From NCBI GenBank assembly GCA_951640195.1, contig OX621174.1, positions 1,364,001-1,428,000 of the forward strand: a stretch of 64,000 nucleotides of DNA. Reading direction: 5' to 3'. Positions within the stretch are counted from its first letter, which is position 1; every line of letters begins with the position of its first letter. The notes beneath the pieces were generated by a model. The model had not been told where the DNA came from and did not search any database. It saw nothing but the letters and a program-made list of their open reading frames with translations. The position numbers and the translations under genes are program-made. Shown here piece after piece: positions 1 through 64,000 of this stretch. This DNA is from Porpolomopsis calyptriformis (taxonomy: Eukaryota > Basidiomycota > Agaricomycetes > Agaricales > Hygrophoraceae).

Positions 1-1477
1 TTGGGGTTCTCAAAACAGGAGCAGAGGTAAGCGTATTCTTGAGGGTATCAAAAGCACGTTGTTGCCTAGGAGTCCAAATCCATTCTTGATCCTTTCGTAG
101 GAGCTCATTAAGAGGACGAGCAATCAGGGAGTAATCCTTGATAAACCTTCGCCAAAAGTTGGCAGTGCCAAGGAAGGATTGGAGATCTCGTTTCTTCTGG
201 GGGATAGGCCAGGTTCTGATTGCCTCAACCTTCTTGGGGTTAATGGCAATGTGGCCTTTAGAGATCATCATTCCCAGATAAATCACTTCCTTTTTCTCGA
301 ACTGGCACTTGACAGGTTTGCAGGACAATTGATTCTTCTCCATGATCTCTAGAGTTCGTTCCGTCCAATAGGTGAGTTCAGTAAGGTCCTTTCCCATGAT
401 CAGGATATCGTCAATATAGATATGGACCTGCTTGGAATCAATAACCTCTTTGAAGAGAACGTCGATCATTCGTTGAAAGGAGGCAGGCAAGTTTCGCATT
501 CCAAAGAACATAACGGTGGGCTCGAACAGCCCTCGTCGAGTGTTGAAGGCTCCTTTCCATTCGTCTCCTTCTTTGATACGAATATTGTTAAAGCCCCATC
601 GGATATCCATGACTGTGAACAGTTCCGCTTCTGATAACTTGGTTTGTTGAATAATCTCAGAGATGAGAGGTAAGGGATAGGCATCTGGGATTGTGTGAGC
701 ATTCAGATAGCGATAGTCTTGGATTGGACGCAGTCCAGCATCTTGTCCTTGGGCATTAACTTCTTCACCTTTGGCAGCAAAGAAGAATGAGGCAGCTTGT
801 TTGGAGTTTGATCGTCGTATTCGTCCACTTGCAAGTTGTTCCTCTAGGAATTCATTCAGCTTTCCCTGTTCGTACTCAGTGAGTTTGTACACCTTTCCAA
901 TCTTGGGTCTAAAGGTAGGTTCGAGATCAATCGCATGGTCAAATTCTGGTCGTCGTGGGGGAAGTTCATTGAAGGTGGTCTTCATAAACACCTTCCAGTG
1001 CCTCCAGTATTTCTCCGGCACATACTTCTTCATATCTTCCTCCATGGTAGTGGGTCTTGCATGGTCTCCCAGTGAGACCAATCTGATAATCTTGGCGTAG
1101 GAGTCGCCATTCAACGTAGAGCCTACTTGTGACACTATCACTCCAGCCTGAGAAGTCTTGGTTAGGGCCACAGTCTGACGTGAAGTCAGTGTTCCAGCCT
1201 TCTAGTCAACCAGGGGATCGTTACGTTTGAGCCACGGGTAGCCGAGGATAACCTGTATCATATCTCCTAAATTTGTCACTTCCAAATGGGTTCGTTCCCT
1301 AGGAAAATCCGGCGTCTCCATCCACAGGTCTACAGCATATTCGATGGGACCTCCTTGGTTGTCTGTCCCATCTGCGTTCCGCATGGGGATTGGTCCTTCC
1401 AATCGATAAAAAGGGATATCGCACTCCTGCACAAAATTCCAGTTTATAAAGCATCCAGAGGCGCCAGAGTCTATCAA
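1..1477 (-). pseudogene. protease and reverse transcriptase of element A (partial pol)
   Basis: One minus-strand frame, entered at the protease and continuing off the left edge, with a TAG at 1202-1204 between protease and RT. The protease has the LIDSGASGCFI active-site box. RT shows the RPIQDYRYLN region, the FTVMDIRWGFNNI box and HIYIDDILIMG with both catalytic aspartates. The connection to RNase H (GHIAINPKKV, then RDLQSFLGTANFWRKF) is visible near the left edge. The function is polyprotein processing and RNA/DNA-dependent DNA synthesis. The TAG makes this copy defective unless read through. Confidence 0.88.
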
Positions 1478-1647
1478 TGCACTGGCGGCAATTCATCTAC
1501 CAGTGTCTGTGGTCTCCAACCAAAGGGGTATGGTTAAAGCTTCTTCGCTCGAATCAAGTGCACCAAGAATTTGGGAAATAGTTTGCATAGGGGTAGTAGT
1601 ACACATAGAAAAGGAGTCCACAACGCACGAGCTATTGTCCGGACTGT

Positions 1648-3117
1648 TCAAAAACCCTGTTTCTCCAAAGCTCTCTTCAGCTCTTCTTTCCTCTTAGGCT
1701 CCCAGTTGACGATACCACACTTCTCGAAGTCTTGACGAGAATCTTCATTGGAGTTGACCTCCTCAATCGAGGCTGAGGTCTCCAGAACTCGAACATTTCT
1801 TCCTCGACCGGGTTTCTTTCCTCCACAACCTCTAGCTGCTGGGGTGAAGGGGTGGCTTCCAGAACCAGAAGTACTCATCCTAGGAGCATTGGGACAAGAA
1901 CTGGCAAAGTGGCCAAATTGTCCACAGTTGAAACATGCTCCTTTGGGAATTCCTCCTAGTGAAGCAGGCTTTTCTTCTTGTTTGATTCTGGGGGCAGCAG
2001 GGTTGGAATAGGTGGAGGGACCAGCAGGTGGTCCTTGTTGGTAGGGGGTGTTGGTGATGCGAGTGTTGCGAGTCTGGGGCTTAGAAGATGTTCTAGCCAA
2101 AAATTCTTGATGTCGTCTATCAAGTTCAGCAGCACGAGACTGCCATTCAAAGAGGGTGGTGGGTTGACGATCTGAAAGGTAGATCTGTCGCAAAAGGGCG
2201 GGGTTGAGTCCGTCTTTATATAAAGTTGTCAAAGCTTCTTGTCCGTATCCAGTATCATGGGCCCATCGATTGAAATTAATGTTATACTCCTCTGCACTCT
2301 TGTTGAACTGCTTGACATCCTTGATCTTCAGTTGAGCAGTTGACTTGGGGTCCAAGTCTCCAAAGTCTCGGGTAAGGGCTTGTTCAAAGACAGCCCAATC
2401 AGCACCAACCCAGTTCAACGTTGTGTAAGCGTCTACTTGATGCTCAGCCCATGGTTCTGCATTTCCTCCGATCATAAACGACAAGGCATAGATAATCTTG
2501 TCGGCCTCTGAGATTCCTGGTCATCCCAAATGGTTCAGCTTCACTTGACGCAGGAAATTGCGAAGCTTGGTGGGATCACCAGAGAATTCGTCAGGAGGGT
2601 TCATTTTGATCTTGGCAGGGGCAGGGGCAGGGGCAGGGACAGGGGCAGGGGCAGGGACAGGTTGGGGGAATACTGGGGGTGCTTGGAGAGGTTGTGGGAA
2701 TAGCCCAAGAGGGGCAGGGACAGGTTGGGGGCCTATGAGGTTGGCCATCAATACTTGGAGTTGTTGTTCGATTCTATGACTCACTTGCGCTTGGTCTTGT
2801 TGGACCTGCAGCAATTGTTGATAATCCTGCTTCATGATCTCGAAGGCTACGCGTGGATCTTCTTCTTCATCCTCATCATTGTCCTCAGCTCAACCTTTCC
2901 CTTTTGAGTGAGAGGGACCCGCTTGTTCTTCTTCTTCTTGTTCTTCTTCTTCTTGGGCAGGGTCAACCATCTCGTCGGGGATGGGAGCTGGGGCAGGAGG
3001 GAGAGAGCCTTCCTGGGAGAGAGGGATAGCAGGGTGAGGGATAGTGGATGATGAATGAGTCAAAACCATTGGTGGAATGGTGGCAGTTAGATATTGGGGG
3101 GCTTGACGGGAATACAA
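1648..3117 (-). pseudogene. gag of element A (two in-frame stops)
   Basis: One minus-strand frame from the ATG at 3117 to a stop at 1648, broken by stops near 2890 and 2520, would give about 489 residues. The N-terminus is Pro- and Glu-rich, followed by a Pro-Ala repeat, a capsid-like region (PDEFSGDPTKLRNF, then WAVFEQALTRDFGD) and a zinc knuckle CFNCGQFGHFASSC that fits CX2CX4HX4C. Gag would package the element RNA in cytoplasmic particles. Pol lies in a different frame, so frameshifting or re-initiation would be needed. The stop near 2890 reads TGA where a CGA codon is plausible. Confidence 0.85.
2614..2660. repeat. GGGGCA/GGGACA hexamer tandem repeat in gag A
   Basis: About eight tandem copies of a GGGGCA-like hexamer encode the Pro-Ala/Pro-Val run of Gag A on the minus strand. 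It is a coding microsatellite, probably variable in length among copies. Confidence 0.85.
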
Positions 3118-3237
3118 GGGGAGAGAGCAAGCCTAATCAATGTTAACGTCTGGGTGGTGAAATTGATCTTGTGGGTGAAGACCTTCAGCACTGGCCAGAC
3201 AGAGTAGGGGTTGTATAGCGTGGAGTGAGCAAGAAGG

Positions 3238-3249
3238 AAGTCTGTTTCT
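3238..3249 (-). promoter_or_regulatory. Self-primer binding site of element A
   Basis: The 12 bases directly after the LTR (minus strand AGAAACAGACTT) are the exact reverse complement of AAGTCTGTTTCT inside the LTR at 3360-3349. No TGG-initial tRNA complement is present. This is the arrangement of Tf1/sushi-type self-priming elements, where the mRNA 5' end primes minus-strand synthesis. Confidence 0.8.
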
Positions 3250-3608
3250 TGTTAGACGGCAGTCTAGGGTTGATCGCAAGGTTTTACTTCAGGCTCTGGG
3301 TGTAGGGTTTTAAAGGGTTGGAAGACTACTGATTGGGGTGTTAACGAAAGAAACAGACTTATCCTAAGTCTATCTACTGCTAGCTTTATATACTAGCTAA
3401 GTATGAGTCATACTGACTACGTGTGAGTCGTAACGACTATGGATGAGTCATGTAGATAAGGAGAGTGATGGTAGACTAAATATAGATATGGCTTGGTCAC
3501 CTTCTATTACTAAGCAGAGCTTGGGTGGCTAAGCGGTTATTGATGTAAACTGTCTGATGTAAATAGGAACAGACGAGCAAAGGAAAAAGAAAAAATATAT
3601 CTCTGACA
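3250..3608 (-). repeat. 5' LTR of element A (359 bp)
   Basis: Read on the minus strand it starts TGTCAGAG and ends TCTAACA. The length equals that of the solo copy at 47893-48251, which is bounded by a clean target duplication and so fixes both edges. It contains two TGAGTCA sites, an AGATAAG site and a TATATAAAG box about 30 nt before the predicted transcript start. Confidence 0.95.
3349..3392 (-). promoter_or_regulatory. LTR-A TATA box and predicted transcript start
   Basis: TATATAAAG occupies 3392-3384 on the minus strand. The 12-mer AAGTCTGTTTCT at 3360-3349 begins about 31 nt downstream and is exactly complementary to the primer-binding site, so R probably starts there. Position of the start is inferred, not measured. 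Confidence 0.7.
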
Positions 3609-5177
3609 CTTGCTAGGCTTCTGGAGTATGATGTCTGTGTATTTGTTTTGTCTGTGTTCTGTTCGCAGGTGCCATTGTCCAGTAATTGTCCACATGTGTT
3701 GCACAGCTAGCCAATTTGTGAGTATCCTCATGAGTTCGGTATCATAGACGCTCTCCTGAGGTACTGGAGCACCCAGACGGCTGCCCACTGGCACCAATGC
3801 TAACTTGAATGAACGGAAGGGTGATGATTGCATGAGATGCTTGTCAAAGTATTTAAGTGATTCAATCAGCAAGTCCCAAACATGGGGAGCTTCTGGGAGA
3901 GCTGTTGAAGGAGTGTTGGGGAATTGGGCAGGAATGACCCGCATTCGCATCAATCCATCTATGAGAGGCGAGGCCACGTGATAACGGAGTGACATCGCCT
4001 CTGGCCTTACTAAAGCGCCTTCTGCAGTCAGCAAATCTGCCAATTCCTCGCCGGGGGGCACAATCGTTACTTCGTCAAGAAATCCAGCGAATGCAATCTG
4101 AAAGAGTTTGATGGCAGGGCGTGCTTCAGGATGACAGAGAGATGCGACCAAAGAGCAGAAAGTGTTGTACGCATTGATCTCAGTGTAGAGTACCTCAACA
4201 GGAATGCCATCCCAGTTGCGATATGGCAGAGTGTGCGAGTCATGCTCAAGTAGTGAGGGAAGCCTGTTTGAGATGACACATCCACATAGGCAGACCATGC
4301 CCGGATGGCTGGGGAAAGATGTCAACTATGATGATATCATATTAAGCCAAGTAATATACCCATTCGATTTAGCCCACACATCCTGGATAACCTCATCATC
4401 TATGATGATGTCATTATCATTTGCAAATTTATAGAAGAGGGTCTTCACCTCATCGATGTCGAAGTGCAAAGTTTGGATAGAGTTTGAGACATTGAATGGA
4501 GCTAGATGTGACCCCGTCGTGTTCAAGTGTAGGATGTTGAATGTCCCAGTGGCGATAGTGCTGCAAATCGCATAAGCCAATCTGTTGTTTCTAATTTCCT
4601 GGAGCATTCGAAGGAAATTATTTTTGATGTTAATGGGGACTTTATCTAACTCACTGAATTCGTCGATGAGGAGAATAACAGGAAGCTCCTAATTTCCAGC
4701 TGCAAAAGCACCCAGATCATCTGCGTGAAACGATGTAGGCTCAGAAAGTCGAAGTGCTTTCCCAAGTGATCGCCAGAATAACTCTTCGCTCTGCGTATAG
4801 ACCAGTCTCTCAAATGAGACACTATATGAAAGTGCATGAAAGGTGTATATTAGTGGATAGACCAGGCACCAATGGGCACAAGTAATATACTACAGGCCTT
4901 GGTAACCCATCTTATTTAGTAGCTGCTGGAGTCGCAACAACTGCGTCATCTTTCCAGATGATCGAGCTCCTGAGAGCAACACAATTTGATTATACCTTAT
5001 GGCATCCAAGCAAGACTCAGTTGAGGGTTGGTTTGCAGGATCCAGGTAGTAATATGTAGAGGCATCAGAGGCCTCTACATACCCAGGAATGCAAGCTTCC
5101 AGGTTCGCGAACCAGGCCGTTTCTCCAAGGGTATGATGATAGGAGGATGGAGTTGTGCCTGTAATTTGGTTGGTCAT
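3609..5177 (-). pseudogene. P-loop NTPase-REase (Crinkler-type) protein, 3' end removed by LTR-A
   Basis: Three exons on the minus strand: 5177-4894, 4821-4360 and 4308-3609, with introns of 72 and 51 nt that restore the frame. Exon 1 has a Walker A box (LLSGARSSGKMT) and exon 2 a Walker B-like box (PVILLIDEF) after one TAG. A conserved block follows (IATGTFNILHL, SNG then HPGMVCLCG). The C-terminus enters a segment (NKYTDIILQKPS) that I recognise as the start of the restriction-endonuclease-like domain of fungal Crinkler-type NTPase-REase proteins. LTR-A begins right there, so the nuclease core is lost. Just upstream lies truncated copia integrase. Family assignment rests on remembered motifs. 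Confidence 0.65.
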
Positions 5178-5189
5178 ATATTTCGGCTA

Positions 5190-6104
5190 CATCTCTTCCA
5201 TTGGATTGTAGCCAGCTGTTCAGTGTTTCCATTGGCGTTTTCCACTGATTGGTGTAGCGAGGTGATCTGTTATGTAGATAGGCTGCTACCTTCCAGATCT
5301 CTGGCCATAGATCTTCAGGGAGCCTTGCAGAGAGCCTCATGGCTGTGGCTTTCATATGTAGCACCCCCCCAGATCGCTCTGCTGCACCGTTCAGCTCCTT
5401 GGTGTATATAGGTGCTGGTTCATCCTGTATGCCTTGGTGCTTGACCCAGGCCTCATATGCATTCCCTAGGCTGGTTTCGTTATCCCTATGGATAATGCAT
5501 ATACTTAGATCCCACTAGCGTAATGCTATTGCACAGAAGGTCCTCAGAGCATCCAAAAGTCCCTCCTCCCAATGGCGTTGTAGGCTATACACCCAAATCA
5601 TCCCTGTGTACAGGCATTTGAACACCAGGGCGTACCTACAGCTGTTATATGCTGCTGGGAGTTTAAACAGATCAAGATCTAGATGCCACAGGGGCCTTGG
5701 TGACTGCCTGTTCGGTGGACACCTGGATATGATTCTTTTTCCTTTAGCCAGGGAACACTCTTCACATTCCCCCACCAATTGGCCCCTTAGCTGTATACCG
5801 TATATATTGGTGACAGCTTTCTCCAGGGCTTCCTTTTGCATATGCCCAGTACGTAGGTGCCAACATCGTGCATCTCCATCTCTCACATGACAGGGTTCAC
5901 TGGTGGAAGCTGAGAACACCCCCTGTATGCTGGCTGATTGGCACCAGCCTGGTGCATTTGATGGCTTATAATGAATTGGTTGTACAATTTGGTTATATAA
6001 AAGACCACTTTTTCATCCTTGCAAATTGCTATTTTTTCATTGTCATATCTATAGCCACTGGTATGCATCCGTCTATGCGATATAGTTGTGGTATGCGTTC
6101 CTGG
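5190..6104 (-). pseudogene. copia GAG-pre-integrase and integrase core (element J, second half)
   Basis: Minus-strand coding sequence continues the protease exon across the B insertion. It shows a GAG-pre-integrase zinc region (CWHLRTGHM, then CEECSLAKGKR) and integrase core residues: Asp in WHLDLDLFK, Asp in IHRDNETS and Glu in NGAAERSGG, the DDE triad of copia integrase. One stop follows FCAIALR near 5515. The chain breaks off after LNSWLQSNGRDVAEI near 5190, before the reverse transcriptase. It would have catalysed strand transfer of the cDNA into the genome. It is non-functional because it is split and truncated. Confidence 0.88.
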
Positions 6105-6516
6105 TGTTATAAACTGGTTATTGTCGAGATGGTTTTACTTCAGAGTGCTCTGTCCCAAGACGATGATAATATCTCAAGTCCTAGTTATTGGGGTGTCTAA
6201 CGAGGAATCAGACTTAAGGTCTGAGTACAACTAACTAGGAGTTTATATACTGACTATGAACTGCAGATGAGTCAGTGTTACAATGAGGAGTACATGCGGT
6301 TAAGTAAAAGATAAGCATGATAAGAGATGGAGCATGTGAAGGGATGAAACATAAGTAGTTGGAAATGAAAAGTATCCTATCTAAGGTAAATGAAAAAGGT
6401 AAGGCTATGGGGAATCCCATAGCATAATCGTGGGGAATCCCAAGCAAAGATAAGATAAGTCCGACTAAGCAACAATGACTAACATAGAGAAGGAATGAAA
6501 AATTACATCCGTGACA
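6105..6516 (-). repeat. 3' LTR of element B (412 bp)
   Basis: Minus strand TGTCACGG to TTATAACA. It matches 22371-22782 with scattered transitions. Its right neighbour is the 5-bp target duplication of element C, which inserted next to this LTR edge. Confidence 0.95.
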
Positions 6517-6677
6517 TACTGTCATGAAATTGGCGTTCATTCTCTTAAAAATTCTCTCTTTTCTTTGTTCTTTTCTTTTCTTTCTTATAACAGTTCTTTT
6601 AGGAGGAAGGCTGTCTTTATTGGCAGCAGAAATTACTTGTACAAAGGGAGGAGTCCATGTCCGACTAGCTAATTATA

Positions 6678-7508
6678 CTAGTCCGTCTTGGCAATCTCCT
6701 GCACCATACTGTCCCTCAAGAACTCTACAAAACTCGACACTACTTGACCATCTATTGCGGCCAACTTATTACCCCAGTAGATTGCCCCATTGGTGTCACC
6801 ACCGGAGGCCTGCAACTCGGCAGCCTTCCCTTCAACGAAACTCATTGCTATCTTTCTCGCTTCCTCACCCAACCAATCGTTGGTGGGACTCCACAACAAA
6901 CTGGGAGGAATTTCTTCCTCCTTGATCTTGACGTTGACATTAGTCAACAACAACGACAAATCTTCCACTAAGAATAAAGAGTCAACAACCACGAAGAAAG
7001 TGAGGGAATTGAGAAGCTTACCACTAGATAAAGAACTCAATGGACCAGGGGTCCAAGGACGGAAGGGGGGACTGGCATCCCAGTCAACTGCCTCCTTCTT
7101 GACAGAAGGGAGGGAATCAGCCCACTTGTCAGACCCCCAATTAACCTGCTCCTCCAAAGGGAGCTGGGAAGTAGGGGGAGGGGCGTCATCATCCCAAGCT
7201 AAAGAAGGGAAAGCCTATTATCAACAAACACAGACTAATAAAGACAAAACAAAATACTCACCAAGCGGATCCTCCATCAAGCCGCAAGCATGCTGGATTG
7301 GCCAGCGAATGAACAGACACTTCTTGACTTTGTGCTTGCCACCGCAAGCAAAGCAGGAGAAAGAAGACCAACAGAGGTCAGCGTCGGAGGGGATGCGCTG
7401 GAGGTAGTAGTGAAACGAATCACAATCGAGAAAGACAGGAGCAGTGCGGTGCACCACTCCAGACTGCTTGAAGAATCGGACATAGTAGCCTTGGTGGGAG
7501 GGAGTCAT
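6678..7508 (-). CDS. LTR-encoded antisense protein, CCHC-like knuckle (copy 1)
   Basis: Three exons on the minus strand, 7508-7262, 7198-7022 and 6967-6678, with introns of 63 nt (GTGAGT to TTTAG) and 54 nt (GTAAGC to TTAG); the second has a length divisible by three and may be retained. The product is about 237 residues. Exon 1 holds CFACGGKHKVKKC (CX2CX3HX4C), a near-zinc-knuckle, and a further Cys in HAC. Exons 2-3 are acidic and Trp-rich (WGSDKWADS, PSLLWSPTNDWLGEEARK) and end in a helical tail. A TATA box lies 57 nt upstream. The gene is antisense to the retroelement. I do not recognise a family. A nucleic-acid-binding regulator or accessory Gag-like role is inference only. Confidence 0.72.
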
Positions 7509-7555
7509 GATGAATTAACAAGGATTGAACTGAAGCGTAGGGATACAACCCCACA

Positions 7556-7565
7556 CCTTTTATAT
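7556..7565 (-). promoter_or_regulatory. TATA box of the LTR antisense gene
   Basis: Minus strand ATATAAAAGG begins 57 nt before the ATG at 7508, a normal distance for a TATA promoter with a short leader. It is kept in the copies near 14604-14613 and 44541-44550. Confidence 0.6.
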
Positions 7566-7704
7566 GCTCAGACACAAAGGGAAGACCAAAAGGAGGTTCC
7601 TCAGTCAAAGAAGAGAAACCTGATACCCCGGACAAGAGATAGAAACAGTGGCGATCTCATAACTAGAAGAATAATAGGAACCAGTCATGAGACAGCACAG
7701 CCTG

Positions 7705-7767
7705 ATACTGCGGAAGGCTATGCCCAATAGAGTTGAGTCATCAAAACAACACAGCCTTCCGCAGTAT
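7705..7767. repeat. Perfect 15-bp inverted repeat between the two LTR-C promoters
   Basis: Arm ATACTGCGGAAGGCT at 7705-7719 and its exact reverse complement at 7753-7767, separated by 33 bp that include TGAGTCA (7734-7740). Both arms are intact in all three LTR copies (14753-14815 and 44339-44401) although the spacer varies. It lies between the divergent TATA boxes, so it is a candidate operator, or a hairpin in the antisense RNA leader region. Confidence 0.85.
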
Positions 7768-7866
7768 GACTAAGAACAATGGCAAACCTTAAACCGGAAG
7801 CTGTGAACAATAGAAAATAGGGTGACTGCAGAAGCTGACTCATAGTGACTCCTATTTTAGAAATAC

Positions 7867-7907
7867 TATATAAACCCTGAGGGCGAAGCGGATCATCACT
7901 TCGTCCT
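7867..7907 (+). promoter_or_regulatory. LTR-C sense TATA box and predicted transcript start
   Basis: TATATAAA at 7867-7874, then CACTTCGTCCT at 7897-7907, exactly 30 nt after the TATA start. That 11-mer is complementary to the primer-binding site at 8229-8239, which supports 7897 as the RNA 5' end. A TGACTCA site precedes the box. Confidence 0.75.
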
Positions 7908-8015
7908 CCTGTGAGATTACTTGTAGTAGCATGAACGCAATCAGAATCATCAGACTTCTTTTCCATCAGAACAAGAAAAGAGAAACACAAAACACAACTA
8001 CTAAGCCAACCATTC

Positions 8016-8519
8016 ATGCCCATATTCCCTAAACTCTCAGCAGAGGCACGCAACGGATTCAACCCGCAGAACAACTTCTTTGTAGAAGTAAAACTTAATT
8101 CAGAAGGAATCATCACTCTATACGAAGACGTCCCTGTCAGAACCTTCTTCTACATCCTACTAGACTTATTGAGCTCCAAGGCCTGCCTTGTGATTAACGA
8201 AAAAACTTGCAACTACAGTCATGACATTAGGACGAAGTGTTGGAATCACACTGCAGACTGGTTATCCTGCTTAATATTGGACGACAAACGATACCATCTC
8301 CTTAGACAAGAAACATTATTCTTTTCAGCAGCTAAAGGAAGCATAAACTATTTGGCCTACCATAAGCTTGCGAATAAACCAATCAGAATTCAAATAGATA
8401 TACACGAAGACCCTAACTATGAGTCAACCATACCAGGATCCGAGAGATACCACTGTAACTGCGCTCAGTTACCAAGCAGGAATAGAGGACCTGGAGACTC
8501 CTGCAAGCTCCAAGAGTGA
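8016..8519 (+). CDS. ORF0 of element C, starts inside the LTR and crosses the primer site
   Basis: 167 codons from the ATG at 8016 within the LTR, through the LTR end (8226) and the primer-binding site, to a stop at 8519, where it overlaps the gag start (8419) in another frame. Only the 5' LTR can express the full form; the 3' and solo LTR copies keep the first 69 or so codons and then diverge. Visible sequence: FPKLSAEARNGFNP, VRTFFYILLDLLSS. No known domain recognised. Yeast Ty1 likewise begins its first ORF inside the LTR. An ATG at 7931 in another frame precedes it, which weakens the case unless splicing or leaky scanning occurs. Confidence 0.5.
   Translation: MPIFPKLSAEARNGFNPQNNFFVEVKLNSEGIITLYEDVPVRTFFYILLDLLSSKACLVINEKTCNYSHDIRTKCWNHTADWLSCLILDDKRYHLLRQETLFFSAAKGSINYLAYHKLANKPIRIQIDIHEDPNYESTIPGSERYHCNCAQLPSRNRGPGDSCKLQE
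8229..8239 (+). promoter_or_regulatory. Self-primer binding site of element C
   Basis: AGGACGAAGTG, two bases after the LTR, is the exact reverse complement of CACTTCGTCCT at 7897-7907, the predicted RNA 5' end. No tRNA-type TGG start is seen. Confidence 0.8.
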
Positions 8520-9849
8520 ACCCCAAAAAGAGACACCTGAAGGAGTATTCTGGGGGTCCACCACCAGTTTCTCTAGAACAGCAGATGAACCTGAAGATGA
8601 AGGGGATGACGAAACTGAAAAGGAGAAAGGGCTCTTCACTATGTTAGGAAGGAAATTGAAAAGGAAGGCAGGAGGAGAACCTGAAGCAAGCAGAGCATTA
8701 AGTAGCAGAGGAAGGGGAATAGGAAGGGAAAGCACGACTTACCCAAGTTGAACTGGATTACTAGACCCAGTACCCACGAAACCAATAGAGAAAACAGGGC
8801 TCACTGGATGGGGACTGAAGATTCCGATCGCCCACTCAGGAACGGAAACACTGACCAAGGAACCAAAAGGGAAAGGAAGAGAGGAGCCACCTGAAGGAAG
8901 TCCCAAGAAGACTCTGATATTAAATCCATTTGCACCACCGCCTGGAGGATCAATAGGAGGAGGTGGGCAACCCGCTGGACCTAGAAGGCCACCTGGAGGA
9001 CTGCCACCTGGAGGACTGCCTCTAGGACCACCCCCAGTGGGACCAGGACCAGGACCACCTGGAGGGGGAGTTCCAAACATGAGGATTCCCAAGCCAACAG
9101 AGCCAGACTATTTCGATGGAGACAGGAGCAAGTGGAGAACATTCCTTATCCAAGCCTACCACTATTTCCTCCATTTCCCTGACTTCTTCGATGAAACAAC
9201 TAATTCCAGAAACCAATGTCTCTACTTATTGAATTGGTTTACTGGACTTGCAAGGCCATGGGCTGACGCAATATTGAGTACAAGAGATCTTCCACATGAA
9301 TCTCTGATGCTGAGAGATTGGAGACTATTGTTGGAACGAGGAACCATTTTATATGGACCAATTAATGAAGTGCAGGATGCATGAGAAGCCCTAAGGACTA
9401 TTAAACAGGAAAAATCGATCACGGATTATTATGCTAAATTCCTCGAAAAGGCGCTCCAATGCAATTATGGAGAAGAGACCCTCGCTGAGATATTTTACCA
9501 AGGATTCAAAGATCAGATCAAAGATATCATGGTTACCATTGAGAGGCCTGGAACCTTGCAAGAACTATTGCAAGTGGCCTTAACCATTGAAGGAAGAATT
9601 CTAATAAGGGCCAAAGAAAAAAGAAGAGTTGAGCCCACCGGAAGCTACCGAAAACCCATAGCCATCAAAGTCACTCAACTAACAGAGGAAGAACGAAAAA
9701 GCCTGATGAAAGAAGGGCGATGCTTCTTCTGTAGACAAGCAGGTCATATGGCCAGGGCTTGCCCTAGAAAGAAATTTGGAAATATCCAAGCCAAGAAAGT
9801 TGACGAAGAAGGAAAGGAAGAGGGAGAGGAGGATTTTGCTCAAGGCTGA
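8419..9849 (+). pseudogene. gag of element C (two TGA stops)
   Basis: One frame from the ATG at 8419 to the stop at 9849, broken only by TGA at 8749 and 9382. A charged N-terminus and a Gly-Pro-rich linker (8940-9080) precede the capsid-like retrotransposon gag domain (YFDGDRSKWRTFLIQAYHYF, then WFTGLARPWAD). A zinc knuckle CFFCRQAGHMARAC (CX2CX4HX4C) near the C-terminus is followed by an acidic tail. It forms the particle that packages RNA. Its first 101 nt overlap ORF0. Pol starts 62 nt downstream in another frame. Confidence 0.9.
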
Positions 9850-9911
9850 AGAAAGACTCTGCATTTTCTTTAGCCTGACCAAATAAGGACTTAAAAGACA
9901 AAGACTCGACT

Positions 9912-12900
9912 ATGTACATTAGCGCCAACCCTAATGAAGGACAGATTTATACTCAAGTGAACCTTCATGAAGGAAAGAATGAATGGATGACCAAAGCCCT
10001 TATTGATTGCGGAGCATCCTCACTCTTTATCTCACCAAAGGTGGTAAGAAATCAGAAGCTGAAAACCACACCACTTAAAAAACCCATCAAAATTATGAAC
10101 GTTGACCAAACAATGAATCAAATGGGAAAAATCACTCAGAAGGTTCAACTTAACCTAGACCTAGGAGGACATAAGATGAAAGAAGAATTCCTTATAGCAG
10201 GAATAGGAGAAGACGACTTAATCATTGGAATAGACTGGTTGAAGCAACATAACCCAGAAATCAATTGGGAAACAGAGAAAATTACCTTTAGCCGGTGCCC
10301 AAAATTTTGTCGAACCAAGAAAGGAAAGAACTGCAAGAAAATGAAGATCCAGAAAATTAGGATGGAAGAAACAGAAATGGAATATTGGAGTCCAGATCTA
10401 GACAATACCTGGATACGAGAATGGAATGTATTGGGAGAATATCAACCCAAAAAAGGTGACCAGATCTTGACTCTGAAGAAAGGACTAGACAAGCGGATAG
10501 CAGCAGGTTTTACTATATCTCAGAAGGTAGCAGAACCGACCACCATCAAAGAAGGGGCAAAAACCTTTGAAGAACTGGTGCCAAAGCCTCTACATGACTA
10601 TAGGGACGTCTTTGATAAAAAGGCGTCGGAAAGACTATTACTTAGGAAAATGTATGATCACCCGATCAACCTTATACCCGAAAAACCACTGCCCAATAAA
10701 AAACCCTATGCAATGGCACCAATTGAGGCTGAAGCACTGAAAGAATTCATTGCTGACAACCTAAATAAGGGGTATATAGTCGAATTAGAATCTCGAGCTG
10801 CTTCACCAGTCTTCTTTATCAAGAAAAAAGATGGGACACTAAGACTCATAGTGGATTATCGGGGATTAAATGATGCAACTGTGAAAGATCGTTACCCTCT
10901 ACCATTGACACAGAGATTGCTCGATAACCTGGCCAGCGCAAAAGTCTTTACCACATTGGATGTGCGATGGGGATATAACAATATTCGGATCAAGGAAGGG
11001 GACGAATGGAAAGCTGCCTTTAATACAAAAGAAGGACTCTTTGAACCACAAGTAATGTGGTTCGGGTTAACAAACACCCCAGCAACCTTTCAGCGAATGA
11101 TGAATACTATTTTCTGTGACCTAATTGGAAAATATGTTGAAATATGCATTGACGACATCCTTATATATTCAAAAGATGAAAAGGAACAACTAGGACATAT
11201 TTGAGAAATACTCAGAAGGTTAAGAGAAAATGATCTCTTTCTCAAACCGGAAAAATGCTACTTTTTCAAAGATTCTGTGGAATATCTAGGACATCTTATT
11301 AGCCAGGAGAAAATTGAGATGGATCCAGGAAAAGTCAAAGCAGTAATCGATTGGCCTACACCATGAAGAGTAAAAGAAGTACAATCCTTTTTAGGGTTTG
11401 CAAACTTCTATAGATGCTTCATTCCTGAATTTTCCAAAACAGTGAGACCAATCACGGAACTGTTAAAAAAAGGGAAGAAATAGGAATGGGGGGAGAGACA
11501 GGAACAAGCATTTCAAATCCTTAAAAAGAAATTCACCACAGCACCAATTTTGGCAATGGCGAACCCAGAAGAGCTATACATCCTAGAACGCGATGCCTCG
11601 GATTTCGCCATTGGATCTATTATCTCACAATATGGAAGAGATGGAAAGATACATCCAATAGCCTTTTATTCAAGAGGAATGAATGACGCGGAAAGGAATT
11701 ATGAAATTTATGACAAAGAACTGTTGGCCATAATAGCGTCACTTGAAGAATGGAGACATTATCTGGAAGGGGCAAAACATTAAGTAACTATCTTATCAGA
11801 TCACCAAAATCTGCAGTATTTTGCCTCAGCAAAAACCCTGACCAGATGACAAGCAAGATGGAGCTTATTCCTGACAAGATTTGATTATATAATCAAACAT
11901 CGACCTGGAAGACTAGGTGGAAAACCAGATAAATTGTCAAGATGAGCAGATTACCAGATAGAAGGAGAAGAAAACCAGGGACAGATTCTATTGAAGCCAG
12001 AAGTTTTCAAAATAAAAGCTCTGTTTCGAGGACATATGACAACAGTTAAAGATCACCCTATACTACAAAGAATTCGAGCCTCTGAAGCTTTCGACTCTGA
12101 AATCGAAGAAGCCTTGAAAATAGTCAAAGGAGGGATGCCAAGAAAACTCAGAAAAGGATTGGAAGACTGGAACACCGAGAATGGTCTAATCCTTTTCAAA
12201 GGAAAGGTCTATGTCCCAAAAGACAAGGAAATAAGGAGGGATTTAGTACATCTGCATCATGATACCTTGGAAGGAGGGCATCAAGGAGAATACCGAACGC
12301 TGGAACTACTCACCCGAAATTACTGGTGGCCGGGAATCACGACTTATGTCAAACATTATGTGAAAACCTGTGACACCTGTAATTGAAAGAAAAGATCCTA
12401 TCACAGAGCCAAAGGAAGATTGATACCAATACTGCCTTCAGAAAGACCATGGGAGACGGTAACAAATGACTTCATTATGGAACTACCCAAATCGGAAGGT
12501 TACAATGCCATCTGGGTTGTGGTGGATCAGTTAACAAAAGAAGCTCATTTTATACCAACAACTACTGAGGTGGACACAGAGGAGACAGTAAAGCTATATA
12601 TGAATCATATTTGGAGGCTACATGGGGTCCTGGAGAAGATGATTTCAGACTGCGGAATGCAATTCACATCGAAACTAATGAGGGGAATTTTCAAGAAACT
12701 TGGGATCGAAGGGGCCTATTCAACAGCATATCACCCTCAAACCGATGGACAAACTGAACGCATTAACCAAGAATTAGAGCAATACCTCAGAACATTTTGT
12801 AATTATCGACAAAATGACTGGGCCAAGTTCTTACCAATGGCAGAATTCGCCCACAATAACAATGAAAATTCATCCACGAAAAGGACTCCATTCTATGCTG

Positions 12901-13556
12901 CAAGGGGATATCATCCAAAGATGGCCATCCCTCAGGCCGGAAAGTCTGAAGTACTAAGAGCCCAAGATCTGACTGAAGAAATAAAAAGAGTTCAAGAAGA
13001 AATCAAGGCATCAATCAGGCTAGCCCAGAATACAATGAAAGACTATTACGATAAGAAAACGGAAGAAGTACATAGGGAGGTTGGAGATAAGGTCTGGCTG
13101 GATGCAACAAACATCAGCACTACTGCCCCTAGCAAAAAACTGGCAGATAAGAGATTGGGACCCTTTGAAATAGAAAGGAAACTCTCAGACCAAGTCTACA
13201 AATTGAAATTACCAGGGACGTACCGAATACATCTGGTCTTTCATGGGAATTTACTCAGCACTTATGAGGACTCAGAGATAAAAGGGAGAAGATTGGAAGA
13301 ACCGGAGGGAATAGAAATAGAAGGGGAGGAAGAGTACGAGGTTGACCAAATCCTGGATGGAAGGCTCTGGCAAAACCAAAAACAATATTTGGTACAGTGG
13401 AAGGGGTACTCTATTTTGGAAAACTCCTGGGAACCCGGAAAAAATCTGGAGAATGTGGCGGAAAAGGTCTCAGAATTTCATGACAAGCATCCCGACTTCA
13501 AATTTGAGAGGAGAAGAGCTTTGGGTCCATCCTCGCATAGCTCCGGTGGACTCTAG
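9912..13556 (+). pseudogene. pol of element C: PR-RT-RNaseH-IN-chromodomain, seven stops, no frameshift
   Basis: A single frame of about 1215 codons. Protease: ALIDCGASSLFI. RT: LRLIVDYRGLND, FTTLDVRWGYNNI, EICIDDILIYS with both Asp. RNase H: LERDASDFAIG and YEIYDKELLAI. Integrase: H-H-C-C finger ending VKTCDTC, then Asp in WVVVDQ, Asp in MISDCG, Glu in GQTERINQE. The chromodomain starts at EEEYEVDQILDG and contains YLVQWKGY, which marks a chromovirus. Stops are TGA at 11202, 11364, 11847, 11943 and 12384, TAG at 11481 and TAA at 11781. The lack of indels points to recent decay by base substitution. Confidence 0.95.
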
Positions 13557-13567
13557 GGAGGGGGTAA

Positions 13568-15274
13568 TGTCATGAAATTGGCGTTCATTCTCTTAAAAAT
13601 TCTCTCTTTTCTTTGTTCTTTTCTTTTCTTTCTTATGACAGTTCTTTTGGGAGGAAGGCTGTCTTTATTGGCAGCGGAAATTACTTGTACAAAGGGAGGA
13701 GTCCATGTCTGACTAGCTAATTATACTAGTCCATCTTGGCAATCTCCTGCACCATACTGTCCCTCAAGAACTCTACAAAACTCGACACTACTTGACCATC
13801 TATTGCGGCCAACTTATTACCCCAGTAGATTGCCCCATTGGTGTCACCACTGGAGGCCTGCAACTCGGCAGCCTTCCCTTCAATGAAACTCATTGCTATC
13901 TTTCTCGCTTCCTCACCCAACCAATCGTTGGTGGGACTCCACAACAAACTGGGAGGAATTTCTTCCTCCTCGATCTTGACGTTGACATTAGTCAACAACA
14001 ATGACAAATCTTCCACTAAGAATAAAGAGTCAACAACCACGAAGAAAGTGAGGGAATTGAGAAGCTTACCACTAGATAAAGAACTCAATGGACCAGGGGT
14101 CCAAGGACGGAAGGGGGGACTGGCATCCCAGTCAACTGCCTCCTTCTTGACAGAAGGGAGGGAATCAGCCCACTTGTCAGACCCCCAATTAACCTGCTCC
14201 TCCAAAGGGAGCTGGGAAGTAGGGGGAGGGGCGTCATCATCCCAAGCTAAAGAAGGGAAAGCCTATTATCAACAAACACAGACTAATAAAGACAAAACAA
14301 AATACTCACCAAGCGGATCCTCCATCAAGCCGCAAGCATGCTGGATTGGCCAGCGAATGAACAGACACTTCTTGACTTTGTGCTTGCCACCGCAAGCAAA
14401 GCAGGAGAAAGAAGACCAACAGAGGTCAGCGTTGGAGGGGATGCGCTGGAGGTAGTAGTGAAATGAATCGCAATCGAGAAAGACAGGAGCAGTGCAGTGC
14501 ACCACTCCAGACTGCTTGAAGAATCGGACGTAGTGGCCTTGGTGGGAGGGAGTCATGATGAATTAACAAGGATTGAACTGAAGCGTAGGGATACAACCCC
14601 ACACCTTTTATATGCTCAGACACAAAGGGAAGACCAAAAGGAGGTTCCTCAGTCAAAGAAGAGAAACCTGATACCCCGGACAAGAGATAGAAACAGTGGC
14701 GATCTCATGACTAGAAGAATAATAGGAACCAGTCATAAGACAGCACAGCCTGATACTGCGGAAGGCTATGCCCAATAGAGTTGAGTCATCAAAACAACAC
14801 AGCCTTCCGCAGTATGACTAAGAACAATGGCAAACCTTAAACCGGAAGCTGTGAACAATAGAAAATGGGGTGACTGCAGAAGCTGACTCATAGTGACTCC
14901 TATTTTAGAAATACTATATAAACCCTGAGGGCGAAGCGGATCATCACTTCGTCCTCCTGTGAGATTACTTGTAGTAGCATGAACGCAATCAGAATCATCA
15001 GACTTCTTTTCCATCAGAACAAGAAAAGAGAAACACAAAACACAACTACTAAGCCAACCGTTCATGCCCATATTCCCTAAACTCTCAGCAGAGGCACGCA
15101 ACGGATTCAACCCGCAGAACAACTTCTTTGTAGAAGTAAAACTTAATTCAGAAGGAATCATCACTCTATATGAAGACGTCCCTGTCAGAACCTTCTTCTA
15201 CATCCTACTAGACTTATTGAGCTCCAAGGCCTGCCTTGTGATTAACGAGAAAACTTGCAACTATAGTTGTGACA
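13568..15274 (+). repeat. 3' LTR of element C (1707 bp)
   Basis: Same length as the 5' LTR and a few per cent or less different. Early differences are transitions, mostly at CpG (for example ccga/ctga and acga/atga). It contains the second copy of the antisense gene and of the inverted repeat. Confidence 0.97.
13726..14556 (-). CDS. LTR-encoded antisense protein, CCHC-like knuckle (copy 2)
   Basis: Same three-exon structure as the gene at 6678-7508, shifted by 7048 bp: exons 14556-14310, 14246-14070 and 14015-13726. It has no stop. Amino-acid differences from copy 1 include Tyr8His, Arg21Cys, Asp to Asn, Lys to Glu and Thr to Met near the end. Several correspond to CpG transitions, so they look like passive decay rather than selection. 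The knuckle CFACGGKHKVKKC is unchanged. The predicted TATA box is near 14613-14604. As part of the 3' LTR it would also read outward from the purine-rich tract side. Function unknown. Confidence 0.7.
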
Positions 15275-15310
15275 CATACACCTTGCCTTTCAAGAAATTC
15301 GACCCAAATT

Positions 15311-16051
15311 TCAGACCTGGGTGATGTCAGTCGTTTCGTTCTCTGAGGCCTGAGTCTGGATTTCCTCAGTAGCAGGGGCCTTGATGGCCACTGAGAGGGA
15401 AGTGATGGGGTCGGCTTCCGAAGCCGCTTCGATGGGGGAAGGGGCTCGGACTGTCGTGACGTCGTCAGTGTCATCCGGGTACTCTAAATTGAGGTTGATG
15501 GGGTACTCGACCGATTTCCCATATTCAATCAACATCTCTGTTGTCACGAGATCACGTTGAGCTCAGAGAAAGTCTTCCCTGGAGAGCCATTCGGCTCGAC
15601 GACTCTCTTCTACAAGTTTGACGATGATGGCACAGGTGGTGACATCGTAGCAATTGACCCATGTTCGTTTCTTTTCACGTTGGAGCTCCCAAAGTTTGAG
15701 CTCACTGTTGTCCCAATGATTCTTCCAAAACAAAATACTCTCTCGCAATGACTTGTTCTTGGCCTGAAGGGCGTCACGCTCCTGGCAAAGTTCTTGGTTC
15801 CATTTGCTGACGCTGTTGCTATGGACTGTAAGACGGGAAATGGTGACAGTGGAATCTTCGGGGGGAGGAGTCGGGCTGTTGCCGAGAAGTTCAGCGGCAG
15901 TTGCACAACGTTGTCAGTGCAGTTGCCTAGAGAGGGGAATGGTGGTGGTGGAAGGACCAGGAGTAGGGGAATGGGCGGCGGAAAGGGGAATACATCCTTG
16001 ACAACAGGTGGCAATCTGTCGGTCGGGAGTGGAAGTGCGAGAGGCAGGCAT
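15311..16051 (-). pseudogene. Extra ORF of element B between chromodomain and 3' LTR (coiled coil)
   Basis: One minus-strand frame of 247 codons from the ATG at 16051 to the stop at 15311, with only two in-frame TGA stops (near 15913 and 15565), both at places where CGA fits. The N-terminus has a Cys cluster (TCCQGC) and a Ser/Thr/Pro-rich stretch. The middle is heptad-like and charged (KWNQELCQERDALQAKNKSL), suggesting a coiled coil. The C-terminus is acidic. It lies where an env or third ORF would be and is sense to pol. There is no signal peptide or membrane segment, so it is not an envelope protein. Family not recognised. Confidence 0.55.
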
Positions 16052-16219
16052 TTTCGAATGATAAAACTGTGGTGTCGACATTGGTATGGGTGAATAGTAG
16101 TGTCGTCGAAGGTGGGGAAAGATTGGATGGAGTCGTATCAATGACTCTGAGTTTATAAGTGCCTCTCAGATCTAAGAATAGAATTCAAAATATGGATAGC
16201 CGGAATGATGACAAATGAG

Positions 16220-17373
16220 TTAAGTCGCCGTTTGAATTGAGTCTTCGTAAGTCTTCACAATTTCCTTGGCGTGTTGTAAGACGTTCGATCGTTCTTCCCA
16301 AGTAGCTTCTTCGATCAGATAACCCTTCCATTTGACCAAATACTTTCATCAGCGTCTAGCTCCAGAGTGTTGAAGAATGGATTCGACTTCATATTCTTCT
16401 TCGTTCTCGATTAGGTCTGGGGGAGGTCGAGATGTATCAGTGATATCAGGGTGGAGCGACTTATCTTCAACATTCGGTCTCAGGAGTGATACATGAAAGA
16501 CTGGGTGGAGCTTCCAAGTTCTGGGGATATCGATAAGATACGCAAGATCCGATACTTGTTTCAGGATCTTGAATGGTCCAGTTCTTTGGTTATCCAGCTT
16601 CTTGGCGGGTCGAGTCGTCTTGATGTTTTTGGTATCTAACCAAACCAAATCTCTAACTTTGAAGGGGGGAGAGAGTTTCTGTTTTCAATCGCCATACTTC
16701 TTCATCAATTCTGCAGCATGTGATAGTGATTCACCAGCATTCTTCTGAGCACGCGTGAGACGTTCGTAAAAGGTATTTGCTGCAGGAACATTACTCGGGG
16801 ATTCGATTGTGATTGGTAAATGGGGGTGACGGCCATATTCTAGATAGAAGGGTGATTGTGAAGTGGCTGAATGTTGTTGATTATTGTAAGCGAATTCAGC
16901 AGAAGCCAGCCATTTAGACCAGTTGTCCTGCATGAAGTTGGTATAGAACCATAGGTAGACTTCAAGTTCTTGATTTGTTCGTTCAGTCTGACCATTGGTT
17001 TCGGGGTGATAGGCAGTTGACAGTCCAGAAATGGTTCCTAAAAGTTTGTTAAGGGCTTTAGTGAATTTCAATGCAAATTGAACTCCACGGTCGGAAATGA
17101 TCTTCTTCGGCCATCTGTGGTGTTTCCAGATGTGATCACGGAAGAGTTAGGCAGTGCCTTCTGATGAGAGATTGGAAGTCGTCGGAATGAAATGGGCATG
17201 TTTCATAAAGCGATCGACAACTACCATTATGGCATCATATCCAAGCGAGTCAGGTAGTTGAACGATGAGATTGATAGTTATCTCAGTCCATGGTTCAGTA
17301 GCAGGGGGTATAGGTTGTAGGAGTCCTGTCGGCTTAGAAGGGTAATTCTTGTTCTGTTGACAAGCAGGGCAGG
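16220..17373 (-). pseudogene. integrase core, C-terminal domain and chromodomain of element B
   Basis: Minus-strand coding starts in the zinc finger (CPACQQNK) directly at the edge of insert I. It continues with IMVVVDRFMKHAHFIP (first Asp), a region near IISDRG (second Asp) and AYHPETNGQTERTNQE (Glu). The C-terminal domain VWLDTKNIKTTRPAKKLD and a chromodomain (EEYEVESIL, then YLVKWKGY) follow. Stops interrupt at about 17146, 16684 and 16349. The chromodomain would direct integration toward modified histones. Deleting insert I and one CCTG copy restores a C-x2-C finger motif (SCPACQQNK). Confidence 0.9.
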
Positions 17374-18416
17374 TGTTATGATCCCAAACTGATTTGGTAT
17401 CAAACTTAACCAAAGATCATGTATTCAGCAAGTAGCATCCATAGCTCAAATACCCATTATCTTATCTTATCTTATCTTATCTTAGATAAGATATCACTGT
17501 CCCTCACATATTATCTTATCTCAGATAAGATACACTACTATCTTTACCTATGCTATCTTATCATGGACAATAGCATTCTTCCCCATTGTTCTCTGAGTTA
17601 GAATAACTCATATCCCATTTGTCTATTGTTCTGTCATCACTCCATTGTTCTCTGAGTCACTATGACTCATATTAATCTCCTCCATTGTTCTCCTCATTGT
17701 CTGACTCAGAGTGAGTCACAATTCAAACTCCTCATTGTTCTTTTATCCATTGTTCTTATTTCCTATTGTTCTCATTGCCCATTGTTCTCAAACATATATA
17801 AAGGGGCCCCTTTTCACCAGTGAGGAGTTCAGTTCACATTCAGTTCACATTAAGTTCACTTCCAGTTCACTTTTACCCCACTTTATCCCCCCTCCCCCTT
17901 GTCCCTTGAACTCACCCCTAGTACTTAGTACCTAGTACTACCCCTTATTGATACTACTTGTCTGTAGTCAATACATCCAATCCAATCTAGTCTATTAAGC
18001 TTATACCCTGTGTGATTTCGCCTAAGCCCTCTTACGTTGAGAACCAACTTAGGAATCACCCCTTGACGTATTTCTGTAAGCTGAAGATAGCCACTGAGGA
18101 CTATCTTATCTTACCTCAGCCCCTGCTTATTCATCACATTCTCTAAGTCTCAGTCCTTATTGGAGAGACCTCACTGTGATACGTATTCTTCTAAGTCAGC
18201 CGTTGACTTCATTCTTGTTCTCCCAGTCAATACTATCCATTGAGTTTGGATAGCCTATTCATCTGTACATCCTAGCCAAGGATTACTCAAGCCCCTTCAA
18301 AGGAGGAAGTGATCATTACTCAATCAACTCACATCTCCCCTGAACAACTAGGACCTACTTGATTGACGTATAACTCCAGTAGTTCTAGAAGTGAAGTATT
18401 TATATTTCACCTGATA
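17374..18416 (+). repeat. Insert I: solo LTR-like sequence in the integrase of B (~1.04 kb)
   Basis: It breaks the integrase zinc finger of element B. Outer bases are TGTTATGATCC and a CTGATACA-like end. CAGG lies on both sides (17370-17373 and 18417-18420), so a 4-5 bp target duplication with one changed base is likely, and the right edge is uncertain by 2 bp. Internally there is a TATA box (17795-17802, plus strand) preceded by GATA-type repeats (ttatc units near 17458-17485), TGACTCA sites and an ATTGTTCT array. No ORF of note. No second copy in the window. Confidence 0.75.
17581..17790 (+). promoter_or_regulatory. ATTGTTCT array upstream of the insert I TATA box
   Basis: At least eight copies of ATTGTTCT, mostly as CCATTGTTCT, lie in about 210 bp, interspersed with TGACTCA/TGAGTCA sites, and end just before TATATAAA at 17795. 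About 20 bp after the TATA box there is a second short array with AGTTCAC units (17827-17875). The arrangement suggests an upstream activating array; the factor is unknown. Confidence 0.6.
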
Positions 18417-18420
18417 CAGG

Positions 18421-20637
18421 ACTGTACATAGTTGATAATGTCTTGAGAGACACCATCCCAAACAAAGTTTCGGAGCACCAGCTCCTTCATCTTCTCAATG
18501 CTGGGGTGTCCAGCATGGGGGTAGGCATGGGACAGTTGTATTATGTCTGTGCACAAAGATACTTCCTCTGGCACCACAATTCGACCTTCAACATTGCGAA
18601 CCAACCCATCAGCTTGGTCCCAAAACAATGAGGCATCCTTGATTTTCTGTGAGATCTTGTTCGGTATCGGTAGCTTGAAGCGTAATCTTGCGAAAAAGTC
18701 CAGTTTCAAAAGTTTGACAATTGAATTGATCCAATGGTCTTCTGCAATTAAAATTTCATCCTCCACCTCGCCTTTACCTTTGTCAAAATAGTCCAGATGC
18801 CTGGATAGTCCATCGGCTTTGTTCTTTCTCCCCAGGACATACTCGATTTTGTATTCATATCTTGACAAAATTTCTGACCAATGAGCACGTCGTCCAAACA
18901 ATACACAAGCAATGCTGAAATATCTGAGGGCAAGACTGTCGGTACAAATCAGAAGGTCATGTCTTGAACCTTCCAAGAGGTGTTGCCATGCTTTGAGACA
19001 GTCAATTATCGCTAAGAGCTCGGCATTGTGAGTAGGATATTTCTTTTCAGCAGGGGTTAATGATCTTGAATGAAAGCCTACAGGTTTCCAGTCGTTACCA
19101 TGCAGCTGAGACAATATGCCTCCTAAGGCAAATCCAGAGGTGTTAGTCTCCAAGCAATACGGCAGGTCTTGGTCTGGTACTTTGAGGGCGGGAGCATTTG
19201 TGAGGAGTACTTGAACTGATCAAAGGCATGTTGTCATTTGGAGGTCCATTTCCAATCGGCATCCTTGCGGAGTAACTGGTTAAGTGGTTGAGCGATTTTT
19301 GAAAAGTCCTTGATGTATTTTCTCCAGAAATTAGCACTTCCGAGGAAGGATTGGAGTTGTTTAACAGTTTGAGGTTCTGGCCACTCGACTATGGCTTTGA
19401 CCTTCTTGGGGTTGGTTCCGATATGACCTTTCGTCAGCGTCATTCCCAAGTAGATCACCTCTTCCTTCTTGAACTGGCATTTAACAGGTTTGCAGGAGAG
19501 TTTGTTTTTCTTCATGATATCAAGAGTTTTGAATGTCCAATAACGCAGTTCTTCTAGATCGTCTCCGCAGATGAGAATGTTGTCGATATAGATAAAAACA
19601 CAACCTGATTTTAGCACTTCAGCAAATCGCATATCGATCATCTGTTGGAATGTAGCTGGAGAGTTTTGTAGACCAAAGAACAGCACTCTTGGAACAAAGA
19701 GTCCTTTGACTGTGTTGAAAGTGGCTTTCCATTTGTTGCCTTCTCTGATTCGAATATTGTTAAATCCCCATTGGATGTCCACAACTATGGATAAGGTGGC
19801 AGATCGTAGCTTTGGTTGTTAGACGATTTGGTGTAAGAGTGGTAGGGGATAGCGATCAGGGATGGTAAAGTGGTTCAGATAATGATAGTCTTCGATTGGT
19901 CTATATCCAGCATCTTGTCCTTTCACGTTGATTTCTTCAGCTTTCTTTCCTAAGAAGAAGGGAGCGGCTTGAGGTGAAGATCCTTTGAAGATTTGTCCAG
20001 TAGCCACGTTTTCATCTAAAAACTTCTCCAGGAATTCTATCTCTCGAGGGGACATCGGATAAGTCACATCATTTTGGGGTACGAAGTTATCTTTGAGATC
20101 AATGGCGTGATTGAACTTGGAATGAGGTGGAAGGCAATCGAAGGACTCCTTGGTGAAGACACTAGCATAGTCTTTCCAATAGACCTCCAGTACAAACTTT
20201 CGCATATCTTCCTCCACTGTGCTGGCTCGAGCTTCGTCCAATTTTGAAATTCTTGTAATTGCCAGTGAGACCGATTCTACCACAGAGGGCTCTGCTTCAC
20301 CACTACAATACTGATGAGAAGTCTCTTTGCTCCCGAGGGCCAGTGTTGACTTCTCCCAATCAATACTAGGGTTTTGAGCTCTGAGCCATGGGTAGCTGAG
20401 GATAATATCAATCTTGGATCCGAGGTCAGTCACTTCCAAATGGATCCTTTCAATGTGTCCACCTGGAGCTTCTATCCAGACATCAGTGTCAAAAACGATC
20501 AGGCCTCCTTGGTTCTCTGACCCATCGGCATTCCATACAGGGATTGGGGTTTCCAAATCTTGAAGAGTAAGTTCGTGACGAGTTGCAAAGGTCTCGTCCA
20601 TAAAGTTTCCAGAAGCTCCACTATCAATAAGACACAT
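18421..20637 (-). pseudogene. protease, RT and RNase H of element B, plus start of integrase
   Basis: Minus strand. Protease box MCLIDSGASGNF at the start. RT shows RPIEDYHYLNHF and VDIQWGFNNIRI, and the catalytic box reads FIYIDNILICG, with Asn replacing the second Asp of YIDD, which should abolish polymerase activity. RNase H (METNTSGFALG, HNAELLAIIDCL) and the integrase HHCC region (HAYPHAGHPSIEKM, then NYVQSC) follow, until insert I cuts in. Stops separate several segments (near 19819, 19234 and 19154). It is closest to element A in style. Confidence 0.9.
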
Positions 20638-20639
20638 GG

Positions 20640-22300
20640 CGGGGACACGTCAGCCAGTATCTGAAGCTTTGATCCAAATGTCCATTGTGAGTCCTGAGTC
20701 GCCCTTTTCGATAGCACCAAGAATTCGAAATAGATTGCATGGAGTAATGGTACATCGAGTGGTATGGTCCATAACATTGAGCGAATCATCTGAACCTTTC
20801 AAAAACCCTGGGACTTCAAGTCCGTTGCCAGCCTCTTCTTTCGATCATCTGACCAATTGCATATACCACATTTCACCATATCCAATGGAGTTTCACTTGT
20901 TGCCAGTGTAGCGGGCGAGCTGACGTTCTCCACGTTGGGCTCAGTGGTAATGACACATATGTCACAGCCTCATCCTCGTCCTCATCCTTGGTAACCACCT
21001 CTGCCTCAATAGTATCCTCCTTGATGTGAGGAAGAGGTATCAGGTATATTCTTCGCATCACTGGCAACACAGTTTGGGCAGGCATTTGCAAAGTGCCCTG
21101 GTTGGCTGCAGGAATAGCAGTTTCCATACAGGATTGTAAGGGCAGAAGAGGTAGACTCTTCTCTTTTGACAGTGGGTGCTGCTGTCATTTGGTGGGTCAT
21201 CATTGCAGCCATGGATGATCCTCGGGTAGGAAAGGGGTTGGAATATTGGGGTCGGGACGTGGTGGACTGTTTCTGTGAGGCCAGAATGTCCTTTTGGTGT
21301 TGGTAGTGTGTCATGGTGTCCTTCCACTCTTGGAGTGTGGTTGGGACAGTGGGGAGTTGGTAAATAAATTCTATGAACTCAGCGTCGAGTCCAGCTTGGT
21401 ATAGATCGATGAGAGCAGCGTCATTGAAACTGGTATCAACCTGTAAGGCGCTAAAGCACAGGTTGTAATCTTTGATTTTCTTTCTTCCCTGGTGGAGATT
21501 CTTGATGTCGTTACGAGCACAAGACTGTCTGTCGATTCCTTCGAACGTAGATCGGAATCAAGTTACAAATGTGGCCCAGGTAGTGGTTGGGCTAGTCCAG
21601 TTAACGGCTCTCATATCGTTGGTCTCCTTTTCAGACCAGGTTTAGGCCATCATGCCCTTCATAAAGGAAAGGGCAAAGGGGATCTTGTGTTTGTCGCGGT
21701 AAGGTTTTCCTATAAAATACAATTCGCAGCTGTTAATAAATTTGTCGACGTCCTGCTGTCGACCAGTGAACTCATCTGGCTTGGCCATCTTTATCTCGAT
21801 GGTGGGAGTGGCAGGAGTGGGGGGTTGAGGTTGAGGTTGCAGTGGGGGCTGAGGCTGAGCTTGAGCGGCAAGCTGTTAGTTGAGATTTTGAATCTCTTGC
21901 GCCTGTTGTGCATTCGAAGCCTGGAGGTTGGCCATTTCCCTCCGCAAGTCATTCATGACTGCGAGGATCTTGTTAAGGTTGGGAACAGGGGGATTAGCGC
22001 AAGAACCCATTGGATCTGGTGATGGTGATGGTGAAGGTGTTGTTAAAGGTGAAGAAGGTCGAGTAGGTTGTTGGAATGGGAAGGGTTGATACCTAACAGT
22101 AGGGGGAGTGATGGGACGTTGTGACTGGGTGGCAGCGAGTAAACAAGTTGTTTCACTTCAAGTTCTTCCTAGAGCTTGTCTGATACTTGGTAATGGAGGA
22201 GCTTGACTAGCTTCCTCATTTGGATCTGGGAAGAGTCGGGTTTGTGAGTAAAGCGATTGGGAAAGAGGATTCTGCTCAGAGGGATCATAGAGGTCCTCTT
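20640..22300 (-). pseudogene. gag of element B (degenerate)
   Basis: Minus-strand fragments show a capsid-like region (KPDEFTGRQQDVDKFINSC near 21780, then ALIDLYQAGLDAEF near 21400) and a zinc knuckle CYSCSQPGHFANAC (near 21100). A C-terminal region resembles the end of gag A (KSQGF) and leads toward the protease. Several stops and at least one frame change occur. Its job would be particle formation. Exact start not determined. Confidence 0.75.
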
Positions 22301-22358
22301 TGTCATTGTCCAGTGTGAAAGCGAGGGTGGATCAAGTAGAGGGGAGAGAGCAAGAAGG

Positions 22359-22370
22359 AAGTCTGATTCT
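22359..22370 (-). promoter_or_regulatory. Self-primer binding site of element B
   Basis: Minus strand AGAATCAGACTT directly follows the LTR. Eleven of its 12 bases pair with AAGTCTGATTC at 22481-22471 in the LTR, about 34 nt after TATATAAA (22515-22508). Compared with element A, the A/T base at the fifth position of the site and its partner in the LTR have both changed, which keeps pairing. Confidence 0.8.
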
Positions 22371-22782
22371 TGTTATAAACTGGTTATTGTCGAGATGGTT
22401 TTGCTTCAGAGTGCTCTGTCCCAAGATGATGATAATATCTCAAGTCCTAGTTATTGGGGTATCTAATAAGGAATCAGACTTAAGGTCTGAGTATGACTAA
22501 CTAGGAGTTTATATACTGACTATGAACTGCGGATGAGTCAGTGTTACAACAAGGAGTACATGCGGTCAAGTAAAAGATAAGCATGATAAGAGATGGAGCA
22601 TGTGAAGGGATGAAACATAAGTAGTCGGAAATGAAAAGTATCCTATCTAAGGTAAATGAAAAAGGTAAGGCTATGGGGAATCCTATAGCGTAATTGTGGG
22701 GAATCCCAAGCAAAGATAAGATAAGTCCAACTAAGCAACAATGACTAACATAGAGAAGGAATGAAAAATTATGTCTGTGACA
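22371..22782 (-). repeat. 5' LTR of element B (412 bp)
   Basis: Minus strand TGTCACAGAC to TTATAACA. It contains AGATAAG-type sites, one TGAGTCA site and TATATAAA. Followed at 22783-22787 by the target duplication cctgg. Confidence 0.96.
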
Positions 22783-24251
22783 CCTGGGACAAAATAGGTC
22801 TCTTTGAATAGAAAGGCTCCAGGGCCTTTTGGTGTATTCACTATCCAGGCCATCTCACCAACCCACTCTACAGGAATTTCTTGATCCCCACACTGTATAT
22901 ATGTAGGTGGGGATAGCCTCCTTCTAGTTATTGGAAGAAGGTTCTCTAGGTCATTGGTGCAGTGGTCTGACACACTGGTATCCCATATAGCATGCTGATG
23001 TAGGGGATAGCTGGTTTGGCTGTATGACGCTGGAGAAATGCATATAGCTGTATGCTGGCTAACTGGCCCAGCCATACGCTGGCTGGCTGGCTTAGCCATA
23101 TGCTGGCTAGGTGGCTCAACCGTATGCTGGCTGGCTGGCCTAGCCAGGCTCATATGGTTGCTGGAGCCTATATAAGGCTCACCAGCTTGCTGACCATCTA
23201 AGAAGGCCTGGATCTCTGCATAGGCCCTGCCATACTTCATCTGTAGGTCAGGGTGTTTCTGTAGGCCTTCTAGCACTACCTTGGCTCCTGACTTTCACAG
23301 GGCCCAGTTGGCTGGTCGTTTTTCTGGATTCAGATAAAAACACTCCTCCAAGGTGTGTGGTTTCTTGTTTCCTTTAGGTTGGTGCTAGCATGCGTTCTGC
23401 TAAGGAGGTGTTTCAAGCTTTTGTAAGCCATGTGGCCCAGTGGGAGCTTTTTCGCCCTGTAGGGATGCATTGAACAGTCCCTTGGTATTGTCTTTGTGTT
23501 TCATATATCGCTCCCTGTACCTACGGGCTATTGCTATGCCAGAGGGGAGCCTGCATAGGCATTCCTCCTCTGTACAGCTGAGCGACAGGTCCTCTATCTG
23601 GACCTCCCAGGTATCTGCAAAGCCAGGATCGATTTTGTGTATAGCGTTGATGAAGTGGTTCAGGGGGTCCAATCCCTGTACATATATTGACTTCACTGCC
23701 TGGGCCTCTATTAGGGTTTCCTCCCAGTCAGTTAGCCAGCTTTCGATCTTGGTGGCTTTGATGGACATCAATAGGCTGGTGTACCATTTCTCTACGCTCC
23801 TTTTGCATGCATAGGTGGTTGGTGCCAGCCGATCTTGAAGGGCCTTGAGCTGAGCCTTCAGGCTAGGTTCCTTTTCCAGTAGGAACCAATAGGGGCCAGC
23901 GTTCTGGACCACTTTGACCTGTAGGTCATTAAGGGCCTTCTTCTTCTCATTATATTTCTTTTCCTTGCTGGTGTATATCTTGTATTTTATATCGAACAGT
24001 TACCTATTAGCTAGTCATTCTTCCCATTCTTCTGGTGTAACGGTTGATCCAATAGGTTCCAAGTTTGGCTCATCTGGGAGTATTGGCTCCATAGCCTCCA
24101 GGCTGAGGTCCTTTTCCTCATCTGGATTAATATAATCCCAGATTCTGGCCTTCTCAGCCATTGTTTGTATACAAAATAGATAATGATTCCAGTTCTTTTC
24201 ACTGGGAGTCAATGCGTTGTCTCCTTGGGAGGTCATCTTGGCTAGTTGCAA
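22783..24251 (-). pseudogene. copia gag and protease (element J, first half)
   Basis: Minus strand from the ATG at 24251 (MQLAKMTSQGDNALT). A copia-type Gag follows (WNHYLFCIQTMAEKA, then WYTSLLMSIKATKIESW) and ends with a pseudo-knuckle region (CFYLNPEKRPANW). An S-Q-rich repeat precedes the protease (IWDTSVSDHCTND, matching the usual WDTGASDH form with Gly-Ala altered). The chain reaches KETYFVPG, where element B inserts. Stops near 24014, 23400 and 23290 break it. Copia Gag and Pol are usually one polyprotein. Confidence 0.85.
23048..23147. repeat. ~30-bp coding minisatellite in copia J gag
   Basis: About four diverged units of roughly 30 bp (tgctggctggctggcctagccata-like) encode repeated P-A-S-Q-H-x-A motifs on the minus strand, between Gag and protease. 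Confidence 0.75.
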
Positions 24252-24375
24252 GGCAAGTGCATAGGTGATATAGTGTTGGTTTCTGTATAGTATTATGTAA
24301 CTGCTACCATACAGCTGTATGTATAAACACCAAAAGGTATCGTCGTTCCAGAGGTTTCAATGGGTTGTGCAAACC

Positions 24376-24386
24376 AGGCTCATAAC
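24376..24386 (-). promoter_or_regulatory. Primer site of copia J: complementary to the initiator tRNA-Met anticodon arm
   Basis: Next to the LTR the plus strand reads ccaggctcataac. GGCTCATAAC matches the anticodon stem-loop of eukaryotic initiator tRNA-Met (CAU anticodon), as used by Drosophila copia, which is primed by a cleaved tRNA half. The match is by memory of the tRNA. Confidence 0.6.
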
Positions 24387-24634
24387 TATCAACACAGCGT
24401 TGCTAGGTAGCTGAGCAAGAAGACCTTTTTGTTCCAAAAGAGTGCATGGCCTGCACATTCAATTCATGGCAGGCTGTGTGATCTATATAGACAATTGGCT
24501 GGAGAGGGCCTTCCAGGGCACCTCCCCTATGCTTCAGCCACTGTTCCAGCGGTGGTGCGATCAGTGTTCCAAGCTAGTGTTTGACCCAGTGTTCCAGCAA
24601 GGTCCCCTGGCCTGACCAGGGTGGCTGGTTGACA
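24387..24634 (-). repeat. 5' LTR of copia element J (~248 bp)
   Basis: Minus strand from TGTCAACC to GTTGATA, near-perfect terminal inverted bases. The left edge is set by the primer site. No 3' partner exists in the window because the element is truncated, so edges are inferred. Confidence 0.6.
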
Positions 24635-25045
24635 TGAACCTTATGAGTGGCAGCAACGGTACGGATCTAACCGGAATGCTTTCACACGACCATGGGACTG
24701 GCATAAAAGCGGACCCACCACTTCGCTCAAAGCCTCGTCTCTGTCTCTACCACTGCATCTGCGTATAAGCGTCCTTGCTCCTGTTCACAGGTGTGTCCCT
24801 TGACATCTTTGCTGCTTCGTCGTATACTGACCTCCATGGTTTGTCTAGCTCTTCCCATCGTCGACGTTGTGTCTGCTCGCTCCTCTACCCAGAAATATCT
24901 TGCTGTTTTTGATTTACCGCACAAGTACGTTACTTGATATTTTCTTGTGTCGTCGCATAATGACCCTTTTTTCTTTTCCCTCCTCTTCATCTCCTTCACT
25001 TCCCTGTCCCTCGACAAATCACCTACTTCGGCCGATACCGAGACC

Positions 25046-26155
25046 ATGGCTGGCGATGACGTTGTCCTTCAGGCGGGCCGCCTCACCGACAATTACCCGT
25101 TCGCTTTTAGCGACTTCTATGGCTGTGGCACCCCCTGTGTCTACAAGTCTGGTCCTGAGTAGCCCGCACAGGGCCCTATGGGCGAGCGCCTCATCCGTGA
25201 GCCTCGCCCAGTTTACGCCCATGCGATTCAGCCTACTTGGCTTGACATTGGCATGCGCATCTGTAACAACCTTGAGTCCAACGACATCATTTGGACCTGC
25301 GTCAACCCCTTCGCCTACGCCAATGCTGGGGAGCCCAAGCCATTCTGCCCTCTCATCATATGCATCAGCGTGAACCCCGGTTCCCTCGCCTACAAGGCTG
25401 CTGTTGCCGGTGCAACCGTCGTCAAGAACATCCTCGCCAGCACCAGCTTCCCCAACATCGAAGTCGCTTTCATCGAGATGGTTATGAATCATGCTGTTGG
25501 ACCAAAGCTGCTCTCCTTCGACCCTCTCGTCAACAAGGTCCCCAACTTGCGCAAGCCGTTCACTCCAACTCTCGGCCTCGCCATCGCGAGTCGTACATTC
25601 CCATTTTATGAAGGCACAGCTGCTTTGTACTTCCGCCTTCCTGGAGGCAACAACCGTGTCGCCGTTCTGACATGCGCTCACGTCGCTCGCCCTCCTCCTG
25701 TCCGCGCCAACACCAGCATGACCCGAAAGACGAATAGTCAGCGTCGTGAGGAAATCATCGCGCTCGGTGTACAGGGCTACGACAAGGCCATCAACGCCAT
25801 GATGTCCACTATCGGCGACAACCTCCTGGCTATCGATGCTTGGAACAATTCTATTGACAGGCTTGGGGAGCCCAAAGAGGGAGAGAGCGAGGAGGTGGCT
25901 GATAAACGTAGGGAGTACCTGGGCTTGGTGGGGAACGCTACGAAGGAGATCCAGAAGGTGAAAGCGATCCACGCTGAGGTCACCGAGAACTTTTCCACGC
26001 TCGACCAGCGCACTATTGGCTTCGTGCTTCACTCGGAGAAGATCGAGGTCTCCGTCGAACCCTTCATGTTCATGAACGACTGGGCTCTTATCGAGATTTA
26101 TAGTGAGAAGATCGACTGGCCGGCATTTAAAGGCAACAAGGTCTGGGTCGGTACG

Positions 26156-26188
<33 letters not shown>

Positions 26189-26758
26189 CCCCAATGTCTT
26201 TGTCCCCATCTCCCATGCTTTTCATCGTTAGCTGACTATTGCTTTTATTTCCGCGCAGCTGATAGCCTGTCGACCGCTGATTATGGCAAAATGATGTTCC
26301 CTCAGCCGCGGGACTGACAGGGATACAGATACCCCCAGGATGGTCTCCTTCAGGCATTCGACATCATCCAAGACGCCGAAATGCGCAACCCTCAGCACCT
26401 CGACATCCATGGCGAGAAGTGCCTGCTGGTGGTGAAGAACGGGTTGACCACGAGGACCACCATCGGTCGTCTCAATGGCCTAGAGTCCTTTACACGCATT
26501 TACAAGGAGTATGGCATCAGTCAGAAGTCGCTGGAGATTGCTGTTTTGCCTTACGATAAGGCGCACGGCAAGTTTTCTGAAGCTGGTGACTCGGGCTCGG
26601 TCGTCCTCGACAGGGCTGGTCGCATTGTTGGAATCCTCACTGGCGGCTCAGGCCCCACTGATGAAACCGACACGACATACCTCACCCCTTACTGGTGGAT
26701 CGAGAAGCAGGTCAAGGACAAGTTCCCCGGCTGCTTCCTCTACAAGGTCGTCAACTAG
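25046..26758 (+). pseudogene. Trypsin-fold serine peptidase-like protein (two nonsense mutations)
   Basis: Two exons, 25046-26150 and 26259-26758, joined by an intron with GTACGT and CGCAG ends. The catalytic triad of a chymotrypsin-type fold is visible: His in LTCAHVARPP, Asp in MNDWALIEI and Ser in EAGDSGSVV. About 200 N-terminal residues precede it. Such proteins form lineage-specific multicopy families in Agaricomycetes (recalled). There is no signal peptide, so it may be intracellular. A TAG at 25160 (CAG to TAG likely) and a TGA near 26315 (CGA to TGA likely) break the frame, so this copy looks inactivated by C-to-T change. A TATA-like box CATAAAAGC lies near 24700. Confidence 0.72.
26158..26188 (+). 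repeat. 31-nt poly(T) tract inside the peptidase gene intron
   Basis: Unbroken T run six bases after the 5' splice site. It leaves the branch and 3' splice region unaffected. Length in the assembly may be unreliable. Confidence 0.9.
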
Positions 26759-28689
26759 GTAATTATGTCACAAGCTCGACAAGCCCAACGCGAACACCTC
26801 TTTCCACTTCCCCGTCATTATGCCCCTTCTCTGTTTTCAGTTCTCAACTTCTCATCTCTTCTTGCCTCGTCTCTTCCTACCACACTCGCTTCCTTCCCCA
26901 CTTCTCCGTCGTGTCCATCGTATCTATTGGCTCGTTGTTGATACCGATGTCGTGGATTGCTGTTCAGGTTTGTCTTTTTCCCTTTTCTCCTTTTCACCTT
27001 TAGCTAATTAATGCTGTCGTCTTTTCCTCGGTACACAGGCGCAAACCTCTCAATGCTCATCGACTTTGTCGTGTAGGTTCTGGTCCACCTGCTCGACCTT
27101 TGTCAGCGCTTCTACAACGTCGAGTAGCTTTTGTGTCGTCTCAGTATACCTTTACTATTGTGCCTCGCCTCCGCTTTCTCCACCTCCTCGCTCCTTGCTC
27201 ATCTAACCCCCCACTCCGTCGATTACGTCTTGTGTATGCTTCTACTTTGACTTTGAAATGAACAGTGCTATTACATGTTTGCACTTATGACTTAGATGTG
27301 TATGTATCGTGAGGCATGATACCCAAAAGGTGAAAGTTAGACGTCTCTGTTACGCTCCTTGTCGGTTTTGCATCTCTCAAGCCACCGCTGCGTGGTTTGT
27401 GAAACGTGTCTTGTTCAATATACTAGCAGTGGAGCCTCGCTCATTTATTATCTTTGAGACCCATCAACGCGTTCAATGCTGAGTTTTATATAGACATGGC
27501 CGTTCGCTAGAAAGTCTCAAAAGGAATTGATTGCAAAGTCAATAGCTTGCGCGTGTGCATCATGTAGATTATTTCATAAAGTAACGCGGACGATTTCCGG
27601 CTCCATCTATTATGGTTTAAAATAAGCTTACACGTTATAGTTCGCTGCCGTTTTTGCACCAAAATTCGATGGCCAACGTGGAAAGCTGACAAGTCGTAGG
27701 TTGCAACTGTGTTTAGTTTGGTAAATAATTAGTAACAGCTAGCGCTTACATGGGGGCCGAAAAAGTCCTTCACGATTATGTCAGAATTGAGAACGAGGCC
27801 CGACAGCTTGTAACCTAACTGGTTATTAATAGGCTTCAGATACGTGATGGTGGCCTAGTGTTAACAAAGTGAAGAGAAAGTATCCTCTGTCTCCTGTTCA
27901 CTCTTACTGTCTCATACAGCTCTCTCAACATTGACCTAGCTTAAGAGGTCTATCATTCAAACATCCATCAACCTCCACTGGTCAAGTGTTTAACTTCATC
28001 AGTAAAACCATGTGTTGTTTGTGTTTGGCTCATAGATGTAAGCGAAAATCCATAGATGTCATAGCTAGCCATAGCCAGCTATAGTGATGGCCTTGTCATA
28101 CAGCGCATCAAAGCACTTTGTAGACTTCTGCCCTCCATATAGCAAGCTGCCGAATTACATGGGCATGTAAAGTAGTACTACTATTTAATAGGTCAACAGG
28201 TTAACTTCAGTTCACAAATTGCCAAACAGCTATTCATTGTTTAAGGAATAATATAATGCGTTACTAAAATATTTGTTCAAATAAAACTCTGTGCTATATT
28301 CCAGACTGCTTTTCTTTGTCAATCGTGGGTTAGCAGCATGAAAAAAACAAGGAATAAGATCAGCTTGCACCCTCAAATAAGTCAGAGGAATCACATCACC
28401 CATGCATGTACCATCAGCATGATTGCTTCATTTCAGGACGTACATCTGTGTGGTGCGCTCAGGGCAACAGTCACATCAGTACTCTGATGTAAGTTGTGGC
28501 ACAATATCAAAGCAGTGTACATATGTAAGAAAGGAGTTGAACAGGGCATGAAACTGAGATTTGGTGGGGGAAACGGGATGCATGATGAGTCGGATCTGTA
28601 CCACAGAATGCCCTTTGTCCAATTGTCTGAGTCAATTTGAGAACCATTCTTGAGAGAGCGGCAGCCTTACCAGACATTCCACTTTGTGG
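26759..28689. other. No gene seen (3' flank of the peptidase gene and AT-rich spacer)
   Basis: Pyrimidine-rich sequence to about 27240 could be 3' untranslated region. Beyond it is AT-rich sequence without coding signal, LTR or tRNA that I can support. The end next to 28690 may include the 3' terminus of the Plavaka element, but I could not find its terminal repeats. Confidence 0.6.
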
Positions 28690-31407
28690 CTATATTATAC
28701 TGGGATCAGCATTTGCGATCGCAGCGTCATAGTAACCAAGGGGCCAGTTGGGTGAGGGAAGGTTAGCATTCAGTGTTTCCAGTGGTAATACGATGTCTGG
28801 GCAGTGGTGATCTTTCCCCTGCATCCTTACACTTGACCACACATCTAGTTCACAGAAAGGGAGAGGAAGGTTGGTTACCAAACGATGGCCTCCAATGGCA
28901 TGGAAAGATTGTCTATCATGCCTAAGATGCACGAGAAAGTGAGAAAGGGCAGACGCAAGATCAGGGATTCCAAATTTGATGGAGACATCACTTATTGACA
29001 TTTTTTTGAATATTGGATCCTGGGTTAAATGGAATGCGGTTGAGTTGGTATAGAAGGTTTGAGGGGGGAAAGGAGTGGTTGCAGAAGGGTGAGAGGGCGA
29101 TTGGAAATAGTTTGTAGAAACTTGATGGGATTTGATGACACTTGAGACAGCAGTTGGAAGTGAGGATATCATGTCGATAGTGTGAGGATCCAGTGGATCC
29201 CTGCCCCCATCAAAGCAGGCATCTGGCCCATTACACATCCCCAGAGTCACCCCGACGTTGCTTTGTGAATCACAGATAGAAGTTGCAAAATCGAATTGTT
29301 GGCACTTATCTTCCCGATCAAGGGTACGGCATATAGTGTCCTTGTGATGCCGATTGTTGCCGGATCAACCTGGATCTTTGACAACAGCAATGTGTGCATG
29401 TTCTGTAACATCAGCACTCTACTGGACAGCGACACCGTTAGCCTTGATGTTCAGGGTGGTACTCTGCATAAACTCTAGCTTCGGTATGTGCCAGTTCTCT
29501 ATCAGCTTTTTACCTTTCCCTGTATGAGCACCAGACTCAAGGATTGCATGCTTGTGGCTATGAAACTCGTGTAAAGCGGCCTGAATTTTAGTGCAAATAT
29601 GATCATCAACTACAGGCACTTGAGCAAGATATCGGAAGTCCATTAGCGCACGAATAGCGGTGACAAAATCATTTGGCACTTTGCCAGCTATAACACCCAC
29701 GATGTATCATTGGATGTTTTGATGATCCCGTCCTGTCACTTGCTTCATCTTCGAGATCCCTTCTTTGAAGTGCCTGAAGCCAGTGTGTGGTTGGAGAATG
29801 GAAAACTGAAAGTCAATTTCATGTTCACCAAGGACATGGATACACCACTTCACGTCATGGTCCCAGAATTGTTTGTGCCAGTGATAAAGCAGTTCAGGGG
29901 GGAAAAAGATCGATGGATCAGCCAATGCCCAGTCTCTCCAAAACAGAAGATGTATGCCATTGAGTCGGACTTTCTTTGCCGCACAGACGTAACATTTAAT
30001 ATCTTCAGTTGGGTCAATCAATGAAGTCAGGGTGTGAAGTTTCGTTAGTGTGTCGGATGCTATTTGGGGGAGATGTTGGTATGGGTCGCCGAACTCCTTG
30101 TATGTGGCCAGTGTAAGATGTGAGGTTTTCCCGCTGACCCCAGCAAGCATTGCTGCCTTGGGGGTATCGGCAATATAAGCTGTGAGAGGGGTGAAACAAA
30201 ATCGGGAAAAGCCACGAGCGTCGTCCATCATAATGCCTAATTTTGCAGCAGCCTTCAGAGGCGATAGAATAAAGTCGAGGCATTCGTGGATGAGGTGGTT
30301 TTCTAAAACACCTCAGAGCGCCTTATCCTTCTCAATGAACTTAGGGATAGGGAGAAGGGCAAGGAGTTGGAAAGCATGGTGTGAACCCTTGGAACGATAT
30401 TCCATTTTGATGTTAGCCAGACTGATCAAAAGTGGGTGTGCAAGCTGATCACCTGTCATGACTGATATATTGGTTTTATCTGATGACAAGATTGTTCCAA
30501 GAAGGGTGGCTCCAGGCGGGAGTTGTTCCTTTGAAATTGAAGATGAGTGGAACAACTAAATAATACATAAGAAAATATATCACCTGCATTTTCCAAGCAG
30601 CATCGCCTGACATCCATTCACTGTAGATCCGCACTAGTCTCTCAGGTGTTGTGAATTGACGATATGGGGAGAACTCTATATCATTGGCAGAGAGTGGAGA
30701 GTTGAGCAATGATTCTAAACACTCGATGGGATCACGGTAGTAGAGCTGGATTGGTGACTTTGTTGGATGAGTCATCTTCCATGGTTTAGCTCGCCATTTT
30801 GGACCCACCGGAAGGAGCTCAGCTCGGCCCCTCAATTCCTTGGCTGTTCAAAAAGAGAGCAGTAACTCAGAGATCTGAAAATAATGTTTGCAATGTGGAT
30901 GGTGGTTAGAAATAACGATTTACATAGCAGCTCAAGCGATAAGAACTTGTCAATTTGTACCATGCTCATCCCTGAAGAAAGCAGGAATAATGACAATTTC
31001 CATTCTTTCCGTGATGCAAATGGGTAATAGACATTATTGCGCCATTTGTCAGAGTGCTGATCATGGTCGAACTTATCCATGAATGTGAGGCCAGAGGTAA
31101 ATGTAACTGCTACCCCAGGGAAGGCATCACATACTGGTGTTATGGGATAGGGATTTTCAACAGGACCACTCTCAAAAGACCCTTCAAATGGTCCCTCAAA
31201 TGCTTGGAAGTCAGTGCAATCGTTGCTCATCACATTTGCAGAAGAATGATTGATGGTTGACGGAATGGATATCAATGGTGGAAGATGTCGCAGATCTGTA
31301 AATAGGTCGCTGGAGAGGTTTCCACAAAGCGATAACGGTTGGCTGAGATGGCGAGTGACATTAGAGTGAGATGTGAATTTCTTTCCACAGCGTGGACAAA
31401 GCGGCAT
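28690..31407 (-). pseudogene. Plavaka-type DNA transposase (decayed)
   Basis: Minus strand from the ATG at 31407. The N-terminal C2H2 finger is CPRCGKKFTSHSNVTRH. A first intron lies near 30900-30850, then ELRGRAELLPVGPKW, PIQLYYRDPIECLESL and RIYSEWMSGDAAW, followed by a second intron near 30590. The core has GATLLGTILSSDKTNISV, SRFCFTPLTAYIADTP, LLYHWHKQFWDHDVKW and FQFSILQPHTGFRHFKEG, which I recognise as Plavaka transposase blocks. Stops follow NIQ (near 29707, TGA) and VAVQ (TAG, from Trp), so it is inactive. It would cut and paste its own element. Divergent from the gene starting at 31454, with 46 bp between. Confidence 0.88.
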
Positions 31408-31453
31408 GGTTGTTTAATGATCCAAATTAGTCTTCAAATCAAACCATCAACAA

Positions 31454-32104
31454 TGCCATTCACAGATGATCCCCTGGCCTCTTTGCATTCAACTTCCAGC
31501 CCTGAAGGAAGCCCAACTCCCATTATTCCGAATGCCATAAATGCAGATATTGGCCACCTCGAGAATATTTCAGAGGAGTCAGACACCGAATCATTTGCAT
31601 CCATACTCAATGCCACAACTGTGAAATCTTCAAGTCACTCTTCCAGTGTACTATCCTAATGCTTACTATCAGACTATTCCTATTCCCGAATCTCAGGAGG
31701 ATGCTATCCAGTTACTAGACGCTGCAGCTGCCAAACAAGAGGTCACTCAGCTGCAAACAGAACTTGCAATTTCCCATTTGCAAGAGGTAATACTGCAGAC
31801 TAAACTCTGTTGCATGAAGGCAAAGCATGCAGAATGGAAGAGACAAGCTGCTGATCTCCATGTCTCTCATGTCCATTGGGCTATCAAGAAGGGCAGGTAT
31901 ACAAACCTCCTGGTACAACCGCCTTCATGGAAGCATATCATCATAAAGTCAGATAAATGTAAGTTTCTGCAACATATTGATTATGCAAGTCTTATTGACA
32001 GTTTCTTTCAGCATTATACTTTGCAGATACACACTGTGGATCACTTGCTATATGTTTGGATTGAATTGTGCTTTAACATCCTCTCTGTATGCTGTAGTCA
32101 ATGA
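31454..32104 (+). CDS. Uncharacterised gene divergent from the Plavaka transposase
   Basis: Starts with an ATG at 31454 (MPFTDDPLASLHS) only 46 bp from the transposase start on the other strand, so the two would share a promoter. A Ser-rich first exon ends near 31650. An intron probably joins it to a coiled-coil-like segment (QLLDAAAAKQEVTQLQTELA, then HLQEVILQTKL) ending near HVHWAIKKGRYTNLL at about 31910; after that the reading is doubtful. It may be a second protein of the transposon. No family recognised and exon limits are uncertain. Confidence 0.4.
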
Positions 32105-33300
32105 AATGTACTGATTAATCCCTTTGAAGCCCAAAGCCTATACGCGATCCCATGCCCCTGAAGCTTGCCCCATTGCTCTGCTGGACTCAACCACAAGCCT
32201 CGAATCTTTTCGTTTTGCTGTAGTAAATTGCGTTCTCGTGCTCACACCTTTTTATGTTGCAGTGATACAGCAGTTTCTTATGCCTTACATCTTTGTTTCA
32301 TACCACCATGTTGCCTGTTGCCTTCATCGTTTTCCGGGACTCTACCCTCTATTCAGCTGGGAGGGATGTCAACAATCTTGATCCTACCCACCACTGCTGC
32401 ATATGGCATCTTGTTGACATTGCCACCACCTTTTACAAGTTTTTGGGAGGGGGAGTCTCTAAATTATCATATCAGTGTTATTCTGCCCTATTTCATTATT
32501 TGCTAATGCTTTCCCAAGGTTCCTACTTTGGGTTTTCAGGAATCGCAAGACCCTTTCTACATCAGTTGCTTGAATATTCACTGCAGTGAGTGTCTCTTTG
32601 TCTTAGTCGAATGATTTAACATTTGAATACGAGTAGGAAAGTTCCTCCAGACATTCAATCATGAATAGTTAACAAGATAGTACACTAGTGTAGACAAATC
32701 CCTGCGCACATGCACCACTGCTACTGCATCCAGCGCACCACAGAACATATGGCGACGCGGTGATCACGTAGGAGGATGGGACAATGAACCTTTTTGTCTC
32801 TAGGTATGCATTCCATTTATTCTTTATGCGACACAACCATACACAACAATGACAATAGCGCAGGCATGGGACTAGGGTCTCAGGTGAGTTATCGTGTCCG
32901 ATATCATGCTATCAGCACTCATCGTCCATCTCATTCACATGCTATGGCTGTATCTATATATGAATGTGGCAATGACATAGGGGTGTCTGAGTATGTTATG
33001 AGGGTAAGGGCCTCAGGTAAAGCTTTGTTTTGTATATATTTTCGCTCATTTATCATTCGCAGTAATACTCAAAATTACGATCTGGAATTCAGTTGATGGG
33101 GCTGCGTCCTCAATCTGAAGTGACTTCAGGAGTGAGAGGCACCCTGGGGCGAGTTTTTAGGTTCTGGACAAACTTCTAGTTGTTCACCAAAGCAGAGCTG
33201 TATACAACAGCGTGGAGAAGACAGATGGCTTTCAGCCCAGGGTAAGCTTCTGTCTCGAAATCCACAGGCACCCACATCACTCACGACCACCGTTACCACC
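32105..33300. other. No supported gene
   Basis: Short open frames only, without conserved motifs or clear splice structure. It could be the non-coding interior of the Plavaka element or an intergenic spacer. Confidence 0.5.
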
Positions 33301-35575
33301 ATGCCGAACACCAATGAAGCCTTGGTGCAGGAGAACAGCCGACAGATTGCCAACTACATGCTCATGGCCCTACCTACCCGCGTGGTTTACAGGCTAAGAG
33401 CGTTGTCGGATGAGGGGGGGATCGCAATCTCAGGTGTGTATTTCATCACATACTTATTTTTCCATCTCACATAACCCCCACAAAAACTACGGCACCTAGT
33501 TTCTGCAATCACCGTCTCTACCACCATGAGCAACCCAACCAGAGGAGGGTGCTGGCGAGGTATGTGTTTGGCACATTACTTTTTTTTTCACCATTGCGCC
33601 TAACCTCATGTGTACCCTTTCTACCCTCCCGAACACTCAATATCTCTGGATTAACCCAAACCTACTCAGGCACCGAGTTAGGCGCGCAAGTATTCTGGAA
33701 TGTTCTTTCAGTTTCCTAATATGCACTAGCTGGAAATGAGGCATTTTTTTTTTTTTTTCTAAGTTGAACTTTGTTTCTTACATGCTTTCCACCAGGTAAA
33801 CCGCCAGGACACTACCGCAATGGGTTCTGGTGCACAAAAATGGGCATCTGAAGGAGGTGGCAATCAACTTGACTCTCGAAGGAAGAAAGGCTGCACCGCC
33901 AAGGGAACAAACGACGTAGTATCAAAGGCCCCATCGATGGAAGGTGCATGGGATAAAGGTAGGTGTCTACATTACATTTCGTGATCCTAGATTGATGGCT
34001 GTATAGAAAACAATCCATCTCTTCGTCGCTCTGGTCATTCTACAAAAGGCATGGGCAGTGCCCTTAAACAACTTCTAGATGTTTCTGCAGTGGTAGATCT
34101 CACTGGCAGGGCCAGAGGGCTTAAGAAGCAGCAAGTGCGCTATATCCTGGGGTCAACTGCAGAAAACCCAATGGCCCCTCAACCCCCTAAGCCCAGGAAG
34201 CCTCATCCTGCAGATGTGAGTGCTATGATCTAATGTATATCCTTCCAGTAAACTCACTCTACTTTATTCCAAAGAGAGGTGTTATGCAACTAATGCAAGA
34301 TATGGTTCCAACCCCTGCTCAAATAGTTATGCACCTTGTACCCCCTGGAACAGAGCCCAACATCTCTCACGATTGTCACCATTTTGGATTCCAATCTGTG
34401 CCGCATCAGCCTAAATCGCACAACACAAATCAGCCTTGTCAGGTGCAATCAGACTCTTATAATATGCATAGCAGGAGGCAACCAGCCAAGTGATTTCCCC
34501 TCACTGTCATTTTGTCTGCCATTTTGATGCCAACCTGATACAGCCAGGTAGACACGCTTGATCCTCATATTTTGAATGCATCTGGTACGGTTTTTAGACT
34601 GGTTAACCTCTGTTGACTGACTGATCTTCTATTCCACTTGGCTAGTGCCAGTTCATCAACCCAAAGGCCCCATAGAGCGAGGCGCAGTAAATCACCAAAA
34701 GATCCAGAGACCCAATCCATGCAGTCCCTCTGTGGACACAGAGAATCAGGAATCCTCAGATCATAATTCTGAGTCGGACACTGCATCACAACACCAAGCT
34801 GCTGGTTCTGATGACCATGACGATGAGCTACACGGACCTCTCAAGGATATACGTGAAGATGACGAATACGACCTTTATCACACCTCCAACAAAATTTATA
34901 ATCATATGACTCAGACCTCTAATAACAGATATACCCATAATGATGGCTCCGATGTTACAGACCTGCTTTTAGGTCAGTTTTCAATGTCGACATATCCCAT
35001 TTTTCTACAATTGTACCTTCAATCAGAACCTGGATTTGATCAATCACCATCTGAGGATGAGCGCATTACTCTACAGGCACTCCAGATGCCCAAGGGAAAA
35101 GGTGAGATTTCCTGTTTCGCAATGGATAATATATATTTAACCATCTTAAACAGTGATACCGGCAAGTGACAAGGGTTTGTGGCCATCTCTATTCAGATGG
35201 ATCGCCCTGCTAATGGCTGGCCCGACTATTCTTACAGATATTGTGGAAGACGCTTGGACACAACACAATGACCAATACCTAAGCTCTGTGCGATTCATTC
35301 AGATATTTGATGTATCAGACTAACATCTCTCTCAGACAGTGGACAATTCATATGACATTGTTGCCAACCACCACAGAAGGAACTGCACTCCAAAAGTCCC
35401 TGACCCCGCGAGGCTTCAGCATGATAATGGCAATGACGAGTTGTACAAGTCTGATTCTGAAAGTGACAGTGGGTCGCTTCGCGGCCCTCTAAGAGCCAAA
35501 CGACACTCTGGTAAAGTATATACAGCCAATACCATTGACCCAAGGAGGTTAGGCTTTTACCCCCCCCAGTGGAAA
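33301..35575 (+). pseudogene. DUF6532-like gene, N-terminal part, cut by LTR-E
   Basis: Several small exons are suggested on the plus strand: MPNTNEALVQENSRQIANYM at 33301, a Lys-rich segment near 33827, GMGSALKQLLDVSAVVDLTG near 34050, and acidic Ser-rich stretches near 34650-34980 and 35370-35575. The last coding words before the LTR are RRLGFYPPQWK, which I recall as the entry into the DUF6532 domain of basidiomycete repeat-associated proteins. LTR-E begins two codons later, so the domain itself is missing. The exon model is approximate and the assignment tentative. Confidence 0.35.
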
Positions 35576-36155
35576 TGTCAGGACCGAGGTTCCCAGGGGG
35601 TTCTCTGGGCCTAGCACGACACAATATAGAGCTGATAAGTGATCCAAAGGGACTGTTGGATTCAGGATGGAACCACAGTATGTAGACAAGTAAGTCAAAA
35701 CTAGGGAGTCTACTACGAAAAAGCGTATCTTTATATATAAAGCAATAAAAGGGAAATCTATGAAGGACTATAAGGGACGAGTGTTTGAAGGTCATAGGGA
35801 CCCGATGTGTAAGGGATAATGGTCCGTAATATAGTCTTTAAAGGGGGTTCAATAGGAGTACAGAATGAAGTGAAATGAAAGGGTGAAAGGGACTGTCATA
35901 GATGATCCGAGTGCCACAGTGGCTCAGAGTGCGCGAAACGAGTGTGCTCGTTTGGCGCAGCTTTCAAGGAGCCCGATGAACCAAGTTTGGAGTGAATCCA
36001 ATCACTGGTTCTTGAGTTATGGTCTCTTTAGTGATTTTGGCATAATCACTATAAAAGGTGCGCAGAACGAGTATGCTCATTTCGCGCAAGGTGTCACAAC
36101 GTCACCTGAGAGTGCGCAAAACAAGTGTGCTCGTTTGGCGCAGATATTTCTGACA
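35576..36155 (+). repeat. LTR of family E (580 bp), without matching target duplication
   Basis: TGTCAGGACC to TTTCTGACA, equal in length to the solo copy at 48736-49315. Left flank ggaaa and right flank ggttc differ: left of it is the DUF6532-like gene, right of it an integrase in mid-domain. It contains TTTATATATAAA and three 30-nt hairpin repeats (35930-35959, 36059-36088, 36113-36142). Confidence 0.93.
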
Positions 36156-36906
36156 GGTTCCTTCAAGACCTCTGAAGCTGTGTGTCACGACTACTGGTGG
36201 CCCACCATCAGGAGAGATGTTGAAACTTATATCCGTGGTTGTGAAACATGCCAACGCACCAAGGCATCCCAACTACCTGCGAAAACCCCACTCCACCCCT
36301 TCGACCCTCCTCCCTGACCCTTGGATATAATTACAGTCGATCTTGTAGGCCCCATACCTGAATGTCAAGGCTACAATGCAATCCTCATGATTGTCGATCA
36401 TTTTTCAAAGGCTGTCAAGTTTGAAGCCACCCACATTGAGTTGAACTCTGAAGGTTTCACAAAAATCATCCAGGATCGCGTTATCCAAGATCACGGTGTC
36501 CCCTGATGCATCATCCACGATCGCGATCTGCGATTTGTTTCCAAATTCATGACTAATCTCTTCTACCTTCTGGGCACCTCCCAGAACGTTTCCACAGCTT
36601 ATCATCCCCAGACCGATGGCCAATCCAAATGAATGAACCAGACACTTGAACAGTACCTTTGTGTGTTCGTCAATCATCGACAGGATAATTGGAAGGAATG
36701 GCTTGCGTTAGCAGAGTTCTCGTACAATAATTCAGTTCACGCTGCCACACAACAAACCCCCTTCTATGTCAACTACGGCCAAAACCCCTGGAAAGGAAAC
36801 GACACTGCAAGAGAAGTCCGAAACGAATCTGCGACCAAATTCGCTGATCAAATGAAAAATATCTATCAAGCAGCAGAAGCTGCTCTCAAGAGAGCCAACA
36901 AAATGA
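36156..36906 (+). pseudogene. integrase of element D, first part
   Basis: Begins in mid-domain (VCHDYWWPTIRRDV, then GCETCQRTK). The core follows: Asp in DIITVDLVGP and LMIVDHFSKAV, Asp in IIHDRDLRFVS, Glu region GQSK then MNQTLEQYL. Stops occur at the positions after DPPP (TGA), DHGVP (TGA) and GQSK (TGA), each where Arg is usual. The chain stops at KRANKM, where element G inserts, and resumes at 47090. Confidence 0.9.
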
Positions 36907-37081
36907 TGATACGACCCATTGGTCCTTTGGACTCCAATTCATAATTTGTATGTGTTGATGTTGATAGTGACTAGTTACAGTAGATGTGACATGTAATAAA
37001 AGAAGAAGCCTTTGTATGCAACCACCACATTCCCTCTGCACTTGCACTTCTGGAGGGCTCAGGCCCAGCCCAGTCGTATCA
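36907..37081 (+). repeat. 5' LTR of element G (~175 bp)
   Basis: TGATACGAC at the left and GTCGTATCA at the right form a perfect 9-bp inverted terminus. It is followed by a primer site. It resembles the 3' LTR only at its ends. Confidence 0.75.
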
Positions 37082-37084
37082 TTT

Positions 37085-37104
37085 TGGAGCCCACCGCGAG
37101 GGCC
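37085..37104 (+). promoter_or_regulatory. tRNA-type primer binding site of element G
   Basis: Three bases after the LTR the sequence TGGAGCCCACCGCGAGGGCC begins with TGG, the complement of a tRNA CCA end. The specific tRNA was not identified. This contrasts with the self-priming sites of A, B and C. Confidence 0.65.
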
Positions 37105-37340
37105 CACTATTAAAATCTTAAAAGATTCCTTTGACTCAGTCCTTCGAACCGCCGTTCCCAACGCACAATCGAGTCACTCAAAGTACTACCCTACAAGATA
37201 GATTCACTCGGAACACCAATCCGACCCAACTAACACTTCCCAGCTCTCAAGAAAATCGAAATTCAACTTTGATCAACAATCCTAATTCACCTGACGAACC
37301 CTCTTCTACCTTATTGCTTTCGTCTTTATCCTCGATTTCT

Positions 37341-39467
37341 ATGACAACAATGATGACTCCACCAACTCTAGTTATGCCTGCTCACGGTCACTCAACTGCC
37401 CCGAAGTTCAATCCCAAACAACCTCGTGAACTTCGAAGATACTTCCAAGACCTCAGAGGTCTTTTCGCTAATTGTAGCATCACCGACGATGATGCTAAGA
37501 AGACTTACGCCTGCAAATACGTTGACATCGATACCTCCGAACTCTGGGAATACCAAACAGAGTTCCAAGCTGGACACACGTTCGACAAATTCATTGCTGC
37601 CATCTATAAGCTATACCCAGGATTGGAAGATGATCGAAAGTGGTCCATCGCTGATATGGACAAAATAGTTGGAGAACAGCTTCAACTAGGAATCATGAAC
37701 ACAAACGAACTTGGAGCGTATTTCCGATCGTTCCTGGCAATTACCAAATTTCTGTGATCGAAGAACAGAATCTCTGAAGAGGAACAAAGTCGTGCTTTCA
37801 TCCGAGGATTCCAACCCGAACTCTGGACTAGAATCGTCCGACAACTGGAAATCAAGTTCCCCGACCACTTCCCCGATGATCCTTACAGGGTAAATGATAT
37901 CAACGAGGCAGCCCATTTCGTTCTCTATAGAATGTCTCCAAACACCTTTCTACTGCGCAAAATGACAACTTCGATGACGACTACTACCCCTGCCACTAAA
38001 CAAGAAGACCTCAGTGTCTTCATGGAGAAACTAATGACTACGTTGGTCAAAACCCTGGACAATAGAGGTCCCCTGAAACGAAACCTGCCCCCTTGATCAC
38101 CACAATCATCTGAATGACAACCCAACGCTCCTGACCCATTCGAGCCGAAGACTTGCATCTTCTGTGGAAGTCCCGATCACTTCATCAGAAGCTGCCTGAC
38201 CTGCCGCGAATATATCCAAAATGGTTGATGCAAGAAGAACTTCAGAGGAAGGATCGTACTCCCGAATGACAGGTTTGTCCCCCAGCAAATGCTGGGAAAA
38301 ACCCTGAAAGAACGAATGGACAAATGGTATAAGCAAAACCTGACTCCGACTGCTGGAATGATGTACAGAATTTCAGCCAGTATCCAATGCGATCCAGCAA
38401 CCAAAACTTATCAACTATCCACCAACGAATGGATCGCCGCCCTCGAAAAGGAGATTTTCGCGTTAAGGAGCAAGAAGACCTTTGATGGAGTAGAGATTGT
38501 TCGGCCTCAACGACAAGAACCAGACAAAGAGAAAGCGACTGACAAACCATTGAGTGCTCTGATCGCAACCACCCTGACTCAACCGACTACGATGGAACAT
38601 CCGTTTGCAAAAGTGAAAGAGTCCAACTACGTACCACCCCACGTCCAAAACTTTGGCTCTCCAATGGCAAAGAGAGACAGAGACCCCTCGTACCACACTC
38701 AAGCACCGATCCAAGATGCCAAGATCGCCTCCGACGTCTATACTCATTCGATGAAAACCCCTTGCGTCACACTTTCCCCCGAAGAGTTGCTATCCCTCTC
38801 ACCCGAAGTCCGATCGAAGGTTCGAGAGGCAGTAACACCTAAACAAACTCAGCCTCCTAGTTGACCGATTGCAGTCAAAACCGTCGAAGTAGAAGCGATT
38901 CCGAACAATGCCCTCCCTTATTGCAACGACGATGATTGTTCGATCACCGTGCCCGACCCCTACGAATCGTACCTGAACACTCTGTCGTCCAATGAAACCC
39001 CTCACACCGTTACTGTCGCAAAAGAATCGCACGCGCTCCAATCAATCGTCATGTTGATCGATTATAAAGAAACGATCGAATGCATCGTCGATCCCAGATC
39101 TCAAATTATTGCTATGTCCGAAGCCATTTGTCACGACCTAGGACTGATCTACGACCTGACCATCCAACTTAACATGCAATCGGCAAATGGCGAAATAGAC
39201 CAATCGTTAGGTCTCGCAAGGAATGTCGCATATCAGATCGGCGACATAACCCTCTACCTTCAAATCCACGTCATTCGCGCTCCCACCTACGACATCCTGC
39301 TAGGAAGACCGTTCGACATTTTAGCTCAAAGTCTCGTCAAGAATTTCGCCAACGAAAACCAGACGATCACTATTTGCGATCCGAATAGCGGAAGGACCAT
39401 CACGATTCCGACGGTTCCACGAGGTCTACCAAAGCACCGTTCAGATTTTCGCTCATTGAGGATTTGA
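37341..39467 (+). pseudogene. gag-protease of element G
   Basis: ATG at 37341 (MTTMMTPPTLVMPAHGHS). A capsid-like region (FNPKQPRELRRYFQDL, then ELWEYQTEFQ), a zinc knuckle CIFCGSPDHFIRSC and a protease-like domain (IVDPRSQIIAMSEA in place of DSGSxI, then YDILLGRPF) follow. It is one frame with TGA stops near 37756, 38095, 38114, 38225 and 38863. The protease catalytic Asp is present, but the usual Gly after Ser is changed. It overlaps pol by a few bases in another frame, so a frameshift is expected. Confidence 0.88.
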
Positions 39468-42400
39468 TTCCTGATCAAGGAGAGATCGCGATAATTCTAG
39501 ATTATGACCACACTACGTCTATACTATCTATCAATTCCTGTGCGCCTCTATGCGCAACGAATAAAGTTTCAACAGTTTCCCATGCTTATTTATCTGCTTG
39601 TGACCTCCCCAACCTAATCTCTAAATCTCGATTGACTAGCGATCGACCTTCCAATTCTGACCATCTCGATCGATCGATGGAAATTGCAAACTTCCTCTCG
39701 TCGAAAAAGAAATATAAACCTATCTCAAAGAAAGTTTGCTCCATAGTAGCTGAACTCCCTGATAAATTCCAAATCATTCAGAAAATCCTTGGCAATCCAC
39801 TCGCGGACATGCCAACACTCAACCTGAACCCCCTGACATTTACCCTGACTGAACGATATACAACCGAACGAATGGAGCTTTCCGATAAAGCTCACCCCAG
39901 AGATTTCCTTTGGCCTCAAGAAAGGGCCCTCCTTCACAATTTCATGAGAAAGCAAGATCTCGCCTTCACCTGGAATGACTCCGAATGAGGATGTTTCAGA
40001 TCTGACTTCTTCCCTCCCGTCGATCTCCCAGTAATACCACATATGCCTTGGGTACAAAAGAATATTCCAATTCCCCCAGGGATCTACCACGAAGTCTGCA
40101 AAGTTATCCAGCGAAAAATTGATGCTGGTGTCTATGAACCCTCGAACTCCTCCTACCAATCGCAATGGTTCACTGTTCTAAAGAAAGGGGGAAAAGAACT
40201 TAGAATCATTCACAGTCTCGAACCACTCAATCAAGTCACGATTTGACATTCGGGAGTGACACCGATCCCCGAACACTTGGCTGAACAGTTTGGTGGATGA
40301 TCCTGTGGCGCTATGTTTGATCTTTACATCGGATATGACGAATGAGTGATCGCGCCTTTGTCTCGCGATCTAACCACGTTCCAAACACCCTATAGGGCTC
40401 ATTGACTAGTTACCCTACTAATGGGATGGACCAACTCTGTGCCTGTTTTTCATGACGATGTCACCTATATTCTCCAACCAGAGATTCCGGAGTTTACAAT
40501 CCCCTATATCAATGATATCCCTGTAAAGGGTCCCGCGACTCGATACATACTCCCCGATGGATCCTATGAAACGATTCCTGAAAACAACGGAATTCGACGA
40601 TTCGTATGGGAACACTTTGGGAATCTCAATCGAATAGTTCAGCGAATGAAATACTGCAGTGGAACCATGTCAGGCTATAAATTGTTCTTGTGTGCAGAAG
40701 AAACCACCATTCTCGGACATCGATGTACTCACTTAGGACGACTACCCAATGAATCGCGTGTCTCAGCGATCCAAAACTGGGGTCCCTGTAAAGACCTCTC
40801 CGAAGTTCGAGCCTTCCTTGGCACAATTGGCATTGTTCGAATATTCATTTGCAACTTCGCGCATTGAGTGAACCACCTAGTCAAGCTCACTAGGAAGGAT
40901 ATGCCCTTCGAATTCGGTCCCGATCAGCTCACCACTCAAGAAGACTTAAAACAAGCCCTTCTGGAATCGCCTGCTCTACGAGTTCTCGATTATACTTCTG
41001 ACGCTCCCGTCATACTCGCCATTGACACCTCATATATTGCAGTTGGCTTTCATCTCTGCCAATGCGATCCCGATAACCCAAAGAAACGGTACTATAATCG
41101 TTTCAGTTCGATCATGTTGAACGATCGAGAAAGACAGTTCTCTCAGCTGAAACTCGAAATCTATGGTCTCTATCAAGCTTTGCGATCACTCCGACTCTAC
41201 CTCATCGGCATTCGAAACCTCATTATAGAAGTCGATGCTCGCTATATCAAGGGAATGCTAGCGAACCCAGACATCGCGCCCCAGGCTAGTATTAACAGAT
41301 GGATTGTAGCGATCCTCACATTCCATTTTACCTTGGTACACATTGCCGGTTTGAACCATGGTCCCGACAGTCTCTCTCGACGTCCCCGACAGCCCAATGA
41401 CCAAGACGACGAAGAGCCAACCGATAAAGACTTTGATGATTGGATTGATCGCGTCCACGGATTAATGCACCAAATCAATGATTCGCCCGTGCCCCGAACG
41501 AAAACCCTCTGATTGCCCACCTCAGTTTACTTGCAGAGTAAACATTTCAGTGAGGAGGAGGAGGACCATATCCATCCACATACCAATTCATACAACATCA
41601 TTCCGCGATTGGAAGCAGCTCAGCAAGATGATCGACAACTTATCTCCATTCGAAAATGGCTATCAGATCTCGAACGACCGCGCAACATGTCCGACAGCGA
41701 CTACGTGAGTTTTATACAATACTGCGAAGAGTTCTTTATCGACAACGACCAACTATGGCGAAAGGATAGACAAGGAGCTCATAAATTAGTCATCGATCTG
41801 GATTGCCGATTAGTGATCATGACGGAACTTCACGATCGAACAGGCTACAAGGCTATCTTTGCTACCCAATCGATCATTTCCAAATGCTTCTGGTGGCCTC
41901 ATATGGCACCTGACATAGTCTGGTTCATTCAGACGTGTCATACCTGTCAGGTCCGTCAAACCACACAAGCCCTCGTCCCTCCGACTGTCTCCACACCAGC
42001 TCCCCTTTTTGCCAAAATCTACGTCGACACTATGCATATGCCCCAATCTGGTCCTTTTCGATATATCGTTCAAGGGCGATGCTCCCTCACCCACTATCCC
42101 GAATTCCGAATGCTTCGTTCGGAAACAGCGAAATCAATTGGCAAATGGATTTTCGAGGATATAATCTGTCGATGGGGCTCCCTTCAAGAAATCATCACGG
42201 ACAATGGAACAGCCTTCTTAGGAGCCGTAGATCACCTCGCCAAGCGCTATCAGATCAACCACATTCACATCAGTGGATACAACTCTCGCGCGAATGGAAT
42301 AGTCGAATGATCTCACTTCGACGTACGACAATCGCTATTCAAAGCCGTTGATGGTGATCAGAAGCAATGGTCCATCAGAGCCTACTCCGTATTCTGGGCT

Positions 42401-42898
42401 GAGCGCATTACTACCCAAAAGCGATTGGGATGCTCACCCTACTTTGCCATCACAGGATCTCAGCCATTGCTTCCTCTAGATATTTCCGAAGCAACATACC
42501 TCCTTCCTGCTCCAGATTTGGTTCTCTCAACAACTGATCTAATTTCGCAACGCGCGATCACTCTACAGAAATGAGACGCTGACTTAGAGCAACTTCGATC
42601 GAAGGTTCTCACTGCTCGCCTACAATCCGCCGTTCGATTTGAGAAGAAACACGAGAAGACCATTCACAACTACGACTTCAAAACTGGCGATCTCATACTC
42701 ATTCGGAACATGAAAATCAAGAAGTCTCTCAATCAGAAGATGCGTCCTCGATACCTAGGACCCCTAGTCATGATATCTCAAAACCTAGGGAAAGCTTATA
42801 TTGTCGCAGAGCTCGACAGATCCATCTTACATCGCCCAATCGCTGCGTTTAGAGTCATCCCATACTTCACTCAAAGATCGATCGCAATTCCCGAATGA
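39464..42898 (+). pseudogene. pol of element G: RT-RNaseH-integrase
   Basis: One frame of about 1145 codons broken mainly by TGA stops (for example after QVTI, FGG, YDE, YRAH, CNFAH, GIVE and LQK). In relatives as I recall them these are Arg, that is CGA. The RT box reads PYINDIPV where the family has an Asp-Asp pair, so the first Asp became Asn. RNase H: ILAIDTSYIAVGF. Integrase: zinc finger CHTCQVRQ, Asp in KIYVDTMH, Asp in IITDNGT, Glu in RANGIVE. It has no chromodomain. Inactive. Confidence 0.92.
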
Positions 42899-43879
42899 TT
42901 CCTTGATATATCGACTTCATGACTTAGAGAGATGGAATGTTCGCTAGCTAGCAAACCACTCGATAGCGTTGCGATCAAGGACTTGTAACCTGCCGTAATG
43001 AAACTCTACACAATCTTTTTCTTTTCAAAGTCTTTCTTTCATTTTTTTTAGAATCAAAAAAAAAAAAAAATACAATTTTTAAAGGAGAAGACTAGAGGCT
43101 ACAAAAATTATACAAAAACAAAGTAAAATCTATAACTGGTCCAAGACCATCTCCTCTTCCCTCTCTTCTAAACCCCTCAATATCTCTTTGAGAATGATGA
43201 TTCGCACCTTTACGCGCACTTTCTCCTCCGTGATCGCTGCCAACACCTCTCGCGACTTGTCTTCATCGACAGCCACCACCTTCACCTTTCCCTTCCGACC
43301 CGCGATCGGTCGTGTCGTTTCCTTTGAGCCTTCGCCCACCGTTTCCTCTTCAAAGGGCGGGGTCTCATCGATATAAACTACTGGACATATAGAAAGAAGA
43401 GATTAGAAAAAGAAAAAGAATTACTTATGAGATACGGCCCTTGCCGATTTCCGAACCCCCTTCTTCGACTCTTCCACCGTCGCCAACTTGTTCATGCCCT
43501 TCGACTCCCCCTTGGGCCGCGGCTTGAACTTCTTGCCCAAGCAGGTTTCCCCCTTCCAATAGCACCTGTGCTTATCCGTTACGCACTTGGCACATAATGG
43601 ATCCGCGGGGTCGATTTTGCATTCCGCGCCGACCTTTTCACAGAAATCACACTATGAAATAAAAAAAAAGAGTCCGTTAGTTAAAACAAAAATAAGAGAA
43701 AAGAAGAAAAACTTACTTTGCCCTCAACCGGGTGCAAAGACTCCTCCATTGCCTTTCTCTTGTGGTACTCCTGCATCGTGATCGCAGGGAGCGACTGTCC
43801 CTTCGCCGCCATCCTCTCCCGATGCGCCACCTTCGACTGCTCAACCAGTTCTTCAGCAGTCAGCGATTGCACTGCTACC

Positions 43880-45587
43880 TGTCACAACTGTAGTTGCAAG
43901 TCTTTTCATTAATCACAAGGCAGGCCTTGGAGCTCAATAAGTCTAGTAGGATGTAGAAGAAGGTTCTGACAGGGACGTCTTCGAATAGAGTGATGATTCC
44001 TTCTGAATTAAGTTTTACTTCTACAAAGAAGTTGTTCTGTGGGTTGAATCCATTGCGTGCCTCTGCTGAGAGTTTAGGGAATATGGGCATGAACGGTTGG
44101 CTTAGTAGTTGTGTTTTGTGTTTCTCTTTTCTTGTTCTGATGGAAAAGAAGTCTGATGATTCTGATTGCGTTCATGCTACTACAAGTAATCTCACAGGAG
44201 GACGAAGTGATGATCTGCTTCACCCTCAGGGTTTATATAGTATTTCTAAAATAGGAGTCACTATGAGTCAGCTTCTGCAGTCACCCCATTTTCTATTGTT
44301 CACAGCCTCCGGTTTAAGGTTTGCCATTGTTCTTAGTCATACTGCGGAAGGCTGTGTTGTTTTGATGACTCACCTCTATTGGGCATAGCCTTCCGCAGTA
44401 TCAGGCTGTGCTGTCTTATGACTGGTTCCTATTATTCTTCTAGTCATGAGATCGCCGCTGTTTCTATCTCTTGTCCGGCGTATCAGGTTTCTCTTCTTTG
44501 ACTGAGGAACCTCCTTTTGGTCTTCCCTTTGTGTCTGAGAATATAAAAGGTGTGGGGTTGTATCCCTACGCTTCAGTTCAATCCTTGTTAATTCATCATG
44601 ACTCCCTCCTACCAAGGCCACTACGTCCGATTCTTCAAGCAGTCTGGAGTGGTGCACTACACTGCTCCTGTCTTTCTCGATTGCGATTCATTTCACTACT
44701 ACCTCCAGCGCATCCCCTCCGATGCTGACCTCTGTTGGTCTTCTTTCTCCTGCTTTGCTTGCAGTGGCAAGCACAAAGTCAAGAAGTGTCCGTTCGTTCG
44801 CTGGCCAATCCAGCATGCTTGCGGCTTGATGGAGGATCCGCTTGGTGAGTATTTTGTTTTGTCTTTATTAGTCTGTGTTTGTTGATAATAGGCTTTCCCT
44901 TCTTTAGCTTGGGATGATGACACCCCTCCCCCTACTTCCCAGCTCCCTTTGGAGGAGCAGGTTAATTGGGGGTCTGACAAGTGGGCTGATTCCCTCCCTT
45001 CTGTCAAGAAGGAGGCAGTTGACTGGGCTGCCAGTCCCCCCTTCCATCCTTGGACCCCTGGTCCATTGAGTTCTTTATCTAGTGGTAAGCTTCTCAATTC
45101 CCTCACTTTCTTTGTGATTGTTGACTCTTTATTCTTAGTGGAAGATTTGTCATTATTGTTGACTAACGTCAACGTCAAGATCGAGGAGGAAGAAGTTCCT
45201 CCCAGTTTGTTATGGAGTCCCACCAACGATTGGTTGGGTGAGGAAGCGAGAAAGATAGCAATGAGTTTCGTAGAAGGGAAGGCCGCCGAGTTGCAGGCCT
45301 CCGGTGGTGACACCAATGGGGCAATCTACTGGGGTAATAAGTTGGCCGCAATAGATGGTCAGGTAGTGTCAAGTTTTGTAGAGTTTTTGAGGGACAGTAT
45401 GGTGCAGGAGATTGCCAAGACGGACTAGTATAATTAGCTAGTTGGACATGGACTCCTCCCTTTGTACAAATAGTTTCCGCTGCCAATAAAGACAGTCTCC
45501 CTCCCAAAAGAACTGCCATAAGAAAGAAAAGAAAAGAACAAAGAAAAGAGAGAAATTTTAAGAGAGTGAACGCCAATTTCATGACAC
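43880..45587 (-). mobile_element. Solo LTR of element C (1708 bp, TSD ctacc)
   Basis: Inverted relative to C; flanked by ctacc at 43875-43879 and 45588-45592. It arose by insertion of a C element into the antisense gene of G followed by LTR-LTR recombination. It carries an intact third copy of the LTR gene. Confidence 0.97.
44598..45428 (+). CDS. LTR-encoded antisense protein, CCHC-like knuckle (copy 3, solo LTR)
   Basis: Exons 44598-44844, 44908-45084 and 45139-45428, giving 237 residues and a TAG stop. The knuckle reads CFACSGKHKVKKC (CX2CX3HX4C). Position 21 is Tyr here, Arg in copy 1 and Cys in copy 2, as expected from repeated transitions. The gene stands alone in a solo LTR, with its own TATA box (44541-44550) and the inverted repeat upstream, so it could be transcribed without the rest of the retroelement. 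Its 3' end lies 159 bp before the LTR edge. The frame is open despite separation from gag-pol. Function not recognised. Confidence 0.72.
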
Positions 45588-46479
45588 TACCGCCGATTCG
45601 TTTTCACCGTCCAGGGGCTGGTGCCCATCCTCCGTCATCTCCATTATCGCCCCTGTCATGTCTGGCGTGTCTGCCGACACCTCTGCTGCCTTCGTCCCAC
45701 CTTCGCCCTCCGCCTTTTCCGTCTCACGATGGAACTCCTCCTCATTGATCTTCCTGTCCATAAGTGACTGGAGGAGCCTCTCGTAGGCTTCCTCCACCCG
45801 CTTCCGGTTCTCCACATCCCGTTCCTCCTGTTCTCGTTCCTCTCGTTCCTCACACTCTACTCGCTCTCACTCCTTGCACTCGACCCTCTCTCGTTCCTCC
45901 CGTGCAGACACCTCCACCCTCTCCCTCGCCTTGCATTCCTCTTCCCTCTCCGCCTCGACTTTCTCCTCAACCTCCCAACGCACAACCTCTGCCAGCCTTG
46001 GCATCAGCAACTCCCCTACCCACTCTAACCATTCCTGCTCTTCGAAAATGTCGAAGGTCTCACGGGCCTCTTTTTGCCACGCGACGACCTCGTCGTCCAT
46101 CAATGTTTGCTTCAGGGCCTTGACGACCCGATTATATGCGATCTAAAAAGATGGATTAGCGAAGAAAAATGATTAAAACATGAGACTCACAAGTAACTTG
46201 CAGAATTGCTGCCCCCAGACTTTATAGTCTTCAGGCTTGGCAACTCCATCTGGGAGCAACCTCATTTGGTCGCTGATCTTCTGTTTCACAATATTTATGA
46301 CATTCTTCGACATTTCTTGTTATCTTGGTGCAGATGCTTGACGTCGTGGTACGCGATTTCAAGACAGTCGTGTCTGAAGATGAATGTGACACACTAGTCA
46401 CACTTATAAACGCGCCTCGGCAATTACCAGCAAATCACGTGATTGACTGAGGACAGTCAACATTTCAGTGAGGAGGAGA

Positions 46480-47089
46480 TGATACAACCCCTCTGTCCCC
46501 TGAGCACCGTATATTCAACTATACAAATACTAGACGCCTATCAAGTCCTTCAAATATGAACACAAACACTCCGAACACTCCCAATAGCTCCCGAACATCC
46601 TGAACAAGTTCGAGAATCATCAAACGCTCTGAATGCGATCGAAGCTTTCTGAACGCGAATGAAAGTTTGTATATCAAAGGGAAGACACTATTCAAAGGCA
46701 TCAGTTCTCTTCTATTTCTCCCTTTTCATTCAATTCATTTATTCCCATTCACTACTTTCCCCTTAGATCATTAGAGAGGCTCCCCTTTTACTATATACAC
46801 TCAAAGGGATCCTTGTACTAGAAGATATATATACTGTATGTTGTAGCTAGTGATCCAAAAAAAGTTAGATATTTGCTTCTCTCTCGCCCTCGAGTCTAGA
46901 TCTTCTAAGACTTCCTCTCGATTTCCTCTTTCGACTTTCCGATCCTTCTGATTCCCTGATCGATCTCGTTCACGAATGATCGAAGACTTCCTTTCCATGA
47001 TCATCGATCATAGACTGTGTCGAGACTCTTTATAGTTGTCCTCGCACCTTGTTCTGTGTTCGGTTCTTATACACGAAGCAGACATATCA
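46480..47089 (+). repeat. 3' LTR of element G (~610 bp)
   Basis: TGATACAACCCC directly after a purine-rich tract, to GACATATCA before the resumed integrase of D. The first 29 bases share 20 with the 5' LTR and the ends are similar, but length and interior differ. Edges inferred from termini only. Confidence 0.7.
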
Positions 47090-47580
47090 ACGATGAAGGC
47101 TGCTCACGATAAGCACATCCGAACTACTCAAGAATATTCACCAGGAGATAAAGTATGGTTGGCTGCCACTAATATCAAAACCAAACAACCAATGAAGAAG
47201 CTCGACAACAAATGCTTCAGTCCCTTCAAGGTTGTTGAAAAGGTTAGTCGCTCTGCCTACAAACTCGATCTCTCCCACAAATAGTTGGGACTTCATCAGG
47301 TCTTCAATGAATCATATCTCTCTCCCTATCAATCTCCCTCATTTCCCAATCAGAAAAAACCTACCCCCCCTCCCCCAATCCAACTGGAAGGTGACTCCGA
47401 ATATGTCGTTGATGAAATTCTGGATTCTCATCTGCGACAAGGAAAACTTCAATATTTAGTACACTGGGAAGGCTACACCAGTGAAGAAAACACCTGGGAA
47501 CCAGAATCAAATGTCAAGAATGCCTAAGAATTGGTTGATGAGTTTCACGTTCTCCACCCTGAACAACCAACTCCTCGACT
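47090..47580 (+). pseudogene. integrase C-terminal domain and chromodomain of element D
   Basis: Continues the D integrase (AAHDKHIRTTQEYSPGDKVW, then KKLDNKCFSPFKVVEKV) with a TAG at 47282. A chromodomain follows, beginning EYVVDEILDSHL and containing YLVHWEGYTSEENTWEP. A TAA follows VKNA. Typical chromovirus 3' end of pol. Together with 36156-36906 it shows that element G split one integrase gene. Confidence 0.9.
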
Positions 47581-47599
47581 CTGACTCTACATTATCCAA

Positions 47600-48400
47600 A
47601 TGGACAACTTCTTCAGAATCAACGAACGTCTCTATGATCCAATCACAGACTCCACTGGCAAGGATTACAAATCACTGAAGGTCAGTAATAACATTGATGT
47701 TCTCATCCCACTTCACCCCACAGAAGTCGACTAACTGCTTGAACGCAATTTCAATGGTTCCATCTTCCTCCCCCACTTGCCTTCAACCGCTTGTCAAGCA
47801 TGGATCTACGAATCCAGTCCTGTCAATGCAGTCACAACCGTTCTGCAATTGGATGCTCAAGGTCATTTGCTCCAAATGTACCAACTCGTTTCTGTCAGAG
47901 ATATATTTTTTCTTTTTCCTTTGCTTGTCTATTCCTGTTTACATCAGACAGTTTACATCAATAACCGCTTAGCCACCCAAGCTCCGCTTAGTAATAGAAG
48001 GTGACCAAGCCATATCTATATTTAGTCTACCATTACTCTCCTTATCCACATGACTCATCCATCGTCGTTACGACTCACACATAGTCAGTATGACTCATAC
48101 TTAGCTAGTATATAAAGCTAGTAGTAGATAGACTTAGGATAAGTCTGTTTCTTTCATTAACACCCCAATCAGTAGTCTGCCAACCCTTTAAAACCCTACA
48201 CCCAGAGCCTGAAGTAAAACCTTACGATCAACCCTAGACTGCTGTCTAACAGTTTCCCCTTTGTCTGCCCTGGAAATCCATTGACAGTACCAATACCATC
48301 TCCCCGCTTCTCCCTGCTATGCACCTCAGTGGTTATTACAAGACTGTTCAAGACATCTCCAACGCCTGTTCTAACATTGCGCAGACGCGAATTTGAAGAG
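47600..48400 (+). pseudogene. Extra ORF of element D downstream of the chromodomain
   Basis: ATG at 47600 (MDNFFRINERLYDPITD), then LIPLHPTEVD, a TAA, NFNGSIFLPHLPSTACQAW and VLQLDAQGHLLQMYQLVS, where solo LTR-A (TSD gtttc) cuts in. After it a few more codons remain before a stop. It has no membrane segment and no recognised domain. Like the coiled-coil ORF of B it lies between pol and the 3' LTR, but I see no similarity between the two. Confidence 0.4.
47893..48251 (+). mobile_element. Solo LTR of family A (359 bp, TSD gtttc)
   Basis: gtttc at 47888-47892 and 48252-48256. Same length as the LTR at 3250-3608. TGACTCA sites near 48051 and 48090, then TATATAAAG and AAGTCTGTTTCT in the expected spacing. 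Confidence 0.97.
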
Positions 48401-48407
48401 AGGGTGA

Positions 48408-49376
48408 TGTTATAGCCACTTCATTTTTCATCTTGCCCACTTTCCTTATCTTTGATCTTATCTTATCTTATCTTTCTCCTTATCTAATCTTCTATCTTAT
48501 CTCCTCATAGATTGGGGGTGATAATGCCATTAGCCAATGAAGATGTGCTCTGCAGCAACTCCGCAGTAGCTGTACAAGGCTGCGCAATACTGCACATTAG
48601 TCAGCTGTTCCATGGATCATTGCTGTGGTTATCACAATCACAGCCCAGGCCTGGGTAGATATAAGTAGAGTACAGCATGCTTGTATTTCCCCAGTTTTCG
48701 TCCTTTAACGTTGTCACCACCAGTTTATGCGCTGGTGTCAGGACCGAGGTTCCAAGGGGGTTCTCTGGGCCTAGCACGACACAATATAGAGCTGATAAGT
48801 GATCCAAAGGGACTGTTGGATTCAGGATGGAACCACAGTATGTAGACAAGTAAGTCAAAACTAGGGAGTCTACTACGAAAAAGCGTATCTTTATATATAA
48901 AGCAATAAAAGGGAAATCTATGAAGGACTATAAGGGACGAGTGTTTGAAGGTCATAGGGACCTGATATGTAAGGGATAATGGTCCATAATATAGTCTTTA
49001 AAGGGGGTTCAATAGGAGTATAGAATGAAGTGAAATAAAAGGGTGAAAGGGACCATCATAGATGATCCGAGTGCCACAGTGGCTCAGAGTGCGCGAAACG
49101 AGTGTGCTCGTTTGGCGCAGCTTTCAAGGAGCCCGATGAACCAAGTTTGGAGTGAATCCAATCACTGGTTCTTGAGTTACAGTTGCTTTAGTGATTTTGG
49201 CATAATCACTATAAAAGGTGCGCAGAACGAGTATGCTTGTTTCGCACAAGGTGTCACAACATCACCTGAGAGTGCGCAAAACGAGTGTGCTTGTTTGGCG
49301 CAGATATTTCTGACAGCTGGTCTCTCTGTGATTTATGTCTCCTCTAAGTGACCTGAGTCCCTCTGCCGACATAACA
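48408..49376 (+). repeat. 3' LTR of element D (384 bp plus inserted solo LTR-E)
   Basis: TGTTAT at the left and ATAACA at the right. The interior has a run of ttatc (GATA-type) units near 48450-48500 and a TATA-like box. Interrupted at 48736-49315 by LTR-E. Followed by atgag. Confidence 0.85.
48736..49315 (+). mobile_element. Solo LTR of family E (580 bp, TSD gctgg)
   Basis: gctgg at 48731-48735 and 49316-49320. Nearly identical to 35576-36155, with three hairpin repeats at 49090-49119, 49219-49248 and 49273-49302. Confidence 0.97.
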
Positions 49377-49978
49377 ATGAGTCAGTGTTCCATAACATGA
49401 GTCAAAGATAAGGATAAGTCATTGTGATTAATGACAAATCATAAAGAGGTGAAACATAAATGGAAATAAAGTGTATCCATATATGGATAGAGTCTTGGGA
49501 TAAGGCTATGGAGAATCCCTGGGGAATCCCAAGGAAAGTGTTACAATACGTCCTTTTTTCTTGTCTTATCTCATCGCCACCTTCCTTATCCCATCTTCTT
49601 TCCTTATCGTTTTCCTTTTGTCATTTGTGACCCATGACTGTGACCGTCACATATGAGAGACTTCCACTATTGGTTGGCTTAGTTGCGCAGCAATCCACAG
49701 CAGCTGAGTCAGCCGTTCCATGGATCGCTGTTGAGTCATAGAATTCAAACTCAGAGTAGATAAGTAGCATAGTCAGAGTTTGTATTCCCTAGTTTCGATC
49801 TCAACAAAGACACCCCGCTCTAACCTTTGGTTGGAGTCTCAGTTCTTTCTATTGAGCACCCCTAAGCTGACTGGGAGATTACTGCGCCTTAACAGAAAGA
49901 GTATGGGGAATCCCAAGATAAGATAAGGAATTACATGGAGATAAGAGAAAGAGAAATGAAAAATTATGACCATGACAT
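49377..49978 (-). repeat. Diverged B-like LTR fragment, split by solo LTR-F
   Basis: atgagtcagtgtt, a taaggctatgg-like stretch and gggaatcccaag segments match LTR-B in the same order. The outer end is CCATGACA at 49978. It is the receptor of element D (atgag) and of LTR-F. The remainder on the other side of D is not in the window. Confidence 0.8.
49539..49894 (+). mobile_element. Solo LTR of family F (356 bp, TSD gaaag)
   Basis: TGTTACAATACG to GCCTTAACA with gaaag at 49534-49538 and 49895-49899. Shares short blocks with LTR-D (for example gttccatggatc), so D and F are related families. Two TGAGTCA sites. Confidence 0.95.
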
Positions 49979-50142
49979 GTAGCATAAGCATGAAGGGCAG
50001 AGGTAATGATGGAACTAAAGATTGAGGCTTCTTCTTGTGTTTGTTTCCTGCAGATTTGTATGTAGTGGAAAATGTTATTGTTGTCTGAGTTGTAAATACT
50101 ACCAAGGGAAACTGGAAAGTTTGAGTTGCTGTATGAAGACAT
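49979..50142 (-). pseudogene. Fragment of an unrecognised ORF at the island edge
   Basis: A minus-strand frame from the ATG at 50142 (MSSYSNSNFPVSLGSIY) runs for about 54 residues and is cut by the B-like LTR at 49978. It could be the N-terminus of a retroelement Gag or a host gene; the composition gives no clue. It marks the border between the transposon island and the conserved gene block. Confidence 0.35.
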
Positions 50143-50405
50143 TATCAGAGATGCTGGCTAAGAGTTATGTCTCATACCTGTCAGTACGGCCATAAATACA
50201 GCTGGCAGCATGGTGGGCACAAGGCTAGGTGTGAGGAAGTAGGCCCAAGCACTGCAATCTCTATTAAACTCCGCTATGTCGGCAGTACGGCATAAATCAG
50301 TCACGGGACTGAAGACTGACTCCGATCATCGGAAGCATCACGTGACGATCGCCAAGATAAGTGACCAGTGACCATGACCCATCCACCGTTTGCTTCGGTT
50401 TCACC

Positions 50406-53400
50406 ATGGAGTCGTTCATCGAGGAGGTTGAGCAGCTGGCAGACAAGGGTTACAAGTATACCCGTGCTGAACTCATTGGTGAGGGTTAGAATCAGAATTG
50501 TTCCTCTTGCTTCATAACTCAATACCAATTTCAGGAATATTTGATCCCAACCGTGAGCGACCCGTTATAAAAATTTATCGTTTCGACAATTATTGTTCCA
50601 AATAGGGCGCCACGACGAGCCCGTAGAGATAGCCCATGATAAAGCTTTGGAGGAGATTAAAGCGAAGCACCGCTTCAGGAGCTTTGCCCCTGAAAGGAGT
50701 GACAACTTTGTCAAATGGTATGCTTCCGTTGGTTCCTTCGATCTTTGTCGTGTTTTTGAACAGGCCAACAGGCACATTGACGGCAACGATTATATGTGGG
50801 CTCTGTCGGAGTTACTTGATCGTGCCAAAGAAGTTATTTTCATCCAGGTGGGGTCGTCAATGGAGATTTCCCTCACGATTCTGATAGAGCTGTTGTATGC
50901 AGGACTGGTGGCTCACTCCAGAGCTCTACCTTCGTCGACCACCTGCCTATTACCCGGAGTGGAGGCTTGACAGGATTCTCAAAAGGAAGGCAGAGGAGGG
51001 TGTCAAGGTTTATGTGATCGTGTATAAAGAGGTGCATTCCCTGCATCTTCCCCCTACGATTCCTCTAAACTTTCCACATAGGTTCCCCAAACGATGTCAA
51101 TGGATTCGCATTATACCAAGGTCCCGTGTTAGATTGAAATTGATGACCGTACGATGACCTTACCAATGTTGATGTTCTAGAAAGCTTTGGAGGCTCTACA
51201 TTACAATATTGCTTGCATGCGCCATCCTGATCATATTGGAACGGAAGGTTTGCCTTTCGGGATTCGTCAGCAGTTGACAGAGAACTTATCGTTTTCCTCT
51301 CTTAGATCCTGTAGAATTTTGGTCTCACCACGAAAAGGTTCGGGTCTTCCGTTGAAAGAAACATTGACGTTGACGCTGACGAGTGGCCGCCTCTAGGTGG
51401 TTGTCATCGACAATCACATCGCCTGCATTGGTGGCCTTGACCTGTGCTTCGGCCGCTGGGACACACACACACACCCTCTCGCAGACGTTCATCCTACCAA
51501 CTTTTCCAAGACATTATTTCCCGGCCAGGTGAGCCAACTAGACCATAGTTTCAAGCCATTTTTTGAAGATGACTATTACTTAGGACTACAACAACGCTCG
51601 GATAATGGACTTCCACGATGTGTTTAAATTCGCAAACAATGAAATGTCGATTTTGGAGAGTGCGAGAATGCCTTGGCACGATGTGAGCCCACATTAATGG
51701 TCCCACCTTCAGCCTCATTGTGGCTGACCCCAGATACTTTCATAGGTACATATGACACTCACTGGACCTGTTGTGCTGGACATCGTCCAGCATTTCAAGG
51801 AGCGTTGGAATGAGATCAAGACACGGAAGGTAACTTCTTCGCTTCAACAACACGATGATGTTGGAATACTGATGACATGGTGTAGTACAAAGATGATGCG
51901 TAAGCATGGCCCATCAAGGTTTCCAGTGCGAGAAGATAACTCTTCGCGACCGATTCACAGTCGTTTCGCGTGGATCACCTTTCCACCCCAGGTTAAAACA
52001 GATCCAACGGCTGTTAATGAAGAAGCTGAAACCCGCAAGTCATCGTCTTTTGCCATCGCGCTTGGAGTATAGTGAACGTTCTTCGTTAGATGCCTCCTAT
52101 CATGACCTGTGGCATGAGATAGATAAGTATATGCATCGCTTCCATCTCGGTTTGGGAGAGAAGGATGAAGCCCAATCTGAACGGCCCAATCCTTGGACGT
52201 GTCGAGTACAGGTCGTCCGAAGCGTATCTGATTGGAGTCACGGAGTTTTGACAGAGCAAAGCATCCAAAATGCTTGTAAGGTTCCACAGGAGTGTCTGCA
52301 TTGCTCCCGCCATTCACCGTTCGTCTTTTCTTGCAGACTGTCAAATGATCCAGGAGGCCAACCATTTCATTTATATTGGTGAGTCAATCCGTCTTGCGTA
52401 TCATGAGTTTCCATATTCCCATGTGGCTATGCGGAACCAGAGAACCAATTCTTGTAAGCCTTGCGTTGAGACTACCCACTTGTCTTGATCCTCCCTCTCA
52501 GTATTTCATCCACCAAGCTTGGTGGTCAAGTGAAGAACCAGATCGGCGCGGCGCTTGTCCAGAGGATCCTCAGGGCGGCACGATCCAGGGAAAAGTTCAA
52601 GGTAAAGCATTGTCCGAAAGCCTTTCTTGCCTTGGATGACCTTCGTCCAAGGTTATTGTGCTTATCCCGGAACTTCCGGCCTTTGCTGGAGATTTCAAGA
52701 AGGAGTCATCGCTGAAGACCATCATGGGAGCCCAGTACCGCACCATCAACCGCGGTGGGAGCAGCATATACGAGGAAATCCACAAAGCGGGCTATAATCC
52801 GTTTAGTTGTCTCTTACAAGCTCTATCCCCTGTTAACGACACTCATAATGATTTATAGGATGGATTACATTCGTTTTTATAATCTCCGAGCTTATGACAG
52901 AATCAACGCGCCGCGTAAGAGAGTGTTTTTTTTTGTCTGGGTGTGAGTGACGATTGACCAAAAGGATCGTAGCTTCCTTTATTTCCAAAATAGAGGAAAA
53001 GTCCGGGGTGAAGTTTAATCAAGCACGCGTTGCACTTACACGCCAATGGATCGGGGATGTACCCGGCCAAGTGGACGTGAAGGAAGTCGTGGTCAAGGAG
53101 TTGGGGGCCACGACGGAAGGGATCGTCGTGAGCAACAAGACGCCGGCAAAGACGGAGACTATAGCGGTACCGCGATCGGTGGAGGAGGCGAACGAAACGC
53201 TCATGAAGTTTGAACGCGCGGCTGTGGACGATGGCGACGATGACGTGTCGGACACGGTGTCGCAGCAGTTGTTGCTGCGTGACAAGACCAAGAGTCTTGC
53301 GGATGAAAAGTGGCTGGGGACTGAAGAGGAAGAATTGAATGCGTGGGTGTCTTCATTTCCGATGGTGTTTCTTGTCTAAATCAGCTGCCTTAGTTATATC

Positions 53401-54338
53401 TCCGAGCTCTTATACATTCACACCAAACTTATGATTGTTGATGACGCGAGGGTGATCGTATGGTTTCATCTTCTTGATTACGTAACCATCTTTTTTTTTG
53501 ACTGGAGCATGAATTTAGATGGGTTCTGCGAATCTCAATGACCGCAGCCAAAGGGTGGGTAACTGCGGCGTTACTTTTTCCGCCTTGAGCTGAACACACA
53601 TATATGTCTAGGGCGACCGCGATTCGGAGATTGCCCTTGTGGTTGAAGACAATGATCTGATTCATACAAGCATGGACGGCAGACCGTATATGGCCACTCG
53701 CTTTGCGGCTACATTACGCCGGAAACTGTTCAAAGGTGAACGCGGGTTGGGATACGACGCGTCATTAACACCGTATTATTTACAGAACATCTCGGGCTGA
53801 TTCCTCCGCAGACGTGTGCGACAGGAAACGAGCCTGTGACATCGTTCATGAAACCTGTGCCGTGCCCGAATGAAGATGAGATGGGGACGGCTTTGGACGA
53901 GGCTGTTGCCGACCCTCTCTCTGACAAGACGCTCGGTCTGTGGAACGAGACCGCGAAAAAGAATCGTGAAATATTTAGTGAGATATTCCGGACTGTTCCG
54001 ACGAACGAAGTGAGAGATTGGGATGCGTACGAGGTAACATACGATCGCGACATCTGCTGTGGTGGTGTTGACTGACAAGTGAGTAGAAATATGTGCCAAA
54101 GGTGAAGCCGGGGCACGTCGCGCCAGGGATCACGCTTGCGAGGCTTGAGGCGCGTCTGTCTGAAGTGCGGGGTGGGTTGGTGGAATTCCCATTGGTTGGC
54201 TGTTTTTGTTTTTCGTTTTCGGTGGTTGTTTTTTGACAATGGGATTTTTCTTTTTAGGAGTTTTTGATTGATGAAGCGGGGTTGGTGGAAGGTCCAGCGT
54301 GGGTTGGGCTGGACCCCACACTTCCGATTTACATTTGA
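50406..54338 (+). CDS. Phospholipase D (PLD superfamily, two HKD motifs)
   Basis: Multi-exon gene from CACCATGG (50406) to TGA (54338). It hydrolyses phosphatidylcholine to phosphatidic acid and choline in membrane signalling and trafficking. HKD1 is [19 protein letters not shown] near 51380-51450, followed by [12 protein letters not shown]2 is [10 protein letters not shown] near 53430, followed by GSANLNDRS and [12 protein letters not shown]. Other family blocks: [55 protein letters not shown], and the C-terminal LDPTLPIYI. Introns split HKD1 upstream and HKD2; that next to VKW ends ccaacag at 50768. No PX/PH domain is seen, so it is a short fungal form. Exon limits in the middle are approximate. 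Confidence 0.92.
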
Positions 54339-54749
54339 CCGATCTCCCCACTTTCGATTGCAATTTGTATACGCCTTGATGATTGCCCCGTGTGTGTACT
54401 GTACTATATGTGAAATTGGAATAGGAAAATGATATTTATTTATTTTTGCCGAGCGCATCGAGTATTGTTCACCATGGCCCATCGGAGGTCGCGTGACTAC
54501 GTTAGCGAGAGATAATGAAAGATGGTCGTCCAATGGGGGTCGCTTGGGTAAGCGAATGGGAAAGGGAGGAGTGAAACGATCCGCGATCGGAACGGAGTAC
54601 ACAGCTCGGAGGGGGGTGATAATTGCGGGTAGAAAGCGGTGCTGAGGTTTGGCTTACTGGGTTTTTGTTAGTTTTCGCTAGTACATATTGTATGGTAGCA
54701 TCAAGTGAATCATTAGTGGCTACATACCGCACGGGGCTATGCTTGGGTG
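54339..54749. other. Intergenic, no feature recognised
   Basis: Between the phospholipase D stop and the next coding signal. A TATATG/AAATT-rich stretch near 54400-54450 may hold the polyadenylation region. Confidence 0.6.
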
Positions 54750-55213
54750 GTGCTGGCGCTAGTGCTGGTGCTGGTGTCCCAACCTGGCTACCTTTATCTG
54801 GATGGTTCGCGGTTTGAAGGGCTGGCCGGTGGGTTCGGAAGTGATCTTCTTCCGCCGACGCCGCTGCCTGGGGAATTTCGAAACGTGTGTGTGTGTGTGT
54901 GTCGAATGTGATGATGAAATGGAAAAGCTATGCCTGGGAGATTGCACTCCACCACTCGAGGAAGGGGGAGATCGTGGCAGACCGCGATAGTGCGGAGAGC
55001 ATGCGGTTCGGGCCGTTTGAGTCGCGCGATTCGAATTTTCATATCACATGGGAGATCTGCCGAGACGAGACGGGAATGTTTTTTGGAAGGTTAGTTCATG
55101 AATGAATAAAAAGAAATTTATTTAATTTTTGAATTTGTTTTAGGTCGGAGGAGGAATGGGAAGGGAAAGGATTTTTATCAGGAATTCCGGGAAAAGAGAG
55201 TTTAAAACTTTAA
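54750..55213 (+). CDS. Small uncharacterised gene
   Basis: Coding signal in at least two exons. The first includes YLYLDGSRFEGLAGGF and PPTPLPGEF before a (GT)n stretch at 54888-54901. A second holds WKSYAWEIALHHSRKGEIVA and ICRDETGMFFGR, followed by an intron (GTTAGT to TTTTAG, about 55090-55143) and EEEWEGKGFLSGIPGKE up to TAA at about 55213. It lies 60 bp upstream of the next gene, so the intergenic space is tight. No family recognised. The start is not determined; a hydrophobic stretch before YLYLDG could be a signal anchor. Confidence 0.4.
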
Positions 55214-55275
55214 AATAAAATTATAAGGGACGGCGGTTTTTGTCGAAGCCCTTTTTTGTTTTCCTCTTCCCCGTG

Positions 55276-56692
55276 ATGTCGACCAAGGAAACGAGGACGA
55301 CGACGATGACGAGGACGACGACGGACGATAAGGCAGTGCGCCGCGAGAAATTCGAGAAGGTGTACCTGGGTATCCGGGAGGAGCTACTGGAGCATTTCAA
55401 GGCACAAGGGATGCCAGATGAAGCCGTTGAATGGTACCGGCGTGTGAGTGCGATGGGCCGGGTGGTGGTGGTGGTGCTAGCGTTTTAACTCGCTCTCCAT
55501 TTCACCCCCGGCTAATGCTGATATGTACCGGATAAAGTCATTGATATTTTTTTTTTAAAGAACTTGGATCATAATGTTCCCGGCGGAAAACTGAATCGCG
55601 GCATGTCCGTGGTTGATTCGGTGGAGATCTTGAAGGGGAGGGAGTTGGGAGAGGAAGAATATGTGAAAGCGGGGATTCTGGGATGGTGCGTGGAACTGGT
55701 ACGTGTGTGTGTGGTACCTCCCCCCCTGGTGCTGGATGGGTTAAAATGTCATGAAACAAGCTTCAAGCGTTCTTTCTTGTGGCTGATGATATCATGGATC
55801 AATCGTTCACGCGTCGTGGACAGCCTTGCTGGTTCCGTCGGGAAGGAGTTGGGCATATTGCTATCAATGACGCGTTCATGCTCGAGGCTGCGATATACCA
55901 TCTGCTGAAGAAACACTTTCGGGGGGAAAGGTATTACGTTGATCTTGTGGATTTATTTCACGAGGTAGGCGGATGATTGAGTTTCTTTGATTTCGTCCGG
56001 GTTGATGGCGGTGCAGACGACTTACCAAACGGAAATGGGGCAGCTCATTGATCTGATTACTGCGCCTGAAGACCGAGTCGATCTTGGCAAGTTTTCGGCT
56101 GAAAGGTGGGTGAGGTGGATAGATACCAAATCCCATCAACTAAACTACGGAGGGCAGACACCGATTGATCGTTATTTACAAGACCGCGTTCTATTCGTTC
56201 TATCTCCCGGTCGCTGTTGGGATGTATATGTGCGGGATCCCTGCGAGCTATGCAGGGATGTCGCCCCTTGCGGGAGTCCGGCCGTACGACGTTGCGCGGT
56301 CGATTCTGATACCGGTCGGAGAGTATTTCCAGATCCAGGACGACTTCCTCGACTTTGCGGCAGACCCGGAGGTGCTCGGCAAGGTGGGGACGGACATTAT
56401 CGACAACAAGTGCTCGTGGTGCATCAACCGTGCGCTGAGCGTTGCTAGCGAGGAGCAGCGCCGGGTGTTGCACGAGAACTACGGACGGAAGGAATCGGAG
56501 AGGGAGAGGAAGGTGAAGGAGGTGTACGAAGAAGTCGGGCTGCGGTCGTTGTATGGCAAGTACGAGGAAGAGACGTACACCCGCTTACTTGGTCTGATCG
56601 AGAACGTACCCGAAACGGCAAGTGGAGAACCCAGTTTAAGACGAGAAGTGTTCAAGAGATTTGTAGACAAAATCTACAAAAGAAATAAATAA
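55276..56692 (+). CDS. ERG20: Farnesyl diphosphate synthase
   Basis: Condenses dimethylallyl diphosphate with two isopentenyl diphosphates to farnesyl diphosphate for sterols, quinones, dolichol and prenylation. ATG at 55276; exon 1 ends 55443 (R before GTGAGT), exon 2 starts 55561 ([14 protein letters not shown]). First Asp-rich motif DDIMD ([11 protein letters not shown]), followed by RRGQPCWFR. Second motif DDFLD ([12 protein letters not shown]). Also [12 protein letters not shown] and [11 protein letters not shown]. The C-terminus KIYKRNK is typical. Four introns fit: 55444-55560, around 55686-55771, around 55965-56017 and around 56109-56160. Residues before the first motif are those of short-chain (C15) enzymes. 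Confidence 0.95.
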
Positions 56693-56924
56693 ATAAATAA
56701 TAATATAATTAAATTTTTTTTGATCGTTGTTAACTCGGTTTATGCCGAATAAATAAAATAAATAAATTTAAATTAAATTTTATGATCGTGCACTCGATTA
56801 CCCCCCTACACTCACCTGCTACCACACCAACCGACCCAATGGCCGCTTATTCAAACCGTCTGCCTTCACGTCAATCAACCCGTCTATTTATTATATTTAA
56901 TACCCTTTTCTCAATTCCACCCGT

Positions 56925-58317
56925 ATGCCTCCCCCTTCCCCTCCCCGCCCCCACTCCTCCTCTCTCCCCCCACCAAAGAAGAAACGGACTAGGACGCTGA
57001 CAACGCCCCACCAGTCCGCCGTCCTCCACGCGCTTCTCGCACAGGTATCCTCTTTCCCCCCCCCCCTCCTCGTCTTCCCTCGCTCAACGATCGCCGTCTG
57101 ACGCACAGTCTCGCTTTCCCACCACAGCCATGCGTGACGAGGTCGGTCGCTCGATCGGTCTCAGTGCCCGAAAGGTCCAGGCAAGTCGCTCTCTCGTCTC
57201 TTCTAAGCTAACTATTCCAACTCTTTTTCTCCGATCACCAGATCTGGTTCCAGGTCGATTTCAATCATTTTCAAACTTCTTTTTTTTTCTATCTATTCAC
57301 ACCCATTTCTAGAACCAACGTCAGAAGGCGAGACGTCCAAACAGCCAAAGCGGCGGCCCTCTTTTCCGCCCGACCCAGATCCGCTTCTCCTCCGCCCACC
57401 CAACAACTTCCTCGGCTCCGGCTGACCCGACTCAACCCGACAACCCTCCTCATTCCTCCTCCCAACTCCTAGGCCCAGGCATGCCCGGTCTCCACTCCCC
57501 CTTTCGGCCCGCCCGAGATCCCGAAAACCACTCGCTCCCGTCCTCCCTCGGCCGACTCTGTCTCCACCAGCCACTCAACCACCCCTCCCGCTTCCCAAGT
57601 CCGACCATCATCACCCCTCGCCCCGCTACAGCTCATCCGAGCACCCATGACTCCAATTTCTCCTACACCCTCCCCCCGCTCCTCCTCCTCGACACCTTCC
57701 GCCGCGGTAGCTTCTCCGCCCCTGTCCCAGGAACCACCACCTCCCGTCCCTCCACCACTACCACCACCACCTCCACCTCTTCCACCTCTTCCTCCTCACA
57801 CCGATCCCCCTCCGAGTCCCCCTTCGCCCACCATCTGCCCCATCCGCAGCCGCTCCAGCAACCCCTCACGCTCCAACCGCAGCCACATTGGGACACCTCC
57901 GTCCCCCCCTTTTCGGCTTGGTCCCACCGTCGGCCGTTGCCATGGACCGCAATCTCAATCGCAACAACCCCAACCACGACCGCAACCCAAACTCCAACCG
58001 CGATCGCGACCGCCGGGCGCAGCTTCCATGGCGCAAGTGCCTCGTTTTCTGCCGTTGACTCCAGTTCGTTTCGTTCCCAGGTCGACCTCTCCCACCACCA
58101 CCACCACCACCACCGTCCTCGCAGCCTGTCTCCGCGGCGATCGGAAAGAGAAGGGGGCCCTTCCCTCCCCCTTTTACCGCTCCATCCACCGCCGCCGCCG
58201 CTACCACCACCGCCACCACGGACGGGTCGTTATGACCCTGTGCGTGCCGCGTTCGTCTCGTACGAGTCCAGTACGAACATGCTACAAGATGATCAACGGA
58301 AAGAAGGTGGAGGGTGA
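56925..58317 (+). CDS. Homeodomain transcription factor with a 12-nt microexon
   Basis: ATG at 56925. The homeodomain lies at residues about 17-80: KKKRTRTLTTPHQSAVLHAL, an intron after LLAQ, SRFPTTAMRDEVGRSIGLS, ARKVQ, IWFQ, NQRQKARR. Helix 3 carries WFQNQR, the DNA-contact signature. Three introns interrupt it: about 57042-57109, 57181-57241 (GC-AG) and 57254-57312, leaving IWFQ on a microexon at 57242-57253. The long C-terminus is Pro/Ser/Thr-rich with His and Pro runs (near 58090-58215) and ends at TGA 58317. Probably a nuclear regulator of development; I cannot say whether it belongs to the mating-type class, and nothing nearby suggests it does. Confidence 0.85.
57242..57253 (+). other. 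12-nt microexon (codons Ile-Trp-Phe-Gln)
   Basis: atctggttccag lies between an AG 3' splice site (ccag at 57241) and a GT 5' splice site (57254). Only its inclusion gives the unbroken homeodomain helix KVQIWFQNQRQKARR. Confidence 0.8.
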
Positions 58318-60314
58318 ACTGGCCGTCGGTGATCGAACATGATGAGCTTGACCGCGCCGACATCTAAAAGAACCTTTGGCGATTAGCTGGTTTCGGAAGG
58401 CGCGATCAGTGTCTTTTTTTTTTAATAACTTATTCTCCCCCCCCACACCCCCCCTTTTTTCCCCTTTTTCTTCTTTCCCTTTTTTATTTATCGGAAAAAC
58501 GGAGGCAAAATGGATATTCAATAATGGGATGGTTCGTTTCTATGCTTCCACGTCTTCTTTTTTTTTTCCCGTTCTCGTTTCTTTTCTTTTTTCTTTTTTG
58601 GGCATGCTCTCCCCGGGTGTTTTTTATTTTTTTTTTATTCAATAAGGGTCACACAATGCTGTTACAACCGTCCCCCCTCCCCGTTCCGTTTCCCCCCACC
58701 ACCACCACCACCTTACTCTCCGTCATGTTTTCTGGAAGAAAACGAAATGGAAAAAAAAAAAAGAGGCCGCATTGCATATACGCACACGCACGTACGCACA
58801 CAGGAATAATACTTTCAATATTCTCATCCACCTTGGCTCGTTCGCTCTCTCTCTCTCGCCGATCATTATTTATCTCTCTCCTCCTCCGGGGGTATTCATT
58901 CTCATTTTGCTATTCTATTCGCCAACTTATATATATTTACGCATTAAATGATTAATCGCCTTTTTTTTTTTGGTCTGTATTTTTAGAAGATCGACAAAGA
59001 AGAAGTGGGGAGGTATTATATAGCGTTGGAGACGCGTTTTGACGTGCTTCACCTGATCAGACGAGACCCGTTTTTCTCTGTCGCATCGCCCTCCCGTTGC
59101 CAATGATGACGCGTACCTCGATTTATGCGACGGGTTCGGTAGATCTCGTTCACGGACCGACGGTCGGAAGGCATGTCATGCCTCTTTATGACTGGGGGGG
59201 GGATTCATTAAAAAAAAAACGCGTAAAACGGGCCCCGTCTCCCGTTCCGTTCCCCCCTCCTCCCTCCCTCCCTGCTGAATAAGGGGGTTGTTACCAACCT
59301 CTAGGTTTTAGACCCCAAACGACGAGGTGCAAAAAAAGGGTTCACCACAATGTTCAGCATCCGGAAAACAAGGCGACCGGGGTTTTTTTTTTTTTAAAAA
59401 TGCTTATTTTATTTGATCCGTGTGGTCTATAGCCAGTTTCGCAAGTCGGTGTGGTACGGGTACTGTACCGAAAAGTACGGCACATACTCTACGCTCACAG
59501 CTAGACTAAGGCAGACTAGAACCCATACCGAGAGCAACCATAGCCATGGTACGGTACAGTGTACTTAAACCATACGCCACAGTAACTCGACAGGAGTGTT
59601 CTATATAGACCCCCTCCGTCAGTCAGTCACAATAACTACATACGCGACAATGTTACAATCAAAGGAAGAACACAAAAAAAAAGTCCCGTGTTCCGTCAGC
59701 TCATTTATTCCGTCCGGCGCACCCGTGCCCGTGGTAGTATAGCAAGTTGTGACGGGCAGCGACAGCGAACAACAACGACAATGACGACGATAACGACGAC
59801 GACGACAACGGTGGCGACGACGACGGAACTTTTGCATATTGGGATCGACTGTATATATATTATTATGACCTGTCGATCATCACCCTGGTCGTAAATCATT
59901 TGGATATATATGTAGATGCAATAATGTTCACGCTACTACCTAGCGTCCGAGTCCGAGATCAAGAGACAATTGAATACTCACGCTCATCTCTCGATTGAAT
60001 GAGTGCGAACCCATGAACGGCGTGTGCTCCATCCGTCACGGACCCTGTGTATAATATATAATATAATCGGCCCCTGAGATTGTCGCGCTGCACACCAATC
60101 GCGCGACCCAATCTTAACGACACCATCCCACGTCCAAAAAGCCCAAGGGTTCGTTATTTCTAAAATGTTTCCTCGGCATCACTTTGGACTCGATAATTGA
60201 ATCCGCCGAGATACAGTGCATATGACATCGGATTCTGATACATCTTACCCTCTTCTTCCCGCTCACTCACTCGCTCGTTCACCCGATCGATCGATCAGTT
60301 CCACGTCGTTCCCG
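58318..60314. other. Intergenic region, low-complexity runs, no gene seen
   Basis: Poly(T)/poly(C) runs (58400-58640, 58950-58980), poly(A) near 59205-59215 and 59330, and a GTAC-rich palindromic patch at 59455-59575 (ggtacgggtactgtacc). It separates the homeobox gene from the convergent RING gene. No conserved reading frame. Confidence 0.6.
59771..59826. repeat. Imperfect (GAC)n microsatellite
   Basis: About 18 imperfect GAC/AAC/GAT triplets in the spacer between the homeobox gene and the RING gene. Confidence 0.8.
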
Positions 60315-63300
60315 TCATTCAAATCCACGCACCTGAATCAAATGAAAAAAGAAAAAGAAAGCAAGTCAACAAAACAAGTAACCCGCAAAAAAAAAATTAA
60401 TTAATTAATCAAAACTTCTAAAATGGTCCCAACCACCGGGGAAAAAACAAAAAAACAAAAAACTCACCTCACGTTTAGCAGCTGCCAATCTCACCCTCAA
60501 CTGTGACCGAACACGCAACCTCTCCTCTCTCCTCCTCAACGCATCATCACCATCATCCTCATCACCTACCGCAGCCCCCGACTCGGGCGCAGGCGTCATC
60601 CGAGTCACCTCAGTCCCCACTACCCTCCCACCCCCACCTTTACCCGTAGTAGAGGTAGTAGTAGCATGACTGGCAACAACCCCAGTCGCAGCAGCTCTGA
60701 TAGAAATCGACGATGACGACCGTGTTGGCTGCTGATTTATTCGGCCATTCCCAAGTCCATTTTGATCACTACCCCCTTCTTCCCGACCCTGCCGCCTTCG
60801 TTCACGATCGCCGCATCCTTCACTGCCTCCATCCCGCACTCCCAAACTCCTCTTCCTCTCCGCTTCCAACCGACTCAACAATCTCTCTCTCTTCTTCCCT
60901 CCCCCCCCGATCAAATTCCTTCCACCCGCGCGGTCGACGGCAACAACGTCACCAACGTCACCAGCGACGACAACATCATCATCAACAACAACAACCACAA
61001 TACCAAGAGTGTCCTGATGATTCCAATTCGAATGATGATGATCGGGCTGATTGGGTTTATTGCGATGATTGGGCTGATTGGGCCGAAGATGACGATGATC
61101 ATCATCGTCATCATCATCATCATTCTCTCTCGTAGTCTCCTGCTTCTCACCTCTAGCGGTGGCAGCATTCGGATCAATAATGGCCGGATCGTCACAACCT
61201 TGTGAGCCAGTGACAACCACCCCCACAGCCACATCAGTCTCATTCAATTTCTTAGTCACGTGTGTACTCGTCGATCCTCGCTCCAAGTCCGATTTTAATG
61301 CTCTGCTTGATTTTGCCTGGAGTGTCAGCCCAGACGTTCGGGGTGTAGCGGCCGCACCCGCAGTGGAACAACCAACAGAACTAGAAATAGCAACGGGATG
61401 ACAAGAAGCAGCGTCAGCAGACTCCAAAGCAGACAGAGATGGTGGCACTGGTGGTGGTGGTGGTGGCAGTGGCAGTGGTGATCGCAACGCTTGCGAAGGG
61501 TCAAGATCAAGAGAAGCAGCAGAAGTAGAACAGGGTCCTCCAATTGTAGTAGTAGCAATAGAAGTAGCAGCCGTCATTCCTTCCCCGCTGCCAGGGTCTT
61601 TGTTTACAGCCTTCTCCCGCTCCTGGTCTTGGTCTCCTGGGCCCAGGCCCTGGTCTTTATGACTGTAATGATAATGATCGTGGCCCTCGTACCGACCGGA
61701 AATACGAGACAACAGGGATGGCACAGTAGCGACCACAGTAGCACCCACAGCAGCTGTAAAAGGCAGTCCTCGTGCCGGAGCTCGGAGTCGTCGCGATTGA
61801 GCATTCAAAACCGATTTTGTTATCCCTGACATTTTCATCGTTGTCATCTCCGTGTCATTATTGATATCAGTTGCGGCCTTTGTCTTCGGGTGTGCGAGAT
61901 GAGCTTGAACAGACTGGGGTAATGTTCGGTTCCGTGGGGTTCGGGTTAACTTGAGATTGGTCGTGGAGCTTGAGGTCGTCGGTTCATCTAGGTCTTCGTC
62001 AGACTTGCGTTTCCCTTTCACACCACCCACATCTATACGTCCGACCGGGGAATGCTCTATATCAACCACTCCACTTCCTCCTTCCTGTTCTCGCGATAAG
62101 TTCAAACTCTTTCCTTCTTCCTCAGCCCTGCCTTTCCCTTTTCCATTGCCCACACCAAACGACCGAAGACGGCGATCATCATCCTCTGCATCTCGTTCTT
62201 TCCTATGCCTCGGCCCCTCCAAACTGCTCCGCCTCTCCTCTCTACACTCTCCTCCAGCAGCAACCAATCCTGACCGCTCAAACCATCTCTCCTTTCCATT
62301 CACTCCCTCCTCCCGATCCCATCCGCTTGTCCGTACATCCCTTCTTCCTCCATCCCCTTCCTCGCCCTCATCACCCTCCCTAACCCACCCACCCCTTCTC
62401 CTCCTCCTCACAAACCGTCTTCCAGACGGCGACCACGACGGCGATCCGGACAAACCACGACCCCGTCCGCCCCCACCGCTGCTTCCGTCGTCACTGATCC
62501 TCCCCCGCGAACGAGAACGAGAACGAGAATGAGAACGAGCGGGAACGGCTTGCCAACGCGTCCCGCGTTCGTACACGTGCGACTCGTCTGGCTCGGGTTC
62601 TAGGTGCGGGGGCAGATCATATTGGACGATGGTGTCGTACACGAAAAGGTCTTTGTAAGGTGATCGGAGATATGAGTAGACTTCTGTGGATACCCGTCCA
62701 GGTTATGTTAGAGAGAGAGAGGGCTTATGATGGGGGGTGTGGAGGGGGAACTGACCATGTGCGAAATGCTCTGCGTTGACGTGACGCCCTCCTTCGACGT
62801 ATTCGGTGTCCATGTCTAAGAACTCGGAGAGGAGTTTGACGGCCGGTTCTGAGCGGATGTCAATGGATTTCATGAGTGAGAGGATGAATGTGGTTAAGAA
62901 CTGAGAAACAAATATGTCAATTAACGAATTGAAGGAGAAAAAATGACAGACTTCGACGTCCAAGTTAACCCAGACGCGGAGTTCTCTACGGAGGAACATG
63001 GTCATTCGGCTAATGAGCTCTTGAGAGGCAGCGAACTGGGTGGGTGTTGGAGACGGCTTGTAGCGTGTGTAGGAGTTGGAGGCGATGTGCTGAATGGGGG
63101 GAAAAAGACGTAGTTGTTTGTTTTTTTTTTTACCTTTTTTTTTGCAGAGGGGACAAACCTTGGCATAGAGATGATGTTGGTATATCCAACGTCGTTTTGC
63201 GATAGCACGATCTAGACGATCTGCTTCTTCTCTCTCTTGGCGCTGTCGCTGAGTTCCCCATTCACGTTCTGCGGGACGACGACGGGAGGGACGGGATCGA

Positions 63301-63638
63301 GGGTGTTGGGTGGAGGGCAAGGAGGGTTGGGAGTGGGGGATCCGGAGCGAGAGAGGGGGTAGGTAATGTTTTTGATAGTCGTGTTTGGAGCGAATGTTGT
63401 GGATGAGATGGTCTGTGAAGAGCTGGGCGCAGAGGGGACAACGGCGAGATTGGTCTGACCAGATGAGGATGCATTCGAAGCAGAATTCGTGAGAGCAGAC
63501 TGGGATGAGGGTGCGGTTGAGGATGGGTTGGAGACAGATGGAACAATTGTCAGTGAATTTGGAGTCGGTGGTGTTGTCGATTTTGGGACGTTTGAGCGGT
63601 GGAGGGCTGGTGGTGGTGGTGGTGGTGGTGGTGGTCAT
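60315..63638 (-). CDS. TOPORS-like RING-finger E3 ligase
   Basis: ATG at 63638, followed by a poly-Thr run. RING C3HC4 near residues 32-72: CSICLQPILNRTL, then CSHEFCFECILIW and CPLCAQ. HNIRSKHDYQKHYLPP and KRRWIYQHHLYAK, an intron, HIASNSYTRYKPSPTPTQF, LRRELRVWVNLDVE, an intron, FLTTFILSLMKSIDIRS, and EYVEGGRHVNAEHFAH, an intron, VYSYLRSPYKDLFVYDTIVQYD are the family's conserved blocks. Residues after that (62642 onward) form a long disordered Arg/Ser- and Ser/Thr-rich tail of about 740 residues. The last intron probably starts after AAAKRE (60468) and the stop is then at 60315; without it the stop is at 60405. Nuclear ubiquitin/SUMO ligase role by family knowledge. Confidence 0.85.
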
Positions 63639-63701
63639 GAGGTGAGGTGAAGGAGTTTTTGTATTTTATTTTCTACATTTGACAATTAAAATTACTATTC
63701 G

Positions 63702-64000
63702 TTACGGAACGGGGGGGATGGTAAGAACGAGACGGAAAGCGTCTTTTCCATTGAGGTAAAAACGGTACAGACGTTTTTCGCGAATGAACCCAAGGGATTC
63801 GTAGAGGGCGAGCGCTGGGAGGTTGTCGTATTCTGTTTCGAGCACGACCTCTTGTACGCCGCGCTGTCCCATGGCATGGATAGAGTTGCGTACGAGTGTG
63901 GTAGCTGGGAAGGATGAATGAAGGGAGAGAAAGAGGAGGGATTACGAACCGATGCCGCGTTTTCTCCAGTTTTTATCGACGGAGAGCATTGCGATGTAAC
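63702..64000 (-). CDS. NAA30: NatC catalytic subunit NAA30/Mak3-type N-acetyltransferase, 3' part
   Basis: Minus strand, runs off the right edge. Last exons: [17 protein letters not shown] (acetyl-CoA loop, R/Q-x-x-G-x-G/A type), an intron at about 63950-63905, then [35 protein letters not shown] and [20 protein letters not shown], ending IPPVP and TAA at 63702. The E-T-E-x-x-N-x-x-A-x-x-L-Y-x-x-L-G-F stretch is the GNAT motif B of NAA30. It acetylates N-termini starting with Met plus a hydrophobic residue. Tail to tail spacing with the RING gene's start is only about 60 bp. Confidence 0.9.

Follow-up and report, generated by a model that had tools for sequence, protein, structure and literature searches.

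Element C and its antisense gene

The window, by which we mean the whole 64,000-nt stretch of DNA analysed here, carries a retrotransposon, element C, whose 1.7-kb long terminal repeats (LTRs) each contain a complete gene on the antisense strand: its 237 codons are split by two introns into three exons, with a TATA box ahead of them and an AATAAA signal behind; a third copy of the gene lies in a solo LTR of the same family (Table 1). The LTR pair of element C, compared as 6517-8226 and 13565-15274, is 98.5% identical. Two further LTR pairs occur in the window, of 412 and 581 bp, and Rfam at its gathering threshold gives no match in the window.

Table 1. Positions of element C, related LTRs, and the antisense gene in the window
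Feature	Position	Strand	Remarks
Element C	6520-15274	+	TG..CA ends; 5-bp TSD CATAC
5' LTR of element C	6520..8226	+	1707 bp; TG..CA; TSD CATAC
U3 of 5' LTR	~6520-7896	+	putative; R from ~7897
3' LTR of element C	13568..15274	+	purine tract precedes 13568
Solo LTR, element C family	43880..45586	-	5-bp duplication present
Sense-promoter TATA box of element C	7867..7874	+	ATATAAA core in 79/79 copies
Self-primer, predicted 5' end of sense transcript	7897..7907	+	reverse complement of 8229-8239
Primer-binding site AGGACGAAGTG	8229..8239	+	just inside 5' LTR
Sense ORF, gag N-terminus or ORF0	8016..8519	+	first 70 codons within LTR
pol frame	9912..13556	+	protease, RT, chromodomain-bearing integrase; window copy has 7 internal stops
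Inverted repeat	7705..7767	.	18-nt arms (7705-7722, 7750-7767); flanked by the divergent TATA boxes
Antisense TATA box TATAAAA	7558..7564	-	25-75 nt 5' of ATG in 79/79 copies
Antisense gene, 5' LTR	7508-6678	-	open; 237 residues; CX2CX3HX4C
Exon 1	7262..7508	-	247 nt; ATG at 7508; CX2CX3HX4C motif; dN/dS 0.11
Intron 1	7199..7261	-	63 nt; GTGAGT..TAG; GT..AG 79/79; 60-65 nt among copies
Exon 2	7022..7198	-	177 nt; fast-changing middle; dN/dS 0.35
Intron 2	6968..7021	-	54 nt; GTAAGC..TAG; GT..AG 79/79; 53-58 nt among copies
Exon 3	6678..6967	-	290 nt; stop 6680-6678; best conserved; dN/dS 0.06
AATAAA	6616..6621	-	~60 nt past stop; <=114 nt past stop in 72/79 copies
Antisense gene, 3' LTR	13726..14556	-	open
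Antisense gene, solo LTR	44598..45428	+	open

In Pfam, the pol frame of element C matches protease, RT, integrase zinc-binding, integrase core, SH3_Tf2-1 (E 8.6e-15), and chromodomain (Chromo, E 4.1e-14) families, so that its integrase carries a C-terminal chromodomain; Pfam matches to RNase H fall only in other elements of the window, with none in element C. A protein search with pol retrieved Tulasnella, Ceratobasidium, and others, the best identity being 63% among 120 of 5725 matches listed. Together with the short introns and the label given in the earlier note, these matches are the grounds for calling the element fungal. Complementarity between the self-primer and the primer-binding site (PBS) is exact in 46 of 79 family copies and holds in all 79 when CpG-type changes are allowed. 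The pattern AGGACGAAGTG occurs four times in the window against 0.06 expected, three of the four occurrences being one site in three LTR copies. The sense transcript probably starts at 7897, given the TATA box 30 nt upstream, and with R beginning near that point U3 would be about 1.38 kb long and would enclose the whole antisense gene. By its sequence, element C is a self-priming-type chromodomain retrotransposon, having both the chromodomain and the complementarity of PBS and predicted mRNA 5' end expected of the Tf1/sushi-type Ty3/gypsy elements. The 70-codon LTR part of the sense ORF is stop-free in 72 of 79 copies.

The earlier note had described a three-exon gene in this LTR from the letters of the window, and its coordinates, TATA box, introns, 237 residues, and CX2CX3HX4C motif are all borne out, as is the open state of the three window copies. 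Its count of nine stops in gag and pol is exact (seven in the 1215-codon pol and two in the 477-codon gag, or 9/1692), although the comparison that it drew between these stops and the open antisense copies is weak, with n=3 and two of the three from one element. The larger claim, that this is a real gene carried and duplicated with the LTR and equipped with its own signals, agrees with the GT..AG intron borders and the TATA box, each found in 79/79 copies. Both introns have pyrimidine tracts at their ends, and ahead of these stand TTGAT, TTGAC, or CTGAT motifs that, on an unscored visual reading, resemble branch sites. The two TATA boxes (each in 79/79 copies) diverge across about 300 bp. Within this shared promoter are two TGA[CG]TCA sites, each in 73/79 copies and presumably AP-1-like, and an inverted repeat whose arm cores (CpG-tolerant) are present in 47/79 copies and absent from 32/79.

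Copies of the gene in the genome

Copies were collected from the 33.5 Mb genome (17 contigs) in two ways. A DNA search, in which 40 of 293 candidates were scored so that copy number is a lower bound, gave a DNA-chosen set of 40, namely 37 copies outside the window and the 3 window copies. The own-genome protein search, in which 150 of its 569 candidates were scored, yielded at least 336 matches to exons. Its listed rows include about 70 loci beyond the DNA-chosen ones (a hand count), and 40 of these make up the protein-chosen set, which is biased to intact copies. Together they form the main set of 80, reduced to 79 in alignments by leaving out an LTR fragment (L051). Indel bins and counts of a sense ORF rest on 75 copies (L038, L041, L059, and L066 also left out), and variants, dN/dS, and the frame control on 73 (L042 and L043 left out besides L038, L041, L051, L059, and L066). 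Five extra copies, L078-L082, were picked for divergence and stand outside the 79.

All 40 protein-chosen copies lie inside LTRs of the element C family, as the DNA-chosen copies do by construction. Judged by their flanks, 6 of the 80 are 5' LTRs with a PBS and 7 are 3' LTRs with a purine tract, while 57 lie between 5-bp duplications (<=1 mismatch) and are read as solo LTRs; the other 10 belong to neither LTR class nor to the solos. With <=3 mismatches allowed, the genome contains 17 instances of the LTR/PBS junction pattern versus one of a reversed control, which implies that full elements are few relative to solo LTRs.

Reading frame and splice sites

In each of the 40 DNA-chosen copies the coding sequence measures 714 nt, the exons are free of indels, and GT..AG is kept at both introns. 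Twenty-seven of them are without an internal stop (26 of these 27 also keep the ATG), and the remaining 13, about a third, have one to four stops. Among the 79 aligned copies, 46 are open from start to stop, 27 contain stops, 3 lack only the ATG, and 3 have a frameshift or large insertion. The divergent five are more mixed: L081 and L082 are open, L078 has three stops, L080 is truncated, and L079 is frameshifted, with AA as its intron 1 acceptor.

Coding length is off by 0, 3, or 6 nt in 76/79 copies, whereas intron lengths vary freely. Exon 1 measures 247 nt in 78/79 copies (460 nt in L066, through a 213-nt insertion), exon 2 measures 177 nt in 78/79 (174 nt in one copy), and exon 3 measures 290, 287, or 284 nt in 77/79 (271 nt in L042 and L043). 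When each copy is compared with the window copy and those bearing an indel are tallied in 50-bp bins (n=75), the bin of intron 2 (6970) has an indel in 58/75 copies and those of intron 1 in 35/75 (7170) and 4/75 (7220), as against 0/75 in all ten fully exonic bins. Indels are also frequent in the bin holding the start codon and 5' UTR (7470, 36/75) and in the 3' flank (6570, 37/75). Bin 6920, which carries a 3-nt exon-3 deletion, has an indel in 11/75 copies, and bin 7020 in 1/75. The gag-N stretch behaves much like the exons, with 0-1 copies per bin across 8020-8170. This exon-versus-intron indel contrast, the splice sites, and the codon-level constraint described below rule out a chance ORF. 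A sense ORF at 6790-7407 was considered as the true gene and rejected, being closed in 63/75 copies and open in just 12/75.

Selection on the protein

The Nei-Gojobori method, applied to the 656 non-independent pairs among 73 copies whose divergence exceeds 10%, puts dN/dS at 0.114 for exon 1, 0.347 for exon 2, and 0.062 for exon 3, compared with 0.080 for the 70 gag-N codons of the same LTR. The earlier note had named dN/dS across LTR copies, with CpG sites masked, as a check on its claim; the exon values of 0.11, 0.35, and 0.06 are low, and the spectrum of variants described below looks much the same when CpG sites are left out. The frame control agrees: pN/pS is 0.16 (exon 1) and 0.09 (exon 3) in the true frame but 0.97-2.17 in the other two antisense frames; noncoding stretches, when treated as if they were codons, give 0.48-0.87. 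Low values also come from the mirror sense frame, that of the rejected sense ORF: 0.19 (exon 1) and 0.16 (exon 3). These tell against a naive use of the frame test but are expected when third positions coincide.

The distribution of variants among copies indicates when this selection may have acted. Intron, flank, and promoter variants set a neutral expectation of 2.64 nonsynonymous changes per synonymous change (N:S) and 0.20 stops per S. Variants found in 5 to 40 copies comprise 74 N, 111 S, and 2 stops (N:S 0.67), and those in 2-4 copies comprise 44 N, 30 S, and 9 stops. Those confined to one copy, with 42 N, 50 S, and 5 stops, are likewise below the neutral ratio, perhaps owing to pre-insertion changes carried by divergent copies, and 27 disjoint close pairs, with pN/pS 0.36 and 20 stop differences, are below it as well. 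Comparing the two LTRs within each of four elements gives 40.5 N, 20.5 S, and 1 stop difference, a ratio of about 2.0 versus the neutral 2.64. That near-neutral ratio points to selection mainly during spread, on the transposing element, and to near-neutral decay post-insertion. The gene thus seems to have been selected during spread and to have decayed after insertion, with some later constraint possible and no clean split between before and after. On the evidence of sequence comparison within one family in one genome, the protein has been kept by natural selection in the lineages that transposed. The further suggestion of the earlier note, that the gene survives free-standing in solo LTRs, stands as regards persistence (57/80 copies solo-like, 46/79 open) but is tempered by the near-neutral decay after insertion.

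Predicted protein product

The four residues of the knuckle (C52, C55, H59, and C64) are invariant in 39 aligned exon-1 sequences, out of 49 distinct stop-free ones. Canonical CCHC knuckles are spaced CX2CX4HX4C. The antisense protein differs from CCHC zinc-knuckle proteins in its CX2CX3HX4C spacing and has no zf-CCHC match: in Pfam, the window protein hits no family at E <= 1, TRP28 (PF04195) and zf-CCHC included. Among the exon-1 variants, 13/39 touch zf-CHY (best E 0.0064) and zf-CCHC is not matched; these touches may be a weak hint of zinc binding. Exon 3 has no match in Pfam, and a PDB search with the antisense protein yields no convincing match. Protein homologues at E <= 1 are absent both among 416 candidates for the spliced protein and among 7989 scored candidates for the exon-3 alignment, in searches that need shared 5-residue words and in a database that does contain fungi (pol retrieved Tulasnella and Ceratobasidium from it). 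Structure models of low confidence (mean pLDDT 48 for exon 1 and 54 for exon 3) place a strand-strand-helix-strand order ahead of the knuckle and three long helices plus a short one in exon 3.

As to the Gag-like character that the earlier note proposed, exon 1 has no similarity to the first 70 gag-N residues, a comparison limited to those parts. The gene may be a captured host gene; the own-genome protein search scored 150 of 569 candidates, and a distant parent gene would rank below the many LTR copies.

Possible function of the antisense gene

The reading that we favour, at a probability of roughly 0.55, is that U3 carries a complete two-intron antisense gene under selection and that its product is an accessory protein serving the element. 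Divergent promoters in the ~300-bp block between the TATA boxes would give rise to one gag-pol and one antisense mRNA, the latter presumably ending inside the LTR. The genomic RNA, the template of reverse transcription, would be the sense strand, so that the antisense introns would remain unspliced in it and be copied intact, whereas a sense gene would be expected to lose its introns via the RNA stage; we infer that the introns mark an antisense transcription unit. The protein would consist of an N-terminal zinc-knuckle-like part, probably nucleic-acid-binding, then a linker that varies among copies, and last a C-terminus that is probably helical; by acting on the RNA, promoter, or particle of its own element it may help that element to spread. 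Several observations count against this reading: stops in 13/40 copies, the fast-changing exon 2, a knuckle that falls short of Pfam zf-CCHC, fold models of low confidence, and protein searches that gave no homologue outside this genome. In addition, a product supplied in trans by dozens of copies would normally relax selection on each copy, and cis-biased action must be assumed. A more tentative extension, which we would put at about one chance in four, is that the LTR itself is a self-contained intron-bearing gene. Solo-LTR formation, by which such elements are usually deleted, would then leave behind a dispersed family of genes, many of them still open, and their protein would serve the remaining full elements in trans, whether as a helper, an anti-silencer, or a sensor of copy number.

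That the constraint is close to that on the LTR-borne gag start suggests a benefit to the carrying copy rather than self-repression, and this bears directly on whether the antisense protein or mRNA might instead repress the element, with gene dose across all LTRs reporting the number of insertions. Such copy-number control would be favoured by a dose that scales with LTR number (57/80 copies are solo-like and 46/79 genes open) and by precedents in which Ty1 is controlled by antisense RNAs and a truncated Gag (PMC7175516) and in which HBZ and APH proteins repress LTR transcription (PMC10186651). The TGA[CG]TCA sites in the shared promoter would fit as well, HBZ acting on AP-1/CREB factors (PMC10186651). 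A self-repressor supplied in trans should nevertheless decay, with losers gaining, yet the protein is constrained nearly as closely as gag-N, and exon 1 has no similarity to the gag start; we regard this control as unlikely. The self-silencing that the earlier note had suggested is hard to square with purifying selection of a strength similar to that on the gag start. Of its three suggestions, an accessory protein fits best, and control by antisense RNA alone leaves the conservation of the frame unpredicted. In its strict form, antisense RNA that overlaps the sense RNA at its 3' end would yield dsRNA and silencing, the reading frame being incidental. The 3' LTR antisense unit of a full element does lie within the stretch that the sense RNA should cover, and LTR antisense promoters are known (PMC7264820), but it does not predict that constraint depends on the frame, that exon indels come in multiples of three, or that splice sites are kept; the codon-level constraint contradicts it as the sole function, and we give it very little credence.

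Purifying selection would also fit a protein that benefits its carrier by countering host methylation or RNAi and keeping the producing copy active, for which VANC-type proteins may be a parallel. A promoter divergent from gag-pol could give early expression of such a factor, and the fast exon 2 (dN/dS 0.35) suits host conflict, whereas homology searches and fold models lend no support; taken by itself, anti-silencing is an unlikely alternative. Within the accessory-protein reading, the leading ideas are anti-silencing and a helper role at the level of the particle, the RNA, or the promoter, with self-repression less likely.

LTRs are usually regarded as control regions, and solo LTRs as scars that encode no protein. 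In the element C family the LTR carries a gene on which selection has acted, so each solo LTR is also a copy of that gene, and repeat-masking of LTRs in annotation could hide such genes. Element C also offers a natural test of whether antisense accessory proteins, as in Grande, Retand, and Boty (PMC7264820, PMC11963269), help or restrain their element.

Comparison with known systems

In the portion of the literature searched, which covers few subscription papers and leaves novelty unproven, we found no antisense gene complete within an LTR, and several known systems each share part of the arrangement. The antisense gene of Boty is reportedly called brtn. Antisense additional ORFs have been described in Grande (gene23), RIRE2, Retand (TRP28), PvRetro13, and the Botrytis element Boty (PMC7264820, PMC11963269); the Grande ORF has its own promoter, and Boty is fungal (PMC7264820, PMC11963269). 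Like these, element C has an accessory gene antisense to gag-pol. In the Grande/Retand/Boty type, as these sources present it, the gene lies between pol and the 3' LTR and so would be absent from solo LTRs, whereas the element C gene lies in U3 and has no TRP28 domain. HTLV HBZ/APH are antisense, spliced, protein-coding, and LTR-driven (PMC10186651), but their antisense RNA starts in the proviral 3' LTR, while the element C unit fits wholly in the LTR. Tf1/Tj1-type elements are self-priming, their PBS being complementary to the mRNA 5' end (PMC4600332); element C shares this arrangement and differs in that its LTR is 1.7 kb long and houses an antisense gene. Long LTRs are also found in rice Retrosat2, whose ORF0 is described as upstream of its gag-pol ORF (PMC3485330).

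An ORF within the LTR is also known from mouse mammary tumor virus (MMTV): Sag is a sense ORF in a 1.3-kb LTR, and its coding region is intact in almost all endogenous copies although the virion genes are broken in most (PMC3026287). Homology to Sag is not indicated, the antisense protein matching no Pfam family at E <= 1. Both elements code for an accessory protein in an unusually long LTR; as the cited text describes it, Sag is sense and is spliced from upstream into the 3' LTR, whereas in element C the gene runs antisense with introns of its own, and every part of it lies inside the LTR, even in solo copies.

Coding and possible control sequences in the element C LTR

The LTR of the chromodomain retrotransposon element C is coding on both strands, because a sense ORF, gag-N/ORF0, begins within it: U3 carries the three-exon antisense gene, and R-U5 holds the opening 70 codons of gag-N/ORF0, after which the main gag frame follows in a different phase. 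An inverted repeat and a pair of TGA[CG]TCA sites, possibly control sites common to both promoters, lie in the stretch that separates the TATA box of the antisense gene from the divergent one of the sense promoter.

Features of the element C LTR and repeat pairs in the window
Feature	Position	Strand	Location
Inverted repeat, 18-nt	7705-7767		between divergent TATA boxes
TGA[CG]TCA sites (n=2)	~7736 and ~7836		between divergent TATA boxes
Sense ORF (gag-N/ORF0)	8016-8519	+	start within LTR
412-bp repeat pair	6105-6516 and 22371-22782
581-bp repeat pair	35576-36156 and 48736-49316
359-bp inverted copies	3250-3608 and 47893-48251

Exon 2 of the antisense gene (7022-7198) exists in two strongly differing versions, for example in the 5' LTR copy, Wa, versus copies L018, L036, and L078 elsewhere in the genome, while exons 1 and 3 remain similar between such copies, a pattern that looks, from the sequences, as if exon 2 had been exchanged by recombination between subfamilies.

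Other repeats and probable duplicated segments

The 412-bp pair are probably the LTRs of an element other than C, and element C is located at or near the end of the first copy. The 581-bp pair, between which a family C solo LTR (43880-45586) sits, are probably the LTRs of a third element. The inverted 359-bp copies are 96% alike and 44 kb apart. Elsewhere in the genome, two pairs of family C LTR copies (L006/L010 and L046/L063), each on different contigs, match exactly in the 12 bp that flank them at either end, a sign that chromosome segments have been duplicated.
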